Positions 1 through 64,000 of a stretch of 64,000 bases of DNA are shown one piece after another (within the stretch, counting starts at the first letter, position 1; every line of letters starts with the position of its first letter). Origin of the DNA: a virus; IMG/VR virus record IMGVR_UViG_3300032268_000973, positions 119,358-183,357 of that record; one strand, written 5' to 3'. The notes below the pieces were generated by a model. That model did no database searches, was not told where the DNA came from, and saw only the letters and a list, made by a program, of their open reading frames with translations. Made by a program: the position numbers and the translations under genes.

Positions 1-2060
1 CAACGTCGACTCAAACTCCAACACCAACACAAACTCCAGGTTATACTGTCCAATTCCAAGATTGTACAAACAGTTTAAATATATTCAGATTTTTTGACAT
101 CCCGATGACACTAACTCCAGGGTTGGTGTATTATATAAGTGGAGGAGTTGAATTTGAAGGATGTGCAACGGTTGTTGCTACAACTGGTGCAGGCGCTTTA
201 TATGATGGAGGTGGATACAGTTTTACTCAGACCGCGTCTGGATGCGCTGACGCAGTTTGTCCTACAGAATCTAATGTTGCTGCTTTATTATATAAATGTT
301 CTAATGGATCGGTATTTTATGCTAACGTAAAAGAAGATACTGCATTCTTTGGAGCAACTTATCTATATAACGGAGAATGTTACAGTTTTGTTGAATTCTC
401 AGGTCCAGGTGGACCTGATTTGAATGATCCTGATTTTGATGATTGTTCATTTTGTGTTCCGACTCCAACACCTACTAACACACCACAACCTACTCCAACT
501 CAAACACCAACCGTATCACCTTCACCTTCCGCATGTGCATTTACTGATTTTTGTTTCTATACAACTTTACCTTCTTTTTCAGGGTATAATGGAAATTATG
601 AAGTAGCAGGAACTTACAACTCAAGGTTATATTATTCTGGAGATGGTTTGACCTCTGCTGTTATTTACCACACTGGTAATTATTGGTGTTTGAGTACATC
701 ATTGGGAGGTTCTTGTTTGTTGAGAGGGTCTTACCCTTGTAAATCTCAGTGTCCTGATATTTCAGCCAATGATTTCAGTGGAGGGGTTTGTCCGACACCA
801 ACTCCAACCGCAATAGATTGTTCGACGTTCGACTTCGACGCATATTTCGATTGTGCTTACGTTCCTCCTGTAACTCCAACTCCAAGTATAGCTTGTGATG
901 ACGTAAACTTCACAATATCATCGTTTGGAGTAACTCCAACCCCTTCACCAACTGGTAACTTTTGTAGTGGAGTTGGTATTAGTTTCAGTTTGAGCGGATA
1001 TAACCCTTCAACTCCAACGGTGACTTTAACTCCATCAGTGACTCTCACTAAAACCGTTTCAATCGAAGGAGTAGTGACCTATGGAATTATGGATCAAACT
1101 TTCAGTTGTGTTTCAGTAAAAGTCCTCACGGATTGTGGATCAGGAGAAGAATTCTATACTGCAGATTCTCTGTCTTTCAATGGAACCCCTGTGGTTATTG
1201 GAATGACAATGTTTGTTCAAGTTAATGGTGTAGATCGATGTGTAGTTTACACTCGAGACGATAAGAATTTATCTTCAAATAGTAATTTGGGGGCTATCAC
1301 TCAGATATATGCTTCTTGTGAATATTGTAGCACTATCCCAACTCCAACACCAACTACGACATCAACACCAACCAATACTCCAACATCAACTGCAGGAATT
1401 ACTCCAAGTGTAACCGCAACACAAACTGCGACACCATCTCAGACTGCAACCGTTGGAACAACACCTCCACCAACTCCTACACAAACAAGTTCGCCAACGG
1501 CTACAAATACTCCAACACCATCTATTACAATGTCGCCATCAGCAACACCAAACTTCTTGTATGTGTATCAATCTTGTAACAGAATTGGTGGGGGTGCAGG
1601 AAGCTTTACTCAAGTAATTCAAACACAACCAGTTGGTTTTACTATTGCGGTCAATGAAGTGTTCAAAGATACTAACGGAAATTGTTGGTATTATGTTGGG
1701 CAATTTAATACATCTTACATTGCTCCTCCAAAAGTTACTCCAATCAACTTTGGAGGGAATTATTTTACAGGTGTTCCGAGTCAGACCTACACTGATTGTG
1801 TCACTTGTGCAACAGCTAACATCGGAACATTTGGAAATAGCGGAGTTAGTAATGTGAGTGTTGCCGACGCTTGTTCCGACGCAATAATTAACCCTAAGAC
1901 ATTATATTCTAACTGTACAGAGATAAATGTGGGATGTATATTATATGACAACTCTAATTTGACAACAGTGGTTAGTGAAATATATGTATTCCACCAAGGT
2001 GCAAACTGGGATCTTAATGGATCAGGTGTTGTAACTGGATTATCATCAACACAATGTTAA
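1..2060 (+). CDS. Giant tail adhesin with Thr/Pro linkers (5'-truncated)
   Basis: The reading frame is open from base 3 to a TAA at 2058, so the gene begins before the window; the ATG at 105 is internal. The product alternates Cys-containing beta-rich domains with Thr/Pro linkers of the type TPTPTNTPQPTPTQTPT, seen near 1-50, 460-530, 790-810, 1330-1560. No known enzymatic motif is visible. Linker-joined modules, the lack of charged residues and the adjacent similar genes suggest an exposed fibre or adhesin on the virion that contacts the host surface. It is followed 12 bp later by another linker-rich adhesin. The specific receptor cannot be inferred. Confidence 0.75.
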   Translation, partial: TSTQTPTPTQTPGYTVQFQDCTNSLNIFRFFDIPMTLTPGLVYYISGGVEFEGCATVVATTGAGALYDGGGYSFTQTASGCADAVCPTESNVAALLYKCSNGSVFYANVKEDTAFFGATYLYNGECYSFVEFSGPGGPDLNDPDFDDCSFCVPTPTPTNTPQPTPTQTPTVSPSPSACAFTDFCFYTTLPSFSGYNGNYEVAGTYNSRLYYSGDGLTSAVIYHTGNYWCLSTSLGGSCLLRGSYPCKSQCPDISANDFSGGVCPTPTPTAIDCSTFDFDAYFDCAYVPPVTPTPSIACDDVNFTISSFGVTPTPSPTGNFCSGVGISFSLSGYNPSTPTVTLTPSVTLTKTVSIEGVVTYGIMDQTFSCVSVKVLTDCGSGEEFYTADSLSFNGTPVVIGMTMFVQVNGVDRCVVYTRDDKNLSSNSNLGAITQIYASCEYCSTIPTPTPTTTSTPTNTPTSTAGITPSVTATQTATPSQTATVGTTPPPTPTQTSSPTATNTPTPSITMSPSATPNFLYVYQSCNRIGGGAGSFTQVIQTQPVGFTIAVNEVFKDTNGNCWYYVGQFNTSYIAPPKVTPINFGGNYFTGVPSQTYTDCVTCATANIGTFGNSGVSNVSVADACSDAIINPKTLYSNCTEINVGCILYDNSNLTTVVSEIYVFHQGANWDLNGSGVVTGLSSTQC

Positions 2061-2072
2061 ACAAAATTTGAA

Positions 2073-5000
2073 ATGGAAGTTCAATGTACGATAAATAATA
2101 TAACAGGACAGACCCCCTACGACATATATGTTTGTCAAACGGATGGTAGTGGTTGTTTTTATATTTCAACTATAAATAACTCATCTTTCCCTTATGTGTT
2201 TAACATACCAGCACCATACAACACTTCACCAAATTATATGATCAAGGCAATTGACGCCAATAACTGTATTATATCAGGAAGTAGCGCTGTTCAATTCTTT
2301 CCAACTCCTACACCAACCCCTTGGGACTTCTGTTACGAACTTGATGGAGGATTCAACAATCAAGCGGAGGCTGCGGTTGAAGATTCGAGTGGAAGAATTA
2401 TTTTTGGTGGTATTTTTACAACTTATAGTGGGCAATCATTCAATCGAATTGTTCGTGTCAATAGTAATGGCAGTATTGATAACACGTTCACTATTGGAAC
2501 TGGATTCGATAATGACGTTTATGCAGTTGAATTACAACCTGATGGAAAAATTCTTGTTGGAGGTATATTCTCATCTTATAGTGGAGTTTCTGCGAATAAA
2601 ATCATACGACTTAATTCTGACGGAACTGTGGATAATACATTTTCTAGTGGTTCTGGTTTTAATTTTTCAGTATGGTCTTTTGCAGTACAACCTGACGGGA
2701 AAATAGTTGTGGGTGGAGGATTTACTACTTACAGTGGGCAATCGGCTAATTCGATTATCAGATTAAACAGTGATGGCTCGATTGATAACTCATTTAGTAT
2801 TGGTTCAGGATTGAATAACATTGCATACGATATTATTGAACAAACGGACGGTAAAAAGTTAGTTCTTGGTTCATTTACGTCTTACAGTGGACAAACACAT
2901 AATAGAATTCTTAGATTGAATAACGACGGGACCGTTGACAATACCCTGAACGTTGGGACTGGATTCAATAGTGAGGTGTATTCATGTGTATTGGAAGATG
3001 ATGGAAAAATGGTAATTGTAGGACTTTTCGACCAATTTAGTGGACAAACTTACCGTCAAATTGTAAAATTGAATGCTGATGGATCGATTGATAATACATT
3101 TAATGTTGGAACTGGATTCCAAAGGTCTGTTGGATTATGTTTTGCTTTGAGTGTCTTCAAGTATGACACAAAATATTTTATTACAGGTGATTTTGATTTT
3201 TATAATGGAAATAGTGCAAATGGACTGATACAGCTCAATAGTGATGGAAGTAAGGATACCTCATTCAATTACGGAACAGGATTATTATTTAGTGGTACTT
3301 CTTTCAATACAGGATTACTTCTCTCAAGCGGAGTTCACATAGTCTATGGCCAATTTACTCAATATAATGGATATGAAGTGAATGATGTGGCTTATTTGAA
3401 TCCATTTGGTACTTTATTGAATTGTCCTCAATTGACACCAACACCTACTGCAACGCCAACATTGACCCCAACAAATACACCAACAACTACAAGAACCCCA
3501 ACAAATACACCAACAACCACTTCAACTCCAACAAATACACCAACAACCACTTCAACTCCAACAACTACACCAACAACTACAACAACTCCAACTAATACTT
3601 CAACAATTAATATTACACCTACTGCGACGCCAACAAATACAACAACAACTACAACAACTCCAACGCCATCCCCTACGTATGGTGGACTCACACCATTTGT
3701 TTCAGTTTGGAATACTTCGAATACTAGTGTAGGGTCGAGTGCTTCAAATCAGATTGCATTACCGCTTCAATCAAGCGGAGCTTATAATTTTGTTGTAAAT
3801 TGGGGTGATAGTAACACCAACACAATCACGTCTTGGAACCAACCTGAAGTGACTCATACTTACGCAAGTCCTGGCCAATATACAATTACAATTAGTGGAA
3901 CTTGCGAAGACTTCGGATTTGGAGGAGGAGGTGATAGGAATAAACTTCTGACTATTATATCTTTCGGGAATGTGGTTTTAGGTGATATTACAACACAATT
4001 CTCCAACTGTTTTAATTTAACTTTGACTGGAGTCACTGATACTCCTGATTTATCATCTATGACTACATTAGCGCAAATGTTCTATGGATGTAGTGGGTTG
4101 ACTACAATTAACAATATAAATTTGTGGGATGTAAGTAACATAACTAACATGCTGAGCATGTTTCAAGGGGCAACTAATTTTAACGATGATATAAGTTCTT
4201 GGGATGTTTCAAACGTGACTAATACGTCTTACATGTTCTCAGCGGCACAAGATTTCAATCAGGATATTGGTAGTTGGGATGTTTCTAATGTTACAAATAT
4301 GGGTGGTATGTTCCAATTTGCAAGTAGTTTCAATCAAGATTTGAACACTTGGAACGTATCAAGTGCTACAACTTTTTCCTATATGTTCCAAGGAGCAACA
4401 GCATTTGATAGCAACATTAGTTCTTGGAATGTTTCGAACGCCACAACTATGGTTCAAATGTTCGATCAAGCAACTTCATTCAACCAAAGTATAAGTGGAT
4501 GGAATGTATCTAACGTCACAACCATGATTGGTATGTTTGGTTCTGCATCATCATTCAACCAAAATATTGATTCTTGGAATGTTTCTAACGTTACGAACAT
4601 GGCGTCTATGTTCACTAATGCGGATAGTTTCAATCAGAGTTTGAATAGTTGGAATGTTTCTAATGTTACGAACATGGCGGGAATGTTTAGTTTGGCTAAT
4701 GTATTCAATGGAGACATAACATCTTGGAATGTTTCAGGGGTGACCAATATGGGCCAAATGTTTCTATCTGCAGTTAGTTTTAACCGAAATATTGGTAGTT
4801 GGAACGTTTCAAATGTAACAAATATGGGTCAAATGTTTGCTTCAGCGTCAATCTTCAATCAGGATATTAGTTCTTGGGATGTTTCGAGTGTAACAGATAT
4901 GGGATCGATGTTTAATAGCGCTTTAGCATTTAACCAAAATATTGATACATGGGATGTTTCGAGTGTAACAGATATGTTCTTCATGTTTTCTAATGCAAAT

Positions 5001-5630
5001 AGTTTTAATCAAAATCTTAATAGTTGGAACGTTTCAAATGTAACTACAATGGAGTTAATGTTCTATGGTGCGGACAATTTTAATGGAAATGTCAGTAATT
5101 GGAATGTATCAGGAGTAACAAGCATGGCAGGAATGTTTTGGGACGCGACTACATTTAATCAAAATATTGGTGGTTGGGATGTTTCAAATGTCACCGATAT
5201 GAGTAGAATGTTCCGAAGTGCGGCGGCATTCAATCAAAACATCAGTGGATGGGATGTATCTAGTGTCACTAACATGCTAGAAATGTTCTATTTAGCCGCA
5301 AACTTCAATCAAAACATTGGTGGATGGGATGTTTCGAGTGTAACAGATATGGAGGGAATGTTCAATAGTGCAAGTATTTTCGATCAAAATATCGGAAGCT
5401 GGGATATTTCTAATGTGACTAATTTTGTAGATTTCATGAACAATAAAACATTTACGAATTATAGTTCAACTAACCTTAATGCTATTTATAATGGATGGAG
5501 TTTGTTGACCCTACAACCTAATATAGTGATTGATTTCAATACAATAAAATACACTGCGGCTGGACAATCAGGAAGAAACATTTTGACAGGAGCCCCAAAC
5601 AATTGGTCAATTACTGACGGAGGTATATAA
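2073..5630 (+). CDS. Giant adhesin: N-terminal module, delta-60-type propeller repeats, PKD-like, BspA/DUF285 repeats
   Basis: 1185 residues. Residues 1-80 form a Cys-containing module that recurs at the start of the gene at 5642. Residues about 95-450 carry about seven repeats of the form DGKILVGGIFSSYSG..RLNSDGTVDNTF, matching delta-60/DUF5122 beta-propeller repeats. A Thr/Pro linker (about 455-535) follows, then a PKD-like stretch, and from residue 685 eighteen units starting W(N/D)VSNVTNM..MF, the BspA-type leucine-rich repeat (DUF285). The role is probably host recognition as a tail fibre or receptor-binding protein. These repeat types are typical of bacterial surface proteins, so horizontal acquisition is plausible. 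The domain calls rest on pattern recognition alone. Confidence 0.85.
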   Translation: MEVQCTINNITGQTPYDIYVCQTDGSGCFYISTINNSSFPYVFNIPAPYNTSPNYMIKAIDANNCIISGSSAVQFFPTPTPTPWDFCYELDGGFNNQAEAAVEDSSGRIIFGGIFTTYSGQSFNRIVRVNSNGSIDNTFTIGTGFDNDVYAVELQPDGKILVGGIFSSYSGVSANKIIRLNSDGTVDNTFSSGSGFNFSVWSFAVQPDGKIVVGGGFTTYSGQSANSIIRLNSDGSIDNSFSIGSGLNNIAYDIIEQTDGKKLVLGSFTSYSGQTHNRILRLNNDGTVDNTLNVGTGFNSEVYSCVLEDDGKMVIVGLFDQFSGQTYRQIVKLNADGSIDNTFNVGTGFQRSVGLCFALSVFKYDTKYFITGDFDFYNGNSANGLIQLNSDGSKDTSFNYGTGLLFSGTSFNTGLLLSSGVHIVYGQFTQYNGYEVNDVAYLNPFGTLLNCPQLTPTPTATPTLTPTNTPTTTRTPTNTPTTTSTPTNTPTTTSTPTTTPTTTTTPTNTSTINITPTATPTNTTTTTTTPTPSPTYGGLTPFVSVWNTSNTSVGSSASNQIALPLQSSGAYNFVVNWGDSNTNTITSWNQPEVTHTYASPGQYTITISGTCEDFGFGGGGDRNKLLTIISFGNVVLGDITTQFSNCFNLTLTGVTDTPDLSSMTTLAQMFYGCSGLTTINNINLWDVSNITNMLSMFQGATNFNDDISSWDVSNVTNTSYMFSAAQDFNQDIGSWDVSNVTNMGGMFQFASSFNQDLNTWNVSSATTFSYMFQGATAFDSNISSWNVSNATTMVQMFDQATSFNQSISGWNVSNVTTMIGMFGSASSFNQNIDSWNVSNVTNMASMFTNADSFNQSLNSWNVSNVTNMAGMFSLANVFNGDITSWNVSGVTNMGQMFLSAVSFNRNIGSWNVSNVTNMGQMFASASIFNQDISSWDVSSVTDMGSMFNSALAFNQNIDTWDVSSVTDMFFMFSNANSFNQNLNSWNVSNVTTMELMFYGADNFNGNVSNWNVSGVTSMAGMFWDATTFNQNIGGWDVSNVTDMSRMFRSAAAFNQNISGWDVSSVTNMLEMFYLAANFNQNIGGWDVSSVTDMEGMFNSASIFDQNIGSWDISNVTNFVDFMNNKTFTNYSSTNLNAIYNGWSLLTLQPNIVIDFNTIKYTAAGQSGRNILTGAPNNWSITDGGI
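3435..3680 (+). repeat. Thr/Pro linker-encoding simple repeat
   Basis: Degenerate tandem array of ACN-CCN-type codons (units such as ACACCAACAACTACA) coding the flexible linker between the propeller and PKD/BspA parts of the adhesin. The same codon pattern recurs at 460-530, 1330-1560, 5855-6015, 6635-6810, 6980-7110 and 7375-7430. It could support recombination between adhesin genes. Confidence 0.8.
4125..5399 (+). repeat. 17 in-register 75-bp units encoding BspA-like repeats
   Basis: Tryptophan codons opening each unit lie at 4125 and every 75 bp up to 5400 (17 x 75 = 1275 bp exactly), followed by a last degenerate unit. Each unit encodes 25 residues with W(N/D)VS, a central MF and a terminal FNQ.I. 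No indel breaks the register, although the nucleotide sequences have diverged between units. Confidence 0.9.
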
Positions 5631-5641
5631 ATAAAAAAATT

Positions 5642-6289
5642 ATGAGTCGACAAGTAACAATAACTTCAGTAACCGCAAACACCCCAGTTGATGTATATTA
5701 CTGTAATGCATTTAGTGCGAGTTGTGTGTCTGTTGGAACGGTTTCAACTTTTCCTTTCACCTTTACGGTTCCCTCACCTAATGATGAGACAAACATCGTT
5801 ATCAAAATTGAGGACAACAATGGTTGTATTGATGGAGAAGTAATTTATATAACACCGACACCAACATCTACAGTTACTCCGACAGTAACTAAGACTCCCA
5901 CAAACACCCCTACAATAACTAAGACTCCTACAAATACTCCAACACTTTCACCTACAAATACTCTAAGTCCAACTACAACCCCAACGTTCACTCCTACACC
6001 ATCTACTACACCAAACTTTGGATTACATTTGGTTGGTCAAAACACATTTCCTACTTCTGCAAATACTTGTAGTGATACTTTTACATCGGTAAATTATTAT
6101 ACGTATATAAGTCAGGCAAATACTGTTCCTGTAGTCGGCGCAGTGATTTATCAGACAGCTTTCGGAGGATCTTTATATAATCCATACAATGGTAATAATA
6201 GATTCACCAAGTTTACTTTCGGAGGTAATAATTACGCGGTTCAGGTGGATACTAGTGGGATGATAACAAGTTTTGTTGCGTGTCCATAA
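5642..6289 (+). CDS. Small adhesin sharing the N-terminal module of its neighbour
   Basis: 215 residues. Residues 1-75 (ITSVTANTPVDVYYC, then NDETNIVIKIEDNNGC) align by eye with the first 80 residues of the 1185-residue adhesin upstream (INNITGQTPYDIYVC, MIKAIDANNC). A Thr/Pro linker covers about 76-125, and a unique C-terminal domain of about 90 residues follows. The plan is that of a common virion-attachment head carrying exchangeable tips. It starts 11 bp after the previous stop codon in the same transcription direction. The tip domain is unrecognised. Confidence 0.75.
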   Translation: MSRQVTITSVTANTPVDVYYCNAFSASCVSVGTVSTFPFTFTVPSPNDETNIVIKIEDNNGCIDGEVIYITPTPTSTVTPTVTKTPTNTPTITKTPTNTPTLSPTNTLSPTTTPTFTPTPSTTPNFGLHLVGQNTFPTSANTCSDTFTSVNYYTYISQANTVPVVGAVIYQTAFGGSLYNPYNGNNRFTKFTFGGNNYAVQVDTSGMITSFVACP

Positions 6290-6352
6290 ACTTCACAAAT
6301 GTATACAAAATATTGTGAGTTCTTATAATTATAAGATATAATAAATTATTAG

Positions 6353-8842
6353 ATGTGTACTTGTTTTTACATTGAAGTCCCATTTGAATTGTCCACCAGT
6401 GGAGGGCAACAATTGTATGTTGTGTATACAGATTGTAACGGAGTTACTCAAAATACAAATACCGCGACTCTCCCAACAATAAATATTTCAGGAGGATTTG
6501 CATTCTATGTTTGTTCATTTTTATCTAATGCTCCGACTTTCAAATATGGCTTTTTCGGTGATATCGAAGTAATTGGTGGTATTACAGTTACAGACACTGG
6601 AAACAGTTGTATTGATGATTCGAGTTGTTATCCCTCAGTCACACCAAGTCAAACTGCAACACCAACCAACACTCCAACAAATACACCAACCCAAACCGCG
6701 ACTGTAACTCCAACAAGCACACCGAGACCTACTCCAACAATTACCTCGTCTCCAACGGTAACACCAACTCAGACAAGAACTCCGAATGCAACTCCGTCTC
6801 CCACACCAATTTTGTGTGGACAAGCTTTCACTTCGGTAAACCCTGGTAGCACTTATTTCTATACCGATTGTTGCGGAAATTTCCAACAAGGGACAGAGAG
6901 TGGTTTATCCATAACAATGGATTATACCAAGCCATCGAATGGGGTTGTGAAGTTGAACGTGACGGCTTCGGTCAGTTGTCCAACACCAACACCAACCAAG
7001 ACTCCAACTCAAACACCAACTGTAACAACCACACCTACAGTAACACCAACCAATACAACCACACCTACCTTAACGAGAACACCAAGTCCGACTCCAACTA
7101 ATAGCCAAGTTTTTTCCTTAAGAAACAATTGTGAAACTTTCACTCTATTTGATATGGGAGTTTCCTGTTTACCAATAGTATATCCTAACTCATCGAGTTC
7201 TTTGGATGGAATATTATCATTAAGAATTACAGGAGGAACAAGTCCATATTCAATTTATTGGGCAGGTGGACAAAGGACACAAACATTGGTTGGAATACCA
7301 CAAGGTAACTATGAAGTCACCGTTGTTGATTATTATGGTGACTATACCGCATCTACAATTTGTAGTCTATTCCCTCCAACACAAACAATCACACCTTCAC
7401 CAACAGCAACTCCTACAGTTACACCATCTGGTGTTTGTCCTCAGTTGTGTCTAATAGCTATAAGTGATTCTACATCATACGGACCACTTCAATTCAATTG
7501 CAACGGAATGAGAAATGGAAGAACTACTTGGAGAACGTCAAATGGTCAGTATAACATCGTATGGAATCCTGCATCTGTAAGATGGGAGGTCACAGGATCG
7601 GATCCAACTGTATTGTTTAATCCAGTTGGAGGTGGAATATTTGCTAGCACGTCTACATCAATGGTTCCACTTTCAGCGTGGGGTATCATTGGTGGAGTGA
7701 ATACATATAAGTTAACGATGACTCAAGGAACTTGTCCTCCTGTTATCCCTGTACAAGTAAGTTTGACAGTTGATAATAGTTCTTGTAATACTGTATCTAG
7801 TTGTGATGGATCTATTACGGTTAACGCCACATACGGATATCCACCATATCTGTTCTCGATAAACAATGGATCGACTTACCAATCAACCAATACTTTTGAA
7901 GATCTATGTTCAGGTTCTTACAATGTTCTTGTGGTAGATTCGGCTGGTAATTCTCAAATAGTTGGAACAACAGTTGGATTTGATTTCCAACCTACAACTT
8001 ATCAATTGTCATTGAGTGCTAACACCTCAGCGGCACAAACTACAAGTTTGAGTAACTACAACTCGAGCACAACTTATTATCAAGTGGTAAGTAATCCACC
8101 TTTGCCTGTTGGACTGACTATTGGATTCAATCTTACACTTTCATCAATTAAAACTTTCAATGGCCCTGGTACAGGAACTATAACTGACACATTCTCTATC
8201 ACACAGAATGGCTTAACTAAGACACCTGTGTCTTCTCAAGTATCTACACAAACTGGTGGAAGACCAAATTGTAGCCCTGAAACTTATTCAGCAGTAACTG
8301 AGGCTGATACATACAGTTTACAGATTGGAAATGGATCACCAGTGTTGATTACAAACACGTCGGTATTGAGTATTACAAATGGAGCGGCAGGTGCCCAAAG
8401 TAACTGTTTGACAAATCTTACACAACAAATATTTGCACAGATTACTCAAGCATCTGTTAACGGATGTGCTTGTTGCACTGTGGTTGCGGATGCCACATCC
8501 AATACAATCAACAATAATAGTGTGACATATAACGCGACTGGTAACGCACCGTCCAAACCTCTTAATGGAACTGCTAATGTTCTTTGTGGGTTTAATGACA
8601 TCAATACTGTGTTGATCAACAATATTGTTGGTGGTTCAGGTCAATATGATATGACGGATACCTATTATGAAACTTGTGCTGATGCATTGAATGGATCGTT
8701 TAGTTCGATTGTAGGAACGTCAAAAGATTATCTATATATTCCAAGTGGAACCGTATACTTCGGACTTAGAGATTCTAATAACCCATCTAACAAGACTTGT
8801 ATAACTGTGGTAGTAAATTGCGACTTCGGAGCTATAGCATAA
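6353..8842 (+). CDS. Large adhesin with SprB-type repeats and Thr/Pro linkers
   Basis: 829 residues. A Cys-containing N-terminal domain (1-95) is followed by linkers near 98-150, 205-250 and 345-360. Residues about 285-335 (GGTSPYSIYWAGG, then GIPQGNYEVTVVDYYG) and about 480-540 (YGYPPYLFSINNG, then DLCSGSYNVLVVDSAGN) fit the SprB repeat of Bacteroidota gliding adhesins. The C-terminal third is Cys-rich and unrecognised. It is probably a virion surface protein. A 63-bp spacer separates it from the previous gene. Sharing repeats with the host adhesin SprB suggests capture of host sequence or mimicry. Confidence 0.75.
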   Translation: MCTCFYIEVPFELSTSGGQQLYVVYTDCNGVTQNTNTATLPTINISGGFAFYVCSFLSNAPTFKYGFFGDIEVIGGITVTDTGNSCIDDSSCYPSVTPSQTATPTNTPTNTPTQTATVTPTSTPRPTPTITSSPTVTPTQTRTPNATPSPTPILCGQAFTSVNPGSTYFYTDCCGNFQQGTESGLSITMDYTKPSNGVVKLNVTASVSCPTPTPTKTPTQTPTVTTTPTVTPTNTTTPTLTRTPSPTPTNSQVFSLRNNCETFTLFDMGVSCLPIVYPNSSSSLDGILSLRITGGTSPYSIYWAGGQRTQTLVGIPQGNYEVTVVDYYGDYTASTICSLFPPTQTITPSPTATPTVTPSGVCPQLCLIAISDSTSYGPLQFNCNGMRNGRTTWRTSNGQYNIVWNPASVRWEVTGSDPTVLFNPVGGGIFASTSTSMVPLSAWGIIGGVNTYKLTMTQGTCPPVIPVQVSLTVDNSSCNTVSSCDGSITVNATYGYPPYLFSINNGSTYQSTNTFEDLCSGSYNVLVVDSAGNSQIVGTTVGFDFQPTTYQLSLSANTSAAQTTSLSNYNSSTTYYQVVSNPPLPVGLTIGFNLTLSSIKTFNGPGTGTITDTFSITQNGLTKTPVSSQVSTQTGGRPNCSPETYSAVTEADTYSLQIGNGSPVLITNTSVLSITNGAAGAQSNCLTNLTQQIFAQITQASVNGCACCTVVADATSNTINNNSVTYNATGNAPSKPLNGTANVLCGFNDINTVLINNIVGGSGQYDMTDTYYETCADALNGSFSSIVGTSKDYLYIPSGTVYFGLRDSNNPSNKTCITVVVNCDFGAIA

Positions 8843-8868
8843 AAAAACAGAATAACTATTTATAGACA

Positions 8869-11055
8869 ATGGCATATATTATTAAAAATACCGCGGGATT
8901 GATTAACACCAGATTGACTGATGTTGGTAGGAGAAATTTGTCCCAAGGTAATTTCAGTATTTCTTATTTTCAAATAGGAGATAGTGAAGTCAGTTACACT
9001 GCAGTCCCAAATTACAATCAAACAAATAATAATATTTTGATGCCAGCATTCAATGCTCAGAATGATACAGGGTCGCCACAGTCTAACAAACAAAATATAA
9101 AATATCCATATTACGTTCAAGGAACAACAGGCAATACATATGGTATTCCGTTTATGGATTCTAATTTCCAACAAGTTTATAACTCTGCTGGTGTAAAAGG
9201 TTTCTTCACCACAGGGACTACTGAGATTCAAACAAATTCGGCTTATACGATTACATCAAACTTTTGGGTTGATATGTCAACCGTTTCTGGACAAACTATA
9301 TTGGATATCGAATTTGATCCAAACGTTTGTGATTTAACAACAACAGGCACTCCATCGATAAATGATTTTGTTACAATAGTTTATGATGGTAATGGTGGTT
9401 GTGGGGACTTTGTAACAAATCAAATCTTAACCTATAAAATTCAAAATATGAGTCCTGTGACAGGCACAACAGGATCTACATTTACTTTGACATTGGATAG
9501 AGCTCTACCAAATTACGACTTTTTACCAGTTCAAACAAACTTCGCTAGACTATATGTTTATCCATCTGGAATGACTGAACTTTATGATTTTGTTACACCT
9601 GCACCATATTGGCAAACTGACACGTTGAATTTTGAGTCACCTTGTGATGTGAGCAACAGAGAGAATACTCCCATTTGGAACATGAATATCCCTTGGACTG
9701 AGAGTCCCGCAGGTTTGTTTAGTAACCAATACGAAGACTATACAAAATTTGGATCAGTATCTTATATCGGAACAAAGGAGTATTTGGGGTACAACGAACC
9801 ATCAGGTCAGACCGATACAAGCCAAGTTTTCTACTATAACTCTTTTGATGAAAAAATTATAGTTAGACCACAAGATCAGAAAGCAATTGCAATCATCCAC
9901 TACACAAATCAAGATATTGATCACGTGTATGGTGAGAAGTTCTCAACACAACCGTTCGACCCACAGAATCCAACAGATGATATTGGTTTGGCTAGACACC
10001 TCAAATTGTCGATCCCAACTTTGATGTGGCACAAATCAACTGGATCGACAATCGGTCAGACATTCTTTATCGATCCTCCAGGATATGATTTGTGTAAACC
10101 ATATTATATCAAGTCAACTAAGAATATTGATATGAATGATCCTGGTATTAGATATTTCCACTTATGGGACACTAACGCTGACTCCAATGGAAACCTTAAT
10201 AGAATAGGTAAAGTATTCCCTGATCAAGAAATTATTGTTATAGATGATGAAGAAGTTATTGCAGCATTGTCCTACAAGTCTAATAGAAATTTCACGTTGC
10301 CAGCACCTAAGGTTAATCTATTGACTCCGAATATTTGTGATACGGGGAATAGTTCAACTGGACTTATGACCGATCCAACCCAAAGATTGTGGGTTAGTTA
10401 TTTGTTCGAATCTCAGACTGGTGTTACAAGTTCTTTACATTGTAACTATTATTCTCAAGTTGTTGCAAATGATACTGTGACAGCAAACACTCAGAACGTT
10501 GCTGTAAGATTCGCAGGAGAATTTAATTTCTTAGGAACAAATCAGTTCACAGGATATACCGCCACATCAATGAAGATAATCTGTCAGCTCGTTACGGGAG
10601 ACACAAGACCATCACCGACGGCTTGGAGAGAGATAGATGTGACATCCGCAATGACTTTGTCAAATGGTTATATCACTCAAAATTCATTGACAGGAACTAC
10701 ATTCCAAATCACAGCAGATGACTACAACAATGCATCAATTTACCAACTACAAAATTATTTGGATATTCCATTGAACGGACAAACAAATGTATTGAACTTT
10801 GGAGACGAGTATTATTTTTATGGAAACTTTGAAACAGACATTTCTGCAACGATTTATGAGATGAAGTATCTCGTCAATTTAAACAGAAATCAGTTTACAG
10901 ATACATCCAATCCGACTTGGACAAAAGGATCAAAATCATATATTACTGAAATTGGTCTTTACGACTCCAACAAAGATCTTATAGTTATATCTAAGCTACA
11001 ATCACCAGAGTTACGTCAAGGAATTCAACAGTTCGTAGTAAAATTAGATTTTTAA
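8869..11055 (+). CDS. Phage structural protein, probably tail or baseplate associated
   Basis: 728 residues. The opening AGLINTRLTDVGRRNLSQG followed by ISYFQIGDSEVSY resembles the N-terminal TDxGRxxL...FxxGDxE motif of virion proteins in large T4-like phages. The rest is beta-rich, Thr/Asn-rich and of uniform composition. It closes the adhesin block, 26 bp after the previous gene, and precedes the recombination genes. The position and the motif support a tail, baseplate or fibre-connector role. The exact T4 counterpart cannot be named from sequence alone. Confidence 0.6.
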   Translation: MAYIIKNTAGLINTRLTDVGRRNLSQGNFSISYFQIGDSEVSYTAVPNYNQTNNNILMPAFNAQNDTGSPQSNKQNIKYPYYVQGTTGNTYGIPFMDSNFQQVYNSAGVKGFFTTGTTEIQTNSAYTITSNFWVDMSTVSGQTILDIEFDPNVCDLTTTGTPSINDFVTIVYDGNGGCGDFVTNQILTYKIQNMSPVTGTTGSTFTLTLDRALPNYDFLPVQTNFARLYVYPSGMTELYDFVTPAPYWQTDTLNFESPCDVSNRENTPIWNMNIPWTESPAGLFSNQYEDYTKFGSVSYIGTKEYLGYNEPSGQTDTSQVFYYNSFDEKIIVRPQDQKAIAIIHYTNQDIDHVYGEKFSTQPFDPQNPTDDIGLARHLKLSIPTLMWHKSTGSTIGQTFFIDPPGYDLCKPYYIKSTKNIDMNDPGIRYFHLWDTNADSNGNLNRIGKVFPDQEIIVIDDEEVIAALSYKSNRNFTLPAPKVNLLTPNICDTGNSSTGLMTDPTQRLWVSYLFESQTGVTSSLHCNYYSQVVANDTVTANTQNVAVRFAGEFNFLGTNQFTGYTATSMKIICQLVTGDTRPSPTAWREIDVTSAMTLSNGYITQNSLTGTTFQITADDYNNASIYQLQNYLDIPLNGQTNVLNFGDEYYFYGNFETDISATIYEMKYLVNLNRNQFTDTSNPTWTKGSKSYITEIGLYDSNKDLIVISKLQSPELRQGIQQFVVKLDF

Positions 11056-11058
11056 TTT

Positions 11059-11661
11059 ATGGGAAAAAATATCAGAAAGGATTCACCTAAAGTTCTTGGG
11101 CTTGATGTGTCGACTAAAACAATAGGATGGTCATTATTCGACATTGAAACTGGTAACTTATTGGAATTGACACACATTTCACCAGTTCCTAAACCTAAAG
11201 TCGAAAACAAAATCGAAGAACTTTTACTTAAGGGACACATCTTTAAGAAAAAGCTTGAGTCTTATGTTGATATGGGGATTCAATACGTGGTCATTGAAGA
11301 GCCATTATTGAACTCGAACAACGTTTACACTGTCGGGACCTTGTTAAGGTTCAATACGTTAATTTGTAAAGAAGTCTATGACGTTCTCGGAGTAGTTCCT
11401 GATTTCATTTCAACGTATAATTCAAGAAAATTTGCTTTTCCACACTTGGTCCAAGAAAATGACAAAGGTAAATTTGTATTGTTTGGAGGATTACCAAAGG
11501 ATATTGATAAAAAACAAATTATTTTAGAGTTAGTCGCCAAGAGAGAACCTCAAATCACGTGGCAATATACTAAGAACAACACATTAAAAAAAGAAAACTT
11601 CGATCAAACTGACGCTTATTGTGCGGCTTTGGGTTACATGAAGATGAAAGAAATTTGGTAA
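11059..11661 (+). CDS. RuvC-like Holliday junction resolvase (RNase H fold)
   Basis: 200 residues. Residues 12-24 (VLGLDVSTKTIGW) form the first RNase H strand with catalytic Asp16. VVIEEPL at 77-83 supplies Glu80/81, and FDQTDAYCAALGY at 181-193 supplies the terminal Asp pair (182/185). This is the standard RuvC-family arrangement. The likely role is cleavage of branched DNA during recombination-dependent replication and before packaging, the job of T4 endonuclease VII. It begins 3 bp after the structural gene and heads the DNA-metabolism run. Confidence 0.8.
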   Translation: MGKNIRKDSPKVLGLDVSTKTIGWSLFDIETGNLLELTHISPVPKPKVENKIEELLLKGHIFKKKLESYVDMGIQYVVIEEPLLNSNNVYTVGTLLRFNTLICKEVYDVLGVVPDFISTYNSRKFAFPHLVQENDKGKFVLFGGLPKDIDKKQIILELVAKREPQITWQYTKNNTLKKENFDQTDAYCAALGYMKMKEIW

Positions 11662-11684
11662 ACAAATTTTTTTTCGTATCTTAG
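11654..11684 (+). promoter_or_regulatory. Bacteroidota-type promoter before the 11689 gene
   Basis: TTTG at 11654-11657, 19-bp spacer, TATCTTAG at 11677-11684 (TAnnTTTG with one change), then 4 nt to the ATG at 11689, which implies a nearly leaderless mRNA. The TTTG lies in the end of the resolvase gene. Confidence 0.6.
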
Positions 11685-11688
11685 CCTC

Positions 11689-12051
11689 ATGGCACTACAG
11701 ACATCACAATCCAAGTTAAGAAGGACCTTACTTAAGAAACATTGTAAGGTAAAAATCGACGAAAGATACATTCGTGGAGAAGTTTCCATTATTGGATACC
11801 GTAAATACTCTTGCAGAGAAGAAATCGACATCGAATTTCGAGGTGAAATTAGTGCCAGAGTTGGGTATATATCACCTGATAAATGGTATAGTTTGGAGGA
11901 AATGGAAAAAGTCAAAAACCAAATTTCCAAGGTAAAACTTACTAGATTTCTCAAAAGAAGGTTGTTTTATCCCGTGAGCAATAAGTTGGCGTATTTCAGT
12001 ATCAATCTACATGTTTCCACAGATATCAAGAAAGTCAAATGGGTTGGTTGA
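11689..12051 (+). CDS. Hypothetical basic phage protein
   Basis: 120 residues, rich in Lys and Arg, with a beta-strand-like core (RYIRGEVSIIGYRKYSCREE, then DIEFRGEISARVGY). I do not recognise a family. It has its own promoter 4 nt upstream of the ATG and overlaps the start of the small membrane protein at 12039. Its place between resolvase and primase suggests an accessory DNA-metabolism role, but nothing in the sequence shows this. Confidence 0.6.
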   Translation: MALQTSQSKLRRTLLKKHCKVKIDERYIRGEVSIIGYRKYSCREEIDIEFRGEISARVGYISPDKWYSLEEMEKVKNQISKVKLTRFLKRRLFYPVSNKLAYFSINLHVSTDIKKVKWVG

Positions 12052-12194
12052 TAATCTATTCAATTTGTTTATTTACGACAATTTTATTTTTTGTGACTTT
12101 TCACCTGTTTGAAGAATATTTGAAAGAAGATCATCCAATTATGATTTGGTGGAGAAAACATATCGTTGGTCGTCAGGATGATATTCTCAAATAA
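12039..12194 (+). CDS. Small single-pass membrane protein
   Basis: 51 residues, ATG overlapping the last 13 bp of the preceding gene. Residues 3-24 are a continuous hydrophobic stretch (IIYSICLFTTILFFVTF) followed by a charged tail (EEYLKEDHP, RKHIVGRQDD). Translational coupling and a clean transmembrane profile support it as real. Function unknown. Confidence 0.55.
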   Translation: MGWLIIYSICLFTTILFFVTFHLFEEYLKEDHPIMIWWRKHIVGRQDDILK

Positions 12195-12199
12195 TTTAT

Positions 12200-12207
12200 T
12201 ATATTTG
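12200..12207 (+). promoter_or_regulatory. -7 box of the primase promoter
   Basis: Perfect TATATTTG (TAnnTTTG), ending 4 nt before the ATG at 12212. No convincing TTTG lies at the usual distance upstream. The spacing to the start codon equals that at 11689, 20863 and 31883. Confidence 0.55.
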
Positions 12208-12211
12208 TTTG

Positions 12212-13126
12212 ATGAGCGATGAAGTTGAAGTTTTAGTAGAATTACTCACAGAGTTTCTTGGTGACTTTCACCAACACTACGAATCAAAAGGTCAAATATC
12301 ATTTGACTGTCCTGTCTGTGCTCAAGAAAAAGGATTGGACGGTGGTGATGGTAAAGGTAACTTGGAAATCAACTACGGTAAACACGTTTATAAGTGTTGG
12401 TCTTGTGGTGAGACTCACGGAACTCACGGACCATTGGGTAAACTATTTGACCAGTATGCGACCAAAGGACAAAAGAAAGTTTACAACTTAATCAAACCTG
12501 AGGAACTCAAGCAAGAGGATATCAAACGACCCAAACTCAGATTGCCCGAAGGTTACACAACCTTCCAAGATTCCAACCCAAGATTCATTCCACACATGGA
12601 GGCATACAGATACCTCCAATCAAGAGGTATTACTGATGAAATGATTGAGAGGTTCAAGATAGGATATACCGTAAGTGGTGACTTTGCTTATAGAATTATT
12701 GTACCATCCTTCAACAAGGAAGGAGTGTTAAATTATTTTACTGCCAGATCTTGGGTCCCCAAGAAAATGAAGTATAAGAACCCTTCAGTTCCCAAAGATG
12801 AGATAATCTTCAATGAGAGTTTAATTGATTGGGATAAGGACGTATATTTGTGTGAAGGACCATTTGACTCCTTATTCTTATCCAACTCTATTGTGATGTT
12901 AGGAAAAAAAATGAGTAAATTGCTTTTCGAAACTTTGTATTCGAAGGCGAATGCTAACATAATTATTTGTTGTGACGGAGATGCTTTCGAAGATGGATTA
13001 AGAGTTTACCAAGAATTGAATGGGGGTAGATTATACAATAAAATTAAAATAGTGAAATTACCCATTGATAAGGATGTCTGCGACCTCAGAGGTCAGATTG
13101 ATGAGTATTATTATGAAATGAGATAA
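12212..13126 (+). CDS. DNA primase, DnaG type (zinc finger plus TOPRIM)
   Basis: 304 residues. A CHC2-like zinc-binding domain has CPVC at about 33-36 and CWSC at about 62-65. A primase core follows, and a TOPRIM domain with VYLCEGPFDSLFL (catalytic Glu, about 210-222) and IIICCDGDAFEDG (acidic pair, about 250-262). It synthesises RNA primers for lagging-strand replication, as T4 gp61 does. The length fits phage primases without a helicase domain. A TTG codon lies just upstream in frame, but the ATG at 12212, 4 nt after a -7 box, is preferred. The stop overlaps the next ATG. Confidence 0.88.
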   Translation: MSDEVEVLVELLTEFLGDFHQHYESKGQISFDCPVCAQEKGLDGGDGKGNLEINYGKHVYKCWSCGETHGTHGPLGKLFDQYATKGQKKVYNLIKPEELKQEDIKRPKLRLPEGYTTFQDSNPRFIPHMEAYRYLQSRGITDEMIERFKIGYTVSGDFAYRIIVPSFNKEGVLNYFTARSWVPKKMKYKNPSVPKDEIIFNESLIDWDKDVYLCEGPFDSLFLSNSIVMLGKKMSKLLFETLYSKANANIIICCDGDAFEDGLRVYQELNGGRLYNKIKIVKLPIDKDVCDLRGQIDEYYYEMR

Positions 13127-13968
13127 TGACAGATTTAAAGGAGATATCTAAAGAGATTCGAAGTATAATTTTTGATAGACAAAATCAATTAGGGTTAACT
13201 TTCGAAGAAGAACAACACTTGTATACAATGAATGGAAAGTCAGATTGGCCCTCCGTTTCAAAAGTATTAAAAAAATTCTATCGAGAGTTCCCAACTCAAG
13301 AAGCCGCATACAATAAAGCTGGTGGTGACCCATATAAGCAACAAGCCTTGATTGAAGAATGGGAAGCCGCTGGCAGGTATTCAACCAACTTGGGAAGTAG
13401 AGTTCACTACGAGCTCGAAAAGTTTCTTATTGAACAAAATGGTTCGTATAAAGAAATCAGAAAGCCAATTTTCGAATGTGACCTTACTCAACTAATGAAG
13501 AGTGACAATATGATTATGGGAGGCAAAAGGTATTTGGAACTTATGGAAAGCCGAAACTTAGTTCTTTTGGATACTGAAATGGTTTTGGGTGACCCGACCT
13601 TAGGATATGTTGGACAACCAGATAAAGTTTGGTTGACGTATAATAAAAAGGGGGATGACTTCGGGTTGTTGATTACAGATTGGAAAACAAATAAGAAAAA
13701 GAATTTCCAAGAGACAAGTTATACCGATAGAATGTATGAACCATTTAAAAAATATCCTAACACTGCACTTGGCCACTATTACCTTCAACTACCATTGTAT
13801 GGTAAGTTATTATTAAAAATGTTGGAAGGAACAAAGTATGAAAATATCAAACTTTATGGGTGTATCATATCTCATTTACAGGAAGATACTTTTTTTTCTG
13901 AATACAGAGTTCCACAAGATGTGATCGATCTCATCTTAGAAATGGATATCCGAGAATATCTGAAATGA
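13126..13968 (+). CDS. PD-(D/E)XK nuclease (RecB/Cas4-like)
   Basis: 280 residues. The RecB-nuclease motif order is visible: a helix with LGSRVHYELEKFL (motif His, about residue 88), LLDTEMVL, GYVGQPDKVWL with the first Asp, and LLITDWKTNKKK supplying the D...E/D-X-K core. A Gln/Tyr pair sits in the late helix GHYYLQLPLYGKLL. Such phage enzymes act as exonucleases on DNA ends in recombination or host DNA degradation. It shares the A of the primase stop codon as its start, so the two are translationally coupled. Confidence 0.8.
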   Translation: MTDLKEISKEIRSIIFDRQNQLGLTFEEEQHLYTMNGKSDWPSVSKVLKKFYREFPTQEAAYNKAGGDPYKQQALIEEWEAAGRYSTNLGSRVHYELEKFLIEQNGSYKEIRKPIFECDLTQLMKSDNMIMGGKRYLELMESRNLVLLDTEMVLGDPTLGYVGQPDKVWLTYNKKGDDFGLLITDWKTNKKKNFQETSYTDRMYEPFKKYPNTALGHYYLQLPLYGKLLLKMLEGTKYENIKLYGCIISHLQEDTFFSEYRVPQDVIDLILEMDIREYLK

Positions 13969-13971
13969 GAT

Positions 13972-14002
13972 TTTGAATTCACCCAAAAAATTCTTACCTT
14001 TG
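13972..14002 (+). promoter_or_regulatory. Consensus promoter before the 14026 gene
   Basis: TTTG at 13972-13975, 19-bp spacer, TACCTTTG at 13995-14002. This is the full Bacteroidota -33/-7 pattern, 23 nt upstream of the ATG at 14026. Confidence 0.7.
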
Positions 14003-14025
14003 ATTCATATCTAAAATGAAAAAAT

Positions 14026-14901
14026 ATGTCAAAGGTAGACGATTTACGGCAGAAGTATCAAATAGTTGCTAAATCTACGTTCAATAAGTTTGTCGAAGGA
14101 GATAAAACACCAACCAAGAAGTATTTGGAGTATATGCTAAAGGCATGGACTGAGCGTCAAGATTATACTCATAAAAGAACAATTGGAGGTATTATCGAAA
14201 ACGTTCTTCTATTCGATGCGTTAATCCCATATATTGAAAACAAAGACATTTATTCAAAGGAATATTCGGACTATCGAAATTTAGAACATACCGTAATCAA
14301 AGCCCAAGAAACTAAAGAAGAAAAATCTTTTGTTAGGAAAGATCATATTAAAGTTCTAATCGAAAACGAACGATTCCTCTTACTAATTCCAATAACACAT
14401 CAAGGTTCTGTGAAGTATGGGGCTAACACCAAATGGTGCACGACAACAAGAGGGAACGACAACCTATTCAACAAATATTCCAAGGAGGGAATATTAGCGT
14501 ATTTGGTCGATAAAGAAGGGAATAAACATGAAGACTTCAAGAAAATCGCATTCAGTATGAATTTTGCTAATTCGGGATTGAATGAAAATTTCACCATCTA
14601 TGATGTGAAAGATAGATATACTGGTGAAACTATGATGGTTGAAAAGGGTTGGAACTTTGAAGACTTATTTCATGTTTTTTCCGCACTCAGATACGTATTT
14701 TACAAGACGAAAGAATATAAAAAGAATAAAGATTTTGTTGATTCTTTTGTGAAAACAGTAAGTTCATTGGACATTGATAAGTTCGAAAAATGTTTTAATA
14801 AACTTGATGAAACATCAAGTGATGAGTATATTAAAGAAACTAAAACTAAAATTGAAACATTCGTTTCAGCAATAAAAAAATCTAAATATGGAAATAAATA
14901 A
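14026..14901 (+). CDS. WCT-motif protein 1 (unknown function)
   Basis: 291 residues. The centre carries VKYGANTKWCTTTRGNDN, then FNKYSKEGILAYLVDKEG and KIAFSMNF, a block that reappears in the genes at 32768 and 39194. The first 90 residues are helical and charged, and the last 70 form a Lys/Glu helix. The invariant Gly..TKWCT and the following aromatic/Gly pattern suggest a compact fold with a conserved Cys. I know of no established function for it. It is driven by a consensus promoter and overlaps the next start by 14 bp. Confidence 0.7.
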   Translation: MSKVDDLRQKYQIVAKSTFNKFVEGDKTPTKKYLEYMLKAWTERQDYTHKRTIGGIIENVLLFDALIPYIENKDIYSKEYSDYRNLEHTVIKAQETKEEKSFVRKDHIKVLIENERFLLLIPITHQGSVKYGANTKWCTTTRGNDNLFNKYSKEGILAYLVDKEGNKHEDFKKIAFSMNFANSGLNENFTIYDVKDRYTGETMMVEKGWNFEDLFHVFSALRYVFYKTKEYKKNKDFVDSFVKTVSSLDIDKFEKCFNKLDETSSDEYIKETKTKIETFVSAIKKSKYGNK

Positions 14902-15124
14902 ACCAAAACTCAACTTACGGGAGGTCCCAACGGTTAAATGTGATAATTGTGGTGGAATATACTTCAGAGAGGTAACTTATCTTAAACTTGTTCCAAAACT
15001 TTTGGTAGGCGCCGCTGAAGATACAACCGTTCCATTCCCAATTTACAAATGTGATTCTTGTGGACACGTCAACAAGGGTTTCAATCCTTTTGAGGATAAA
15101 GATAAAGTTTCATTGGAAGCGTAA
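14888..15124 (+). CDS. Small zinc-ribbon protein
   Basis: 78 residues with two CxxC knuckles, VKCDNCGGIYF at 17-27 and YKCDSCGHVNKG at about 53-64, spaced as in a zinc ribbon. It may bind nucleic acid or bridge proteins. It overlaps the preceding gene by 14 bp and ends 5 bp before the SbcD-like nuclease. Confidence 0.65.
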   Translation: MEINKPKLNLREVPTVKCDNCGGIYFREVTYLKLVPKLLVGAAEDTTVPFPIYKCDSCGHVNKGFNPFEDKDKVSLEA

Positions 15125-15129
15125 AGTTA

Positions 15130-15909
15130 ATGATTAAGAGACTAATACATTTTTCTGACTTACACATCAGGCTTTTCAAGGACCACGATTTATATCGATC
15201 GGTCCTTGAATTTGCTTTAAAGGAGTGGCAAACACTTCAACCCGATCGAATTGTTTTCACTGGTGACTTGGTGCATTCCAAAAATCAAATGACACCAGAG
15301 TTAATTGAATTTGTGGCTTGGATTCTCTCTGAGTGTTCTAAAATTGCAAAGACAATAGTTATTATAGGGAACCACGACTTTCTTGAAAACAACAATACGA
15401 GATTGGATGCTCTTACTCCAATCATTGATTCATTGAATAATGAAAACATTGTTTATCTCAAGAATCGAGGAGTCTATGAGGATGAGAACATTAATTGGTG
15501 TGTATATTCTTTGATGGAACATAACATTCAACCTGATATTCAGAAGTCGAAGAATAAGAATATTGGTTTATTTCATGGACCTGTCACTGGTCTTTACACC
15601 GATATTGGATATAAGTTCGAGGATGGGTTTGATGTGTCCAAGTTCAAGGGATGCGACTTAGTTTTGTGTGGTGACATTCACAAGAGACAAGTGTTTGATA
15701 TTCCTGGAGGAAATAAAGCATATATGGTTGGATCAACAATTCAACAAAACTTTGGCGAGAAAGTAACCAAACACGGATATGGAGTTTATGATATTGAGAA
15801 AGATCAATATGACTTTGTCGATCTTCCAAATCCAAAACCTTTCTTATCATTTTACATAAACTCAATCGACAACTTAGTTGACGGAACCGAGAAACTTGTG
15901 AATTACTAA
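15130..15909 (+). CDS. SbcD/Mre11-type nuclease, T4 gp47-like
   Basis: 259 residues. Calcineurin-type metallophosphoesterase motifs appear in order: FSDLHIR (Asp10, His12), FTGDLVH, IIGNHDF, GLFHGPV and LCGDIHKRQ. It is the nuclease subunit of the Mre11-Rad50/SbcCD-like complex (T4 gp46/47) that resects double-strand breaks in recombination-dependent replication. Its ATPase partner lies at 17089, separated by three small genes. The length lacks the capping domain of full bacterial SbcD. It is immediately followed by the next start, TAA then ATG. Confidence 0.85.
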   Translation: MIKRLIHFSDLHIRLFKDHDLYRSVLEFALKEWQTLQPDRIVFTGDLVHSKNQMTPELIEFVAWILSECSKIAKTIVIIGNHDFLENNNTRLDALTPIIDSLNNENIVYLKNRGVYEDENINWCVYSLMEHNIQPDIQKSKNKNIGLFHGPVTGLYTDIGYKFEDGFDVSKFKGCDLVLCGDIHKRQVFDIPGGNKAYMVGSTIQQNFGEKVTKHGYGVYDIEKDQYDFVDLPNPKPFLSFYINSIDNLVDGTEKLVNY

Positions 15910-16524
15910 ATGGAATACAAACTCAATCTTTCTTCTACTCAGAACACTGATCTCGTATCTTATTGTAATCTTAATGACTTAAGGATTAGTGAGGTGATTA
16001 AGAAATCATACCTCGAAGGATTTAATATTGAGAGGTATGGTTTGTTAAATACGGGGGGAACTCGCGAAAAACAGGTGGAAAAGGAGGTTATTGTTGAAAA
16101 ACGGGTGGAGATTCCTGTGGAGGTTATTAAGGAAGTGGTGAGGATTGAATACGTTGAAGTTGAAAAACCAATTGAAGTAATCAAAGAGGTTATTGTTGAT
16201 AGAATTGTAGAAAAGGTTGTTGAGGTTATCAAAGAAGTCCCTGTAATACAACAACTCGAAACAAAGGAACCTGAGGTTAAAGAGATTATTCGAGAGGTTG
16301 AAGTTATTAAAGAGGTAGTTATTGAAAAGGAAGGTGACAGTAGTTTGAAATCAAAGTTGGACGCGCTTCAACTAACAGTTCAAAAACTCAAACAAGATAA
16401 CATCGAGAAAGATAAAAAAATTAAAGAGTACGAACAAACCATTCAAGATATCCAAAAATTTCAAGAAGAAAAGAAGGCGATGTTCCTGAGAGGTTCAAAC
16501 TTAGATGATAAATTATATAAATAA
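15910..16524 (+). CDS. Coiled-coil protein with VEVIKEV repeats
   Basis: 204 residues. Residues about 55-145 consist of irregular repeats of the pattern (V/I)E(V/K)(V/I)(I/V)KEV (for example VEIPVEVIKEVV, IEVIKEVIVDR, VEVIKEVPVI), followed by a heptad-like coiled coil (LDALQLTVQKLKQDN). No catalytic motif is visible. Sitting between the gp47- and gp46-like genes suggests an accessory partner of that complex, but this is inferred from position only. The alternating V/E/K pattern could form an extended beta or helical rod. Confidence 0.65.
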   Translation: MEYKLNLSSTQNTDLVSYCNLNDLRISEVIKKSYLEGFNIERYGLLNTGGTREKQVEKEVIVEKRVEIPVEVIKEVVRIEYVEVEKPIEVIKEVIVDRIVEKVVEVIKEVPVIQQLETKEPEVKEIIREVEVIKEVVIEKEGDSSLKSKLDALQLTVQKLKQDNIEKDKKIKEYEQTIQDIQKFQEEKKAMFLRGSNLDDKLYK

Positions 16525-16529
16525 AAATT

Positions 16530-16880
16530 ATGGTACAAATATTAATATGGATGATAATGGCTTATGGTATGAGCAACATCCTCGTTTATGGTAGTATTTT
16601 CAATAGACCAAGAAATGCAATAAACAGATGGGCGGCAGATGTTGACTCAATTCTCCAAGATTTTTGGATATTCTTATCCGATATGTTAAGATGTATGATG
16701 TGTACATCAACTTGGGTTGGATTCTTTATAGGAATTTTTGTATATTCTCCTTGGAATATAATCATTGGGGAATCATTATGGTACTCTTGGTTTTTTGATG
16801 GTATGTTTGCTTCAGGAGCCGTATGGGCAATAAATGCAATCGTAGAATGGTTTGAAGTAAACCGTCCAAAATCAGAATAA
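16530..16880 (+). CDS. Membrane protein with CxxC motif
   Basis: 116 residues with hydrophobic segments near 4-20, 68-82 and 88-105. The loop MLRCMMCTSTWVGFF (about 53-67) has the CxxCxxxWxG pattern of small membrane proteins such as the DUF1360 type. It lies inside the recombination operon; function unknown. Confidence 0.65.
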   Translation: MVQILIWMIMAYGMSNILVYGSIFNRPRNAINRWAADVDSILQDFWIFLSDMLRCMMCTSTWVGFFIGIFVYSPWNIIIGESLWYSWFFDGMFASGAVWAINAIVEWFEVNRPKSE

Positions 16881-16897
16881 ATTAAACAACAATACAA

Positions 16898-17086
16898 ATG
16901 GGAAAATCAAAAGTAAGAGGTGGTGCTAAGACTCACAGAAAAAGAGTTGCAAACAGAAACCAAAATATTAAGACACAGCAATCTGCAATTCAGAAACTTT
17001 TCAATGAAACAATGAAACTTCAAATGGAAGAGTTTAAGAAAAAACAAGAATCTGAACAAAACGGAACTTCTGAACCACAACAATAA
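16898..17086 (+). CDS. Small basic protein
   Basis: 62 residues, very basic at the N-terminus (GKSKVRGGAKTHRKRVANRN), then a Gln/Lys-rich helix. The composition fits a nucleic-acid-binding or ribosome-associated peptide. It sits 2 bp before the gp46-like ATPase gene. Function unknown. Confidence 0.6.
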   Translation: MGKSKVRGGAKTHRKRVANRNQNIKTQQSAIQKLFNETMKLQMEEFKKKQESEQNGTSEPQQ

Positions 17087-17088
17087 AA

Positions 17089-19470
17089 ATGAAATGGGAT
17101 TTGTTTAATCCATATCCAACTTACAACTATTCAAATATGCCAACTAATTTAGATGTATCTACATTAGAAAATCCTTACATTCAGGTAATTTGGGAAGACA
17201 CACCCGAAAACTTTACTCAAGAAAGAATTAAGTCTGTGAAGCAGTACTTTATGAAAAAGTATTCTTCAACAAACATTAATGTAATCACCAAAGTGAAGAC
17301 ATCGGATGAAGACTCCATGCAGACTATTGATGTTTCAGTGAACATCATGGATAAGAATTATCAGACAGAGTTAGTAAAAACTTATTTGGAGTCCAAAGGT
17401 CAAGAACAATACATCGACCAACTAATGAACATCGACCTTGCGGTTGAAAACAGAATGTTGGCAAACGAAGTTGAGGTCACTCCATTCAAAAGATGGTATA
17501 TCAAAAAAATTGAGTTCGATAACTTCTTATCTTATGGACAGAATCAAGTAATTGATTTTGATAAATGTAATGGAATTACTGTAGTTGAATCGGATCCACC
17601 AAACTTTGGAGGGAAGACGGTATTAACCGTTGACCTTCTATTATTTTTGTTCTTCAACACAACAACCAAAACTCAAAAGGCTGAAGAAATCTTTAACAGA
17701 TTTACTGATGTAAATAAAGTTAGTGTCAAAGGTGATATTACAATCGATGGTGAAGATTATGTGATTGTTCGTCAAATTGAAAGAAAGAAGTCCAAGGCTG
17801 GTGAATGGAACATTAAAACCGAGCTTGAGTTCTTCAAGAAACTTGCGGATGGTCAACTCCAAAACTTTACAGGTGAACAAAGACGTGAGACAGAAAACTT
17901 CATGAAGAAATCCATTGGAAGTATGGAAGACTTTTTGATGACCATTGTTACAACAGCGTCCAATCTGGAAGACTTATTGGAAGCAAAACCAACTGCTCGT
18001 GGGCAGGTTCTGAGTAGATTTCTTGGATTGGAATTCCTAAAGAAAAAGGAGGAAACTGGTAAAGAAATTTATTCTGAGTTTTCCAAAGGAATGATTTCTA
18101 ATGTGTATAACACAGAGTCTCTTAAACAGGATAATGAGTCCTTTGGAGAGGAGATTGTTAAAATGAAGGATGAGATTATCGAGATGTCCAAAAACATCTC
18201 AGATGTCGACAAAAGACTTCAGAGGGGACAAGATTATAAAGATAATTTGTTAAAATCTAAATTCACTGATTTGGATAATGAACTCATTACCTTGAATCCA
18301 TTGTTATTACAATCTTCAATAAGCAACTTAGAGGATTCGAAACAAAAGACCGAACAGGACATCAAGAATATTAAGATAGTTGAGCCCAAAGAATTTTATC
18401 ATGAGGACAAACATGATAACGTAAAAGAGGTTATCAAATCAAGATTCGCTGAACTTGTTACTTGTGAGAATAAAGTTGAGGAAATTCAAGACCTTATCGA
18501 AAAGTATGGAGACGGAATTCAATGTGACCACTGTGGTATCAAATTGATGGAAGCTAAATTGACCAACGAGAAAATTAAACAACTCGATTCATTCAAAAGA
18601 CTTGTTCAGGATTTCAAAGAAGAAATTGATGGGTACGAAAAGAAAGAACAATCTTTTACACAACTCAAGAAAGACTTCGATGAATATGAGAGAAACAAAC
18701 TCATAAAAGAAAAATATGAGTTATCTTTGGAATCCACTCAACTCAAATTGGAACAAGCCAAAGATAAACTCAAAAGATATGAGGAAGTCCAAGACAAAAT
18801 CAAGAAGAACAATGAGATTGATGCTCAGTTGTTAAAGGCAGGATTACGTATTGATGAATTGATTAACGAGAAAAGAGGGTATGAAAAGGTTCAAAATACG
18901 AACTCAACACGTATCGAAACTATTGAATCAAGAATTGAGAAAAATAATGACCTTATCTCAAAAATTGCCGAAGAGTTTGAACGTGAGAAGATTTATAAAA
19001 TCTACGTTGAAATCTATGGTAAGAATGGAATCACCAAAATGATTATGAAGACCATGATGCCATTGATTAACTCTGAACTTCAGAGATTACTTCAGGACTC
19101 AGCGTACTTCAGTTTGGAAATCCGTATCAATGACAAGAATGAGGTTGAGTTCATTATGATAGATAACTCCACTGGTGTTGAAAAACTAATGGTATCAGGA
19201 TCAGGTTATGAAAGAACGATTGCTGCGATGGCATTGAGAGCGGTGTTATCAAAGGTTTGTTCACTTCCAAAACCAAACATAATTGTGTGGGACGAAGTGT
19301 TCGGAAAAATATCTAATGATAATCTTGAAATGGTTGGAGAATTTTTTACCAAGATGAGAGATTACTTCGAGAAGATATTTGTAATAACTCACAATCCACT
19401 TGTAAATAACTGGTCTAACAATGTGGTCAGAATAAGTAAGGTTGACAATATTTCAAAAGTCTCACAATAG
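17089..19470 (+). CDS. SbcC/Rad50-type ATPase, T4 gp46-like
   Basis: 793 residues. From residue about 140 the Rad50 layout is clear: IKKIEFDNFLSYG, a Walker A region at about 170-178 (DPPNFGGKTVL, slightly degenerate), long coiled coils, a zinc hook CDHCG at about 479-483, the signature VSGSGYERTIAAMALR, and Walker B NIIVWDEVFG near the C-terminus. It works with the gp47-like nuclease at 15130 on DNA ends. Residues 1-135 are an extra N-terminal domain not usual in gp46. The stop codon lies within the following intrinsic terminator. Confidence 0.88.
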   Translation: MKWDLFNPYPTYNYSNMPTNLDVSTLENPYIQVIWEDTPENFTQERIKSVKQYFMKKYSSTNINVITKVKTSDEDSMQTIDVSVNIMDKNYQTELVKTYLESKGQEQYIDQLMNIDLAVENRMLANEVEVTPFKRWYIKKIEFDNFLSYGQNQVIDFDKCNGITVVESDPPNFGGKTVLTVDLLLFLFFNTTTKTQKAEEIFNRFTDVNKVSVKGDITIDGEDYVIVRQIERKKSKAGEWNIKTELEFFKKLADGQLQNFTGEQRRETENFMKKSIGSMEDFLMTIVTTASNLEDLLEAKPTARGQVLSRFLGLEFLKKKEETGKEIYSEFSKGMISNVYNTESLKQDNESFGEEIVKMKDEIIEMSKNISDVDKRLQRGQDYKDNLLKSKFTDLDNELITLNPLLLQSSISNLEDSKQKTEQDIKNIKIVEPKEFYHEDKHDNVKEVIKSRFAELVTCENKVEEIQDLIEKYGDGIQCDHCGIKLMEAKLTNEKIKQLDSFKRLVQDFKEEIDGYEKKEQSFTQLKKDFDEYERNKLIKEKYELSLESTQLKLEQAKDKLKRYEEVQDKIKKNNEIDAQLLKAGLRIDELINEKRGYEKVQNTNSTRIETIESRIEKNNDLISKIAEEFEREKIYKIYVEIYGKNGITKMIMKTMMPLINSELQRLLQDSAYFSLEIRINDKNEVEFIMIDNSTGVEKLMVSGSGYERTIAAMALRAVLSKVCSLPKPNIIVWDEVFGKISNDNLEMVGEFFTKMRDYFEKIFVITHNPLVNNWSNNVVRISKVDNISKVSQ

Positions 19471-19483
19471 TGGGACTTTTTTT
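19458..19483 (+). terminator. Intrinsic terminator after the gp46-like gene
   Basis: AGTCTCAC (19458-19465), loop AATA, GTGGGACT (19470-19477), then six to seven T. The hairpin overlaps the gp46 stop codon and closes the recombination operon. Confidence 0.85.
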
Positions 19484-19524
19484 GTTATGTCATTTAATTT
19501 TAATATCTTTATAAAAAAAAAGAC

Positions 19525-20088
19525 ATGGAAGAAATTAAACTAAGAGATGCAATATTTTCCTTACATACTAGGAAATTTGGAGCTGTAGTAGAAAAGTTAG
19601 TAGAAAGAATTCTTGAAGAATTTGGATTTATTGTAGAAAAATCCAATGACTTATCGTACGACCGAAAAATAAATAATGAAGAAGATGAAATTAAAGGTTC
19701 TAGAGTTCTAGGTAAGTCAGTTTTAAATTTAGAAAATGATAATATCGTTGAATCTTTATTAGAGCATGAAACTAATCGATTTGTTAATACGGTAGATAAC
19801 TCTAATGTGGAATGGGATTGTAATGTCCAACAGATAAAAACAAAATTATTCAATACTCTTTGGTATGTTTTATTTTTTGGGGATTGCGTTGCAATTTTTA
19901 AAATAGGTGCAGATGAAATTATTACTGATAAAAATATTTCATATTCTAATAAACAACACAGAGGAAATGAGGGAGAGGGGCAGTTTCACGTTACAAATAA
20001 AAATATTAAATATCATTTAGATAATTATTTGGTGAAAAAAATTACCTATACTGAGGTATATAATAAACTAAATAAAATAAAGAAATGA
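19525..20088 (+). CDS. Candidate type II restriction endonuclease
   Basis: 187 residues. DLSYDRKINNEEDEIKGSR (about 43-61) fits a PD-(D/E)XK-like site in which an acidic residue precedes E-x-K, followed by Ser-Arg as in several restriction enzymes. The gene overlaps a DNA methyltransferase start by 4 bp (ATGA), the usual arrangement of a restriction-modification pair. It is visibly more AT-rich than the neighbours and is bounded upstream by a terminator. This is an inference: I recognise no named restriction family, and it could be another methyltransferase-linked protein. Confidence 0.5.
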   Translation: MEEIKLRDAIFSLHTRKFGAVVEKLVERILEEFGFIVEKSNDLSYDRKINNEEDEIKGSRVLGKSVLNLENDNIVESLLEHETNRFVNTVDNSNVEWDCNVQQIKTKLFNTLWYVLFFGDCVAIFKIGADEIITDKNISYSNKQHRGNEGEGQFHVTNKNIKYHLDNYLVKKITYTEVYNKLNKIKK

Positions 20089-20792
20089 GAGAAAAAGTAA
20101 TATTAGGTGATTGTTTTGAAAATTTATCTAAAATTGAAGATAATTCTATTGATTTAATCGCTATAGACCCACCATATGAAATTTCATACGAAAATTTAGA
20201 ATGGGATAAGAAAAGTTTAAATTGGAATATATTAAGAGATGAATTTTATCGAATACTTAAACCAACAGGTAATTTAGTGATATTCCAAGGATGGTCGAAT
20301 GTTTCTGAAACCAAAAAAACTTTAGAAGAAACTTTCAAATTGAAGAATTGGATTATTTGGGATAGAATTAAGGGTAGGGGGGCAAATACAAACATGGTTT
20401 CAACTAGAGAAGATATCCTATGGTTTGTTAAAAGTGATAAATATACTTATAACAAAATTTATAGTACAATTAAAAAGAAAACAGGAGGATTAGGAGCTAA
20501 AAACGGTCAAGAATGTAGGGCCTTATCGAATGTGTGGACAGACATTAGCCCAATAGTCCCATGGGCTAAAGAACGAGTTAGTCACCCAACTCAAAAGCCA
20601 ATTCAATTGATGGAAAGAATTATTACAATTTTTTCAAATGAAAATGATTTAGTTTTAGATTGTTTTGCGGGTTCGGGATCTACTGGAGCCGCGGCAAAAA
20701 ACTTAAATAGAGATTTTATTATGATAGAAAAAGATGATGAATATCATAAAATAATACTCAAAAGATTGAATCCTGAAACTGAGAAAGAATAA
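20085..20792 (+). CDS. DNA methyltransferase, beta class (DPPY)
   Basis: 235 residues. Motif IV IDPPYE at about 26-31 comes first, then the target-recognition region, HPTQKPIQLMERI at about 167-179 (motif X), and motif I DCFAGSGSTGAAA at about 193-205. The order IV-TRD-X-I defines the beta class, usually N6-adenine with DPPY. It overlaps the candidate endonuclease and may protect phage DNA from it or from host enzymes. It shares that gene's AT-rich composition, a sign of joint acquisition. Confidence 0.85.
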   Translation: MREKVILGDCFENLSKIEDNSIDLIAIDPPYEISYENLEWDKKSLNWNILRDEFYRILKPTGNLVIFQGWSNVSETKKTLEETFKLKNWIIWDRIKGRGANTNMVSTREDILWFVKSDKYTYNKIYSTIKKKTGGLGAKNGQECRALSNVWTDISPIVPWAKERVSHPTQKPIQLMERIITIFSNENDLVLDCFAGSGSTGAAAKNLNRDFIMIEKDDEYHKIILKRLNPETEKE

Positions 20793-20827
20793 GATAAAAC
20801 CTCCCAACCCCATAAAAAAACTTTCTT

Positions 20828-20858
20828 TTTGTTTATACTAAATTTATTCATACTTTTG
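20828..20858 (+). promoter_or_regulatory. Consensus promoter, leaderless start
   Basis: TTTG at 20828-20831, 19-bp spacer, TACTTTTG at 20851-20858, with the ATG at 20863 only 4 nt later. It matches the Bacteroidota -33/-7 consensus fully. Confidence 0.75.
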
Positions 20859-20862
20859 TGGT

Positions 20863-21363
20863 ATGCAAACATTCCTACCTTACTCAGACATTACTGAATC
20901 AATGAGAGTCCTTGACAACAAGAGACTTGGTAAACAACGAGTTGAAACCTATCAAATTATCAGTGCAATCACTGGCAGATTAAAGTTGGATGGTACCCCC
21001 TACAAAGGGTGGATTAACCATCCATGTTCTGTTATGTGGAGGAACCACGTCCCACTTTTGAAGATGTACTTGAACGCAAGTATTGATGAGTGGGTTAGAC
21101 GTGGGTTTAAGAATACCATGGATAGGGAAGATATTGATGAGTCGGTTACTTACCCTGAGTGGTGGGGGAACAAAAAGTTCCATGACTCACACAAATCGAA
21201 TTTGTTGAAGAAAGATTTTGATTTCTATTCACAGTATAGATGGCAGGTCGATCCAACCAATCCGTATGTTTGGAAGGACAAAGATGGTAAGTGGTACGAG
21301 CAACATTCGGGAGCAAAAGGAAGAGTTTATTTTGAGAGTAATAGAAAATTAGTATCTTTGTAA
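20863..21363 (+). CDS. Pyrimidine-dimer glycosylase-like protein (MSMEG_6728 type)
   Basis: 166 residues. The start MQTFLPYSDITESMRVLDNK followed by RLGKQRVETYQI and later PCSVMWRNH resembles the MQTFLPxxDxxxSxxxLDxxRLGKQRVExxQI family that is annotated as pyrimidine-dimer DNA glycosylase/endonuclease V in many bacteria and phages. The proposed role is repair of UV lesions. It has its own consensus promoter and starts a new transcription unit. The enzymatic activity of this family is annotated by similarity, so I treat it as tentative. Confidence 0.65.
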   Translation: MQTFLPYSDITESMRVLDNKRLGKQRVETYQIISAITGRLKLDGTPYKGWINHPCSVMWRNHVPLLKMYLNASIDEWVRRGFKNTMDREDIDESVTYPEWWGNKKFHDSHKSNLLKKDFDFYSQYRWQVDPTNPYVWKDKDGKWYEQHSGAKGRVYFESNRKLVSL

Positions 21364-21379
21364 AAATTAAACGTAAAAT

Positions 21380-21952
21380 ATGAAAAACTACTTAGCCACA
21401 GTTATTGGTAATTTCATTACAGACGAAAGTTGTAATGATATGGTAATGTCAGTCGCACCATTGGTGGATTCACGAAACATGAAATATCAATTCGGAGGAG
21501 GAATTATACTGATGCACTTCGCAACAGATGTCCCCAAAGACGAAATCTTTGAATATATTACTGGACTCATCCATGTTGATAGTGAAATATTAATTTTGAC
21601 AGAAGTATCTGACAAGGTGTCAGTTCACGTCCCTTACGAAAAATCTGGTCATTTATTTGATTTAGATAATCCTGGACTAAATAATAACTATTCAATCGAC
21701 ATGAAAGGTGTTATCGAGAATACTGATTTGTATAACGACTTAGATGAGGACGATATCGATATCAGTTTTTCAAACGAAATAAAATTTTCAAAAGATTTTG
21801 AGGCTCAATTTAGGTCAAAGGTTTCACAATGGATGGGCACTTTGCCATCCAAAACAACTTTGGATACTATCCTAGATAAGATTAATGTTTTAGGAATGGA
21901 CTCACTTACCAAACACGAATTAACTCTACTTCAAAACTACGGTAATAACTAA
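21380..21952 (+). CDS. Hypothetical protein with SLT-type C-terminal motif
   Basis: 190 residues, with an alpha/beta N-terminal part and an acidic middle (DLYNDLDEDDIDI). The last 30 residues, LDTILDKINVLGMDSLTKHE, match a short motif common at the C-terminus of Bacteroidota membrane and rhomboid-family proteins, which hints at host-derived sequence. It ends 1 bp before the sigma-factor ATG and is probably co-transcribed with it. Function unknown. Confidence 0.6.
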   Translation: MKNYLATVIGNFITDESCNDMVMSVAPLVDSRNMKYQFGGGIILMHFATDVPKDEIFEYITGLIHVDSEILILTEVSDKVSVHVPYEKSGHLFDLDNPGLNNNYSIDMKGVIENTDLYNDLDEDDIDISFSNEIKFSKDFEAQFRSKVSQWMGTLPSKTTLDTILDKINVLGMDSLTKHELTLLQNYGNN

Positions 21953-21953
21953 T

Positions 21954-22751
21954 ATGAAAGAAAAATCAGGAATTCCTATCAATCAAGAAGAAATCAGTCA
22001 TTATCTAAAGGATATTCGTAAACTCAAAGTGATGACTCCCGAAAGGGAAAGGGAACTTGCTGACAGAATGTTATCAGGTTTCATTACTGAGGAGGAGAAA
22101 AAAGAAATTCAAAAGGAGTTGTTGGAGGGAAACCTTCGATTTGTGATTACTGTATCCAAACAATATCAAAATCAAGGATTAGATCTTTGTGATCTAATTG
22201 CTGAGGGTAATTTGGGTCTTATGAAAGCGATTGAAAACTTCGATTGGAGTAAAAGACTAAGATTCATTTCATATGCGGTTTGGTGGGTGAGACAATCTAT
22301 CTTGCAATCCTTGAATGAAAATGCTCGAACCATCCGACTACCAGTTAATGTTGTTCAAGAACTTCAGAGAGCGAAAAAAGAATTGGATAAGGCGGGTATT
22401 GAACTTCCCGAGAAGTTGGTGAATTTGCCTTATACCATCAATTTAGATAATCCTTTGAATGAAGAAGGTGATACCCTACTTGATATTTTGGTAAATCCAA
22501 ACGCTGACGCGGCTGATAAAAATATGTCCACCGAAAATATTTTAAAAGAAAAACTTTTGGGTATGTTGGATGTTTTAGATGAGAGAGAAAAGATCATTAT
22601 CCAAGACTATTTTGGGTTATCTGGTTCAGTTAGGACCCTTGAAGACATTGGAAGTGACTTCGATTTGACCAAAGAAAGGGTTAGACAGATCAAAGAAAAG
22701 GCTCTTAGAAAGTTACGGAACGAGACCAGTATTTTGTTCGATTACTTGTAA
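21954..22751 (+). CDS. RNA polymerase sigma factor, sigma-70 family
   Basis: 265 residues. Region 1.2-like helix EEISHYLKDIRKLKVMTPER, region 2 (EGNLRFVITVSKQYQ, DLIAEGNLGLMKAIENFDW, FISYAVWWVRQSI), a short region 3 and region 4 (LDEREKIIIQDYFGLSG, TLEDIGSDFDLTKERVRQIK, KALRKLR). It is close to the Bacteroidota primary sigma factor in layout but short. It probably redirects host polymerase to phage promoters, perhaps the TAnnTTTG-type sites here. A strong terminator follows. Confidence 0.9.
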   Translation: MKEKSGIPINQEEISHYLKDIRKLKVMTPERERELADRMLSGFITEEEKKEIQKELLEGNLRFVITVSKQYQNQGLDLCDLIAEGNLGLMKAIENFDWSKRLRFISYAVWWVRQSILQSLNENARTIRLPVNVVQELQRAKKELDKAGIELPEKLVNLPYTINLDNPLNEEGDTLLDILVNPNADAADKNMSTENILKEKLLGMLDVLDEREKIIIQDYFGLSGSVRTLEDIGSDFDLTKERVRQIKEKALRKLRNETSILFDYL

Positions 22752-22760
22752 ATCAAAAAA

Positions 22761-22790
22761 AAGGTGTATTTATTTAATACACCTTTTATA
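22761..22790 (+). terminator. Intrinsic terminator after the sigma factor
   Basis: AAAGGTGTATT / AATACACCTTT stem of 11 bp (22761-22771 with 22777-22787), loop TATTT, then the T-rich end. Confidence 0.85.
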
Positions 22791-22819
22791 TTTTAAGGAT
22801 AAACGTAAAACATTTTAAA

Positions 22820-23104
22820 ATGAAAAAATTTATTGAAAACAATTTTGTTATCATTGTATTGGTGATCTCTTTATTGGGATTTTTCAAATCATGTGGAGAC
22901 TCAAGAGAACTGACCAAGATGAGACAGGAGATAACTGCAATCAAAGATTCTACATACACAAAACAAGAATTGGAGGTTGAATTAAGAATATCAGGACTTG
23001 AAGCTGAAAAAAGAATGATTCAAGCAACTGATCGAAAACTTTTGGATCTTAGAAGACAAACTGAGATTGAAGATGAAATTAAAAAATTAAGAACACAAAA
23101 ATAA
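22820..23104 (+). CDS. Membrane-anchored coiled-coil protein
   Basis: 94 residues. A transmembrane segment (about 8-24, FVIIVLVISLLGFF) precedes Ser-Cys-Gly and a charged coiled coil to the end. The last bases overlap the next start. The layout resembles small phage lysis or spanin-like proteins and it lies at the head of the lysis block, but no family is recognised. Confidence 0.6.
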   Translation: MKKFIENNFVIIVLVISLLGFFKSCGDSRELTKMRQEITAIKDSTYTKQELEVELRISGLEAEKRMIQATDRKLLDLRRQTEIEDEIKKLRTQK

Positions 23105-23835
23105 TGAATTGGATTCAAAAAAATTTCAGGGCCATAATCTATATTGCATTTTTGGTTCCGATATTAACGGTTGCGTTTGTTTCGATTTCTCACGTGGCAT
23201 CTTGGTATGGGTTATCTAACCCATTTAGTTGGGCTATCTATTTGTCCGTAGGTATTGAAATTGCTGCATTATCGGCTTTGGCTGCAATATCTGCTCAGAT
23301 GGGAGCCAAAGTATATTTTCCCTTTGGAATAGTTACACTTATTCAATTTATTGGGAATATTTTCTTCGCATATCAATACATTGATGTTAACTCAGAATCA
23401 TTCAAAGATTGGGTGGACTTAGTTGATCCGTTTGTAACTTACTTAGGAGTTGAATCAGGTGATCTTGTTGGCCATAAAAGATTCCTTTCGTTATTTGCTG
23501 GTGGAATGCTTCCAATCATTTCCCTTTCATTTTTACACATGTTAGTTAAATTTGAGGAGGAGGATAAGAAAAAAACTCCACAGCAAGTTCTTCCACAAAT
23601 TGATTTGGATGAGTTGAGTAGGGAAGCTGGTAAGATGGAAACAAGTCCTGACAAGGAAAAGTATACTCCAACACCTGAAGAACTATTTAAGTTGGAAGAA
23701 GAATTAAGAAAATTAAACGAGCAGAAGTTTGGATCTTTGGTGACCGAACTTGACGGTAAAACCGACAAGTTGGAAGAAGAATCAAAATCTGATTCTGAAA
23801 TTAAAAGACTTAGTTACATAAGGAGTCATGGTTAA
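23104..23835 (+). CDS. Multi-pass membrane protein
   Basis: 243 residues with four hydrophobic segments (about 10-30, 40-62, 68-90, 125-148) and a long charged cytoplasmic tail (DKKKTPQQVLPQ, then repeated Glu/Lys). It overlaps the endolysin gene by 8 bp. A holin-like role is possible from position, but the size and long tail are not typical of holins. Otherwise function unknown. Confidence 0.6.
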   Translation: MNWIQKNFRAIIYIAFLVPILTVAFVSISHVASWYGLSNPFSWAIYLSVGIEIAALSALAAISAQMGAKVYFPFGIVTLIQFIGNIFFAYQYIDVNSESFKDWVDLVDPFVTYLGVESGDLVGHKRFLSLFAGGMLPIISLSFLHMLVKFEEEDKKKTPQQVLPQIDLDELSREAGKMETSPDKEKYTPTPEELFKLEEELRKLNEQKFGSLVTELDGKTDKLEEESKSDSEIKRLSYIRSHG

Positions 23836-24433
23836 CATTGAAGACTACGGAAATTTCAAACCAACAGGAAAACAAAAAAACAAAAAACAAATAATCTTAT
23901 GTCACACTTCGAGGGAGGTTGAGGAATACTTGACCTCCCTTAGTGTTAGATATAATTCGAAATATGATAAAATACCCAATTTTGTTATAAATCGGGATGG
24001 GAAGATACTCAGGTTGTTATCAGAGGATTCCTATTCCAATTTTTTTCATGAGACAGAGGTCAATAAGAGATCAATTTTTATCTGTTTGGAAAATTTGGGA
24101 TGGTTGGAAAAGAAACCACTGACCAATCATTATATTAACTGGAAAGGAAGTATTTATAATCAACAGGTTTACGAGAAGAAGTGGAGAGACTTTTATTTTT
24201 GGCAACCTTATACAGTTTCACAGTTGGAATCAACCGCAGAACTATGTAAGCACTTAACTGAAAGTCTCAAAATTGAAAAAACGTGTGTGGGGCATAACAC
24301 AAAGATAGACGGTATTGAAAGCTTCATAGGAATATCATCGAGAAGTAATTACGACACCTCTTTCACGGATTTGAACCCATCGTTTAACTTCGAAACCTTT
24401 ATTAAATTTTTAGGAAATGAACAATTTGCATAA
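23828..24433 (+). CDS. Endolysin: N-acetylmuramoyl-L-alanine amidase-like
   Basis: 201 residues. The amidase_2/PGRP fold is suggested by IILCHTSR (first zinc His at about 26), PNFVINRDGKILRLL, SIFICLENLGWL, WQPYTVSQLESTAELC and CVGHNTKID with the second zinc His, then SRSNYDTSFTDLNPSFNF. It would cut the amide bond between MurNAc and the stem peptide at lysis. No signal peptide is seen, so export would need a holin. It overlaps both neighbours by 8-17 bp. Confidence 0.7.
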   Translation: MVNIEDYGNFKPTGKQKNKKQIILCHTSREVEEYLTSLSVRYNSKYDKIPNFVINRDGKILRLLSEDSYSNFFHETEVNKRSIFICLENLGWLEKKPLTNHYINWKGSIYNQQVYEKKWRDFYFWQPYTVSQLESTAELCKHLTESLKIEKTCVGHNTKIDGIESFIGISSRSNYDTSFTDLNPSFNFETFIKFLGNEQFA

Positions 24434-24989
24434 CGAAAGATACGACGAGATCAAATCTTTATTAAAGAAATCAAAGTTACTCTTCGAACAAGAGGGACAG
24501 ATAAACGTTGCTAAGGACTTAGAAAGTCGTTTGAAGCAGGACGTTGAGTATGATACCGCCGAAACTGATATTGAAGATGGAGAAACTCCTTCACCTAAGG
24601 ATAAGACACAAAAGTATAGAATATCAGGTGGTATACTAGCCCTTCACGGTAAAGATAGAAGTGAATTAGATATTACAACCGACGAGAAAATTGCATTCCA
24701 AGAAACTATGGATGAGTTCGTTGAGGAGGTTTCTGACTTGGCCGATTTCAATACCCTTAATGTTTATAAAAACAGTGTGGAGTGGTCAGGAAAACTTATT
24801 GACGAAGATTTGGAATTTATTTTCACGATTGGTGAAGAAAGTGGAATCTATATCAATGGACAGATGATCAAGGTCGATGACGAATTTCTAACTATGATCA
24901 ACAAACTTCAACAATATTATCAAAAGTTCAAATCCAAGTGGGGCAAAGTATTGGCAAGTCGAAAGAAGACAAAAGAATCACCAGTTTAA
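24417..24989 (+). CDS. Hypothetical phage protein
   Basis: 190 residues, charged; helical N-terminus (DEIKSLLKKSKLLFEQE), a central beta-rich part around YRISGGILALHGKDR and a helical C-terminal end. No family recognised. It overlaps the endolysin by 17 bp and ends 1 bp before the spanin-like gene, so it belongs to the lysis-region operon. Confidence 0.6.
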   Translation: MNNLHNERYDEIKSLLKKSKLLFEQEGQINVAKDLESRLKQDVEYDTAETDIEDGETPSPKDKTQKYRISGGILALHGKDRSELDITTDEKIAFQETMDEFVEEVSDLADFNTLNVYKNSVEWSGKLIDEDLEFIFTIGEESGIYINGQMIKVDDEFLTMINKLQQYYQKFKSKWGKVLASRKKTKESPV

Positions 24990-24990
24990 T

Positions 24991-25341
24991 ATGAAAGAGA
25001 AATTTACACTTAATAAGCAAAACATTCTTTTAGTGATCATCATTATTTTGGTGTTGTGGAATTGGTTTAATACCTCCACAGTCAAAACTGATGTTAAGGC
25101 TTATAAAGAGAAGATTGAAAATATACAAGTGGAAATCGATTCGGCTCAAATAGTAAATAAAGAGATGAGTGAAAAGGTATTGGTTATCAAGGAAAACATA
25201 ACCAACATCACCAACGAGATTCACGAAATTGATAATAACATCGAAACTGTAAAAGAACAAACTGATGAAAAAGTTAATAATGTTGTGTTTATTGGTAATG
25301 TTGAGCTTGAAAGGCTTTTCACAGACCGATATTCAAACTGA
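24991..25341 (+). CDS. Inner-membrane spanin-like protein
   Basis: 116 residues. A transmembrane helix at about 12-27 (NILLVIIIILVLWNWF) is followed by a long periplasmic coiled coil (YKEKIENIQVEIDSAQ and on). This is the i-spanin plan. The next gene, with a signal peptide, starts inside it in another frame, as in Rz/Rz1 pairs. Together with the endolysin this suggests a full lysis cassette. The assignment is by architecture only. Confidence 0.55.
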   Translation: MKEKFTLNKQNILLVIIIILVLWNWFNTSTVKTDVKAYKEKIENIQVEIDSAQIVNKEMSEKVLVIKENITNITNEIHEIDNNIETVKEQTDEKVNNVVFIGNVELERLFTDRYSN

Positions 25342-25690
25342 TAAAGTCGATACAACCAAAGTAGTTCTAAGTGTCAGAGTAGCAAGACTGGTCTATCAGG
25401 ATTTGCTTAGATATGATGGATTGAAAGAAGAAACAAGTTTGTTGAAATTGAAGTTACAGAAAACTGAAGAAAGAGAGTTTCAGAAAGATAATGTTATCAG
25501 TATTCTAACAACAAAAGATGAAAATAATCAGTTTATCATTTCAAAAAAAGATGAACAAATAAAATTATATCAGGATTTATCTGACAAACTAAACAAAGAG
25601 TTGAAAGCACAACGAACCAAAACTTTCTTATGGAAAGTTGGGACTTTTGTAGGTGGAATTTCAGCTTCATTTTTATTACTTAATAACTAA
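25265..25690 (+). CDS. Exported coiled-coil protein, possible outer spanin partner
   Basis: 141 residues. Signal peptide MKKLIMLCLLVMLSLKGFSQ with the FSQ cleavage site typical of Bacteroidota, then a coiled coil (about 50-120), then a hydrophobic C-terminal segment (VGTFVGGISASFLLL). The start overlaps the preceding gene by 77 bp in another frame. It could bridge to the outer membrane as a spanin partner, but lacks a clear lipobox Cys, and the C-terminal anchor is unusual. Confidence 0.6.
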   Translation: MKKLIMLCLLVMLSLKGFSQTDIQTDKVDTTKVVLSVRVARLVYQDLLRYDGLKEETSLLKLKLQKTEEREFQKDNVISILTTKDENNQFIISKKDEQIKLYQDLSDKLNKELKAQRTKTFLWKVGTFVGGISASFLLLNN

Positions 25691-25935
25691 TGGCACTTAC
25701 AAGTTCTGAGGTCAAAGAAATTGAAGTTATGATTCGTAAAGAAATAAAATCTTTTATGAACAATAATACTATCAAACAATATGAAGACCAGTTGATGGAT
25801 AAAATTCAAAAAGAAATTCAAAGGGGTAAGTTAGAAGGGGAAGTCAAAGAGATAACCCTAAAAATGTTCCGAGAGTTCTATCAATTTATGTGGGTCAATA
25901 GAAGTTATTGGGAACCAAGACTCAAGAATGCTTAA
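25690..25935 (+). CDS. Small helical phage protein
   Basis: 81 residues, almost fully helical and charged, ending with the aromatic patch FYQFMWVNRSYWEPRL. The start codon overlaps the previous stop. The aromatic end suggests a protein-protein contact, perhaps in the virion. No family recognised. Confidence 0.6.
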   Translation: MALTSSEVKEIEVMIRKEIKSFMNNNTIKQYEDQLMDKIQKEIQRGKLEGEVKEITLKMFREFYQFMWVNRSYWEPRLKNA

Positions 25936-25946
25936 AGTTACGTAAG

Positions 25947-26708
25947 ATGAAAAGTTCAAAAGACTCATTTAAAAATAATTTAGACAAGGCTTTTTCCCAA
26001 ATATCCTTGAATACTTCAACATTAGGAGACCACATGAAATACAAACAAGGATTCAAAGAAGAAAAACTTGAAGATAGTTCCAACCAAAATGATAAAGAAA
26101 TGGTTGATGGTATAATTGAAATTATTAAGCAAATCAAAGATACGTCTAATAGAAAAGAGGTTGCACATAATATGATTAAAAAATTGAAGAGGGAAAAAGT
26201 TGATTTTGACCACGTAGATTTTTTGAAGAAATGTGCTTTCAAACAAATTAAGAAATCAGAACCCAAAGAAGCAACAGGTTCAGGGTCATCAGGATCATAT
26301 GTTGGTCCAGTTTTCGGTGGAGATGATGAATTTTGGGAACGAAGTAGAAGTGAGAACCCTAAATTAGATGAGAGTGAAGTTGAAAAGGTTGAAGCTAAAG
26401 AGGCAACAACTACAGGTTCTTCAGGAGGATATGAAACACCAGCTATGTGGGCAAAATCGACTAAGAAGAAAGATTGGGGACCAAGTAGAAAAACTCAATA
26501 TAAGGGCGGATCATTTGTTAAGATAAAAAAGAAATGCACCACATTCCCATATTGTAATCAGGGGGACATCTCAAATCTGAAACTCAGTAAGAATGAATCT
26601 GTAAGTGATGCAATTGACAACGTATCAAAAAAATACAATATAGATAAATCGGTCATCATAACTATTTTGGAGAGAGAATATAAAAAAAATAGTAAAAGAT
26701 CTAACTAA
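25947..26708 (+). CDS. Virion-type protein with duplicated ATxxGSSGxY module
   Basis: 253 residues from the ATG at 25947. An in-frame ATG at 25908 lies inside the previous gene and gives a less natural start. The leader SFKNNLDKAFSQ resembles the start of the next gene. Two copies of a module, KEATGSGSSGSYVGPVF and KEATTTGSSGGYETPAMW, occur in the middle. This kind of low-complexity ATxxGSSGxYxxP module is typical of structural or packaged proteins of large phages. The C-terminus carries two Cys (KKCTTFPYC) and a helical pair. Function unknown. Confidence 0.6.
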   Translation: MKSSKDSFKNNLDKAFSQISLNTSTLGDHMKYKQGFKEEKLEDSSNQNDKEMVDGIIEIIKQIKDTSNRKEVAHNMIKKLKREKVDFDHVDFLKKCAFKQIKKSEPKEATGSGSSGSYVGPVFGGDDEFWERSRSENPKLDESEVEKVEAKEATTTGSSGGYETPAMWAKSTKKKDWGPSRKTQYKGGSFVKIKKKCTTFPYCNQGDISNLKLSKNESVSDAIDNVSKKYNIDKSVIITILEREYKKNSKRSN

Positions 26709-26733
26709 AGATATTTATAATAAAATCAAAAAA

Positions 26734-28212
26734 ATGAGTAATTTCAAAAACAATATAGACAAACTAGTTTCTCGAATCTTGAACGAGGAAATTGAAAACA
26801 AAGTTAAACAAATTTCCGAAGAAATGCATGAGGGAGATTGGACTGAAATTGAGATGGGTGAAGAGTTACACGGAGGTCAAAAGAAATTGGACGTTGCTAA
26901 GCCAAAAGGTAAAATAACTGCGGCAGATTTCGAAGAACTTAGAAATAAGAAAGAAGTTGATGAGTTTTACTTCGATTCTGAAGAAGATGAAGAAGAAGAT
27001 GATTACTTCGATTTTGATGGGGATGATTCTGAAGATGAAGAAATGGAAATGGGTAGAGATAAATTTCATGTAACTCGTAGACCAAAAATGATGGGTTCAT
27101 TTGATGATGAACACGGATTTTATGACGAAGACGAAAGACAATATACTGGAGATTTTGACTTTGACTTTGATGAAGAAGAGTTTGATGATTTCGATTCGTT
27201 TGATGCAAAGTATGGGGGAAAACAAAGATTATTTGCGCCAGGTGAAGAAGGTAAAAAATTCTTCGACATGTATAAAGAAAAGTTTGGTAAACCATTTAAA
27301 GTTAGAACCCCAAGAGATATGGAAGAGGCTGAAACCGAAGAAGGTAACAAATTCACAAAGGCTTTAGATGACGCAAGAGAGGATGGGGACGATACTTTCG
27401 ATGTTGATGGAAAAACATATAATGTACGGAAAGAAAGTAGAAAGTCATCTTTGAGACTTACTGAGGACGAACTAATTGACATGATCGAAAAGATTGTGTT
27501 GGAACAAAAAGTTAAAGATACTGCAGAAAGTGTTAATATATCTAAAAAAAGTCCCGTGGGTCTAAAGAAGACTGAGGATGTTCTTGGTAAGAATAAGAAA
27601 GAAAATGATGACTATGCTAAAGAAGTTGTTAAGAAAATGAAGGATTACATGAAGGATATGTTCTCAGGTAGTAACGGATATGATGAAAATCCTGATGACT
27701 TTCCTCAAAGCAATTATGATATGGAGAAAGATCATAAAGAGATGAAGTATCATCCATCAGACGCTGTTGAAGAATATATAGACGCATTTGCATATCCTGG
27801 TATGACCAATTTAGTTTATGACGAAATTAAACCTGATGATGATATGATTGCAAATCAAATCAAAGGGGCTTCCAAAAATGGGAATGCGGTTACTGATAAA
27901 GAAGGGAATGCTTTAGGTAATGTATCAAAGAGAAGTGAAAAGGTTGGTGATAGATTCAAAAATAATTTTGATAACAATTTATATGGAGCTGAACAAATGG
28001 AAGTTTCTTATAATAGACAACCTCAACCTGTTGACGTTGCTGGTAGTAAAAAACAAGCTGGTTCATTAAAAAGTATTAGAAGCACTTCAAAAGAGAAAGC
28101 TGGAAAAATCATGAGTCAATTAGAATCAACTGAAGCGAAACAATCAAGAATAATTTCTGAGGAAATGGTAAAGATGAAAAATCTTATCGGATACAACAGA
28201 AAAACTCAATAA
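26734..28212 (+). CDS. Acidic structural-like protein with internal leader motif
   Basis: 492 residues. It begins NNIDKLVSRILNEEIENK, with a second copy of the motif type inside (SSLRLTEDELIDMIEKIVLE, about 230-250). Residues about 80-160 are extremely acidic (EEDEEEDDYFDFDGDD). The C-terminal half is Lys/Asp-rich and ends SEEMVKMKNLIGY. The composition and the leader suggest a packaged or core protein of the head; I recognise no family. It is closed by a terminator that overlaps the next gene's start. Confidence 0.6.
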   Translation: MSNFKNNIDKLVSRILNEEIENKVKQISEEMHEGDWTEIEMGEELHGGQKKLDVAKPKGKITAADFEELRNKKEVDEFYFDSEEDEEEDDYFDFDGDDSEDEEMEMGRDKFHVTRRPKMMGSFDDEHGFYDEDERQYTGDFDFDFDEEEFDDFDSFDAKYGGKQRLFAPGEEGKKFFDMYKEKFGKPFKVRTPRDMEEAETEEGNKFTKALDDAREDGDDTFDVDGKTYNVRKESRKSSLRLTEDELIDMIEKIVLEQKVKDTAESVNISKKSPVGLKKTEDVLGKNKKENDDYAKEVVKKMKDYMKDMFSGSNGYDENPDDFPQSNYDMEKDHKEMKYHPSDAVEEYIDAFAYPGMTNLVYDEIKPDDDMIANQIKGASKNGNAVTDKEGNALGNVSKRSEKVGDRFKNNFDNNLYGAEQMEVSYNRQPQPVDVAGSKKQAGSLKSIRSTSKEKAGKIMSQLESTEAKQSRIISEEMVKMKNLIGYNRKTQ

Positions 28213-28240
28213 AAATTCACATTTATATCACTTTTATTAT

Positions 28241-28275
28241 ATTCTCCATAGAAAACCTCTATGGAGAATTTTTTT
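28241..28275 (+). terminator. Intrinsic terminator covering the next start codon
   Basis: Perfect 11-bp inverted repeat ATTCTCCATAG (28241-28251) / CTATGGAGAAT (28259-28269), loop AAAACCT, six T after it. The ATG at 28261 lies in the 3' arm. Confidence 0.75.
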
Positions 28276-28728
28276 AATTGGATTGCCAAACCTTTACCCA
28301 ATGATGAAGTGATCATTTGGTTCAATGTTCATAACATGCTATATGAACGCATAGAACTGTATGGGGATATATTCAAAACTTTACATCATATAATAAGAGA
28401 CACTTATATGGGGGATGATTTTGATGCTCCAACTGAAACAAAAATTTCAATCTCCAAAAAAGATCAAGAACTTCACTTCGATTGGTGTTGGAAAAAAATG
28501 ATTTCTGATTTTAAAAAAGAGAATGTGATAATAACTGAGGTAGGAGAACATAAGGATTATCTTGAGTCATTTTATGTTGACACTTTTTACAATCAATCTG
28601 AAGCTCGAGTAAAAAATTCCATACCCAAATTTGTCAACGAAATTTTTGATGTGTTCAAACCATTTAGTAAGTCAGACTTAGATATGATTACTGAGTTATA
28701 TAAATTATTGGAAAAAAACGTCAAGTAA
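28261..28728 (+). CDS. Conserved phage hypothetical protein
   Basis: 155 residues. The start MENFFNWIAKPLPNDEVIIW reads as real protein, so I keep the ATG at 28261 although it lies inside the terminator hairpin; the next in-frame ATG is at 28339. Helical and charged, with DTYMGDDFDAPTETKI in the middle. No function can be assigned. Confidence 0.6.
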   Translation: MENFFNWIAKPLPNDEVIIWFNVHNMLYERIELYGDIFKTLHHIIRDTYMGDDFDAPTETKISISKKDQELHFDWCWKKMISDFKKENVIITEVGEHKDYLESFYVDTFYNQSEARVKNSIPKFVNEIFDVFKPFSKSDLDMITELYKLLEKNVK

Positions 28729-28804
28729 TATCGGTCTATCTATTGACACAGGGGATTAAAAAAGTTATTTTAATGTAATAAGATAAACATCAAACAATTT
28801 AGAA

Positions 28805-28987
28805 ATGGAAACATTGGAAAAAATTAAAGAATTGACAGAAGCATTGTCAGTCGATGCTGGAAAATTCTATAAAGGTAATAAAAGTGCTGGAACTAGAGCA
28901 AGAAAATCTGCTCAAGAATTAAAATCATTACTTCAAAAATTTAGAACTGAAGTTTTAGAACACTCTAAAACCGAAAAAAATGCATAG
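28805..28987 (+). CDS. Histone H1-like DNA-binding protein (Hc1 type)
   Basis: 60 residues. KFYKGNKSAGTRARKSAQEL (about 21-40) followed by LKSLLQKFRTEVLE matches the short histone-H1-like (Hc1) proteins of Bacteroidota, which have KFYxKGNxxAGTRxRK. The likely role is DNA binding, either compacting phage DNA or acting on the host nucleoid. It overlaps the following gene by 8 bp. The family match is strong for such a small protein. Confidence 0.8.
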   Translation: METLEKIKELTEALSVDAGKFYKGNKSAGTRARKSAQELKSLLQKFRTEVLEHSKTEKNA

Positions 28988-29168
28988 TATTCAATCAATC
29001 TACCTATTCATATTTATTTTTACTTCATTAGTGGTATTAAGAAATATCGGAAAGGTATTGGTTGCCCTGTTACAAAAAAACCCAAAACCGTTGGTTTATA
29101 GTAACAGGGAGTTAACCTTCTTAGGGTTATCAATAAGTTATATTCTCACCTATTTAGTTTTATTATGA
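28980..29168 (+). CDS. Small two-pass membrane protein
   Basis: 62 residues with hydrophobic segments at about 6-20 (YLFIFIFTSLVVL) and 46-61 (FLGLSISYILTYLVLL). It overlaps the genes on both sides by 4-8 bp. Function unknown. Confidence 0.55.
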   Translation: MHSIQSIYLFIFIFTSLVVLRNIGKVLVALLQKNPKPLVYSNRELTFLGLSISYILTYLVLL

Positions 29169-29650
29169 GTTTTTATAAAGAATTACTTCCTTTTGTTGAA
29201 TACATTCAATCAATAAGGAAATTAAAAAATTATTTGAGTTTTGATATGGTATTTCCTAACAAGTGGTCAATTCCAAAATCTATAGTCGATGATGGACAAA
29301 TTGTGGCATTTCAATCGGAAGAATCAAACCTAAAAGGTATTTCATTCGTGTCTGTTATTGCAGAATCAGAAATTTCTAAAACAATGACTCGCATTGCCAA
29401 AATTATTAGACTCAACAAAGAAAAAGAATTGAAAGAACAACTTTTTAAACAAACAATTGAACAATTAAAAACAACTTTTGAAAAAACTGATTTGGATAAA
29501 TTGAAAAATCTTAATTTTTATTTTGAAGAAGATGATAATACACCTGAATTAGATGTTGAATTGAATGATGACGATATAGACGAAAAGGATTATGAGCAAT
29601 ACGAACAAGAAGGAATCGATTCTGAATTGGCTGGAGAGCGAGAAGAATAA
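29165..29650 (+). CDS. Hypothetical phage protein with acidic tail
   Basis: 161 residues. The N-terminal part (SFDMVFPNKWSIPKSIVDDG, then VAFQSEESNLKGISFVSV) looks folded, followed by a helix and an acidic tail (ELNDDDIDEKDYEQYEQEG). It starts in a 4-bp overlap with the previous stop. No family recognised. Confidence 0.6.
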   Translation: MSFYKELLPFVEYIQSIRKLKNYLSFDMVFPNKWSIPKSIVDDGQIVAFQSEESNLKGISFVSVIAESEISKTMTRIAKIIRLNKEKELKEQLFKQTIEQLKTTFEKTDLDKLKNLNFYFEEDDNTPELDVELNDDDIDEKDYEQYEQEGIDSELAGEREE

Positions 29651-29786
29651 GGACAGAATCGAAATCGAAAGAACAAAAGAAAAATACATCAAAGAATTAA
29701 AAAATTTAACTAAGGAGGATTTGTTTCCACCACAAAAAAAGTTGACATTATGGCAGAAAATAAAAATACTACTCTCGGGGAATTAG
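29592..29786 (+). CDS. Small charged helical protein, overlapping gene
   Basis: 64 residues, starting 59 bp inside the previous gene in another frame. Helical, Lys/Glu-rich, ending QKKLTLWQKIKILLSG. The overlap chain with both neighbours is consistent with translational coupling. Moderate support only. Confidence 0.5.
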   Translation: MSNTNKKESILNWLESEKNKDRIEIERTKEKYIKELKNLTKEDLFPPQKKLTLWQKIKILLSGN

Positions 29787-29980
29787 AAAAGTTGGCATTG
29801 ATCGCGGAATCTTGTCAAACAATTTTCAGTGGTAAGGCAACAATCGTTTTCGAACTACCAAAAGGGGAATATACTAGTGTTATCAATCACTTCAGAGAAA
29901 TTGATCGACAACACAAACAATTCTCCATCGATATCTCAGGGACTGAGTTTCATTTTATTTTAACTGAGGTTGAGAAGTAA
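29750..29980 (+). CDS. Hypothetical protein
   Basis: 76 residues with a compact alpha/beta pattern (LALIAESCQTIFSGKATIVF, then FSIDISGTEFHFILTE). It overlaps the previous gene by 37 bp and converges on the minus-strand gene that ends at 29955. No family recognised. Confidence 0.6.
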   Translation: MAENKNTTLGELEKLALIAESCQTIFSGKATIVFELPKGEYTSVINHFREIDRQHKQFSIDISGTEFHFILTEVEK

Positions 29981-30599
29981 ATTTCCTATACAATATTTTT
30001 TTATCAAATCCAGATTGTTCTAAAAGGTTATATAGATATTTTCGTTGTGGGGTTGATGAATCTTTTACGAAAAGACAATCCGATCTTTTAGTTTTGAAAA
30101 AATATGAAGAAAGTTGATCTATAAATCTTTCCGATTCGGATTCAGACTTTAATGTAAATAAATTTATTTTTTCATTTTCCTGAACAACTATTTTATTATT
30201 CAGGGATGAGATCATTTTCATTCCATCTCCTTTGAGATATTTTTTTATGAATGAATTAACTTTAATTTTTTTGTTATCCTTAATGTCGTATATGAGTTCC
30301 TCTTTTTTGTATGGTTTGATTTGGAATAATGTCATTCCATCTTCGTCTAACTTTACTTTAATATTTCTACCAAATTCATCCGTCATATAAACTGGTATGA
30401 GTTGTTTCGCACTCATTTCAACCAATCCGATTTCAAACTTTGATTCCTTTCCAGACTCAAGTTTAACTTCAAAAATTATTTGATTTGATTGATCTAATAA
30501 TTTTTCATAAAATTCTTTAGCACGTTTGAACGTAATAAACTTCTTTAGTATTTTTTTCTTTTTTTTATTCTTAAATAATACTACAATGTAGTTCTCCAT
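29955..30599 (-). CDS. Hypothetical protein, divergent from dnaJ
   Basis: 214 residues counted from the ATG at 30599 (MENYIVVLFKNKKKKKILKK); a longer open frame to 30710 would run into dnaJ and is not favoured. Lys-rich start, then beta-rich segments such as IIFEVKLESGKESKFEIGLV. Start codons of this gene and dnaJ are only 2 bp apart, so the promoters must overlap the opposite coding regions. Function unknown. Confidence 0.6.
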   Translation of the reverse strand: MENYIVVLFKNKKKKKILKKFITFKRAKEFYEKLLDQSNQIIFEVKLESGKESKFEIGLVEMSAKQLIPVYMTDEFGRNIKVKLDEDGMTLFQIKPYKKEELIYDIKDNKKIKVNSFIKKYLKGDGMKMISSLNNKIVVQENEKINLFTLKSESESERFIDQLSSYFFKTKRSDCLFVKDSSTPQRKYLYNLLEQSGFDKKILYRKFTSQPQLK

Positions 30600-30601
30600 A
30601 T

Positions 30602-31534
30602 ATGAAAGATTACTATAAAATATTGGAAGTTGAAGAGAAAGCTTCTGCGGATGAAATAAAAAAGTCTTACAGACGGCTTGCGGCACAATACCATCCTGAT
30701 AAAAATCCACAAGGAGAAGAAAAGTTTAAGGAAATTGCTGAAGCCTATGAAACCTTGAGTAATCCCGAAAAGAAAGAAAAATACGACAATAGAGGTAGTA
30801 ATCCTTTCCAAGGCACCGCTTATGAAGATATGTTCAATCAAATGTTCGGTTCAGGGAGAGCCCAGCCACAACAACAACAACGAAGAAAATCTGCGCCAGA
30901 TAAAGTAGTAAAGTTACAACTCTCACCTATAGAATCGTATAGAGGACAAGAAAAGGTTATTCAATATATTAGAGATCAACACTGTGGTGTGTGTAATGGT
31001 TCTGGCGGAGATCAACAAGTATGTGGAACTTGTAGTGGACAAGGGTTTACAATCAAAAATTTCGGAACAGGTTTCTTGACGCAACAGATGAGAACTGCAT
31101 GCCCAACTTGTGCTGGCCGCGGATATACTTTAGTTCACAAGTGTTTCAATTGTGACGGAAGGGGAACAAAATCATCAACCAATGAACTTACTATCATGAT
31201 TCCTAAAGGAGTTGATAGTGGACAGTATTTAAAAATCGAAAGATCTGGTGATTTCAAGAACGGTGAATATGGTGATCTAATTCTACAGGTTGAAGTAGTC
31301 CCTAAAGATGGGTATGAAAAAATGAATAATGATTTAATCTTTAATCTTTTTCTAAATTTAGAGGAGTTGAAACAAGAAAAATATTTGATTTCTCATCCTG
31401 ATGGAGATATTAGAATTGACTCTCCAAAAATTTTCGATACCTCGAAACCGTTAAGAATTAGAGGTAAGGGGTATGCTAGTGGAGATATGTATATAAAATT
31501 GAATGTTAGATTCGAAAAAGAATCAGTAAAATAA
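30602..31534 (+). CDS. dnaJ: DnaJ-type co-chaperone (J domain plus zinc fingers)
   Basis: 310 residues. The J domain at 1-65 has YKILEVEEKASADEIKKSYR and the HPD signature (YHPDKN). It is followed by a low-complexity Gln stretch (PQQQQQR), four CxxCxGxG-type zinc-binding repeats (CGVCNGSG, CGTCSGQG, CPTCAGRG, CFNCDGRG) and a C-terminal substrate-binding domain. It should stimulate host DnaK, helping virion protein folding or host takeover. It is slightly shorter than bacterial DnaJ. A phage-borne full DnaJ is uncommon but known in large phages. Confidence 0.92.
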   Translation: MKDYYKILEVEEKASADEIKKSYRRLAAQYHPDKNPQGEEKFKEIAEAYETLSNPEKKEKYDNRGSNPFQGTAYEDMFNQMFGSGRAQPQQQQRRKSAPDKVVKLQLSPIESYRGQEKVIQYIRDQHCGVCNGSGGDQQVCGTCSGQGFTIKNFGTGFLTQQMRTACPTCAGRGYTLVHKCFNCDGRGTKSSTNELTIMIPKGVDSGQYLKIERSGDFKNGEYGDLILQVEVVPKDGYEKMNNDLIFNLFLNLEELKQEKYLISHPDGDIRIDSPKIFDTSKPLRIRGKGYASGDMYIKLNVRFEKESVK

Positions 31535-31663
31535 CGAAACCAACATTTCAAATAATTTATAGGTTCCATATATGGATGTTCCTAAGATATATGTGCCACC
31601 TACCAATGAAATATATTGAATATTACTGGTTGGTTTTTCATTACATTTTTTACATTCCGACAT
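31523..31663 (-). CDS. Small protein with CxxC and a membrane segment
   Basis: 46 residues on the minus strand (ATG at 31663). SECKKCNEK at the start gives a CxxC knuckle, then ISLVGGTYILGTSIYGTY is a hydrophobic helix. The stop overlaps the end of dnaJ by 12 bp. Short, so support is moderate. Confidence 0.5.
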   Translation of the reverse strand: MSECKKCNEKPTSNIQYISLVGGTYILGTSIYGTYKLFEMLVSLFY

Positions 31664-31673
31664 AATTATAAGT

Positions 31674-31847
31674 ATGTTAAGTGAACAAATTAGAAGAATT
31701 CTTTATATGTACCTTGATGAGAAGGAACAAGGGAAATATAAAAAACCTCGTAAGTATAGTAAATCTTATTGTAATTCTACTCCGTGTGACGAAATGGGGT
31801 TCACTCAAAAAGCATCTTGTCGTCCATACAAAAATTGTTATAAGTAA
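31674..31847 (+). CDS. Small phage protein with MGFTQKASC motif
   Basis: 57 residues. N-terminal helix SEQIRRILYMYLDEKEQG, like the leader helices on several other proteins in this window, a basic middle, then CDEMGFTQKASCRPYKNCYK. The MGF(T/S)QKASC block is a motif I associate with small conserved proteins of T4-like phages. Function unknown. Confidence 0.6.
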   Translation: MLSEQIRRILYMYLDEKEQGKYKKPRKYSKSYCNSTPCDEMGFTQKASCRPYKNCYK

Positions 31848-31878
31848 TTGCCTTTCTCCATTTTTTTTATTACCTTTG
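31848..31878 (+). promoter_or_regulatory. Promoter of the adenine methyltransferase gene
   Basis: TTG at 31848-31850, 20-bp spacer, TACCTTTG at 31871-31878, and the ATG at 31883 after 4 nt. Nearly leaderless. Confidence 0.7.
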
Positions 31879-31882
31879 GTCT

Positions 31883-32722
31883 ATGATTTCATATATAGGA
31901 GGTAAGTCGAAAATAGGTAAGTGGATTGTTCCATTTTATCCAACAGACATCGAGACATACGTAGAACCATTTTCAGGTATGTTCTGGTGTTTTTTTAATA
32001 TGGATTTGAGTAGATACCCAAATCTCAAGAAAGTCGTTTACAATGACTTTAATCCACTTAATTTTAACCTGTTTCAATGTGTTCAGAACCCATCTGAACT
32101 TCAAAGACACATGGATCAAATTCCCGTTCAACAAGTTGGTGTTAGTAATACTCCTGATGAGTTTAGAAATATGTTTATTGAATTTCAGAAGGAATTGTTC
32201 GGTGATATTTTTTTGTTAGGGGAACCTGATTATGAGTCCGCAGCTAAATACGTTTATGTCCTTTCTCAAGTTTTTAGTGGAAGTAAACCTGAGACATCGA
32301 ACTTCATCGATTTGAAGGGTAAATATAGATCCAAGTATTTGGCATTCCGTGACAAATTGAGTAAACCTAAATGGGTAGAACATTTCTTGAAAATTACTAA
32401 TGTTGAGAATCTTGATTTCCAACAAGTGATTGAGAAGTATGATTCTCCTTCAACATACATTTATCTTGATCCACCTTATTGGAAAACTGAAAACTATTAT
32501 AATAATCATGATTTTGATCGAGAAGATCACGAAAGATTATCAGAAGTTTTAAATGAAGTCAAAGGTAAATTTTCACTGTCATATTATGATTTTGAATTAT
32601 TGAAAAATTGGTATCCAACCGATAAGTTTCGGTGGGAGAAAAAAGAATTTGCAAAAGCTGCAGCGGCAAAAAAAGGGGTAAAACAGAATATGGCGCAGGA
32701 GCTTCTGATTTTGAATTACTAA
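31883..32722 (+). CDS. DNA adenine methyltransferase, D12 class (Dam-like)
   Basis: 279 residues. ISYIGGKSKIGKWIVPFYP is motif X, TYVEPFSGMFWCFFNMDL is a motif I variant (EPFSGxxxxFF), VVYNDFNPLNFNL follows, and YIYLDPPYWKTENY is motif IV. The order and sequences fit the D12 (T4 Dam) family, methylating N6 of adenine, often in GATC. It may protect phage DNA or alter gene expression. The motif I glycine region is degenerate (SGMFWC), but DPPY is intact. Confidence 0.85.
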   Translation: MISYIGGKSKIGKWIVPFYPTDIETYVEPFSGMFWCFFNMDLSRYPNLKKVVYNDFNPLNFNLFQCVQNPSELQRHMDQIPVQQVGVSNTPDEFRNMFIEFQKELFGDIFLLGEPDYESAAKYVYVLSQVFSGSKPETSNFIDLKGKYRSKYLAFRDKLSKPKWVEHFLKITNVENLDFQQVIEKYDSPSTYIYLDPPYWKTENYYNNHDFDREDHERLSEVLNEVKGKFSLSYYDFELLKNWYPTDKFRWEKKEFAKAAAAKKGVKQNMAQELLILNY

Positions 32723-32767
32723 TTATTTTACAAAGATCCATATATTTATTATTAAAATATAAAATAG

Positions 32768-34084
32768 ATGAAATTCACATCGTTATTGAAGTCGTTAATT
32801 ATTGAACAGTCAAGGTTCGAAGTATTGTTGAATACCCTTACAAAGGCTGGTGAGGATAAGGAAGGTAATAAAACTAAACCTAAACTTACTAAAAAAGAAT
32901 TTTTTGAGTTAGTCAAAGCGGATCCAACAACGAGATTGAATGACGTTAATTTGGAGACTGCTAAACCAGATGAGTTAGCAAAAGTTAAGGCGGGAAGTTA
33001 TGTCGCTTGGTTGATCAAGAATTATTTGAATCCAACCACAGAAACCGCTCCTGGTGATTACAATTATGAGAGAGAAGCTGTTGAGATGAAGAGAAGATTT
33101 ATCGAAGACCTTTATTATGTCACAGAGGATCTTAAGAAGTTTGAAAAACATAAAGGTAAGCTTCCTGTAGAAAAAAGGGATATCAATAAGTTAAACAAGG
33201 AGCAACTTTACGATGCGGTTAAGGACTTCGATATTACTGTTTCGGATTTGAAAGATGTAAGAAGATCAATTCCAATTCACCCTGGAGCAAAACTTGCATT
33301 TGAGGGACCAACTTGGAGAGTTATTGAAATTGATGACAAGGGGTCTCAAGGTAAAACCGCGGCATGTTTCTACGGTGGTCACGGAACAGAAACCACATGG
33401 TGTACTTCGAGAAAAGATCAATATCATTTTGATAGTTATATAAAACAAGGTCCTTTGTATGTTATATATAAACCTTCCGATGAAAACGTAGCTCCTGAGA
33501 CAGGATTACCAGTAGAAAGATATCAAATCCACTTCCCATCGAACCAATTCACAAACAAACAAAACCAACAACAAGATCTAATCAAATACTTGACTGGTCC
33601 TATGGCTGAATTGAAAGACTTTTTCAAGCCTGAATTTGCTAAAGGATTGACTATTGGTAATGGTGAGAAATTGGTCATTGATGATTTTCAAAGAGGTGCA
33701 ACGGGTAAATTTATCGCCTTATACGGGTTGGATGAACTAATTGATAGTTTACCATCCACCCTCAAAGAATTCCAAATTCAAAATAGAGATCAAAGAGATG
33801 GTTTTATAATTGCAATACCACCATCTATTTCTAGATTCAAAAATTTGGAGGCGATTATGTTAGAAAATTGTATCGACAGTATTCCTGATACAATTTGTCA
33901 GTTGAAAGAGTTACAGTTTATATCATTGGTCAAAAATCCTAAGTTGACTTCAATTCCCGAATGTATTGCGAACATGCAATCACTTTTATTCCTCAATCTT
34001 AAAGATAGTAAGAATGTTCAAGTCCCTGAAGCTATCAAAGAAAAAGGTAAGGAGTGGGAAGATGGAATGTGGGATCTTTCTTAA
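32768..34084 (+). CDS. WCT-motif protein 2 with leucine-rich repeats
   Basis: 438 residues. The N-terminus MKFTSLLKSLIIEQSRFE matches the leader type found on other proteins here. The central block has YGGHGTETTWCTSRKDQ, FDSYIKQGPLYVIYKP and YQIHFPSNQF, equivalent to the WCT block of the genes at 14026 and 39194. Residues about 325-425 are leucine-rich repeats (FKNLEAIMLENCIDSIPDTI, LKELQFISLVKNPKLTSIPE). This looks like an effector-type layout with an LRR interaction module; activity unknown. Confidence 0.75.
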   Translation: MKFTSLLKSLIIEQSRFEVLLNTLTKAGEDKEGNKTKPKLTKKEFFELVKADPTTRLNDVNLETAKPDELAKVKAGSYVAWLIKNYLNPTTETAPGDYNYEREAVEMKRRFIEDLYYVTEDLKKFEKHKGKLPVEKRDINKLNKEQLYDAVKDFDITVSDLKDVRRSIPIHPGAKLAFEGPTWRVIEIDDKGSQGKTAACFYGGHGTETTWCTSRKDQYHFDSYIKQGPLYVIYKPSDENVAPETGLPVERYQIHFPSNQFTNKQNQQQDLIKYLTGPMAELKDFFKPEFAKGLTIGNGEKLVIDDFQRGATGKFIALYGLDELIDSLPSTLKEFQIQNRDQRDGFIIAIPPSISRFKNLEAIMLENCIDSIPDTICQLKELQFISLVKNPKLTSIPECIANMQSLLFLNLKDSKNVQVPEAIKEKGKEWEDGMWDLS

Positions 34085-34106
34085 TTTCAATTAAAAAACG
34101 TTTATT

Positions 34107-34391
34107 ATGAGTGTTGATGTTGAAATATACATGAATAACGTAATTAAATTCTTTAGGGATAATCCTAACGATCTTTTGAACCTTGTTCCTAAAAATAAGG
34201 AAGAAGAATTTTACCACAAAGTTCGTGAAGTTGCAATGAAGAATTTGGAAAACGGTGATGAGGTTGGGTTGACCCAAGTTCAGATAATTGATATTTGTGT
34301 TGAAATAAATAATCCTTCGATCAAAAAATTTGATATTGATCATGCTCATCTTTTTATGAGAACAAAAATTGGATTATTCTGTTTGAATTGA
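34107..34391 (+). CDS. Hypothetical helical phage protein
   Basis: 94 residues, mostly helical (VIKFFRDNPNDLLNLVPKNK, EEEFYHKVREVAMKNLENGD). It lies 22 bp after the WCT-LRR gene, and a strong terminator follows. No family recognised. Confidence 0.6.
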   Translation: MSVDVEIYMNNVIKFFRDNPNDLLNLVPKNKEEEFYHKVREVAMKNLENGDEVGLTQVQIIDICVEINNPSIKKFDIDHAHLFMRTKIGLFCLN

Positions 34392-34400
34392 TTTGAAATT

Positions 34401-34426
34401 GGGGATTTATAATCCCCTTTTTTTTT
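34401..34426 (+). terminator. Intrinsic terminator
   Basis: GGGGATT (34401-34407) / AATCCCC (34411-34417), loop TAT, nine T. It ends the 32768-34391 unit and lies upstream of the real start of the next gene at 34441. Confidence 0.9.
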
Positions 34427-34440
34427 ATTATTTTTTATCT

Positions 34441-36153
34441 ATGAAAAAAGAAATTTTCAAATTGAATTACGAGTTATATAATGTCGTTGTGCATCACGAC
34501 CATAATCCGATCTCTTCGTCGCCTTTAAAGATAACAAAGATGACAGATAATGATCATGAAGTGGGCGATCTTGAGGAGTTTCTTTTTTTATATAATGAAG
34601 TTTCTGTTTCTCAGAAAAAAAAATCGAGATATGTAGACTCTCATATTTTTATAGAAAAATTTTCTTCGGAGTTACAACAAGAGTATATTGAACATTATGG
34701 AAATCCATTAGCTAAAGTCAGTAAAAAATATTCGATGATTTTGGTGGAAAAAAATTTAGATAAAGTATCTATCAAATTATTTTATGGTCTTAGAAGTAGG
34801 AGAGTTGGTAAACATTGGTTTAAGACCTCAAAAAACATGGAGTTTATAACCGTGAATACTAAAACTGGAGATTTTTATAGAGGATCTTTGTTAAATTATC
34901 AAAGTAAAAAAAATTGTAAAAAGAAAATATGTAAAAACTTTTTTGTTGATGAACCAATCAACAGTTTCATGATTACAATTCGAAATTGTGTATGGTCTTA
35001 TGTTTTAGATCACTCCTCAATTACTAGAGAAGCTATGTCTAAGTTTTTACAAGAAATAGACGGTAGAGGTGATTTCGATGAGCTGAGTTTTGAACAAAGA
35101 ATGTTCAAATTTTATTTAGATAAAAAAGGTGTAAAATATCCGAACAACTTTTACATATATTCAAAAAAATTTTTTGGACCACAATTCAGAAAAGAACTCA
35201 AAAAAAATGACAATAGATTAGTCGATACAATAATGAGCTTGAATAATTTATCTGGTAAAACAATCAAGAAAGCCTTACATACATGTAATAATTTGAACAT
35301 TGATTTATATTATAAGACAAAAAAATTATTTGGAGAGGATTGGATAAATCAAGATGAAAATTTTGTTTTGAAAACATTAAATTCAGAGATAGTGATAGGT
35401 AGTAGAGCAATTCCTGCGGAGTTCTTAGATCTAATATCCAAAGAGGAACTCAGGAGGGTTTTTAAAGTTTTCAAAAAAGTTTTTTTCGAAAACCGAATGA
35501 ATTCTTATACATTTTTGGACCATATAACATTTTATACAGAACTGAAAATGTATGGGGAGAACGAAGTCAAATGGATGTCGGATGACTCGGAATCTATGAA
35601 TTTTATGAATGAGCATCGAGATTGGTCAGATAAAATTTCATACTACAAAAATGGATTTTATAATAGAATATACCCAGAATATACCTATGAGGAATTGGAA
35701 AAACCTATTGGAGATTACTATCCTGTAGTTCTCAATAATTCTTCGAACTATAACAATGAAAGTTCGACTCAGTCTAATTGTGTGAAAACATACATTGGTA
35801 AAGCTCCGAGTATGATTATTTCATTACGGAAAGGTTCACAATTTTCTGATGAGAGAGCAACTATAGAATATATTATATTTGAAAAAGAGGATAAGAGACA
35901 AGTTCAACGAGTTCAAAGTTTAGGTAGATTCAATAGTAAATTATCTGATGATTGGATTTCTAAGCTATTGAAATTAGATCTCAGGATGTTATATTATGTG
36001 AACGACAAACGTTTCGAAAGTGTTAAGATAACCAAGGACTGTCCTAATGGAACAATACTTGAATCCGATTCCTATTTCAACGAAGAGGGAACTTTAAAAT
36101 GGACATACAAGTCTATTGAAGGAGTTCCAAGTGCAATATTTCAATGGATATGA
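34441..36153 (+). CDS. PcfJ-like protein
   Basis: 570 residues from the ATG at 34441. An open frame from 34393 passes through the terminator and is rejected. Near residues 440-520, STQSNCVKTYIGKAPSMIIS, then ATIEYIIFEKEDKR, VQRVQSLGRFN fit the PcfJ-like pattern (QxxCV..Y, I..lR, ATIE, VQ..G..N). PcfJ proteins occur on conjugative plasmids and in large phages; the function is poorly known. The first 400 residues are helical, basic and unrecognised. A TATTTTTT box lies 4 nt before the ATG. Confidence 0.6.
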   Translation: MKKEIFKLNYELYNVVVHHDHNPISSSPLKITKMTDNDHEVGDLEEFLFLYNEVSVSQKKKSRYVDSHIFIEKFSSELQQEYIEHYGNPLAKVSKKYSMILVEKNLDKVSIKLFYGLRSRRVGKHWFKTSKNMEFITVNTKTGDFYRGSLLNYQSKKNCKKKICKNFFVDEPINSFMITIRNCVWSYVLDHSSITREAMSKFLQEIDGRGDFDELSFEQRMFKFYLDKKGVKYPNNFYIYSKKFFGPQFRKELKKNDNRLVDTIMSLNNLSGKTIKKALHTCNNLNIDLYYKTKKLFGEDWINQDENFVLKTLNSEIVIGSRAIPAEFLDLISKEELRRVFKVFKKVFFENRMNSYTFLDHITFYTELKMYGENEVKWMSDDSESMNFMNEHRDWSDKISYYKNGFYNRIYPEYTYEELEKPIGDYYPVVLNNSSNYNNESSTQSNCVKTYIGKAPSMIISLRKGSQFSDERATIEYIIFEKEDKRQVQRVQSLGRFNSKLSDDWISKLLKLDLRMLYYVNDKRFESVKITKDCPNGTILESDSYFNEEGTLKWTYKSIEGVPSAIFQWI

Positions 36154-36488
36154 TTAACAAACCAAAAATTATAAAAAATAACGAAAAATCTTTAGGGACT
36201 TTATCAAGTGTTCAATTAGATTTCCCTGATGATTCTATTTATAAATTCATCGATAATAGAAAATTCGAGGTTGTATGGAGTAAGGGATTTGCAACCATTT
36301 CGAACGGAAAAATTACCTTCAGTAAAAAAATTTATAAATCAAAACAAGGGTTTTATTTATATTTATTGATGAACAATTCTGAAACAAATTTTGTAATATA
36401 CTACAAGCAAGATCAACACAGTGAACTAACAATATTTTTGCAACAATTATTAAAACAATATAACAATGACAAAGCAACTAACAAGTGA
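36144..36488 (+). CDS. Hypothetical protein
   Basis: 114 residues, basic, with beta-rich central strands (FEVVWSKGFATISNGKITF, GFYLYLLMNN). It overlaps the PcfJ-like gene by 10 bp and the thioredoxin gene by 23 bp, so it belongs to this operon. Another ATG two codons in is equally possible. No family recognised. Confidence 0.55.
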   Translation: MDMINKPKIIKNNEKSLGTLSSVQLDFPDDSIYKFIDNRKFEVVWSKGFATISNGKITFSKKIYKSKQGFYLYLLMNNSETNFVIYYKQDQHSELTIFLQQLLKQYNNDKATNK

Positions 36489-36789
36489 AGAATTAAAACA
36501 GAAAATTCAAGATAAGGAAAATTTTGTATTGGACTTATTTGCAACCTGGTGTGGACCGTGTAAGATAATGCTCGGGAATCTTGAAAAGGTTAATGACTCT
36601 TTGATGAAAGATTCTAATGGGTCTCCCAATTTTAAAGTCTATAAGTTTGATATTGAAGAAGATATGGACTTGATGAAAGAGTGGAATGTTAGAGGTGTCC
36701 CAACCATAAAAATATTTAAGGGCGGAGAAGAAGTTTTCTCGAAACCTGGTGTCATGTCGCCAGATCAGGTCCTTAGGTTATTAAACTAA
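36466..36789 (+). CDS. Thioredoxin
   Basis: 107 residues, the normal thioredoxin length. FVLDLFATWCGPCKIMLGNL carries the WCGPC active site at about 27-31, and VRGVPTIKIFKGGEEV has the cis-Pro. A dithiol reductant that could serve ribonucleotide reductase or, as in T7, replication. It pairs with the glutaredoxin gene 3 bp downstream. Confidence 0.92.
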   Translation: MTKQLTSEELKQKIQDKENFVLDLFATWCGPCKIMLGNLEKVNDSLMKDSNGSPNFKVYKFDIEEDMDLMKEWNVRGVPTIKIFKGGEEVFSKPGVMSPDQVLRLLN

Positions 36790-36792
36790 GTT

Positions 36793-37092
36793 ATGAAAGA
36801 TCTGAATGTAATTGTTTATACAATGAAGGGTTGTCCTTTCTGTGTTGACTTCAAAAAAATGTTGAAGAAGGAGGGGATTGAATTTTTCGACAGAGATATT
36901 GATGAGTATAAGGATGAATATGATCTATTCAGTAAAATTGCTGAAAATGATTTAATTCCCGCACTTTTGATTATTGAAGGAAATGAAGGGAATTATGAAT
37001 CATTTGTATACGCACCTGATAGAAATTACAATGAATTAACAGAAGCAGTGCAGATCATAAAAGAACACAGAAAAAATGTTGGGATACTTTAG
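36793..37092 (+). CDS. Glutaredoxin
   Basis: 99 residues. VIVYTMKGCPFCVDFKKMLK carries the CPFC active site at about 14-17, with LIPALLII in the cis-Pro position. It probably reduces disulfides together with glutathione or thioredoxin, as phage NrdC does. It converges with the minus-strand gene at 37089, overlapping it by 4 bp. Confidence 0.85.
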   Translation: MKDLNVIVYTMKGCPFCVDFKKMLKKEGIEFFDRDIDEYKDEYDLFSKIAENDLIPALLIIEGNEGNYESFVYAPDRNYNELTEAVQIIKEHRKNVGIL

Positions 37093-37832
37093 AATATAAT
37101 CAATTCTTTATTTCTTTCTTTAATAAAAGAATATTCTTCAAGTGGATTTGTGAGTTCAATACTCCAATCCACTTTTTTCATTTCTGATGTAATCCAAGAA
37201 AGATCAAAATCAAACACATCCAATATAGCTGACTCTAAAACTTTATCGTTTTCTAATGTATCTACATTGAATACACATATATTAAAATCATCATCCTCGT
37301 TCTTTTCCAAAGATAGTTCGAAGAATAGAGTTGTTTGTCGTATCGATGGTATACTGTAAAATATATGTTTTCCGTATAGATAAAGAGATCTACCTTGATT
37401 CAAAGAGTAACCATGTGGGAATTCGGAAGTTATAATCATTTCATCATCGGAAAACTCGATGGGTTGTCCGTTGAAACTGAATGAAGTATTTTCTGAAATA
37501 TATTTTTTGATTTGGTCCTTATGATAAGAACAGTTTTGTGATTTGTGTAAAAGAAAACTGATATTCTTTACTTTAGGAAGTTTGCTATCATATTCAATCA
37601 AATCAATTGTGTGTGAGATTGGAGTATCTGGATTGTATTTTTCATTAAATTCTTTAACGACAGAACTCATATCCAAAATTTCCTTGTGTGTGGTTTTTCC
37701 TTTAACTATAATAAAATTCTTACAATCAGCAATTTTGAATATAGACTCTTCCGTAAATGGAATTTTTTTGACCAAAAAGTCTGCAAATAAATTTATGGTA
37801 TAAATTCGGCTGTTGGTCTTTTTTAGTATCAT
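37089..37832 (-). CDS. Hypothetical protein (minus strand)
   Basis: 247 residues on the minus strand, mixed alpha/beta, with KGKTTHKEILDMSSVVKEFN, HKSQNCSYHKDQIKKYISEN and YSLNQGRSLYLYGKHIFYSI. No motif is recognised. It heads a small block of three minus-strand genes inside a plus-strand region, which suggests an accessory insertion. Confidence 0.6.
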   Translation of the reverse strand: MILKKTNSRIYTINLFADFLVKKIPFTEESIFKIADCKNFIIVKGKTTHKEILDMSSVVKEFNEKYNPDTPISHTIDLIEYDSKLPKVKNISFLLHKSQNCSYHKDQIKKYISENTSFSFNGQPIEFSDDEMIITSEFPHGYSLNQGRSLYLYGKHIFYSIPSIRQTTLFFELSLEKNEDDDFNICVFNVDTLENDKVLESAILDVFDFDLSWITSEMKKVDWSIELTNPLEEYSFIKERNKELIIF

Positions 37833-37888
37833 TACTATTTGGATTCATTGAATTATACGAAATCCAACAAACAAAAAAAATAGAGTTA

Positions 37889-38884
37889 TTAAATATAATC
37901 AGTAAAAAGTTCGTTCACCAACGTATCTACTTTGGAAGAATCGGGATAATCATCGGGATAAACGCTTAGACAATCCTGAGAATCTTGAACTAAAGAAATA
38001 TAAGAACCAAAATATTCTAATGAACCTCGACTCAAGCTATTTTTTCCTTGATCTAAATAATCCATAATGATATCATTAAAGTTGGATGCCACAGGGATTC
38101 GAAACCTTTCAGTCATAGTATTTTTTTTGAAAGAATGGGGCCTTGAATAAAACTCTCCATACCCATCAAAATATTCTTGCAACTCGTTCATCACCGCACT
38201 GTACATTTGATCCTCGTAGGCTGTTGTGTAAGCTTGTGAATGGAGAGAATTGAGATTTCCATTCAACTCATCCAAGTAATTTTCTAAGAGGTAATTTATA
38301 GTATCTTCATCATCTATGATATCACTAATTATGGAGGAATCAATTTTTACGAGATCTGCAGAACCTTGCTCTTTAGATAATTCTCTTAAAAGTTCGGTTT
38401 TTGGTTCCACCTCAACGTTCTTCAAAGAATCAACAATATGTTGTTCTAAAATTTTCATATTCTTTGGATTCAATTCAGATATGACATCTCTGTATATGTC
38501 GTTCGTCGAATAATCAAACCAATATTCCGAATCTCCTCTTAATAAATTCGCAACTTGTGCTATTGAAAGTGTATTTCTACCTCTAGTACAGAATAACTCG
38601 GATAATTCAGATCTATCGGAGATATCTAAATAAATTTTTCCGTCTTCGTCCATCACAAGATCTGAAAGTATGTCGACTACAAACTTATTGAATTGTTTGA
38701 AGTCTTCATCGTGTAACCACATTAAATAATGATTTTGATATTCGGGATTGTAGATATCAACTTTTGAGATAAGACCTCGTTTATTCAAAAAATTGAAAAA
38801 AGTTTTATAACCACCAAAATACGATGTTATGTCATATTCATTATTGTTGAAATTATCTATAATCTTTTCTAAATCCATAATCAT
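37889..38884 (-). CDS. Hypothetical acidic protein (minus strand)
   Basis: 331 residues from ATG at 38884 (or 38878). Rich in Asp and Tyr, with repeated helical segments (DLEKIIDNFNNNEYDITSYF, YSTNDIYRDVISELNPKN, INYLLENYLDELNGNLN). The style resembles the C-terminal half of the WCT protein at 39194, though no clear alignment can be made by eye. Function unknown. Confidence 0.6.
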   Translation of the reverse strand: MIMDLEKIIDNFNNNEYDITSYFGGYKTFFNFLNKRGLISKVDIYNPEYQNHYLMWLHDEDFKQFNKFVVDILSDLVMDEDGKIYLDISDRSELSELFCTRGRNTLSIAQVANLLRGDSEYWFDYSTNDIYRDVISELNPKNMKILEQHIVDSLKNVEVEPKTELLRELSKEQGSADLVKIDSSIISDIIDDEDTINYLLENYLDELNGNLNSLHSQAYTTAYEDQMYSAVMNELQEYFDGYGEFYSRPHSFKKNTMTERFRIPVASNFNDIIMDYLDQGKNSLSRGSLEYFGSYISLVQDSQDCLSVYPDDYPDSSKVDTLVNELFTDYI

Positions 38885-38890
38885 AAATAC

Positions 38891-38920
38891 AAAAAGGGGA
38901 CAAAAAAATTGCCCCCTTTC
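38891..38920 (-). terminator. Intrinsic terminator, minus strand
   Basis: Read on the minus strand: GGGG (38915-38912), A/T-rich loop, CCCC (38899-38896), then a run of five T. It lies between the 53-residue Cys protein and the next minus-strand gene. In the other orientation it also has T's, so it may work both ways. Confidence 0.6.
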
Positions 38921-38942
38921 ATATATCCCATTCCTAAAGTTT

Positions 38943-39104
38943 TTACCTTGAAGTTTTATTTACATTATAATACTTCTCAACGGTTTTTTTAATCGCCGCT
39001 TTAATGCTTTCGCTTTGTGACTCCTTTACAACTTGAGCGGGTTGTTGTTGCTGTTGTTGAGGTTGAGGCTGAGATTGAGGTTTGTTTTTACATCCACAAG
39101 ACAT
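38943..39104 (-). CDS. Small Cys- and Gln-rich protein
   Basis: 53 residues on the minus strand: MSCGCKNKPQSQPQPQQQQQ, then a basic helix SIKAAIKKTVEKYY. The CxC start with a Gln/Pro tract followed by a helix is a plan I have seen in small proteins of large phages, but its role is unknown. It is followed by an intrinsic terminator on its strand, supporting it as an expressed gene. Confidence 0.6.
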   Translation of the reverse strand: MSCGCKNKPQSQPQPQQQQQQPAQVVKESQSESIKAAIKKTVEKYYNVNKTSR

Positions 39105-39193
39105 ATTGAAATAATTTTGGTATGTTTATAATCATAAATACTTGATGATAATCAATTATAATCGATGAAAGATATTTATTAAATAAAATACAG

Positions 39194-40816
39194 ATGAATT
39201 TTTTAGATTTAATTAAAGAAGGAAGGGTTGAAGATTTCAAATCCAAATATGGAAACAAGTTTTCCGACAACCAAATCAATAAGATTATTAAATCTATTCT
39301 TCCCAAATACCTTATGTGGGTTGGAAAAACCATCGATCCAATAGACTTTGAGAGAAGATTTCAATCTTTGTTTTCAACATTGTTGAAGTTCGAAAAAATA
39401 GGATCAAATTTGCCAAAGACTGATATCAACGCATACAAAAGTTTTGATGAATTACTTTCGGCTATTGAAACCTTTCAAAATAGAGAAAAAAGAGATTTTA
39501 AACAAGTTCAAGGGGGTAATTTGGTTTATGATGATGGAAAAATATTCGTTGTAAATCCATTGGATCACACATCTTCTTGTTATTATGGGAGGGGGACCAA
39601 GTGGTGTACTGCAAGTTCCACTGATACTGCATTCAGGAATTATAATAATGAGGGAAAACTTTTTTATATTATTGATAGAACTAAACCAACAGACGATCCA
39701 CTTTATAAAGTTGCCTACTTGAGAAAATTTGATGGAAACAAAATATTTTATAATGCTGTTGACGACCGTATTGATGACGGGTGGATTTTCGGAACCAATC
39801 AATTCAAATCATTGTCTGAAAAAGTTGAACAATACTTGGAAAATCAGTTTGGAGAACAACTCGAAATATGGAAAAGCTTCGAATTAGCTGAAAAGGAAAG
39901 ACAGAGACAAAACAGGATGGAGAGAGAACGAATATTGTTACAAAAACGTAACGCAGCTGAAGAAAGACGTTTAAATGGAGAATGGGATTTGTCTAATCCA
40001 AATATAGATGAAGAGGGATTGAAAGCAAACGCCCTTTTGAATTTTCTTATCGAGGTTGGAGAGGCGCAAGATGATGATCCTGATGCTGGTGACTACATGG
40101 ATGTCTATAATATTATTCCTGCTGGAGTTTATTATGATACTTCTGAATTTGAAATAATTGACAATGATTTGGAGTCCAATAGATATGCTGTTGGGACGGA
40201 TGATGAGATGGACTCGAGTTCTGTATCATATTTGGAAGATATTATTAATGACGAAGGAGTTGGTGCATATAACAGAAATTTTTTGTATGATTTTATTGAT
40301 AAGGAAGCGGTTATAGAGTATGCTCTTGAATACTATCAAAACGATATAAGAGATAATGCTGAGGATTATTTTGATGAGTCATTGAGAATGTTGTCTTCGA
40401 GACAACAAGAACGAGTTGATTTATTTCGTAATAAAATAGAACAGAATGAAAAACTAATCAACTTGTTCAAGGAGAAGGGTAATACCGAATGGTTTTCTAA
40501 GAAAATAACTGAATTAGAAGAGATAAATGAAGAATATCTCGAAGAAATAGGATACATTGAAAGTGATCCCGATGGAGACTTCCCTGAGGAAATTATAAAT
40601 GAAAAAATTGAGGATAATGTAAATTGGGTCAAACAAAATATAACAGGATTTTTGGATGATTTTGGATTGAATTATGACGACTTCATCAATGAAAAAGAAT
40701 TGATCAGAGGAATTATAAATCATGATGGATATGGACAGATATTAAATCATTATGATGGGGGAGCGTGGGATATATCTGTCAAGGGAAAGTTATTTTATGT
40801 TATGAGAATTGATTAA
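39194..40816 (+). CDS. WCT-motif protein 3 with long acidic C-terminal region
   Basis: 540 residues. The leader MNFLDLIKEGRVEDFKSKYG resembles a T4-type head-targeting propeptide. Residues about 115-200 carry SCYYGRGTKWCTASSTDTAF, NNEGKLFYIIDRTKP and KVAYLRKFDGNKIF, the block shared with 14026 and 32768. A coiled coil (RQRQNRMERERILLQKRNAA) then leads to a Glu/Asp/Tyr-rich C-terminus ending DGGAWDISVKGKLFYVMRID. No known activity. Confidence 0.7.
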   Translation: MNFLDLIKEGRVEDFKSKYGNKFSDNQINKIIKSILPKYLMWVGKTIDPIDFERRFQSLFSTLLKFEKIGSNLPKTDINAYKSFDELLSAIETFQNREKRDFKQVQGGNLVYDDGKIFVVNPLDHTSSCYYGRGTKWCTASSTDTAFRNYNNEGKLFYIIDRTKPTDDPLYKVAYLRKFDGNKIFYNAVDDRIDDGWIFGTNQFKSLSEKVEQYLENQFGEQLEIWKSFELAEKERQRQNRMERERILLQKRNAAEERRLNGEWDLSNPNIDEEGLKANALLNFLIEVGEAQDDDPDAGDYMDVYNIIPAGVYYDTSEFEIIDNDLESNRYAVGTDDEMDSSSVSYLEDIINDEGVGAYNRNFLYDFIDKEAVIEYALEYYQNDIRDNAEDYFDESLRMLSSRQQERVDLFRNKIEQNEKLINLFKEKGNTEWFSKKITELEEINEEYLEEIGYIESDPDGDFPEEIINEKIEDNVNWVKQNITGFLDDFGLNYDDFINEKELIRGIINHDGYGQILNHYDGGAWDISVKGKLFYVMRID

Positions 40817-40859
40817 AATATCATAACAGTTATATTTCATTCAACCGTAATATTATATA

Positions 40860-41639
40860 ATGGCAAGGAGAAAAAAAACACCCTTTAAGTTGGATCCAGA
40901 ATGGATGTTCAAAGAACCAATGGACTTTGAATTTAACAAATATACCTTATTGGATTACCTTCAAAAGTGTGATCAAAGTTTCGACAAGTTCGAGTTATAT
41001 CCCAATTTTGTTGAACTATCCTTACATTTGGCAAACATACAATCCATTTCCAAAGAAAAAACTTTATTGTTGACAAATAAAAAGTTTCAATCTTGTGACG
41101 ATGAGATTCTTGTGAAAGAATTAGTAACAAAAAAATATGGACCGTTATCCGATCAGGATGAAACTGAACTTGATAAAACGATTAGATTCTCTGGCCCAAG
41201 ATTATTTGATGCATTCAACATTGCAAAATCCATTTGGAATATTGCATTCGAATCGATAGAGATACACGTTAGAAAAAATAAAAGTAATTTATTTTCTCGA
41301 ACAGGTTATATTTTTTTCTACCAAAAACATAATGAGACATTGTATGTTTGGGAGTATGAGATTAAACAAGATAGAAAAGATAAGTCAACAACAAGAACTA
41401 CATTGGATTTGATATCACAAGGCGGAGTTGATGAAAAGACCATGACTGAAATAATTGATCAAAACTCCAAATGGAAAGATTCTGAATTTTATAGACAACT
41501 TCCAATATTCGAAGTCAAATGTGGACAAAATTTTCCATTCGATGAAACAATGGTTCCAATTATCAAAAGGAAGTTAATGTCATATATTTTTCAAGTTATA
41601 GATATAAAGAAATTGGAAGACTTTGACTCCAAGAAATAA
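40860..41639 (+). CDS. Hypothetical protein
   Basis: 259 residues, alpha/beta, beginning ARRKKTPFKLDPEWMFKEPM. A central beta part (YIFFYQKHNETLYVWEYEIK) and FPFDETMVPIIKRKLMSYIF near the end. I see no catalytic motif and recognise no family. It stands alone between spacers of about 45-50 bp. Confidence 0.6.
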   Translation: MARRKKTPFKLDPEWMFKEPMDFEFNKYTLLDYLQKCDQSFDKFELYPNFVELSLHLANIQSISKEKTLLLTNKKFQSCDDEILVKELVTKKYGPLSDQDETELDKTIRFSGPRLFDAFNIAKSIWNIAFESIEIHVRKNKSNLFSRTGYIFFYQKHNETLYVWEYEIKQDRKDKSTTRTTLDLISQGGVDEKTMTEIIDQNSKWKDSEFYRQLPIFEVKCGQNFPFDETMVPIIKRKLMSYIFQVIDIKKLEDFDSKK

Positions 41640-41690
41640 GTTTGGTATATTTAATTCAGTTCAAATTCTGTAAATAAAAAATAATAAAAA

Positions 41691-41897
41691 ATGAAGTGTA
41701 TCAAATCTATTAAGTCTGCAACAAATAAGGAAGTTGGTTCTATTATTAGAATCAATGATACTGAAGCTCATCAAAGAGTTAAAAGTGGTTTTTGGGCTTA
41801 TGTTCCCAAATCGGAATACAAGGCATTGAGAAAACCTACTAAAACTGAGGTTGAAGTTAAGGAAACCAAAGAAAAAATTAAAAAGAGTAAAAAATGA
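41691..41897 (+). CDS. Small basic protein
   Basis: 68 residues: KCIKSIKSATNKEVGSIIRI, then HQRVKSGFWAYVPKSEYKAL and a Lys/Glu tail. It looks like a compact beta domain with a basic tail. It shares a 4-bp ATGA overlap with the next gene. Confidence 0.6.
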   Translation: MKCIKSIKSATNKEVGSIIRINDTEAHQRVKSGFWAYVPKSEYKALRKPTKTEVEVKETKEKIKKSKK

Positions 41898-42121
41898 CAA
41901 ACGAAAATTTGAGAAAAATGTTATTAGCGTCTGCTGAGGCGGACAAAGCTAAAGCAATTTTAACATTAGATTTGTTGGGAAATTATGGTGTGGGTATTGG
42001 AGATCACTCCACTAACGATTTCTACAATAACGCAGAAGAAGCTCTCAGAATGCTGATCGATGCTGATGAACGAATCGAAACCATTGGAAAATATTTTGGA
42101 AACGATAAAACGGTTTTTTAA
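41894..42121 (+). CDS. Hypothetical small protein
   Basis: 75 residues, helical; LASAEADKAKAILTLDLLGN, GIGDHSTNDFYNNAEEALRM. No family recognised. A second open frame (42066-42236) starts within its 3' end. Confidence 0.55.
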   Translation: MTNENLRKMLLASAEADKAKAILTLDLLGNYGVGIGDHSTNDFYNNAEEALRMLIDADERIETIGKYFGNDKTVF

Positions 42122-42236
42122 GAAAATTGATTGGTATATCGACATTTACTTTATTTGGATGTTATACAATCCAAGAAAGTATGATCGATACATTGATTAC
42201 TTAGAAAGAAAGTGGGGGAAAAATGGATCCGAATAA
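42066..42236 (+). CDS. Possible overlapping small protein
   Basis: 56 residues in a different frame: ESKPLENILETIKRFFKKID, then an aromatic segment WYIDIYFIWMLYNPRKYDRY. It overlaps the preceding gene by 56 bp and the DUF3310 gene by 14 bp and fills the otherwise unexplained spacer. The Tyr/Trp/Arg pattern looks protein-like, but this is a weak call. Confidence 0.4.
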   Translation: MNESKPLENILETIKRFFKKIDWYIDIYFIWMLYNPRKYDRYIDYLERKWGKNGSE

Positions 42237-42462
42237 AATAGAAATGGTGAATCACCCAAATCATTATGGGGGAGAAAATAACACGTATGAAGTAATTAAA
42301 GTTTGCGAGGCTTGGGATCTTGACAAAGACGCATACCTATTCAACGTGGTGAAATATGTTGCAAGAGCGGGAAAAAAGGACCCAGCAAAAAAATTAGAAG
42401 ATCTTAAGAAAGCCCTTTTCTATTTGGATCGTAGAATCAAAAACTTAGAAAAAAATCCGTAA
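42223..42462 (+). CDS. DUF3310 family protein
   Basis: 79 residues. VNHPNHYGGENNTYEVIKVC, FNVVKYVARAGKKDPAKK, LEDLKKALFYLDRRI match DUF3310, the small helical domain found alone in many phages and fused to the T7 gp1.7 nucleotide kinase. The role is probably linked to nucleotide metabolism, but it is not proven for stand-alone members. Confidence 0.85.
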   Translation: MDPNKIEMVNHPNHYGGENNTYEVIKVCEAWDLDKDAYLFNVVKYVARAGKKDPAKKLEDLKKALFYLDRRIKNLEKNP

Positions 42463-42464
42463 TT

Positions 42465-43310
42465 TTGGAAACAAATAAAATAATAAATGGGGACTGTGTC
42501 GAAGAGATGAGCAAGTTTCCAGAATCTGTCATTGATTTAATTGTGACATCACCTCCATACAATGTAGGGATTGATTATGATGTTCATAATGACAATCAAT
42601 CGATGGAGAACTATTGGCAATTTACTGAAAATTGGTTGTCAGAATCTTTTCGTGTATTGAAAGATGATGGTAGAATTGCAATCAACATTCCTTATGAGAT
42701 AAATGTTCAGGATAGGGGTGGAAGAGTATTGTTTATGGCTGAATTTTGGTCAGTTATGAAGAAAGTTGGATTTCAGTTTTATGGACTTGTAGATCTTGAT
42801 GAAAACTCACCACATAGAAGTAAAACTACTGCTTGGGGATCTTGGATGTCACCATCTTCACCTTACATATATAATCCTAAAGAATGTGTCATTCTTGCCT
42901 ATAAAAAAGACAGAATAAAGAAAAAGAAGGGAGAGGGTCAATGGAGTTTCGAGGTCATTGATTTAGAACAAGAGGATGGGTCAGTAAAGAAAAAGACTAT
43001 CTATAAGGACGAAGACAAGAAAGAGTTCATGAGTTTGGTTTATGGTCAATGGGAATATTTTGCGGACACAAAACAACAAACCAAAGCGACATTTTCAATG
43101 GATATTCCGAGTAAAGCAATCAAAATCCTAACATATAAAAATGATATAGTCTTAGATCCATTCACAGGATCAGGAACCTCTATAGTTAGTGCTGAAATTT
43201 TAAACAGACGTTGGATTGGTATTGAATTGAGCCCCAACTATTGTGAAGTTGCCAAAAAAAGAGTTCAACATTTTGTTGATGTAAAAAAACAAGGTGTTTT
43301 AGATTTTTAA
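42465..43310 (+). CDS. DNA methyltransferase, beta class (SPPY)
   Basis: 281 residues beginning with a TTG start codon at 42465, 2 bp after the previous stop. The next ATG is at residue 16 and would cut off the conserved NKIINGDCVEEM strand. Motif IV is TSPPYN at about 29-34, then a variable region, and motif I DPFTGSGTSIVSAE near 228-241, with GIELSPNYCEVA after it. The SPPY motif is most common in N4-cytosine enzymes but also occurs in N6-adenine ones. It differs from the DPPY methyltransferases at 20085 and 31883. Confidence 0.85.
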   Translation: METNKIINGDCVEEMSKFPESVIDLIVTSPPYNVGIDYDVHNDNQSMENYWQFTENWLSESFRVLKDDGRIAINIPYEINVQDRGGRVLFMAEFWSVMKKVGFQFYGLVDLDENSPHRSKTTAWGSWMSPSSPYIYNPKECVILAYKKDRIKKKKGEGQWSFEVIDLEQEDGSVKKKTIYKDEDKKEFMSLVYGQWEYFADTKQQTKATFSMDIPSKAIKILTYKNDIVLDPFTGSGTSIVSAEILNRRWIGIELSPNYCEVAKKRVQHFVDVKKQGVLDF

Positions 43311-43320
43311 TATTTCAATC

Positions 43321-43346
43321 AAAAGGTCCTAATGGACCTTTTTTTT
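43321..43346 (+). terminator. Intrinsic terminator after the SPPY methyltransferase
   Basis: AAAAGGTCC (43321-43329) / GGACCTTTT (43334-43342), loop TAAT, T's to 43346. An in-frame ATG at 43332 lies in the hairpin, which argues that the next gene really starts at 43380. Confidence 0.9.
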
Positions 43347-43379
43347 GTTTTTATTGATATTTATTTAAAAAATGTAAAG

Positions 43380-44459
43380 ATGGCTCAATTTATAATAACC
43401 GAAAGTCAGTTAGAGGTTCTCAAATCAAACTTAACCTCAGAAGTTGGAAAATCCAAAAAACAATTGGACGAGGCTTGGTATAACACAGTGATGGATATAG
43501 TGGGACTTGCGGACCCTACAGGAGTTGTGGATATTGTGAACGGTATATCGTATTTCACTCAAGGAGATACCTTATTTGGTATTTTGAGTATTGTTGCGGC
43601 TATCCCATATGCTGGTGATGTAGTTGCAAAACCTGTAATGGGAGCAATGAAACTCGGATCGGCCAGTACTAAAACACTTCAATCAGCTTTAAAAACTGCG
43701 ACTAAGTTTCCAAGAGGAACAAAGGAATATGATTTAGCAATTCAGTCTTTGGAAAATTTGGCAAAATCACCAGGTGTTGTCGGTAAATTTTTACAATCAG
43801 CTGGTGGTCCAAATGGATGGGCGGGTAAAATCAACCGTGCACTTGATGGAATGCCATTAGGACCGTTCAAAGGGATGAAAAACACTATTATGGATTATTT
43901 CACTTTGTTGGGAAGAACGGGACAAAAAAGTAAAGTTCTTCAAAGCCAAGTAAAAATGTTATTACGAAACAAAAGTGCTGCGAATCTCCAAAGAAACATT
44001 CCAATTATATTAGATACTCTCAAGACAACTAAAATATTCGATACTGCGGCTTTATCCAAACCTGGTTTTATGAGTCAAGTTTTCTTCGGAGGTATACCAA
44101 GAATATTTAGATCCCCTGAAGGTAGAAGATTAAGAATTCTTATGCAATCAACTAAGTGGTGGTTAGGATTCTTGGATTACATTGGATTAGGTAATTTTGT
44201 TGGGGTCGAAGAAGTCGCAAAAAGACTTGGAGACGAAGAATTCCAAAGAAAGCTAGGAGAATATCAAAACACCTCACAAGCAAGACAATATTATGATGAG
44301 GAGTTTTCACAACAAAATATGGGAGGTGAACCAAGTCAACAATCACAACAATCATCATCACAAACATCATCATCACAATCCTCACAAGGATTAGATCCGT
44401 TTGCTAAATTGCTTCAGAACTTGTTCTTGGGCCAAATAAACCCAATACCAGGGTTATAA
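43380..44459 (+). CDS. Leader-bearing protein with pretoxin-like hydrophobic region
   Basis: 359 residues from ATG 43380. The start MAQFIITESQLEVLKSNL is a leader of the ITESxL type. Residues about 33-85 (DIVGLADPTGVVDIVNGISY, LSIVAAIPYAGDVVAKPVM) resemble pretoxin/TG-type regions of polymorphic toxins with Asp-Pro-Thr-Gly and Pro-Tyr-x-Gly-Asp. The middle is basic and helical, and the end is Gln/Ser-rich (QQSQQSSSQTSSSQSS). I infer a packaged or injected protein; no catalytic motif is visible. Confidence 0.6.
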   Translation: MAQFIITESQLEVLKSNLTSEVGKSKKQLDEAWYNTVMDIVGLADPTGVVDIVNGISYFTQGDTLFGILSIVAAIPYAGDVVAKPVMGAMKLGSASTKTLQSALKTATKFPRGTKEYDLAIQSLENLAKSPGVVGKFLQSAGGPNGWAGKINRALDGMPLGPFKGMKNTIMDYFTLLGRTGQKSKVLQSQVKMLLRNKSAANLQRNIPIILDTLKTTKIFDTAALSKPGFMSQVFFGGIPRIFRSPEGRRLRILMQSTKWWLGFLDYIGLGNFVGVEEVAKRLGDEEFQRKLGEYQNTSQARQYYDEEFSQQNMGGEPSQQSQQSSSQTSSSQSSQGLDPFAKLLQNLFLGQINPIPGL

Positions 44460-44469
44460 TTTATTGAAA

Positions 44470-44841
44470 ATGAAAGAAGAACTTATACAAAAACTTGTTC
44501 AAGTACAATTACAATGGAAATTCCTTCATTGGCAAACATTTGGAGACGCTAAACATAGAACTTATGGATCTATCTATGATGGATTGGGAGATTTGATTGA
44601 CGAATTCACCGAGGTAATGATGGGAAAATATGGTAGACCTGAGTTTGATCCTGAGTTTGCTTTAATGTTCCAAGATATTAAAGCATTAAGTATTCAAGAA
44701 TTTATGGATGGGATTACTGAATTTTTAGTTGGATTCTCCGATCAACTTGATTCAAGATACGATACAGATTTACTTAATATCCGAGATGAAATGTTGGCTT
44801 TGATTAACAAGTCCAAGTATCTTCTTACATTGAAATATTAA
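44470..44841 (+). CDS. Dps/ferritin-like four-helix protein
   Basis: 123 residues from the ATG at 44470; a TTG two codons upstream is an alternative. QVQLQWKFLHWQTFGDAKHR followed by YGSIYDGLGDLIDEFTEVMM matches the first helices of Dps-like proteins (LHWQT, later H..Y..L, D.F.E). It could bind DNA or iron or be a virion component. The C-terminal half is helical. The ferroxidase residues cannot all be confirmed by eye. Confidence 0.65.
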   Translation: MKEELIQKLVQVQLQWKFLHWQTFGDAKHRTYGSIYDGLGDLIDEFTEVMMGKYGRPEFDPEFALMFQDIKALSIQEFMDGITEFLVGFSDQLDSRYDTDLLNIRDEMLALINKSKYLLTLKY

Positions 44842-44845
44842 ATTG

Positions 44846-46246
44846 ATGAAACTACTTAAGGAAAGTGGACTTAGGGATATCAATGATTTAAAGAAAAGGT
44901 ATCCAAAAGCTGAAATATATTTTCACCAAGATTTGGATGGCGTAACCACTGCGGTTGCCATGAAGAAATATCTCGAGGATAATGGAATTGATGTAGTTGA
45001 CGCTCACGTCATTCAATACGGTGATAAGGAATTCGCCGTTAAGAAAAATGACGCAACAGGAGACACAATGCCAGTCCTTGTTGATTTTGCTCACGGAAAA
45101 CCAATGTTTGTGATCCATACTGATCATCACGATAGACAGGCTGGTGCTGAGGATACAAAATCCAAGTCATTTAGACAATCAAGATCGAATGTTGAAACTA
45201 TTTCTCAGATTGTCTCACCAAAAGAATTATTTCCATCCTCTGACATACTATTGATTAGCACAGTTGACTCAGCGGATTTTGCCAGACAAAACATTTCACC
45301 TGATGAAGTTGTAAACTATCTATTTAGATTTGACAAAGAAAAAAGTTTACAAAAGAATAAAATGTTGCTCGGCTTGGTCATCAACAAACTTTTATTGGCA
45401 TTTAAGAACAAGCCAGGATTTTTAGAAGGTTTGGTGATGGATTCACAGCCATCGTTGTTGTCAATTCTTAACAATATAAAGGCTTGGATGACAAAAACAA
45501 CGTCAGCAACACCAGAACAACTACAGAAGAACGCTGAAGAATATGTTCAGCAAATGAAAGGATTTCCAACTGTATCTGATAATATCATTTTCCAATATGG
45601 GGGAGGAAGTATGTTTAAGCCAGGATCTTATGACAGATACACTCCATACAGAAATAATCCTGAGGCTGATTTTATGATTATGGCTTGGCCTTTAGGATTG
45701 GTTCAAGCCTCTTGTAATCCATTCAAAAAAGAAAGAGAATTGAAAGGAGTAAATTTGGGAGAAATTGCCCAAGAAGTATTAGCCAAATGGGAACCTCAAT
45801 TGAAAGAAAGATCAATCCCCTTGTCAACAATCAAGTGGGTAAGTGAAACGAGCGTAGGACCAATGAGTGTCGGATTTACCTTCAAAGATTTTGATGCGTT
45901 ATATGGTGGGAAATTTATGTTTATGGATGGAGGAGAAGAGATTTTAGGAAAAATCAAATCTATGATGGACAAGCCTTTCAAGGAGCTTTCAGAAGAAGAA
46001 ATGAAACTCTTAGACAAAATTGGGGTGAACGCTTGGGATCTTATTCAATCAAATTCGGGTGGACACAAATGTATTACTAATATATCGGGGTTAAATTATT
46101 TAGGAAAGAGCACAAGACCTCCTAAAGGTGGTCAACGATTCGGGGAGTCTGAGGATTCTCCAACTGTGAAATTCACCAAAATGATTGCAAATCAATTCCA
46201 AAAAGTATTAAAAGAAAAAATATCACAGTCTAAAGTAGATACTTGA
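44846..46246 (+). CDS. DHH-family phosphoesterase
   Basis: 466 residues. DHH motifs in order: FHQDLDGVTTAVAM (motif I, about 25-38), VLVDFAHG (II), VIHTDHHDRQAG (III) and ISTVDSADF (IV). A late SGGHKCITNISGLNYLG is like the GGH of the DHHA1 domain. Such enzymes hydrolyse phosphodiesters (RecJ exonuclease, nanoRNase or cyclic dinucleotide phosphodiesterases). Degradation of signalling nucleotides or short oligonucleotides is possible, but the substrate cannot be told. The end overlaps the convergent DUF192 gene by 17 bp. Confidence 0.8.
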   Translation: MKLLKESGLRDINDLKKRYPKAEIYFHQDLDGVTTAVAMKKYLEDNGIDVVDAHVIQYGDKEFAVKKNDATGDTMPVLVDFAHGKPMFVIHTDHHDRQAGAEDTKSKSFRQSRSNVETISQIVSPKELFPSSDILLISTVDSADFARQNISPDEVVNYLFRFDKEKSLQKNKMLLGLVINKLLLAFKNKPGFLEGLVMDSQPSLLSILNNIKAWMTKTTSATPEQLQKNAEEYVQQMKGFPTVSDNIIFQYGGGSMFKPGSYDRYTPYRNNPEADFMIMAWPLGLVQASCNPFKKERELKGVNLGEIAQEVLAKWEPQLKERSIPLSTIKWVSETSVGPMSVGFTFKDFDALYGGKFMFMDGGEEILGKIKSMMDKPFKELSEEEMKLLDKIGVNAWDLIQSNSGGHKCITNISGLNYLGKSTRPPKGGQRFGESEDSPTVKFTKMIANQFQKVLKEKISQSKVDT

Positions 46247-46583
46247 TAGTGTCACCAGATTGAATTCCGAGTTTTTCACAAGTTCCACCATCCAATTCTA
46301 ACACGACATTTCCATTACCACAATAACTCGGACAATCTTCATCCTGACAAGGAGGACAGTTGTGGTGGATATTGATTATCACATTATTTTTTATTATAAT
46401 AATGTCTAAAGGTATGATACAATTTTTCATCCAAAAGCATTGTTTCTTTCCTCCCATTAAAAAAAGTAAGCCTTGGTTGGGGTGAGAGAATTTTTTACCC
46501 ATCATACCGATTTTTTGTGAAGACGGATCGGTGAGGGTAACAACTTCGAAAATGTGATTATTTATTGATATATCCATAAACAT
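46230..46583 (-). CDS. DUF192 family protein
   Basis: 117 residues, minus strand. IGMMGKKFSHPNQGLLFLM, CFWMKNCIIPLDIIIIKN, HHNCPPCQDEDCPSYCGNG and VLELDGGTCEKLGIQSGD match DUF192 closely, including the FWMKNxxxPLDIIF core. No secretion signal is seen. It sits between two plus-strand genes and is divergent from the Nudix gene. Function of the family is unknown. A second ATG at 46577 is an alternative start. Confidence 0.85.
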   Translation of the reverse strand: MFMDISINNHIFEVVTLTDPSSQKIGMMGKKFSHPNQGLLFLMGGKKQCFWMKNCIIPLDIIIIKNNVIINIHHNCPPCQDEDCPSYCGNGNVVLELDGGTCEKLGIQSGDTIKYLL

Positions 46584-46602
46584 AAATACAAAATAACTTC
46601 AA

Positions 46603-47016
46603 ATGTATTCAGGAGTCATAATAAAGTATAACGATAAATGTTTACTATGTAAACGTAGTGAGAAATATACCCACCCGAATGAATGGTTTATTCCAGCGGG
46701 GCAAATAGAAGCTGGGGAAACTCCGAGAGAAACTGCAATAAGAGAGTTATATGAGGAAACCAATCTTCAATTCACCGAAGAAGATCTGAATTTTGTTGGA
46801 ACTATCCCAACTAAGGACGATGAAGGTGGGTTATCCAATGATTTTATTTATCTGTTTGTTTCTGAGGTAAACCATCCGTTGTTTCCTGATTTAGAAAATG
46901 CGATGGATGGAAAAGAACACACCAAGTGTGGATATTTTGATTTCGAAGGTATAAAAAAACTTGGATTGGATTCTAATCTATTAAAAGTTTTGAAAAAATA
47001 TTTCGACACTAATTGA
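46603..47016 (+). CDS. Nudix hydrolase
   Basis: 137 residues. The Nudix box GX5EX7REUXEEXGU is intact as GQIEAGETPRETAIRELYEE followed by TNL, at about 34-56. It hydrolyses a nucleoside diphosphate linked to another moiety: oxidised nucleotides, caps or ADP-ribose derivatives are possible. T4-like phages often carry such enzymes. It ends just before the RNA island. Confidence 0.88.
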   Translation: MYSGVIIKYNDKCLLCKRSEKYTHPNEWFIPAGQIEAGETPRETAIRELYEETNLQFTEEDLNFVGTIPTKDDEGGLSNDFIYLFVSEVNHPLFPDLENAMDGKEHTKCGYFDFEGIKKLGLDSNLLKVLKKYFDTN

Positions 47017-47048
47017 TTTTTTTAAAATCTGTCGTATATTTATAAAAC

Positions 47049-47064
47049 TGAATCGAGAGATTCA
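47049..47064 (+). other. GAGA-loop hairpin
   Basis: TGAATC (47049-47054), GAGA, GATTCA (47059-47064): a perfect 6-bp stem with a GNRA tetraloop at the left edge of the RNA island. Confidence 0.5.
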
Positions 47065-47092
47065 ACACCCCCACAAAAAAGTTTCATTTTAG

Positions 47093-47124
47093 TTTGATAT
47101 AATAAAATATTCTGACTATGTTTG
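47093..47124 (+). promoter_or_regulatory. Promoter of small hairpin RNA 1
   Basis: TTTG at 47093-47096, 20-bp spacer, TATGTTTG at 47117-47124. The box continues TGAAACATT, giving a 13-nt sequence shared exactly with the second unit at 47364-47376. Confidence 0.65.
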
Positions 47125-47129
47125 TGAAA

Positions 47130-47182
47130 CATTTGTCCCACAAATGACAGTTCGAGAGAAAAAGAGTTTGTGGGACTTTTTT
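47130..47182 (+). ncRNA. Putative small RNA 1 (promoter-hairpin unit)
   Basis: From the likely start a few nt after the -7 box to the T-run. It is dominated by a 10-bp hairpin GTCCCACAAA (47135-47144) / TTTGTGGGAC (47167-47176) with a 22-nt loop, followed by six T, so it is also an intrinsic terminator. No ORF. It stands 28 bp before the tRNA. It may be an independent 50-nt RNA or a promoter-proximal attenuator. Confidence 0.5.
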
Positions 47183-47210
47183 GTCCGAAGTTATTCAACT
47201 TAAAATATAT

Positions 47211-47282
47211 CGCAGGATAGAGCAGTGGAAGCTCGTCAGGCTCATAACCTGAAGGTCGAAAGTTCGAATCTTTCTCCTGCTA
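47211..47282 (+). tRNA. tRNA-Met(CAT), initiator type
   Basis: Cloverleaf: acceptor GCAGGA (47212-47217) / TCCTGC (47275-47280); D arm GAGC/GCTC; anticodon stem TCAGG/CCTGA with loop CTCATAA and anticodon CAT at 47243-47245; T arm GAAAG, TTCGAAT, CTTTC. Position 1 is C and 72 is T, so the top pair is unpaired, and the D stem has A11:U24. Both are hallmarks of initiator tRNA-fMet. Only two of the three usual G-C pairs of the anticodon stem are present (29:41 is A-U). CCA is not encoded; CAA follows A73. Confidence 0.9.
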
Positions 47283-47287
47283 CAACG

Positions 47288-47310
47288 AACTGAATAAATT
47301 AAATTCAGTT
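47288..47310 (+). other. Hairpin after the tRNA
   Basis: AACTGAAT (47288-47295) / ATTCAGTT (47303-47310), 8-bp stem. No T-run follows on this strand, so it is more likely a processing signal than a terminator. Confidence 0.4.
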
Positions 47311-47335
47311 GTTAAAAAAAAAGTTTTACAAAAAA

Positions 47336-47367
47336 TTTGATTGTTAAAAGTAACTTTCTTAGATTTG
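47336..47367 (+). promoter_or_regulatory. Promoter of small hairpin RNA 2 or the large RNA
   Basis: TTTG at 47336-47339, 20-bp spacer, TAGATTTG at 47360-47367, followed by the TGAAACATT block shared with unit 1. Confidence 0.65.
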
Positions 47368-47372
47368 TGAAA

Positions 47373-47429
47373 CATTCGAAGGAAGAGGTAGTAAGTCCCT
47401 TTTAGGGTTGTAAATCCTCTTCCTTTTTT
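47373..47429 (+). ncRNA. Putative small RNA 2 (promoter-hairpin unit)
   Basis: GGAAGAGG (47381-47388) / CCTCTTCC (47416-47423) with an inner hairpin (CCCTTTTAGGG), then six T (47424-47429). It repeats the design of unit 1: identical 13-nt start region, one hairpin, T-run. It may be an independent RNA or a leaky 5' element of the large RNA downstream. Confidence 0.5.
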
Positions 47430-47461
47430 GAGTGAAAATTTGTTCTTTGAAAATATTTTTG
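47424..47461 (+). promoter_or_regulatory. Possible promoter of the large structured RNA
   Basis: TATTTTTG at 47454-47461 fits TAnnTTTG; a T-rich TTTTTTG at 47424-47430 lies 23 bp upstream, at the long end of allowed spacing. Weaker than the two promoters before it. Confidence 0.4.
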
Positions 47462-47465
47462 GGCG

Positions 47466-48299
47466 GTCTATAGTCCAATAAAATAAACTGTGAAAGCAGG
47501 ATAAAGTGACTTGGTTAGGTTGAACTGAGTTGCGGTTTCCTTAGGGGAACTCGAGTAGACAGGCGAGATATCGTTGGACCTTAAGTACCGAGGGTGACAC
47601 TGTAGGGAAAGTGGTTTGATGACTGAGCGATGTGGGTCGTTTGGTTGAGGTGGGAACACCAATAAGAATAACTCGTAGGATATTTGTGAGAAATACGGTC
47701 ATCCAACCGTATAATTACGTTATCCAATATAAAAGTTTACTTAAAACCGAAAGGCATGAATTCGTACAGGTGGTGCTGTTGTTTTCCTTATTGGGTGTTT
47801 ACCAAGACCTCAATCTGAAGTTGACTTGAAATATGGAGGTGGGGACATCTCAGAGAGTAGTTTTGTATTCCGTTGTTCAAAAGATAACGGAGCAGGTGAC
47901 GGACCGCTACTTTCCAATTCCACAAACCAATAACCAATCACATTATAACAATTTGATAAAGGGAAAGTGTCCGTCAGTCATAGGAAACAGGTGACTACAT
48001 AGTCGTGAGATGTTCACGGCCGTAGAGGATCCCAAGTCCGAAACGAGTTCTGAGAAATATCTCTATTCCCGCAAGGAAGAGTTGGTGAGGCATCATCGAA
48101 GAGAATTGAGTATCAGGAGAGTATTCTATGACTTCAAGGAGTGGTTAACCTAAACAAACCGTCACTGAGGATTACTATCCAAAAGATAGTGGAAACGAGG
48201 GGAAATCATAATCCCTCTAAAGATCCTTAATGAAAGGTGTATTCTCAACCTTATTTTTATTTTCACCCCTACTAAAAAAAAAGTAGGGGATTTTTTTTT
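47466..48299 (+). ncRNA. Large structured non-coding RNA (GOLLD/ROOL-like candidate)
   Basis: About 830 nt with no credible ORF, visibly richer in G and C than the genes around it and ending in a strong intrinsic terminator. Many local hairpins can be seen: GGTG-GGAA-CACC (47649-47660), ATACGGT/ACCGTAT (47693-47712), ACCTC/GAGGT (47807/47836), TCCGTT/AACGGA (47869/47886), GTCGTGA/TCACGGC (48002/48014), ACTATC/GATAGT (48174/48185), GAGGG/CCCTC (48197/48213). Longer-range helices: TGACGGAC (47897-47904) with GTCCGTCA (47969-47976), and AGGTTGA (47517-47523) with TCAACCT (48245-48251), which would close nearly the whole domain. The size, the phage context and the neighbouring tRNA recall GOLLD and ROOL giant RNAs. 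I cannot match a family consensus without a covariance model, so class is open. Confidence 0.7.
48266..48299 (+). terminator. Strong intrinsic terminator of the large RNA
   Basis: CCCCTACT (48266-48273) / AGTAGGGG (48282-48289) with an all-A loop, then nine T. Confidence 0.92.
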
Positions 48300-48317
48300 A
48301 TTACAGTTGGGATTTAT

Positions 48318-48325
48318 TATATTTG
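48318..48325 (+). promoter_or_regulatory. -7 box before the 48345 gene
   Basis: Perfect TATATTTG, 19 nt before the ATG at 48345, just downstream of the large RNA terminator. The position expected for TTTG falls in a T-run. Confidence 0.5.
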
Positions 48326-48344
48326 TAAAACAAACGAAGAAGAT

Positions 48345-48626
48345 ATGACAACATCATCCCACAACATCAAAATCCAACACGAAAAATTCGGAGTTCTTTT
48401 GAACGAGACATTTGTTAACGGAACTCAGTTCAAACTTTTTTTAAAGATGATCCAAGGTTGTATTGAACTGAAAAACGATTTGACGTTTTTCAACGGGACT
48501 GATTTTTTCACTCACATCCCTTTCAAACACTTGGTTGATTCTATTATAACCACACACGTGGATAACTATACATTAGCGGAACATTTAATAAATAAATCTA
48601 AAATAGAAGCGGAGGTAACAAGATGA
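48345..48626 (+). CDS. Hypothetical protein
   Basis: 93 residues with a small helical fold (FGVLLNETFVNGTQFKLFLK, HIPFKHLVDSIITTHVDNYT). It restarts coding after the RNA island and overlaps the next gene by 4 bp. No family recognised. Confidence 0.6.
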   Translation: MTTSSHNIKIQHEKFGVLLNETFVNGTQFKLFLKMIQGCIELKNDLTFFNGTDFFTHIPFKHLVDSIITTHVDNYTLAEHLINKSKIEAEVTR

Positions 48627-48877
48627 ATTTCAGTGAAATTTTACGATATGCATTTCTTGGATCAGTAGTCTACGGAGCATACAAATTGGGAGAAAAAAAC
48701 GGTAAGAGTATGAATCAAAATGATGGGTATATTCCTGATTCGAAAAGATATTCTGAAGAAGAATATATCATAGATGAGATTGAAGCTTTGAAGAGAAAAC
48801 CAAACAAAACCCGAAAAGATAGAGACAATCTTTCTTTACTCGAGATCAAACTTCAACAGTTGTATAAATTCAGATAA
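48623..48877 (+). CDS. Small membrane-associated protein
   Basis: 84 residues. The N-terminus FSEILRYAFLGSVVYGAYKLG is hydrophobic with a small-residue face like a short membrane helix, then a charged helical tail (EEEYIIDEIEALKRKPNKTR). Probably anchored in the membrane. Function unknown. Confidence 0.6.
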   Translation: MNFSEILRYAFLGSVVYGAYKLGEKNGKSMNQNDGYIPDSKRYSEEEYIIDEIEALKRKPNKTRKDRDNLSLLEIKLQQLYKFR

Positions 48878-48943
48878 TCGAGGAATCGTTTCCAAGTTCG
48901 TAAAACTTGGTGGTGGAACTGCACAAAACCTGTGTAGCCCTAT

Positions 48944-48967
48944 AAAGGAGGTTTCGACCTCCTTTTT
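48944..48967. terminator. Bidirectional intrinsic terminator
   Basis: AAAGGAGGT (48944-48952), TTCG tetraloop, ACCTCCTTT (48957-48965), with A's before and T's after. It serves the plus operon and the convergent minus gene at 48968. A second hairpin CCAAGT/ACTTGG (48892/48905) precedes it. Confidence 0.9.
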
Positions 48968-49774
48968 TTATTGAAATAAACGATGTAAATCGAAATATAC
49001 GCTTCCAAGTTTAACTATGTGGAAGCTACCGCCGAATACCATTTTTGGCTCGTCAGAGTAGTTGAGACAATAAACCTCATCGGCAATTACATCCAAGGGA
49101 GCGTGGTCAGAAGTTATAGACAACGTAACAAAGTCGTCTTGAAATTCGTATAATTCTTCATTTGACATGATTGGATTTTTTGTTTCTTGATTAATTTCAC
49201 AAATATCATTCAAATTTTTATTCCAAGACATTATAAAATATAACTCATAGTCATATTCGTTTTCAGATTGTATTTCTCCATTACCATCACATTTTTCACA
49301 TAGGACTTCTCCTGGGGAGAACCCCGAATTACTACAATTAGGACAATCCGTTTCACCTTCACCCTCGCATTGAGGACAAGTTATTACTTCATCTTCCTCA
49401 TCATCATCTTCAATTTCACCTTCACCATCGCAAGTTGTGCATGTTACCCTTCCTCCATAACAAACGTCGCAATCAACTACTCCTGAGCCTTCACAATCAG
49501 AACAAGTGTAAATATGAATTTCATTCTGAGAAATTAAAAGTTGTGAAAATCCAACATTGAACAACATTTTTTCACCTAAAATGAAATCATTTGTGTTCTT
49601 CAAGGAATAGATATAAAAAACTAATTTTATAAAGTCTTGAGGGCCGATTTTATTGAAGTAATCGGACTGATCCTTGGCCATTTCCCTTAGTGAATTAAAA
49701 ACTTCCGAAACAGTATTAAATTTTCGGATTCGTTTTTGTAAAATATTTGATATTTTTTTTAATTTTTCTTCCAT
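48968..49774 (-). CDS. Zinc-finger protein with DnaJ-type CxxCxGxG repeats, no J domain
   Basis: 268 residues, minus strand. Residues about 90-165 have CSDCEGSG, CDVCYGG, CTTCDGEG, CPQCEGEG, CPNCSNSG and CEKCDGNG, a series of DnaJ-like zinc-binding repeats broken by an acidic insert (EDDDEEDEV). No HPD-bearing J domain is present; the N-terminal part is helical and the C-terminal part is beta-rich with DHAPLDVIADEVYCLNYSDE. It may be a chaperone-like or redox scaffold. Function unknown. Confidence 0.7.
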   Translation of the reverse strand: MEEKLKKISNILQKRIRKFNTVSEVFNSLREMAKDQSDYFNKIGPQDFIKLVFYIYSLKNTNDFILGEKMLFNVGFSQLLISQNEIHIYTCSDCEGSGVVDCDVCYGGRVTCTTCDGEGEIEDDDEEDEVITCPQCEGEGETDCPNCSNSGFSPGEVLCEKCDGNGEIQSENEYDYELYFIMSWNKNLNDICEINQETKNPIMSNEELYEFQDDFVTLSITSDHAPLDVIADEVYCLNYSDEPKMVFGGSFHIVKLGSVYFDLHRLFQ

Positions 49775-49777
49775 AAC

Positions 49778-50158
49778 TTACGCAGCGTCAAATCCGAAAC
49801 TCATAGTCATAACATGTCTTTCTTCCAATTCAAATTCTATTGAGGCTATAATAGGGGAATCACTAACTATTCCTTTGTCATTTTTAACCAATTTGAAATC
49901 TTTTGTTATCACATACATATTGAGATAATCGGTTATCATCTTTGTGATTTCAATCAATTGGGATGAGAATTCTAGTGGCGTAGGAACCCAAGGCCAAAGA
50001 TAATCACACTCTATGAAAATCGTGTAACCATCTAATAAGTCTGGTGACCCATGAAAATCAAGACTTAGATCAATAATATCAAATTGATCCTTACTCGCCA
50101 TTTTTACTAAATAATTCAATTTTTGAGTTAAAATTTTCGTGGATTTCTGATAGTCCAT
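49778..50158 (-). CDS. Hypothetical protein (minus strand)
   Basis: 126 residues from the ATG at 50158 (MDYQKSTKILTQKLNYLVKM). A longer frame to 50218 would overlap the divergent plus gene at 50212 and is not favoured. Mixed alpha/beta, with IDLSLDFHGSPDLLDGYTIF and a C-terminal Met/Phe cluster. It ends 3 bp before the zinc-finger gene. Confidence 0.6.
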   Translation of the reverse strand: MDYQKSTKILTQKLNYLVKMASKDQFDIIDLSLDFHGSPDLLDGYTIFIECDYLWPWVPTPLEFSSQLIEITKMITDYLNMYVITKDFKLVKNDKGIVSDSPIIASIEFELEERHVMTMSFGFDAA

Positions 50159-50211
50159 AATCTTTATTTTTCTTCGGAAAAAATTTATATTATCAATATA
50201 AATAGCAAGAT

Positions 50212-50523
50212 ATGTCATTTCAAGTCATTGTAACCGAAAAAGAAATTTTAGATACCCCAAATTATTTTGAATTGGGTAAATTGATCAACAACAAATATTG
50301 GCAAGCAAAAAGGGACTCTGAAGGACCCCAAATTGATGATGAACACTTTGGTCTAACCATTGATGAAAATGGTCTGGTGACCTCCATAAATCGTCCTGAT
50401 GACCATGAGGATTGTGTTCTGTGTGGGAAAAAAACACCATACTTAAAATCAACAAACATTAATTTTAGGCATGGATATGTTGAAGGTGCAGGACAGTTGT
50501 GTTCGGATTGTTCTGAAAAATAA
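50212..50523 (+). CDS. Hypothetical protein with two CxxC knuckles
   Basis: 103 residues. DCVLCGKKTPYLKSTNIN and QLCSDCSEK give two CxxC pairs near the C-terminus (a zinc ribbon of unusual spacing), after an N-terminal alpha/beta part with KYWQAKRDSEGP. Divergent from the minus gene. No family recognised. Confidence 0.6.
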   Translation: MSFQVIVTEKEILDTPNYFELGKLINNKYWQAKRDSEGPQIDDEHFGLTIDENGLVTSINRPDDHEDCVLCGKKTPYLKSTNINFRHGYVEGAGQLCSDCSEK

Positions 50524-50546
50524 TTGAAAAAAATTTCAATTAGGGT

Positions 50547-50577
50547 TTTGTATACTCACCATACATGGTTATATTTG
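50547..50577 (+). promoter_or_regulatory. Consensus promoter before the 50601 gene
   Basis: TTTG at 50547-50550, 19-bp spacer, TATATTTG at 50570-50577, 23 nt before the ATG. Confidence 0.75.
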
Positions 50578-50600
50578 TATTCACAAAAACACTCTGACAT

Positions 50601-51179
50601 ATGACAGCTACTGAAGATCTCCAAAAAATCATTGACTACAAAGGTTCGAATAGTTTTGTTAACAACATCGCATCAAAACTTCAAATGTATGGATCTCTAA
50701 CAGACAAACAAAGAGAAACAGCCCTAAATCAGATCAGAAAAGAGGAGGACCAAGAGAAGGTTAAAAGAATGAACTGGCCTACCATCGGACAAACGATCAA
50801 AGTTGGTAGAAAAGTTGGGGAAGGACTCAAGAAAAAATACGGTTTGAAGTTTAATCCCGTGTTACTTGACATCACTTCTCTGAGAGCGGTTTCTTCTAAA
50901 GCGGTCCTTTTCACAGGAAAAATGACCATCAAAAGAGGGAATGTTTGCACTTGTTGTTTGAGAACTTTGACTGATGAGTTTTCGATGTTGACTGGAATGG
51001 GAAAGATTTGTGCTGGTCATCTTGGTGTTACATATATCACAGACGCTTCTGAAGTTACTCGATTCAGAGAAGAATATCTTCAAAGAGTAGAAGAAATTGG
51101 GGAAATGGAATTTTGGGTTCCAAGAAACCAAATCGTAAAGTGGGACGGATCCACAAGCCGAATTTTGAGATATATGTAA
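50601..51179 (+). CDS. Hypothetical zinc-binding phage protein
   Basis: 192 residues. Basic, helical first half; then NVCTCCLRTLTDEFSMLTGM and GKICAGHLGV form a CxxC...C..H cluster that resembles small zinc-binding domains in phage proteins. The likely role is nucleic-acid binding, by composition only. Served by a consensus promoter and followed by a strong terminator, so it is a single-gene unit. Confidence 0.6.
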   Translation: MTATEDLQKIIDYKGSNSFVNNIASKLQMYGSLTDKQRETALNQIRKEEDQEKVKRMNWPTIGQTIKVGRKVGEGLKKKYGLKFNPVLLDITSLRAVSSKAVLFTGKMTIKRGNVCTCCLRTLTDEFSMLTGMGKICAGHLGVTYITDASEVTRFREEYLQRVEEIGEMEFWVPRNQIVKWDGSTSRILRYM

Positions 51180-51181
51180 TC

Positions 51182-51218
51182 AAAAACCCCCAACATTGTT
51201 GGGGGTTTTTATTTTTTT
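51182..51218 (+). terminator. Intrinsic terminator
   Basis: CCCCCAAC (51187-51194) / GTTGGGGG (51198-51205), loop ATT, flanked by AAAAA and TTTTT. Confidence 0.92.
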
Positions 51219-51260
51219 ATAAATTGATGATATATATGTAAAAAATTACATATAATATTG

Positions 51261-51659
51261 ATGGAAAAATTCGATCCTTATCATCAACATCTATTAGTAA
51301 AATGTTGGGCAACTAATCCTCCGAGGGAAGAGGAGGTATTAAACAAATGGTTTATAAACTTAGTTGAAACGGTGGGGATGAAAGTTGTGGCAGGACCTAC
51401 AAGTATATATGTTTCAGATCCAGGTAATGAAGGGTTGACAGGGACCGTCACCCTTGCTACTTCTCATGCTTCCATTCATATTTGGGATAATTTGGAGTTA
51501 CCCATGATACAGTTTGACATTTACAGTTGTAAGTGTTTTACATTGGAACAAGTCATGGATTGTTTCGAACCATTCGGACTTGTGAAATCTGAATGGATTA
51601 TGATTGATAGGAACGATAAACCAACAATCATTTCAGAAGGAAGTTGGTGGAAAAAATAA
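51261..51659 (+). CDS. S-adenosylmethionine decarboxylase proenzyme
   Basis: 132 residues from ATG 51261; a TTG sits one codon before. The prokaryotic class (SpeH-like) is recognised from GNEGLTGTVTLATSHASIHI, then QFDIYSCKCF. Ser68 of TSH is the self-cleavage residue that becomes the pyruvoyl group, His73 and Cys90 match the processing and catalytic residues, with Thr in place of the usual Glu before Ser-His. It makes decarboxylated SAM for spermidine synthesis. Terminators on both sides make it a single-gene unit. Confidence 0.75.
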   Translation: MEKFDPYHQHLLVKCWATNPPREEEVLNKWFINLVETVGMKVVAGPTSIYVSDPGNEGLTGTVTLATSHASIHIWDNLELPMIQFDIYSCKCFTLEQVMDCFEPFGLVKSEWIMIDRNDKPTIISEGSWWKK

Positions 51660-51690
51660 GTGGTTAAAATTAACCACTTATTTTTTTTTA
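51657..51690 (+). terminator. Intrinsic terminator after the decarboxylase gene
   Basis: AAGTGGTTAA / TTAACCACTT inverted repeat (51658-51679), then a T-run to 51689. The hairpin overlaps the stop codon. Confidence 0.88.
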
Positions 51691-51739
51691 TAGATTATTT
51701 TCTTTACTTTTAGGGGTTGAAACTCACTAAAAAAAAGAT

Positions 51740-51919
51740 ATGAACAAATTCAAAAAATCAGAGTTGGCACTATTGGTATTGGTGTTAATTCTCATCATGA
51801 TATCGGAATACTACTTTGTATTTCTGAACGAACCTCTCAAAGCCATCTTTATCGGGTTATGGTGCCCTACCATTTTAGGATTCGTAATGATTTTTAACTT
51901 AAAAAAAAGAAATGGATAA
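51740..51919 (+). CDS. Small two-pass membrane protein
   Basis: 59 residues: LALLVLVLILIMISEYYFVF is one hydrophobic helix and AIFIGLWCPTILGFVMIF another, with a KKR end. It overlaps the next membrane protein by 8 bp (ATGGATAA), a coupled pair. Function unknown. Confidence 0.6.
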   Translation: MNKFKKSELALLVLVLILIMISEYYFVFLNEPLKAIFIGLWCPTILGFVMIFNLKKRNG

Positions 51920-52274
51920 CATAGGGATTTTAATTTTGTCAATATTTGTGATGATAGCATTTTTGGTTTTCATCATCGCATCTATTAAAGAAATCTCCAA
52001 AATGGAGAAGGAACCGTATCAGTATAAAAAACCTGTATTCGGTAGAGACGCACTTTTTTACATTTTAGAAAATTTCTTCAATGATAAAAGTTTATCTGAA
52101 ACAGAGAAAAAATCTTTATTGAAAACAATCGACAGGACCATTTCTGATATGGAGTCCGATGGAATGTATTTTCCTGAAGAAATTAAAGATGAACTCGAAA
52201 AACAACGTGAAGAACTTTACTGTGAGTATAGTGGATTACCTTCACCCAAATCATATAACACAGACCAAGTCTAA
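51912..52274 (+). CDS. Membrane-anchored helical protein
   Basis: 120 residues. N-terminal transmembrane helix (GILILSIFVMIAFLVFIIAS), then a charged helical domain (YILENFFNDKSLSETEKKSL). Co-expressed with the 59-residue membrane protein. Unknown function. Confidence 0.6.
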   Translation: MDNIGILILSIFVMIAFLVFIIASIKEISKMEKEPYQYKKPVFGRDALFYILENFFNDKSLSETEKKSLLKTIDRTISDMESDGMYFPEEIKDELEKQREELYCEYSGLPSPKSYNTDQV

Positions 52275-52278
52275 GATT

Positions 52279-52515
52279 ATGAAAAAGGAAATAAAAGTTG
52301 AAATGCGTAAATCCGCATTTGTTGATTTAGAAGATTATTGTGTCGGATCAATGGGAGACAGAAAAGGTAAAGGTGACTTTTTGGAAGTCACGGAATGGAC
52401 TAATGGAGAAGGATATGATATTCACATAGAAGACTCGAGTGGGTCAACTCGATTCATGTTGACTTGGGGACAGTTCGAAGCGATGAAAAAATGTATAAAA
52501 GTAATTGATAAATAA
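52279..52515 (+). CDS. Hypothetical small beta-rich protein
   Basis: 78 residues from ATG 52279. Beta-rich: SAFVDLEDYCVGSMGDRKGK, YDIHIEDSSGSTRFMLTWGQ, ending in a helix. An open frame beginning at 52159 overlaps the previous gene and is not preferred. No family recognised. Confidence 0.6.
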   Translation: MKKEIKVEMRKSAFVDLEDYCVGSMGDRKGKGDFLEVTEWTNGEGYDIHIEDSSGSTRFMLTWGQFEAMKKCIKVIDK

Positions 52516-52579
52516 AATAACTATGGTATATATTGATGTAGAGCCATAAAATAATAATTTTTTATTATATTTATACCTG

Positions 52580-53392
52580 ATGAAAGTTTGTATCAAAAGT
52601 CAAAAGTCGGAAGTCAATCAGGGCCAATTGGAGGTTATTTCTTCATTTATTAAATTCCTACAAAGCCAACTTCCGTTATCTTCAGAGGTAGAGGTCAATC
52701 TTACTAGTGATCGAGATACAACCGTTACCACTGGTGTAAGAATGCCAGGAAACAAAATGTATGTTTTAGCTAAGGGAAGGATGTTGATTGACATTTTGAG
52801 AACCATATCTCATGAGTGGGTCCATGAATATCAATATCAGAAAATGGGATTGGATGACAAACAAAAAATACAAGACATCGGGGGTCCCGAGGAGAATATG
52901 AGTAATGTTCTCTCAGGTATTTTTATTAAGAAGTTCGACAAACAAAACCCTGACTTCAAAAACAGACTTTACGAAGCTAAAAAAGTCGTTTCTTTTCGGA
53001 GAAAAAAAGATCCCATTGATGATGAAATAGAAGAAATAGAAAGAACGGTGGAGGATTTGTCAAGAAAGGGAATCGAAACATCAGTCGAGGATGTTGTTAA
53101 GGCATTCAGAAATGGTGTTGAAATCGAAATTCCTATAATGGTTTGGGCTAAATTGGAAAACACGCATTCCAACCTCATTAAGATGGGTGAAATGGATAAG
53201 GTAAAGAAAATTGCTAAAGAGTTTAACAAAACCAATCCAATGAAATTAGCTAAAGATCTTAAGAGTGGAGTTTATGATAGACCACTAATACTTAAATTTG
53301 GAGACACATATTATTTGGTCGCTGGAAATACTCGTTTGTCTACAGCGGCAGCTTTGGGGATGAGACCAATTGTAATCATAGGGGAAATTTAA
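52580..53392 (+). CDS. HExxH metallopeptidase-like and ParB-like fusion protein
   Basis: 270 residues. ILRTISHEWVHEYQYQKMGL (about 72-91) has a HExxH zinc motif (HEWVH) as in small zincins; a Glu/Lys-rich connector follows (about 135-215). The C-terminus RPLILKFGDTYYLVAGNTRL followed by ALGMRPIVIIGEI resembles ParB/sulfiredoxin-fold domains with the (A)GNTRL loop. This pairing on one chain is unusual. It may be a peptidase with a regulatory or DNA-linked module; activity unproven. Confidence 0.65.
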   Translation: MKVCIKSQKSEVNQGQLEVISSFIKFLQSQLPLSSEVEVNLTSDRDTTVTTGVRMPGNKMYVLAKGRMLIDILRTISHEWVHEYQYQKMGLDDKQKIQDIGGPEENMSNVLSGIFIKKFDKQNPDFKNRLYEAKKVVSFRRKKDPIDDEIEEIERTVEDLSRKGIETSVEDVVKAFRNGVEIEIPIMVWAKLENTHSNLIKMGEMDKVKKIAKEFNKTNPMKLAKDLKSGVYDRPLILKFGDTYYLVAGNTRLSTAAALGMRPIVIIGEI

Positions 53393-53408
53393 AATTATAA
53401 AAAATTAG

Positions 53409-53804
53409 ATGGAACATCAGAGTTCAAACAGAGATAAGTCAAAGAATGGAACTGCATTTGAAAAGGAATTTACAGATTTGACAGGTATCGAAAAATTAAG
53501 AAAAAAAGACAAACCTCATTTCATCAATTCTCACGGATTAAGTCAAATCGTTGATTTTGATTATAAAACAACCATAGGAGGGAATACATCCTGCATAGAT
53601 GTATCAACCACTTTCAGGAGTGATAGACTGAAACAAAAGGCATATAATGCTTTGATGATGAAGCAAAATGCGAATGTGGACTGTAAATTTTATATGGTGG
53701 TTAAATCATTAACTGAAAATGGTAAGACCAAGAAACCTGTATTGATCGAAGGTATGGATGGGGTTTTAGAAATTGGTGAATTTATAAAATTATTGAACAC
53801 CTGA
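53409..53804 (+). CDS. Possible PD-(D/E)XK nuclease-like protein
   Basis: 131 residues. GTAFEKEFTDLTGI resembles the first helix with a Glu seen in nuclease-like proteins, followed by VDFDYKTTIGGNTSCIDVST (possible D...xDxS core) and RLKQKAYNALMMKQNA. The Lys of the motif is not obvious, so the nuclease call is weak. It ends in a 15-bp overlap with the convergent gene at 53790. Confidence 0.45.
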   Translation: MEHQSSNRDKSKNGTAFEKEFTDLTGIEKLRKKDKPHFINSHGLSQIVDFDYKTTIGGNTSCIDVSTTFRSDRLKQKAYNALMMKQNANVDCKFYMVVKSLTENGKTKKPVLIEGMDGVLEIGEFIKLLNT

Positions 53805-54452
53805 TTGTTTGTTTTCTTTGAATTCGTAAAAGAAATTGTCTTCATCTCCCACGGACCACTTGGTTCCTTTTTCACAAATAAATTCTTTGGTCGATACTTT
53901 AAAATCGGGTTTATTTATTCCAAATGGGGTTAGTGATTGATCATAAAACAGAATTCTATTGTTAGGTTGAGCAGCAAACTGTCCATTATCCAATTTGATG
54001 ATATTGAATGATTTATGTTCATTCGGAGTTTCAGATAAAGACACATTGATCTCATTTGGTTCTGAACTACAGGAGTCGATTGTGAACATATACTGACCTT
54101 TATAAAACTGTTTATCTTTCATATAGACCATTACGTCTAACATAGATAATGTTTTCTTTTCAATCACAGATATGTTGTAAGAAAATGCATCCCATATCTC
54201 CAAAAAATCTAAAGGTAGTAATTCTTCATCAACTACGTCAGTTTTCCAAACATAAGCGGAAATTGGTAGCTTGTCATAAAGAGCTCCGTAATTATCTAAC
54301 AGTGATTCGATGTATAAAGCTTTCCCTTTTACTGATTTGACACTTACCCAATAACAAGGTTCAAACTCACCAAATCCTTTCTGAAAATCATAAAGGTATT
54401 CTTTCCTTATGTAACATTGTACGGGAGGAATATTCGCAACTAAGTAACTCAT
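53790..54452 (-). CDS. Conserved phage hypothetical protein (minus strand)
   Basis: 220 residues beginning SYLVANIPPVQCYIRKEYLY, DFQKGFGEFEPCYWVSVKSV, with YGALYDKLPISAYVWKTD. The block reads as well conserved and folded, and I associate it with proteins of large aquatic phages, but no function is established to my knowledge. No signal peptide. Confidence 0.65.
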   Translation of the reverse strand: MSYLVANIPPVQCYIRKEYLYDFQKGFGEFEPCYWVSVKSVKGKALYIESLLDNYGALYDKLPISAYVWKTDVVDEELLPLDFLEIWDAFSYNISVIEKKTLSMLDVMVYMKDKQFYKGQYMFTIDSCSSEPNEINVSLSETPNEHKSFNIIKLDNGQFAAQPNNRILFYDQSLTPFGINKPDFKVSTKEFICEKGTKWSVGDEDNFFYEFKENKQSGVQ

Positions 54453-54503
54453 ATTGATAAATAGAAATTATATTGTTATTTTTAAATTATAAAAGTTATT
54501 ATT

Positions 54504-54848
54504 ATGGAATTAAATAAGTTTTTAGAGAAAGTTTCATGGAAACTACACAGAGTCAGTTTCAAAGTTAGTTTATTTACTATTGGGTATTATGGAGATTCTT
54601 CATCATTCAATTTTAGATTTTTTACGGTTCTTAATAAACTCCGTGAGAGCTCATTATTGGCGTTTTCCTTCAGGTTACCAAATAAAACTCATGTTAAGAG
54701 GTTTGTTGTTGACCATTGGGATTTTTTGTTTTTAAGACATTCTTTATATAAAAAATTTGAAAGGTTAATTGATAAGGAATTGTGGACAGTTAGAGGACTT
54801 ACAAAAACTGAAGAATTCAAACGTAGACTTTTGTCAAAATTATTCTGA
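54504..54848 (+). CDS. Hypothetical basic protein
   Basis: 114 residues, Phe/Lys-rich; FLEKVSWKLHRVSFKVSLFT, FRLPNKTHVKRFVVDHWDFL. It ends 20 bp before the leader-bearing gene at 54869. No family recognised. Confidence 0.55.
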   Translation: MELNKFLEKVSWKLHRVSFKVSLFTIGYYGDSSSFNFRFFTVLNKLRESSLLAFSFRLPNKTHVKRFVVDHWDFLFLRHSLYKKFERLIDKELWTVRGLTKTEEFKRRLLSKLF

Positions 54849-54868
54849 TTTCATGGTATTTATATACA

Positions 54869-55585
54869 ATGAGAGATCTTATTCGAAGAATTTTACGAGA
54901 GGAAACAAGTGACAGATTTGGGCCATTGATTAAAAAGTTGTTGGGCAAAAAAATGCCAGCGGCTTATGTAGACCAAATTTGTGATATTCAAGTTGAAAAG
55001 TTTTCATACGAATGGGGAGACACATATAATGTAAAAGTGATTTTTGACATAGGATCAGGAATTGATCAAGTTGATCACGAGTCCATGCTTTGGGAAATTT
55101 ATGATTTGATGTATACATATTTTTCAGTGTCTGCAAATGTTGGATTAGAATTTACTCGTGGTTGTAAAGAAGGGATAAATGAACAATCTGAAGACAAACT
55201 TGTTCCACTAATTCGAAGATTGTTACGTAAAAGAATTATTGAAACCTATAGTGATGAGGTTTGTGACATCAAAGTCAATGTTTTTAATACCCGAAGTGTG
55301 GATTATAAGAGATATTGGATTGATTTGATATTTGATGGTAATAATCTATCCTCCATTTACAGTATCAAAAATATTATGGATGAAACCAGCAATTTGGTTA
55401 AAGGTTATTTTAATATTCAACCATTTATGAATTCCCAAATTGTTGATGGTTGTGAAGAGGAACAACTCAAGGGAGAACAAAACGAAGGTGAGATCACCGA
55501 AAGATGCTGGAAAGGTTATACTCAAAAGGGTATGAAGACAATGTTTGGCAAACGATATCCTAATTGTGTTAAGAAGAAAAAGTAA
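54869..55585 (+). CDS. Leader-bearing protein with duplicated domain
   Basis: 238 residues. MRDLIRRILREETSDRFGPL is a leader ending in L-x-E. The segment FGPLIKKLLGKKMPAAYVDQ...CDIQVEKF is repeated from about 110 as LVPLIRRLLRKRIIETYSDE...CDIKVNVF, so the domain is duplicated. The end ITERCWKGYTQKGMKTMFGK has the CWKGYxQxGMK motif seen on small proteins of large phages. Possibly packaged in the head; activity unknown. The stop overlaps the next start. Confidence 0.65.
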   Translation: MRDLIRRILREETSDRFGPLIKKLLGKKMPAAYVDQICDIQVEKFSYEWGDTYNVKVIFDIGSGIDQVDHESMLWEIYDLMYTYFSVSANVGLEFTRGCKEGINEQSEDKLVPLIRRLLRKRIIETYSDEVCDIKVNVFNTRSVDYKRYWIDLIFDGNNLSSIYSIKNIMDETSNLVKGYFNIQPFMNSQIVDGCEEEQLKGEQNEGEITERCWKGYTQKGMKTMFGKRYPNCVKKKK

Positions 55586-56127
55586 TGAATTTACACGAAA
55601 ACATAAATAGGATAAAAGAAGTAATGGGGGTTATTTTAGAACAAGAAGATTCTTCCATGTTTGATTTTAATAAGACAACTTACGTTCCTGAAGACAAATC
55701 AATTGTCGGGGCTTACATGATTATAGGAGAAGATGAGAAAACAATAGAAGTTCTCAACATCAAGGAAATTCATCCTGAGGATAAGTTTTATATGGACGGT
55801 GCCAAAGTTTATCATTTGAGTGTCAAAAAGGCAAGACTTCCAAAGTCTCAAATTGAAATTTTAAGTGGTGTAGATGATAAGGAAGGATTCAATTTTATAA
55901 AAATTCCTTATTGGTTATATAAGAAATTAGAGTTCGATTTGAAAGTTGAAAGGATTGAAGGGAAAAAAAGATTAGACATAACCGCAAAACAAAGTAAGGA
56001 CAAAAACTTTTTAACTCAAATTAGTGATCCGAATGTTGAAACATACATATCTGTGGTAAACCCTGATAAATCAGGTATGGATATGTTAAAATATACAATA
56101 CTCAGAGGGGTAAAATACATGGACTAA
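55585..56127 (+). CDS. Leader-bearing hypothetical protein
   Basis: 180 residues. NLHENINRIKEVMGVILEQE is a leader almost identical to those at 57165 and 57809, here ending I-L-E-Q. The body is alpha/beta (YVPEDKSIVGAYMIIGEDEK, MDGAKVYHLSVKKARLPKSQ) and unrecognised. Its ATG overlaps the previous stop (TAATG), so the two are coupled. Confidence 0.6.
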   Translation: MNLHENINRIKEVMGVILEQEDSSMFDFNKTTYVPEDKSIVGAYMIIGEDEKTIEVLNIKEIHPEDKFYMDGAKVYHLSVKKARLPKSQIEILSGVDDKEGFNFIKIPYWLYKKLEFDLKVERIEGKKRLDITAKQSKDKNFLTQISDPNVETYISVVNPDKSGMDMLKYTILRGVKYMD

Positions 56128-56208
56128 CTAAAGACTCAAAATAAGAATTGGGCTCTTGACGATGTGTCAAAAAACAATTAAATTATAATTCTTAAACAAA
56201 TTTTATTT

Positions 56209-56547
56209 ATGGATATTTTACAAATCATCGGATGGGCATTGTCCGTCGCAACAGGATTATTTTTGGGCAAAGGCGCAATCGAGAAAATCATCGGGACCAA
56301 AGAAATGGTGGGGAACTTTGCTTATATGAAGTTAGAGAAGTATAGACTTCTCACAGGTATAGGAGAATTATTGGCAGTTGTATTATTGTTGATTCCAATG
56401 ACCTCATTGTTCGGAGCAATTCTAATTGCATCTTTCATGAGTGCCGCCGCTGTAATGCACTTATCTCTTATGGGTGGAGCCAAAACTTATATTCCCATTT
56501 TGGTAGGAGTGGCAGGTCTCTTAGGACATTTTCTAAGAGCTATTTAA
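56209..56547 (+). CDS. DoxX-like membrane protein
   Basis: 112 residues with four transmembrane helices (about 5-22, 45-65, 66-88, 93-110). GWALSVATGLFLGKGAIEKI, KYRLLTGIGELLAVVLLLIP and the end fit the DoxX-like family (PF13564 style). The role of these proteins is poorly known. A terminator follows 6 bp after the stop, so it is a single-gene unit. Confidence 0.7.
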   Translation: MDILQIIGWALSVATGLFLGKGAIEKIIGTKEMVGNFAYMKLEKYRLLTGIGELLAVVLLLIPMTSLFGAILIASFMSAAAVMHLSLMGGAKTYIPILVGVAGLLGHFLRAI

Positions 56548-56552
56548 TGAAG

Positions 56553-56581
56553 ACCCTCACCCAAAAGGTGGGGGTTTTTTA
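56553..56581 (+). terminator. Intrinsic terminator, copy 1 of a conserved type
   Basis: ACCCTCACC (56553-56561) / GGTGGGGGT (56567-56575) with a T-G wobble at one position, CAAAA loop, T-run. The same hairpin recurs at 57116 and 61260. Confidence 0.92.
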
Positions 56582-56616
56582 ATTTCGTAGATATTTATAT
56601 GAAACTTAAAAATCAT

Positions 56617-57075
56617 ATGAAAAAAATAATAAGATTAACCGAATCAGACTTAACAAGATTGGTTAGAAGAGTAATTAAAGAACAATCAGATATGAGAAAC
56701 TTATCGATTATTTATGATTGTTCAGGACTAGATGCATCAGAAGTTGAATTAAGTGAAATAAATTCAATAGTAGATGGTTTATATGATGCAACAAATGGAT
56801 TAGATTTTGGTTCAAACTGGGATGAAAATGGTATTGTTCAAGCATTAGAACAGGGTGATGGTCGATTAGCCAAATCCGCCAATCAATTATTGGCTTGTTT
56901 TATGAAAAGAATGAGTATACCTATTGTCGATAATAATCCTTTACTAACAATATGTAAAAAGGCATTTACTACAGGTATAAATGTTCCAGGGTTAAGAACG
57001 GATTTCGGCGATAAGGATAACAAAGCCGCAGCACAAAAGGCTTTAGCTAATCTTGGAATTATGGGTCGAATATAA
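56617..57075 (+). CDS. Leader-bearing hypothetical protein (ITESxL type)
   Basis: 152 residues from ATG 56617; an in-frame ATG at 56599 is an alternative. MKKIIRLTESDLTRLVRRVI followed by KEQ is the clearest leader of the window. The body is a helical domain with SIIYDCSGLDASEVELSEIN, LAKSANQLLACFMKRMSIPI and TICKKAFTTGINVPGLRTDF. No known family. Terminators lie on both sides. Confidence 0.65.
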   Translation: MKKIIRLTESDLTRLVRRVIKEQSDMRNLSIIYDCSGLDASEVELSEINSIVDGLYDATNGLDFGSNWDENGIVQALEQGDGRLAKSANQLLACFMKRMSIPIVDNNPLLTICKKAFTTGINVPGLRTDFGDKDNKAAAQKALANLGIMGRI

Positions 57076-57115
57076 TTTATAAAGTAATGTAAGTTATTGA
57101 TGGGATAACAAATTA

Positions 57116-57142
57116 ACCCTCACCCAAAAGGTGGGGGTTTTT
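57116..57142 (+). terminator. Intrinsic terminator, copy 2
   Basis: ACCCTCACC (57116-57124) / GGTGGGGGT (57130-57138), CAAAA loop, T-run to 57142; same stem as at 56553. Confidence 0.92.
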
Positions 57143-57164
57143 CATTACACAGATATTTATTAAC

Positions 57165-57785
57165 ATGAATCTACAGGAAGATATAAATCGGATTAAAGAA
57201 GTGATGGGGATTAACGAAAATCGAAATCTTTTTTTTATAAGAAGACAGGACGAATTTCTTGAAGATGTGCTTAACTCGTTCGATTGGGTGGAAGCTCAAG
57301 AATCGAATACTTTTGAAGAATATGTCGAGGATATTTTGAGGCACTCTATAGATTCCTTATTTGGTTATAATAATATTCTTGTGACTAATGAAGAAATAGA
57401 TGAGTTAATCCCAACAGCTCTTCACATATTACGTAGTAAAGAGAAACTATATAACCAAATCAAAGGATTTTGGTATAGACAATTATCTTCAAGAGTCGAT
57501 GAATCAAAGGAAATGGTCCCATTAAAAAGAAGAATACATTTATTAGATGAATACATTGAACTTGCTTACGATTGGCTATCACCAAGAAGATTTGATAACT
57601 TTGAACATTTTCTAAAGAGAGTTGTATTCTCAGCAACAAGAGATTTCGTTCACGATGAAATGGGAGGAGAATATAAAAACCAGTTGGATATTCGTGATAA
57701 GTTTGAGCCAATGGTTGTGGACTACATCAAGAGAAATAAAGAACTCTATGATAAGATTTATAATTATTATATGTCCAACATATAA
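57165..57785 (+). CDS. Leader-bearing protein with two helical repeats
   Basis: 206 residues. Leader NLQEDINRIKEVMGINENRN, then two copies of a roughly 90-residue helical repeat. Its pattern is RR..(D/E)FLEDVLNSFDW...FEEYVEDILRHSIDSL and later RR.HLLDEYIELAYDWLSPRR..FEHFLKRVVFSATRDF. The same repeat is present three times in the next gene. Function unknown. The architecture suggests duplication of a small structural or packaged domain. Confidence 0.65.
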   Translation: MNLQEDINRIKEVMGINENRNLFFIRRQDEFLEDVLNSFDWVEAQESNTFEEYVEDILRHSIDSLFGYNNILVTNEEIDELIPTALHILRSKEKLYNQIKGFWYRQLSSRVDESKEMVPLKRRIHLLDEYIELAYDWLSPRRFDNFEHFLKRVVFSATRDFVHDEMGGEYKNQLDIRDKFEPMVVDYIKRNKELYDKIYNYYMSNI

Positions 57786-57808
57786 GGATTGCATCGATAG
57801 TTATTGAT

Positions 57809-58753
57809 ATGAATTTACAAGAAAACATAAATAGGATTAAAGAGGTCATGGGGATCAATGAGAGCTATGATCTTTTTTTTAAGAGGAGAGAGTCTCAATT
57901 CTTAGAACATTTGATTTATGCTTTCGAATGGTTGGACCCAAAACGATTTAATAGTTTTACAGAATTTGTTTATTCGATTTTGGATCACGCGATCCTTACC
58001 TTTTTTAATGCCAGTGGCAATTGGAAATTGGAACCTGAAGAACGAAAAAAAGCTCTCCCACTTGCCCTTCAAATATTGCGTAGTAACGTTGATCTTTTTG
58101 AGAGAATTAAAGATGAATATAATCAGAATTTTTGGGCGACGGATGAGGACTTTTGGGGAATAAATGAAAGTAGAGAATTGGATTTTTTCAAAAGGAGAAA
58201 GGATCAAATTTATGAATTTATTGTAAGTGAATTCGGTAGCACCCTTCCATCATTTTATGATTCATTCGAAGATTATCTTTCAGATATTGTTAATAGCACA
58301 ATCGATCAATTTTATTTTAAGTCCGACAGATCTTGGAACCCTTCAGGAGAAAATGTTGGTCAACTCAGAGAATTCATAACAAGACTCATATATAATGATC
58401 GGCCACTTTTCAATGAGATGAAAAGTTTTTACTATGACAATAACCCAAACATTTCTGAAGAAGAAATGATGAATGAGCAAAATACATCCGCATTTGTTAA
58501 ACGAAGACTACCTGATCTTATAGATGGGGTTCTCCAAGCGGCAAAATGGTATTCTCCGAGAATGATGCCCGACTTTGACACATTCATATATAGAGCAATA
58601 TACTCGGGAATCATAAATGTAATCCCTGATGACTATCTCGATTCAAATATCGAAGAAATTAGAGAGCTAGAAGAAACACTACAGAAAACATTCCTTACCG
58701 ACAAGAACTTGTTTAATCAGATAAAAGCAATCTACGACAAGGGGATGATGTAA
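57809..58753 (+). CDS. Leader-bearing protein with three helical repeats
   Basis: 314 residues. Leader NLQENINRIKEVMGINESYD, then three repeats (FFKRRESQFLEHLIYAFEWL, FFKRRKDQIYEFIVSEFGST, FVKRRLPDLIDGVLQAAKWY), each with a second helix such as FTEFVYSILDHAILTFF. The third repeat is preceded by another leader-like peptide, SEEEMMNEQNT. Paralogue of the 57165 gene 23 bp upstream. It converges with the minus gene at 58757. Confidence 0.65.
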   Translation: MNLQENINRIKEVMGINESYDLFFKRRESQFLEHLIYAFEWLDPKRFNSFTEFVYSILDHAILTFFNASGNWKLEPEERKKALPLALQILRSNVDLFERIKDEYNQNFWATDEDFWGINESRELDFFKRRKDQIYEFIVSEFGSTLPSFYDSFEDYLSDIVNSTIDQFYFKSDRSWNPSGENVGQLREFITRLIYNDRPLFNEMKSFYYDNNPNISEEEMMNEQNTSAFVKRRLPDLIDGVLQAAKWYSPRMMPDFDTFIYRAIYSGIINVIPDDYLDSNIEEIRELEETLQKTFLTDKNLFNQIKAIYDKGMM

Positions 58754-58756
58754 TAC

Positions 58757-59089
58757 TCATACTGTCTTACAAGATTCAACAGGAGTTAAAACCTTTTCAC
58801 CACCAGAGTTAATCACAAAACCATACTTAGGTCTACTCCACACCCATTCATTCAAGATAATATCCGCGGTACACTTAGTCACGGAGAACATCGATGACAA
58901 TGTTTCGATGATTTCCTTTCGCTGATCGAACCAACTACCCTTACCTCTATTTATTGGTCTATTGTCGAACCAATCCTCTTGTCTCTCTACATCAAAGGTT
59001 TGCACAATATCCCCCAAGAAATCCATCTCGAGTATGTATATCTCAGGATACCTCAAATCCAAATACTTAAACATTAACTTCTTCTTCAT
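58757..59089 (-). CDS. Hypothetical protein (minus strand)
   Basis: 110 residues, minus strand: KLMFKYLDLRYPEIYILEMD, then GDIVQTFDVERQEDWFDNRP and a helix near NEWVWSRPKYGFVINSGG. No motif recognised. Part of a minus-strand block with the phosphoesterase and glycosyltransferase. Confidence 0.6.
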   Translation of the reverse strand: MKKKLMFKYLDLRYPEIYILEMDFLGDIVQTFDVERQEDWFDNRPINRGKGSWFDQRKEIIETLSSMFSVTKCTADIILNEWVWSRPKYGFVINSGGEKVLTPVESCKTV

Positions 59090-59094
59090 ACCCT

Positions 59095-59121
59095 AAAGGT
59101 AATACATTTCGGATTACCTTT
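59095..59121. other. Inverted repeat between minus-strand genes
   Basis: AAAGGTAAT (59095-59103) / ATTACCTTT (59113-59121), perfect 9-bp arms, 9-nt loop, at the end of the phosphoesterase gene. No T-run follows, so it is at best a weak terminator. Confidence 0.45.
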
Positions 59122-59839
59122 CAATTAATTTCCATTCATTTTCTGAAGTCAACACGAGACAGGAGAAGTTTTCAACCCAATCACCTGAGTTGTAGTAATC
59201 GATTCCATCGATTTTTTTAATCACGGGGATATGAATATGTCCACATATGACCGAATCACATTTCTTGGATTTGGCGTATTCACAAGCATTTATTTCAAAG
59301 TCGTTAACGAAGGAGATTGCATTCTTCACATTTTTTTTAATCCATTTGGATATGGAGTAATATGGTTTGCCAGTTCTCATTCTATATTCATTGTACAAAG
59401 TGTTTAGTCGAAGGGCGAGGTCATAACCGATGGATCCAATCTGACTAAGAAATTTATATTTGACGGTGACATCAATTTTATCACCATGGAATATCAGCAT
59501 CTTTTTATCATCATGATTATAGATGTATTCATCCATAAACTTTATGTTTCCGAATTTATATCCATAAACATCTTCCAAGTCTGAGTCATGGTTTCCACGA
59601 AGATATATGATATCAATATCACGGGACATATCAAGAAGTTTCATAATAACTTTTGTATGTTTATTTTTCCATTTGCTTCCACGTTTAAGGGCATCCATAT
59701 CAATGATATCACCATTAAGGATTAGCAGGTCGGTATGAATGGAATCCAAGAATTCCAATATCTTTTTAGGGGAAGAGTCTTTCATTCCCAGGTGGAGGTC
59801 GGACATTATCACGACCTTATAGCCAGTAGTTGTGGTCAT
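59114..59839 (-). CDS. Metallophosphoesterase, LpxH-like
   Basis: 241 residues, minus strand. VIMSDLHLGMKDS (Asp, His), LILNGDIIDMDAL (GD), IIYLRGNHDSDLED (GNHD), LIFHGDKID and VICGHIHIPVIKKI (GHIH) give all five motifs, in the order and spacing of Bacteroidota UDP-2,3-diacylglucosamine diphosphatase (LpxH). It could change lipid A or serve another phosphoester. It overlaps the glycosyltransferase start region by 23 bp, indicating a joint envelope-modification unit. Confidence 0.75.
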   Translation of the reverse strand: MTTTTGYKVVIMSDLHLGMKDSSPKKILEFLDSIHTDLLILNGDIIDMDALKRGSKWKNKHTKVIMKLLDMSRDIDIIYLRGNHDSDLEDVYGYKFGNIKFMDEYIYNHDDKKMLIFHGDKIDVTVKYKFLSQIGSIGYDLALRLNTLYNEYRMRTGKPYYSISKWIKKNVKNAISFVNDFEINACEYAKSKKCDSVICGHIHIPVIKKIDGIDYYNSGDWVENFSCLVLTSENEWKLIER

Positions 59840-60515
59840 ACTTAAAAAACGAGGGATTGTTCTTATTCATTATGGATAGAATGGCAACTTTAACCATATA
59901 AAATAATCCTTTCTTCTTAAATCTTCTGTCGGTGGTATATATCTTCTTATTCACCACCTTAAATAACTTAGGGGAGATTTTACTACTAAGATGAAAATCC
60001 TCAGCAAACTTATCTTCATCATCAAATCCTCCAACTCTAATAAACGATTCAAATTCAAATAACATAAAACCACCAATAGCACATGGGGAATATCTAACAG
60101 ATAAATCTCTAAAGAATTCAAAGATGGGGAATACAAATGAATATCTACCTTCACATCTAAACTTACACGTCACCAACTCCAATGATTGTTTCTGTATAAT
60201 ACTCATACACTCTTTTATGGTGGTGTTATCAATCAAGAATATATCAGCATCCAAGAATAATATATAAGGGGTTGTGGATAACATGGCACCCTTGTTTCTT
60301 GCTACGCTCGGATATCCACCATCAATAATAGTAATGTTCAAATTACTATGGTCTCCCGATAATATAATATCTCTTGTAGAATCATCAGAGGAATCGGCAA
60401 TAATAACTCTTGTACCCGATATGTCCTCTTGTTTACTAATTAAACTCAGAGTCAAATCAATTAACTCCATTTCATTCTTACAAGGTATAACGATTGTTAG
60501 TAGGTCTTTTATCAT
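59817..60515 (-). CDS. Glycosyltransferase family 2
   Basis: 232 residues from the ATG at 60515; a GTG at 60542 would add 9 residues. DLLTIVIPCKNEMELIDLTL is the GT-A start, VIIADSSDDSTRDII the DxSxD nucleotide-sugar contact, ARNKGAMLSTTPYILFLDAD the DxD metal site, and FDDEDKFAEDFHLSSKI the catalytic acidic loop. It probably transfers a sugar to LPS or a surface glycan, changing the host envelope against superinfection. Coupled to the LpxH-like gene. Confidence 0.82.
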   Translation of the reverse strand: MIKDLLTIVIPCKNEMELIDLTLSLISKQEDISGTRVIIADSSDDSTRDIILSGDHSNLNITIIDGGYPSVARNKGAMLSTTPYILFLDADIFLIDNTTIKECMSIIQKQSLELVTCKFRCEGRYSFVFPIFEFFRDLSVRYSPCAIGGFMLFEFESFIRVGGFDDEDKFAEDFHLSSKISPKLFKVVNKKIYTTDRRFKKKGLFYMVKVAILSIMNKNNPSFFKYDHNYWL

Positions 60516-60657
60516 ACCAATAAATAGAATAAAGAAACTCACGCCATATTAAATAATTGTGATGATTATCTGAAGGGCGGGAATTTTTTTATTTGTGTTT
60601 GGAAATTAGAAAACTTATCTACATCTTTACATTTCAAACATATAAACAAACGCACAC

Positions 60658-61254
60658 ATGAAAAAACTGATTCTAATTTTACTTACATTCGTTGCGACTT
60701 ACTCAGTATTCGGACAAGATGAAGTTGTTCCCGAAATGAAAAAGTTCGAGGACGCTGACTCCCAACTTTACTTATCCAAAGTAATCGAAGTACCAAATCA
60801 AACCCAATCTCAATTAATCAATAGATTCAAGAATTGGGCGTCACTGAATTTTGTAAGTCTTAAAGATGTTATTGTAAGCGAAACTGAAAATCAAATTGTT
60901 TTGGTTTATATTACTGAACCTGTTCATTGGTACAGAGCAATGGGAACGAAAATGTTTTATCCAACTAAATTTTATGTAAGATTGGTTGTACAGTTCAAAG
61001 ATGGGAAAAGTAAATTTTCATTCTTCGATGATGGTAACGCCTTTATTGTCGGAGGTCCTAGTCCGAGAACCCATTACACCTCCGAGTGGTCTAAAACTGT
61101 GGAAACTCCACCGATTCAAGATTATAGAAAAGTTAAATATCTTCAATACGGAGTCATTTGTGCTTGGCAAAGTAATGTAGATAAAATGGTTAAGTCTTTA
61201 GAAGATGGGTTATTAAACGAAACCACATCTTCGCAATTATCGGATGATTTTTAA
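60658..61254 (+). CDS. Secreted DUF4468-like protein
   Basis: 198 residues. Signal peptide MKKLILILLTFVATYSVFGQ, cleaved before DEVV, with the FGQ site common in Bacteroidota. Then YLSKVIEVPNQTQSQLINRF and NWASLNFVSLKDVIVSETEN fit the DUF4468 domain (TBP-like fold) found almost only in this phylum. Probably periplasmic or surface-located in the infected cell. Function unknown. A terminator follows. Confidence 0.7.
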   Translation: MKKLILILLTFVATYSVFGQDEVVPEMKKFEDADSQLYLSKVIEVPNQTQSQLINRFKNWASLNFVSLKDVIVSETENQIVLVYITEPVHWYRAMGTKMFYPTKFYVRLVVQFKDGKSKFSFFDDGNAFIVGGPSPRTHYTSEWSKTVETPPIQDYRKVKYLQYGVICAWQSNVDKMVKSLEDGLLNETTSSQLSDDF

Positions 61255-61259
61255 TAATA

Positions 61260-61287
61260 ACCCTCACTCAAAAGGTGGGGGTTTTTT
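61260..61287 (+). terminator. Intrinsic terminator, copy 3
   Basis: ACCCTCACT (61260-61268) / GGTGGGGGT (61274-61282), CAAAA loop, T-run; nearly the same hairpin as at 56553 and 57116. Confidence 0.92.
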
Positions 61288-61322
61288 GTTATAGAGAATG
61301 TGTAATATAATTCACTCACTCC

Positions 61323-61359
61323 ATGGTCGGATGAGGAACACTGTCGTGTTCCCGACCAT
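61323..61359. repeat. Strong bulged hairpin
   Basis: ATGGTCG (61323-61329) / CGACCAT (61353-61359) outside; GGAACAC (61335-61341) / GTGTTCC (61346-61352) inside, TGTC loop, and a 5-nt one-sided bulge. Fourteen base pairs, no T-run, so not a terminator. Perhaps an origin or protein-binding structure. Confidence 0.7.
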
Positions 61360-61941
61360 TTCATTCGTTCATTAATTCCACATTCTCCCCCGCCAAACTA
61401 ATCCCCGCTAAATGAGGGGACATTAAACGAGATGGTGTATAGTGTGAAAGTGAGATGTTAAATAAACCATCCCCATTCGGGGAATATCCGAATTAACATA
61501 TATTATTTCACGATATTATAATTTAGGCACGACAAGATATTATAGAAAACCTACGGTATAATTAGATATCTTCTATTCGTCCCACTTCTTACCACCATCT
61601 ATGACATGTCCGTTAAAGGGGAATGTAATGGTCCATATGAGGGGTCATCTAAGATACCCTAATGGTTCGTTGAAGGGGGTTAAAGGTTCACTACGTTCAC
61701 TCACGCGGGGTCTCACTTACTAATCCTTTTTTTGCTAGGATTTAAATATAGTAAAAAAATGGTCTTCCTGATACCGTGAGAGGGGAAAAAGTGGTCATTA
61801 CGCTATAACCAGCCATGAATTCACTATGAATGGTGGGGGAATGTGGCATAGAGTGGGGGAACTAAATATCCCCAAAGGGATTATCCCCCATGTAACGCTC
61901 CCCTGACATTTTGTCAAAGTCAAGTTTTTTGGTCATAATAG

Positions 61942-62007
61942 TTATCCACAAGGGAAAAAGTTTTCCACATGGTGACCCCGCCAGACATAATGTCAGTATG
62001 TGGATAA
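61942..62007. other. DnaA boxes, left cluster
   Basis: TTATCCACA at 61942-61950 (+), near-match TTTTCCACA at 61961-61969 and TGTGGATAA at 61999-62007 (box on the minus strand). They stand in the 5' region of the gene at 62045. Confidence 0.75.
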
Positions 62008-62044
62008 CTTTATTTTTATATGTTCCGATGGTATACTTATCAAC

Positions 62045-62302
62045 ATGACAGATTTTATATACAAGATGGATAAGATAGAGGATGGGAGAATACGGTTTAT
62101 TGTTTCCTTCAATGATCAAGAGGTTGGTTCTCTGTATTTTGAGAAAGCAAAGAAGGGGTTTACCAATAAGCCATTGAGCATGGATGCTTGGGTATGTGTT
62201 GATGCAAAGATCGAGAGGTTGTATGAAGTGGTTGATTATGAGATTACCCCCAAAGATATTGTGGAGGTATGTCAAAAGATGATCAGAGGGGAGTATTTAT
62301 AA
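62045..62302 (+). CDS. Hypothetical protein in the origin region
   Basis: 85 residues from ATG 62045; a GTG at 62000 in frame lies inside a DnaA box and is rejected. DFIYKMDKIEDGRIRFIVSF, DQEVGSLYFEKAKKGFTNKP, then a helix; a compact beta-alpha domain. More GGG/CCC-rich codons than most genes here. It may be an origin-linked or regulatory protein, by position only. Confidence 0.6.
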   Translation: MTDFIYKMDKIEDGRIRFIVSFNDQEVGSLYFEKAKKGFTNKPLSMDAWVCVDAKIERLYEVVDYEITPKDIVEVCQKMIRGEYL

Positions 62303-62315
62303 TAAAGTATTTTCC

Positions 62316-62774
62316 ATGCCAGCTTACATAGAACAATATACCCCTGATCAAATTTATCAATCCCTTCAATTCAAGTATCTCAAGAAGATGATATTGGAGA
62401 AATATCCATGGGTTAAGGACATCACGATCAAGGAGGAATGGTTAAGTAAGTATAACACCATCTACTTGTTGCTTGAAATTAACCCCCTTGAGTTTGCTGA
62501 GTTCTATCATACAAGAGTTGATGAGGGGTTGGTCGGACTGATCAATCATTTGGGGGAGTATTGGGTAAGTTCTTTGTCCTTAATATCTGACATTAGTAGA
62601 AGGGAAGCTGAAGCAATTCAAATGGGGATCCAATATCTTATGGACAAGTATACCAAGACAACATCCATTCCCCCATCCTTAAAGTTAAGGGGGAGATCTT
62701 TCGGGATCGATGGGTTCATTGCTTATAAGAATCTTCTTCAGGACATGGGGGATGAAGAACAAGAAGATGTCTAA
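62316..62774 (+). CDS. Hypothetical protein in the origin region
   Basis: 152 residues: KKMILEKYPWVKDITIKEEW, EFAEFYHTRVDEGLVGLINH, SISDISRREAEA-type helix, KLRGRSFGIDGFIAYKNLLQ. Codon use favours GGG and CCC, unlike the GGA/CCA bias elsewhere. No family recognised. It follows the previous gene by 13 bp. Confidence 0.6.
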   Translation: MPAYIEQYTPDQIYQSLQFKYLKKMILEKYPWVKDITIKEEWLSKYNTIYLLLEINPLEFAEFYHTRVDEGLVGLINHLGEYWVSSLSLISDISRREAEAIQMGIQYLMDKYTKTTSIPPSLKLRGRSFGIDGFIAYKNLLQDMGDEEQEDV

Positions 62775-62963
62775 ACTTTTTCGACTGACCTAAAGATTCC
62801 CCGAAGATTACAATAAAAGATTGGGGTAGTCCTACAACCATGTTATATAATCTGGATTATGTTAAGTAGGGGAGACGATTCTAAGATATAATTGTACTGT
62901 CATAACAGAACATTCTTTGGTTACCCCTACGTGGTTTTTCATTTAGACTATCTGTCATACCAC

Positions 62964-63026
62964 TTATCCACAATATATTATTCTGTTTGTACCCACAAGT
63001 TATCCACACTAACAACTTGTGGATAA
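62964..63026. other. DnaA boxes, right cluster
   Basis: TTATCCACA at 62964-62972 and 63000-63008 (+) and TGTGGATAA at 63018-63026 (minus-strand box). The last two form an inverted repeat with a 9-bp spacer (AGTTATCCACA / TGTGGATAACT). Confidence 0.8.
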
Positions 63027-63065
63027 CTCATAAGGGGTGGGGGATAAATAAATATATCTAATACT

Positions 63066-63166
63066 CCCCCTCTGGCATGGGGTATACCCCCCTATATGGG
63101 GGCCCCTCCCCCCGTATCCCCCCTTATGTAGTGTCAGAATGTCAGTTTAGGGGGGATAATCCCCTA
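63066..63166. repeat. Cluster of G and C tracts
   Basis: Runs of 4-7 C or G, for example the palindrome GGGGTATACCCC at 63079-63090 and CCCCC-TATAT-GGGGG at 63088-63102, ending in GGGGGG...CCCC. Highly structured single strands are expected. Confidence 0.7.
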
Positions 63167-63221
63167 TGTTACGCAAAAAAATTTTTGGGGAAAAAATGAC
63201 CTTTTTTGGGTATTTATGATT

Positions 63222-63500
63222 ATGAAATATATTATAAGTGAAAGTAGGTTGGATGATATTTTTGAAAAGTATGTGGACCGATATGGATTGGTATATAACA
63301 AACGTCTTAGAGAATTTAATTTGCCAAATGGGGAACCATTTGCGAACATATTTGAAAAACATTTTTACTATGAAAATACTACAGACAAAAACCTCTTAAG
63401 ATCGATGTTTGGGAGTAATACAGATAAGTTAATGCTTTATTATATAAGGAAAAGGTTTCCTAACGTGAAAATAACTGCTGTGGAGCTTTATGAGGAATAA
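63222..63500 (+). CDS. Leader-bearing small protein (ISESxL type)
   Basis: 92 residues from ATG 63222; another ATG two codons upstream. MKYIISESRLDDIFEKYVDR has the same leader type as at 43380 and 56617. The rest: LREFNLPNGEPFANIFEKHF, MLYYIRKRFPNVKITAVELY. Unknown function. A terminator follows. Confidence 0.6.
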   Translation: MKYIISESRLDDIFEKYVDRYGLVYNKRLREFNLPNGEPFANIFEKHFYYENTTDKNLLRSMFGSNTDKLMLYYIRKRFPNVKITAVELYEE

Positions 63501-63517
63501 CTCTAATAGTTTAATAT

Positions 63518-63546
63518 AACCCCTCCTGATACAGAGGGGTTTTTTA
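63518..63546 (+). terminator. Intrinsic terminator
   Basis: ACCCCTC (63519-63525) / GAGGGGT (63534-63540), loop CTGATACA, T-run. Confidence 0.9.
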
Positions 63547-63576
63547 TTTTCTAACTATTTATAATAAATTGAAATT

Positions 63577-64000
63577 ATGAAACACATATTAAATAATTTA
63601 TCGGAACAGGAGAAAAACTCTATCCGTGAACAACATACAGGTGGGATAAAGGTAATGACTGAGAGTTTCTCAAAGTTATTAAATTCAAAACTTGGGGATG
63701 TTAAGCCATTGGTTAGTGAACAAATATTACCAGGACTTTCATCAGGTAATTCCTCTAAGGCAGTTGCAGATATTTTTAGAAGTTGCACAGGAGTTAAGGT
63801 ATCTGTTGACCCTAAGGTAAAACAAGCAACAGATTCTATATATAAAGCAATTCAAGGACTTGGAACTAATGAACAAGCAATTATGCAAGCGTTCTCAAGC
63901 TTAAGAAGTAAAAATGAATTTTGCGGCGTAAATAAAACATACCTTCAAACATATGGTACAAATTTATACACTGACCTTGATGGTGATATTGACCAAGAGA
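63577..64000 (+). CDS. Leader-bearing protein with annexin-like repeat (3'-truncated)
   Basis: 141 codons are visible and the frame is open at the window end. N-terminus MKHILNNLSEQEKNSIREQH is leader-like, and a second leader-like peptide PLVSEQ occurs near residue 50. Residues about 87-135, IYKAIQGLGTNEQAIMQAFS then YLQTYGTNLYTDLDGDIDQE, follow the annexin repeat pattern A..GLGT(D/N)E..I......Y...y...L..dl. Annexins bind phospholipid with Ca2+; whether this one does is unknown. Confidence 0.65.
   Translation, partial: MKHILNNLSEQEKNSIREQHTGGIKVMTESFSKLLNSKLGDVKPLVSEQILPGLSSGNSSKAVADIFRSCTGVKVSVDPKVKQATDSIYKAIQGLGTNEQAIMQAFSSLRSKNEFCGVNKTYLQTYGTNLYTDLDGDIDQE

Follow-up and report, generated by a model that had tools for sequence, protein, structure and literature searches.

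The closest described relative of the locus studied here is the GOLLD RNA env-38, which was found by cryo-EM to form a hollow cage as a 14-mer, in which bridge B7 is an intermolecular kissing loop of L20 with J13/15, and the L21a loop of bridge B8 alternates between GC and CG; env-38 sits downstream of a Met-tRNA (PMC12286853). Several possible cargoes of the cage were proposed in the same paper, together with a climb of GOLLD expression at lysis and a mention of ribosome binding to GOLLD in pull-downs (PMC12286853). The structure of GOLLD cages has been solved ahead of their function and mode of synthesis. A second system of relevance is the rRNA operon of Escherichia coli, in which boxA, present in the leader and a second time ahead of 23S, binds NusB and is both required and sufficient for the antitermination complex on rRNA (PMC10250234).

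The window analyzed here is a stretch of 64,000 nt (positions 119,358 to 183,357 of the 183-kb IMG/VR virus record IMGVR_UViG_3300032268_000973), and all coordinates refer to positions in this stretch. Rfam cmscan gave a plus-strand match to RF02032 at 47853-48251 with 318.9 bits versus a cut-off of 150, covering the model end to end (positions 1-416); this model represents the GOLLD 3′ domain only, the 5′ domain not being in Rfam. The ROOL covariance model found nothing, whether at its gathering score or with E relaxed to 1, and ROOL and the other RNA families were rejected since their covariance models gave no match. Judged by sequence, the RNA at 47461-48252 is a GOLLD, and neither a ROOL nor a new class. 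As in other GOLLDs, a large structured 5′ domain precedes the 3′ domain, giving ~800 nt in total. The original prediction had assigned a GOLLD/ROOL-like RNA or a new class to 47373-48299; its GOLLD arm agrees with the RF02032 score, and an RNA is indeed present in that span, with shorter limits, the first ~90 nt belonging to a leader (47368-47460) that lies outside the RNA body. As a whole, that description of a structured non-coding region held together with most of its features, except for a helix proposed to close ~730 nt. The class is already known and GOLLD had been named in the prediction; the present analysis adds the full-length RNA with covariation in both domains, evidence that the cage contacts are conserved, a leader of rRNA style in almost all of the clade, and a neighbouring tRNA of initiator-like type. 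The features are summarized in Table 1.

Table 1. Features of the GOLLD locus in the window
Feature	Position	Strand	Remarks
Initiator-like tRNA-Met (CAT)	47211-47283	+	A11:U24, C1xU72 mismatch, AGG/CCT in anticodon stem
Presumed GOLLD promoter	47360-47374	+	Bacteroidota-type -7 box TAGATTTG (47360-47367) in extended motif TANNTTTGTRAAACA
Leader hairpin, boxB-like position	47373-47434	+	Core 47380-47424; leader MFE -26.2 kcal/mol
boxA GTTCTTTGAAA	47442-47452	+	
GOLLD RNA body	47461-48252	+	792 nt; conserved span in relatives
GOLLD 5′ domain	47461-47852	+	Without Rfam coverage; starts with hairpin 47461-47476; 10 covarying pairs
GOLLD 3′ domain	47853-48252	+	Rfam match 47853-48251
Pseudoknot clamp, 5′ strand	47898-47904	+	Pairs with 47969-47975; 47900-47973 covaries
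Variable linker	47915-47960	+	G-poor, 6.5% G; 41-69 nt in relatives
Presumed bridge B7, side one (J13/15)	47961-47962	+	Pairs with 48032-48033
Pseudoknot clamp, 3′ strand	47969-47975	+	Pairs with 47898-47904
Second long-range pairing	47992-47995 with 48161-48164	+	98/98 at four pairs; 47994-48162 covaries
Presumed bridge B7, other side, loop L20	48031-48035	+	
Hairpin L21a, presumed bridge B8	48066-48078	+	Loop with palindromic GC, or CG at an offset of one
Intrinsic terminator	48266-48299	+	

Relatives were gathered from IMG/VR via conserved DNA patterns inside GOLLD, and a similarity search of phage records additionally yielded two metagenomic phages of 635-642 kb. The first DNA pattern scan gave chance matches for the most part. 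Profile searches returned 86 full-length two-domain relatives at first and then 170, making up 98 clusters with lengths of 767-869 nt, in which the counterpart of hairpin 47461-47476 (GGGCGGTCTATAGTCC) marks the start of the conserved RNA. The homologous loci were found in viral contigs. A prophage or host origin was rejected, since a subtype pattern that catches 24 of 43 clusters had 0 matches in the genome collection; RF02032 was likewise found in 0/148 Bacteroidota genomes, a weak result because the controls of that search gave no match either. The virus record, the viral relatives and a tRNA 177 nt before the RNA start, which had been noted shortly upstream in the prediction, agree with the phage or prophage origin near tRNAs that is typical of GOLLD.

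Two ORFs of at least 60 aa lie inside the region (47468-47662 on the minus strand and 47632-47829 on the plus strand), and both were open and in frame in just 2/98 relatives, so that a protein-coding reading was rejected. No coding gene was found here in the related phages, in line with the earlier statement that the region holds no credible ORF. The strong intrinsic terminator proposed at its end was also recovered, and a terminator-like site was present within 130 nt of GOLLD in 59/94 clusters.

Covariation was scored against a tree-aware null, in which the substitutions of each tree branch were redistributed, and the resulting E-values, obtained by fitting an exponential tail to 30-40 null alignments, are approximate. 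Thirty-one pairs covaried at E ≤ 0.05 in the 98 clusters, each formed as a standard pair by 93% or more of the sequences, with 10 in the 5′ domain and the remainder in the 3′ domain; a smaller set of 43 clusters gave 20 significant pairs. RNAalifold consensus structures comprised 123 and 108 pairs with ~95% of cells paired, and 20 helices or sub-helices were distinguished in the 5′ domain and 18 in the 3′ domain. The many strong local helices anticipated from the single sequence thus exist and show compensatory changes. The reading of the region as an ordinary intergenic or coding stretch, with helices arising by chance, is refuted by these covarying pairs and the RF02032 score, and the rarity of relatives with open ORFs also speaks against it.

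A predicted mid-range helix at 47897/47969 was refined to 47898-47904/47969-47975, whose seven pairs were formed in 96-98 of the 98 clusters with many compensatory changes. Since the outer stem 47853-47861/47906-47914 is crossed by this helix, it constitutes a pseudoknot that holds the variable linker in a clamp. The helix possibly corresponds to a published GOLLD stem, and we claim no novelty for it. By analogy with env-38, the linker is expected to sit inside the cage. On the other hand, the proposed closing helix (AGGTTGA at 47517 with TCAACCT at 48245) was rejected, because most of its positions go unpaired in relatives (pairing in 2-30 of 43) and its 3′ strand has another partner in 48235-48239, with covariation of the pairs 48236-48250 and 48237-48249.

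The published cage contacts were then located, the numbering of stems and loops (L20, J13/15 and L21a) being our own. At the positions corresponding to bridge B7, 98/98 and 97/98 clusters form the two pairs that join 47961-47962, on the flank of the linker, to 48032-48033, with GC, CG and AU replacing one another, and the pair 47962-48032 covaried significantly, in agreement with the published bridge. For the presumed bridge B8, GC or CG was found in the loop of hairpin 48066-48078 (Table 1). Such patterns provide good evidence of selection acting on the cage contacts within the clade. Because the pair 47962-48032 fits bridge B7 of the 14-mer, the GOLLD of the window likely forms a cage as well, in which the 5′ domain would be expected to make the cap and the 3′ domain the ring.

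Upstream of the RNA body, the order of elements is promoter, hairpin, boxA and GOLLD. The Bacteroidota-type promoter boxes that had been proposed at the 5′ side were recovered, and the 183-kb record contains their extended form TANNTTTGTRAAACA at exactly three places, 47117, 47360 and 48318, all within 1.2 kb near the tRNA and GOLLD; this distribution suggests a promoter form special to the tRNA/GOLLD locus. A hairpin with a stem of at least 4 bp lies between promoter and boxA in 70/77 leaders of the relatives, with differing stem sequences. The longer leader hairpins (that of the window and those of loci L263, L230 and L314) have paired GUAA-containing internal loops that are alike in sequence, perhaps a protein-binding motif.

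The boxA motif is conserved between the promoter and the stable RNA: GTTCTTTRA was found within 130 nt upstream of GOLLD in 95/96 clusters versus 0.008 expected per locus in the same contigs, as it was in 41/42 clusters of an earlier sample. This count is not circular, because the loci had been fetched with GOLLD-internal patterns and not with the leader. The spacing of boxA from GOLLD spanned 16-111 nt in the first 42 clusters, so that conservation applies to the motif as such. The exact GTTCTTTGAAA is present as a single copy in the 64 kb of the window and is one of two in the 183 kb. A TANNTTTG box was detected within 120 nt upstream of boxA in 61/94 clusters, the commonest spacing being 34-36 nt; boxA itself was rejected as a promoter element, as the promoter boxes lie farther upstream.

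An exact search of the genome collection for GTTCTTTGAMATATTG returned predominantly Bacteroidota loci. Although rRNA is a tiny share of the genome, 34/119 exact copies were located within Bacteroidota rRNA operons (4 before 16S, 22 before 23S and 8 just after 16S). Copies of GTTCTTTGACATATTG were also seen outside rRNA operons in Bacteroidota genome loci, including L514, with three in one 5.7-kb contig. Host 16S leaders follow the order promoter, hairpin, boxA-like motif and 16S, but only 1 of the 18 leaders examined held the exact GTTCTTTRA, the remaining ones holding variants, a point against an rRNA-style role of the motif; the boxA of the phage leader has the sequence found in host rRNA operons, with the qualification that 16S leaders often hold variants. 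Most telling are the other GTTCTTTGAMA copies in GOLLD contigs, of which 17/27 lay up to 400 nt ahead of a tRNA, the usual distance being 23-29 nt, and for this reason phages of the clade seem to mark their stable-RNA genes with the boxA motif.

By analogy with E. coli, boxA would act in antitermination of GOLLD. It is also conceivable that the GOLLD assignment is right and GTTCTTTGAAA functions in processing or stability of the transcript, or as a phage-regulator site, common to the stable-RNA genes of these phages. The variable distance of the motif before both GOLLD and tRNAs and the rarity of its exact form in host 16S leaders are consistent with such a role, as is a literature search of limited coverage that returned no functional data on Bacteroidota boxA; we nevertheless consider it unlikely, given that rRNA operons of Bacteroidota contain the same sequence, in most cases ahead of 23S and in some genomes ahead of 16S, and that the promoter-hairpin-boxA order is that of the E. 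coli rRNA operon. The near-universal presence of boxA in the clade points to a way for a long untranslated RNA to escape Rho termination, the same route would perhaps provide for co-transcriptional folding of GOLLD, and the host pathway is mutable.

As a whole, the locus is in our opinion best explained as the source of a bulk transcript of rRNA style whose folding gives an RNA cage; we regard this reading as probable. RNA polymerase would start at the box at 47360 and make the leader hairpin and boxA, upon which the host factors that act in rRNA antitermination, NusB and S10 among them, would turn it processive; the processive polymerase would then make the untranslated, structured 0.8-kb RNA in bulk, like rRNA. 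This RNA would fold into its 5′ and 3′ domains, and the conserved loop-loop bridges would assemble them into a hollow cage of many subunits with the G-poor linker inside. The cage could finally work on or for the translation apparatus, namely the ribosome or initiator tRNA. The near-universal boxA of the clade would also suit a decoy, in which an abundant boxA leader with a structured body titrates NusB-S10 and shuts off host rRNA synthesis. Such a decoy is very unlikely, because the body too is under strong structural selection, bridge pairs included, and other GOLLD lineages do without boxA.

The tRNA next to GOLLD provides a functional clue for the last step of the cage pathway. Initiator tRNAs are marked by Pu11:Py24 and an unpaired 1:72. 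Both hallmarks and CAT are present in the neighbouring tRNA, but its anticodon stem (AGG/CCT) has only two of the three G-C pairs of an initiator; it is the sole tRNA in the 183-kb record. Among 88 clusters with enough flank, a nearby tRNA was present in 41 and none in 47, so that the link is a preference and not a rule. The nearby tRNA was CAT in 38/41 clusters, and CAT with Pu11:Py24 in 30; when distinct tRNAs were counted, 41/47 near ones were CAT versus 21/279 distant ones, the latter being mostly of the C11:G24, elongator type. In 14 clusters a tRNA starts within 20 nt after GOLLD, and RNase P may therefore set the GOLLD 3′ end in them. Just before the tRNA of the window, a promoter-like box leads directly into a strong hairpin (47135-47176) with a T-run behind it, and this stretch (47117-47182) possibly encodes a small terminated RNA of ~60 nt. 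A tmRNA was observed close to GOLLD in two phage contigs (L097, 6490-6895; L087, 5074-5445 on the minus strand), and none was found in the 183-kb record of the window.

The initiator-like tRNA preference fits the ribosome binding in pull-downs (PMC12286853), and a role of GOLLD in translation can be guessed from it, one that is weakly supported and that we hold to be rather unlikely. A more elaborate and fairly unlikely version has the phage imitating an rRNA operon with its GOLLD locus, where boxA would capture the host machinery for rRNA antitermination and folding, and the abundant cage together with the phage initiator tRNA would redirect or store the host translation initiation machinery. 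Bulk GOLLD might instead serve the capsid or the lysis-stage packaging of another cargo (metabolite, protein or nucleic acid), the tRNA being a chance or regulatory neighbour. The cargoes proposed for GOLLD and its rising expression at lysis (PMC12286853), and also the fact that over half of the clusters are without a close tRNA, make this a serious possibility, somewhat short of an even one; its weak point is the CAT bias of close tRNAs, as distant tRNAs are of all kinds. The boxA leader and the tRNA preference make the function of GOLLD directly testable.

The host is probably a member of Bacteroidota, as suggested by the type of its promoter and the form of its boxA, by an SprB-like repeat of weak score (E = 0.005, short of the cut-off) and by the similarity of the DNA primase of the record to that of a Flavobacterium phage, the primase showing a distant likeness of ~30% identity to Flavobacterium and Bacillus phage primases. 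A search of the record for the terminase (phrog_2) gave no match. A plus-strand gene at 2073-5630 encodes a protein of 1185 aa in which ten DUF285 stretches occur along with six DUF5122 propeller repeats and which is likely to function at the surface or in adhesion.

Compared with known systems, the locus resembles ROOL, a cage-forming phage RNA that is likewise long and located close to tRNAs (PMC12286853), and differs from it in that ROOL is a separate family without a match in the window. GOLLDs are also present in Acinetobacter phages Herod and AM24 and in Mycobacterium phage Rope; those of Herod (225.2 bits) and Rope (180.6 bits) score above the RF02032 cut-off, and those of the Acinetobacter phages are located in a tRNA island. 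However, their 5′ domain is at most weakly similar to that of the window, and no boxA-like motif occurs within 900 nt upstream of their 3′ domain; boxA is therefore not required for GOLLD in general, and was rejected as a general trait of the class. The likeness to env-38 extends over the complete 3′ domain model, the two domains, a similarly placed disordered linker, pairs equivalent to bridges B7 and B8, and the proximity of both RNAs to a Met-tRNA, whereas the promoter-hairpin-boxA leader of the window is unmentioned in the env-38 paper (PMC12286853). A literature search, with incomplete coverage, returned no paper joining ROOL and boxA, and as far as checked, the pairing of GOLLD with a boxA leader and an initiator-like tRNA looks new. 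The leader finds its counterpart in the boxB-boxA leader of rRNA operons; in the phage it precedes a cage RNA and not rRNA, with antitermination predicted from the nucleotide sequence, and the two systems share the succession of promoter, hairpin, boxA and a long structured untranslated RNA, often with a tRNA.
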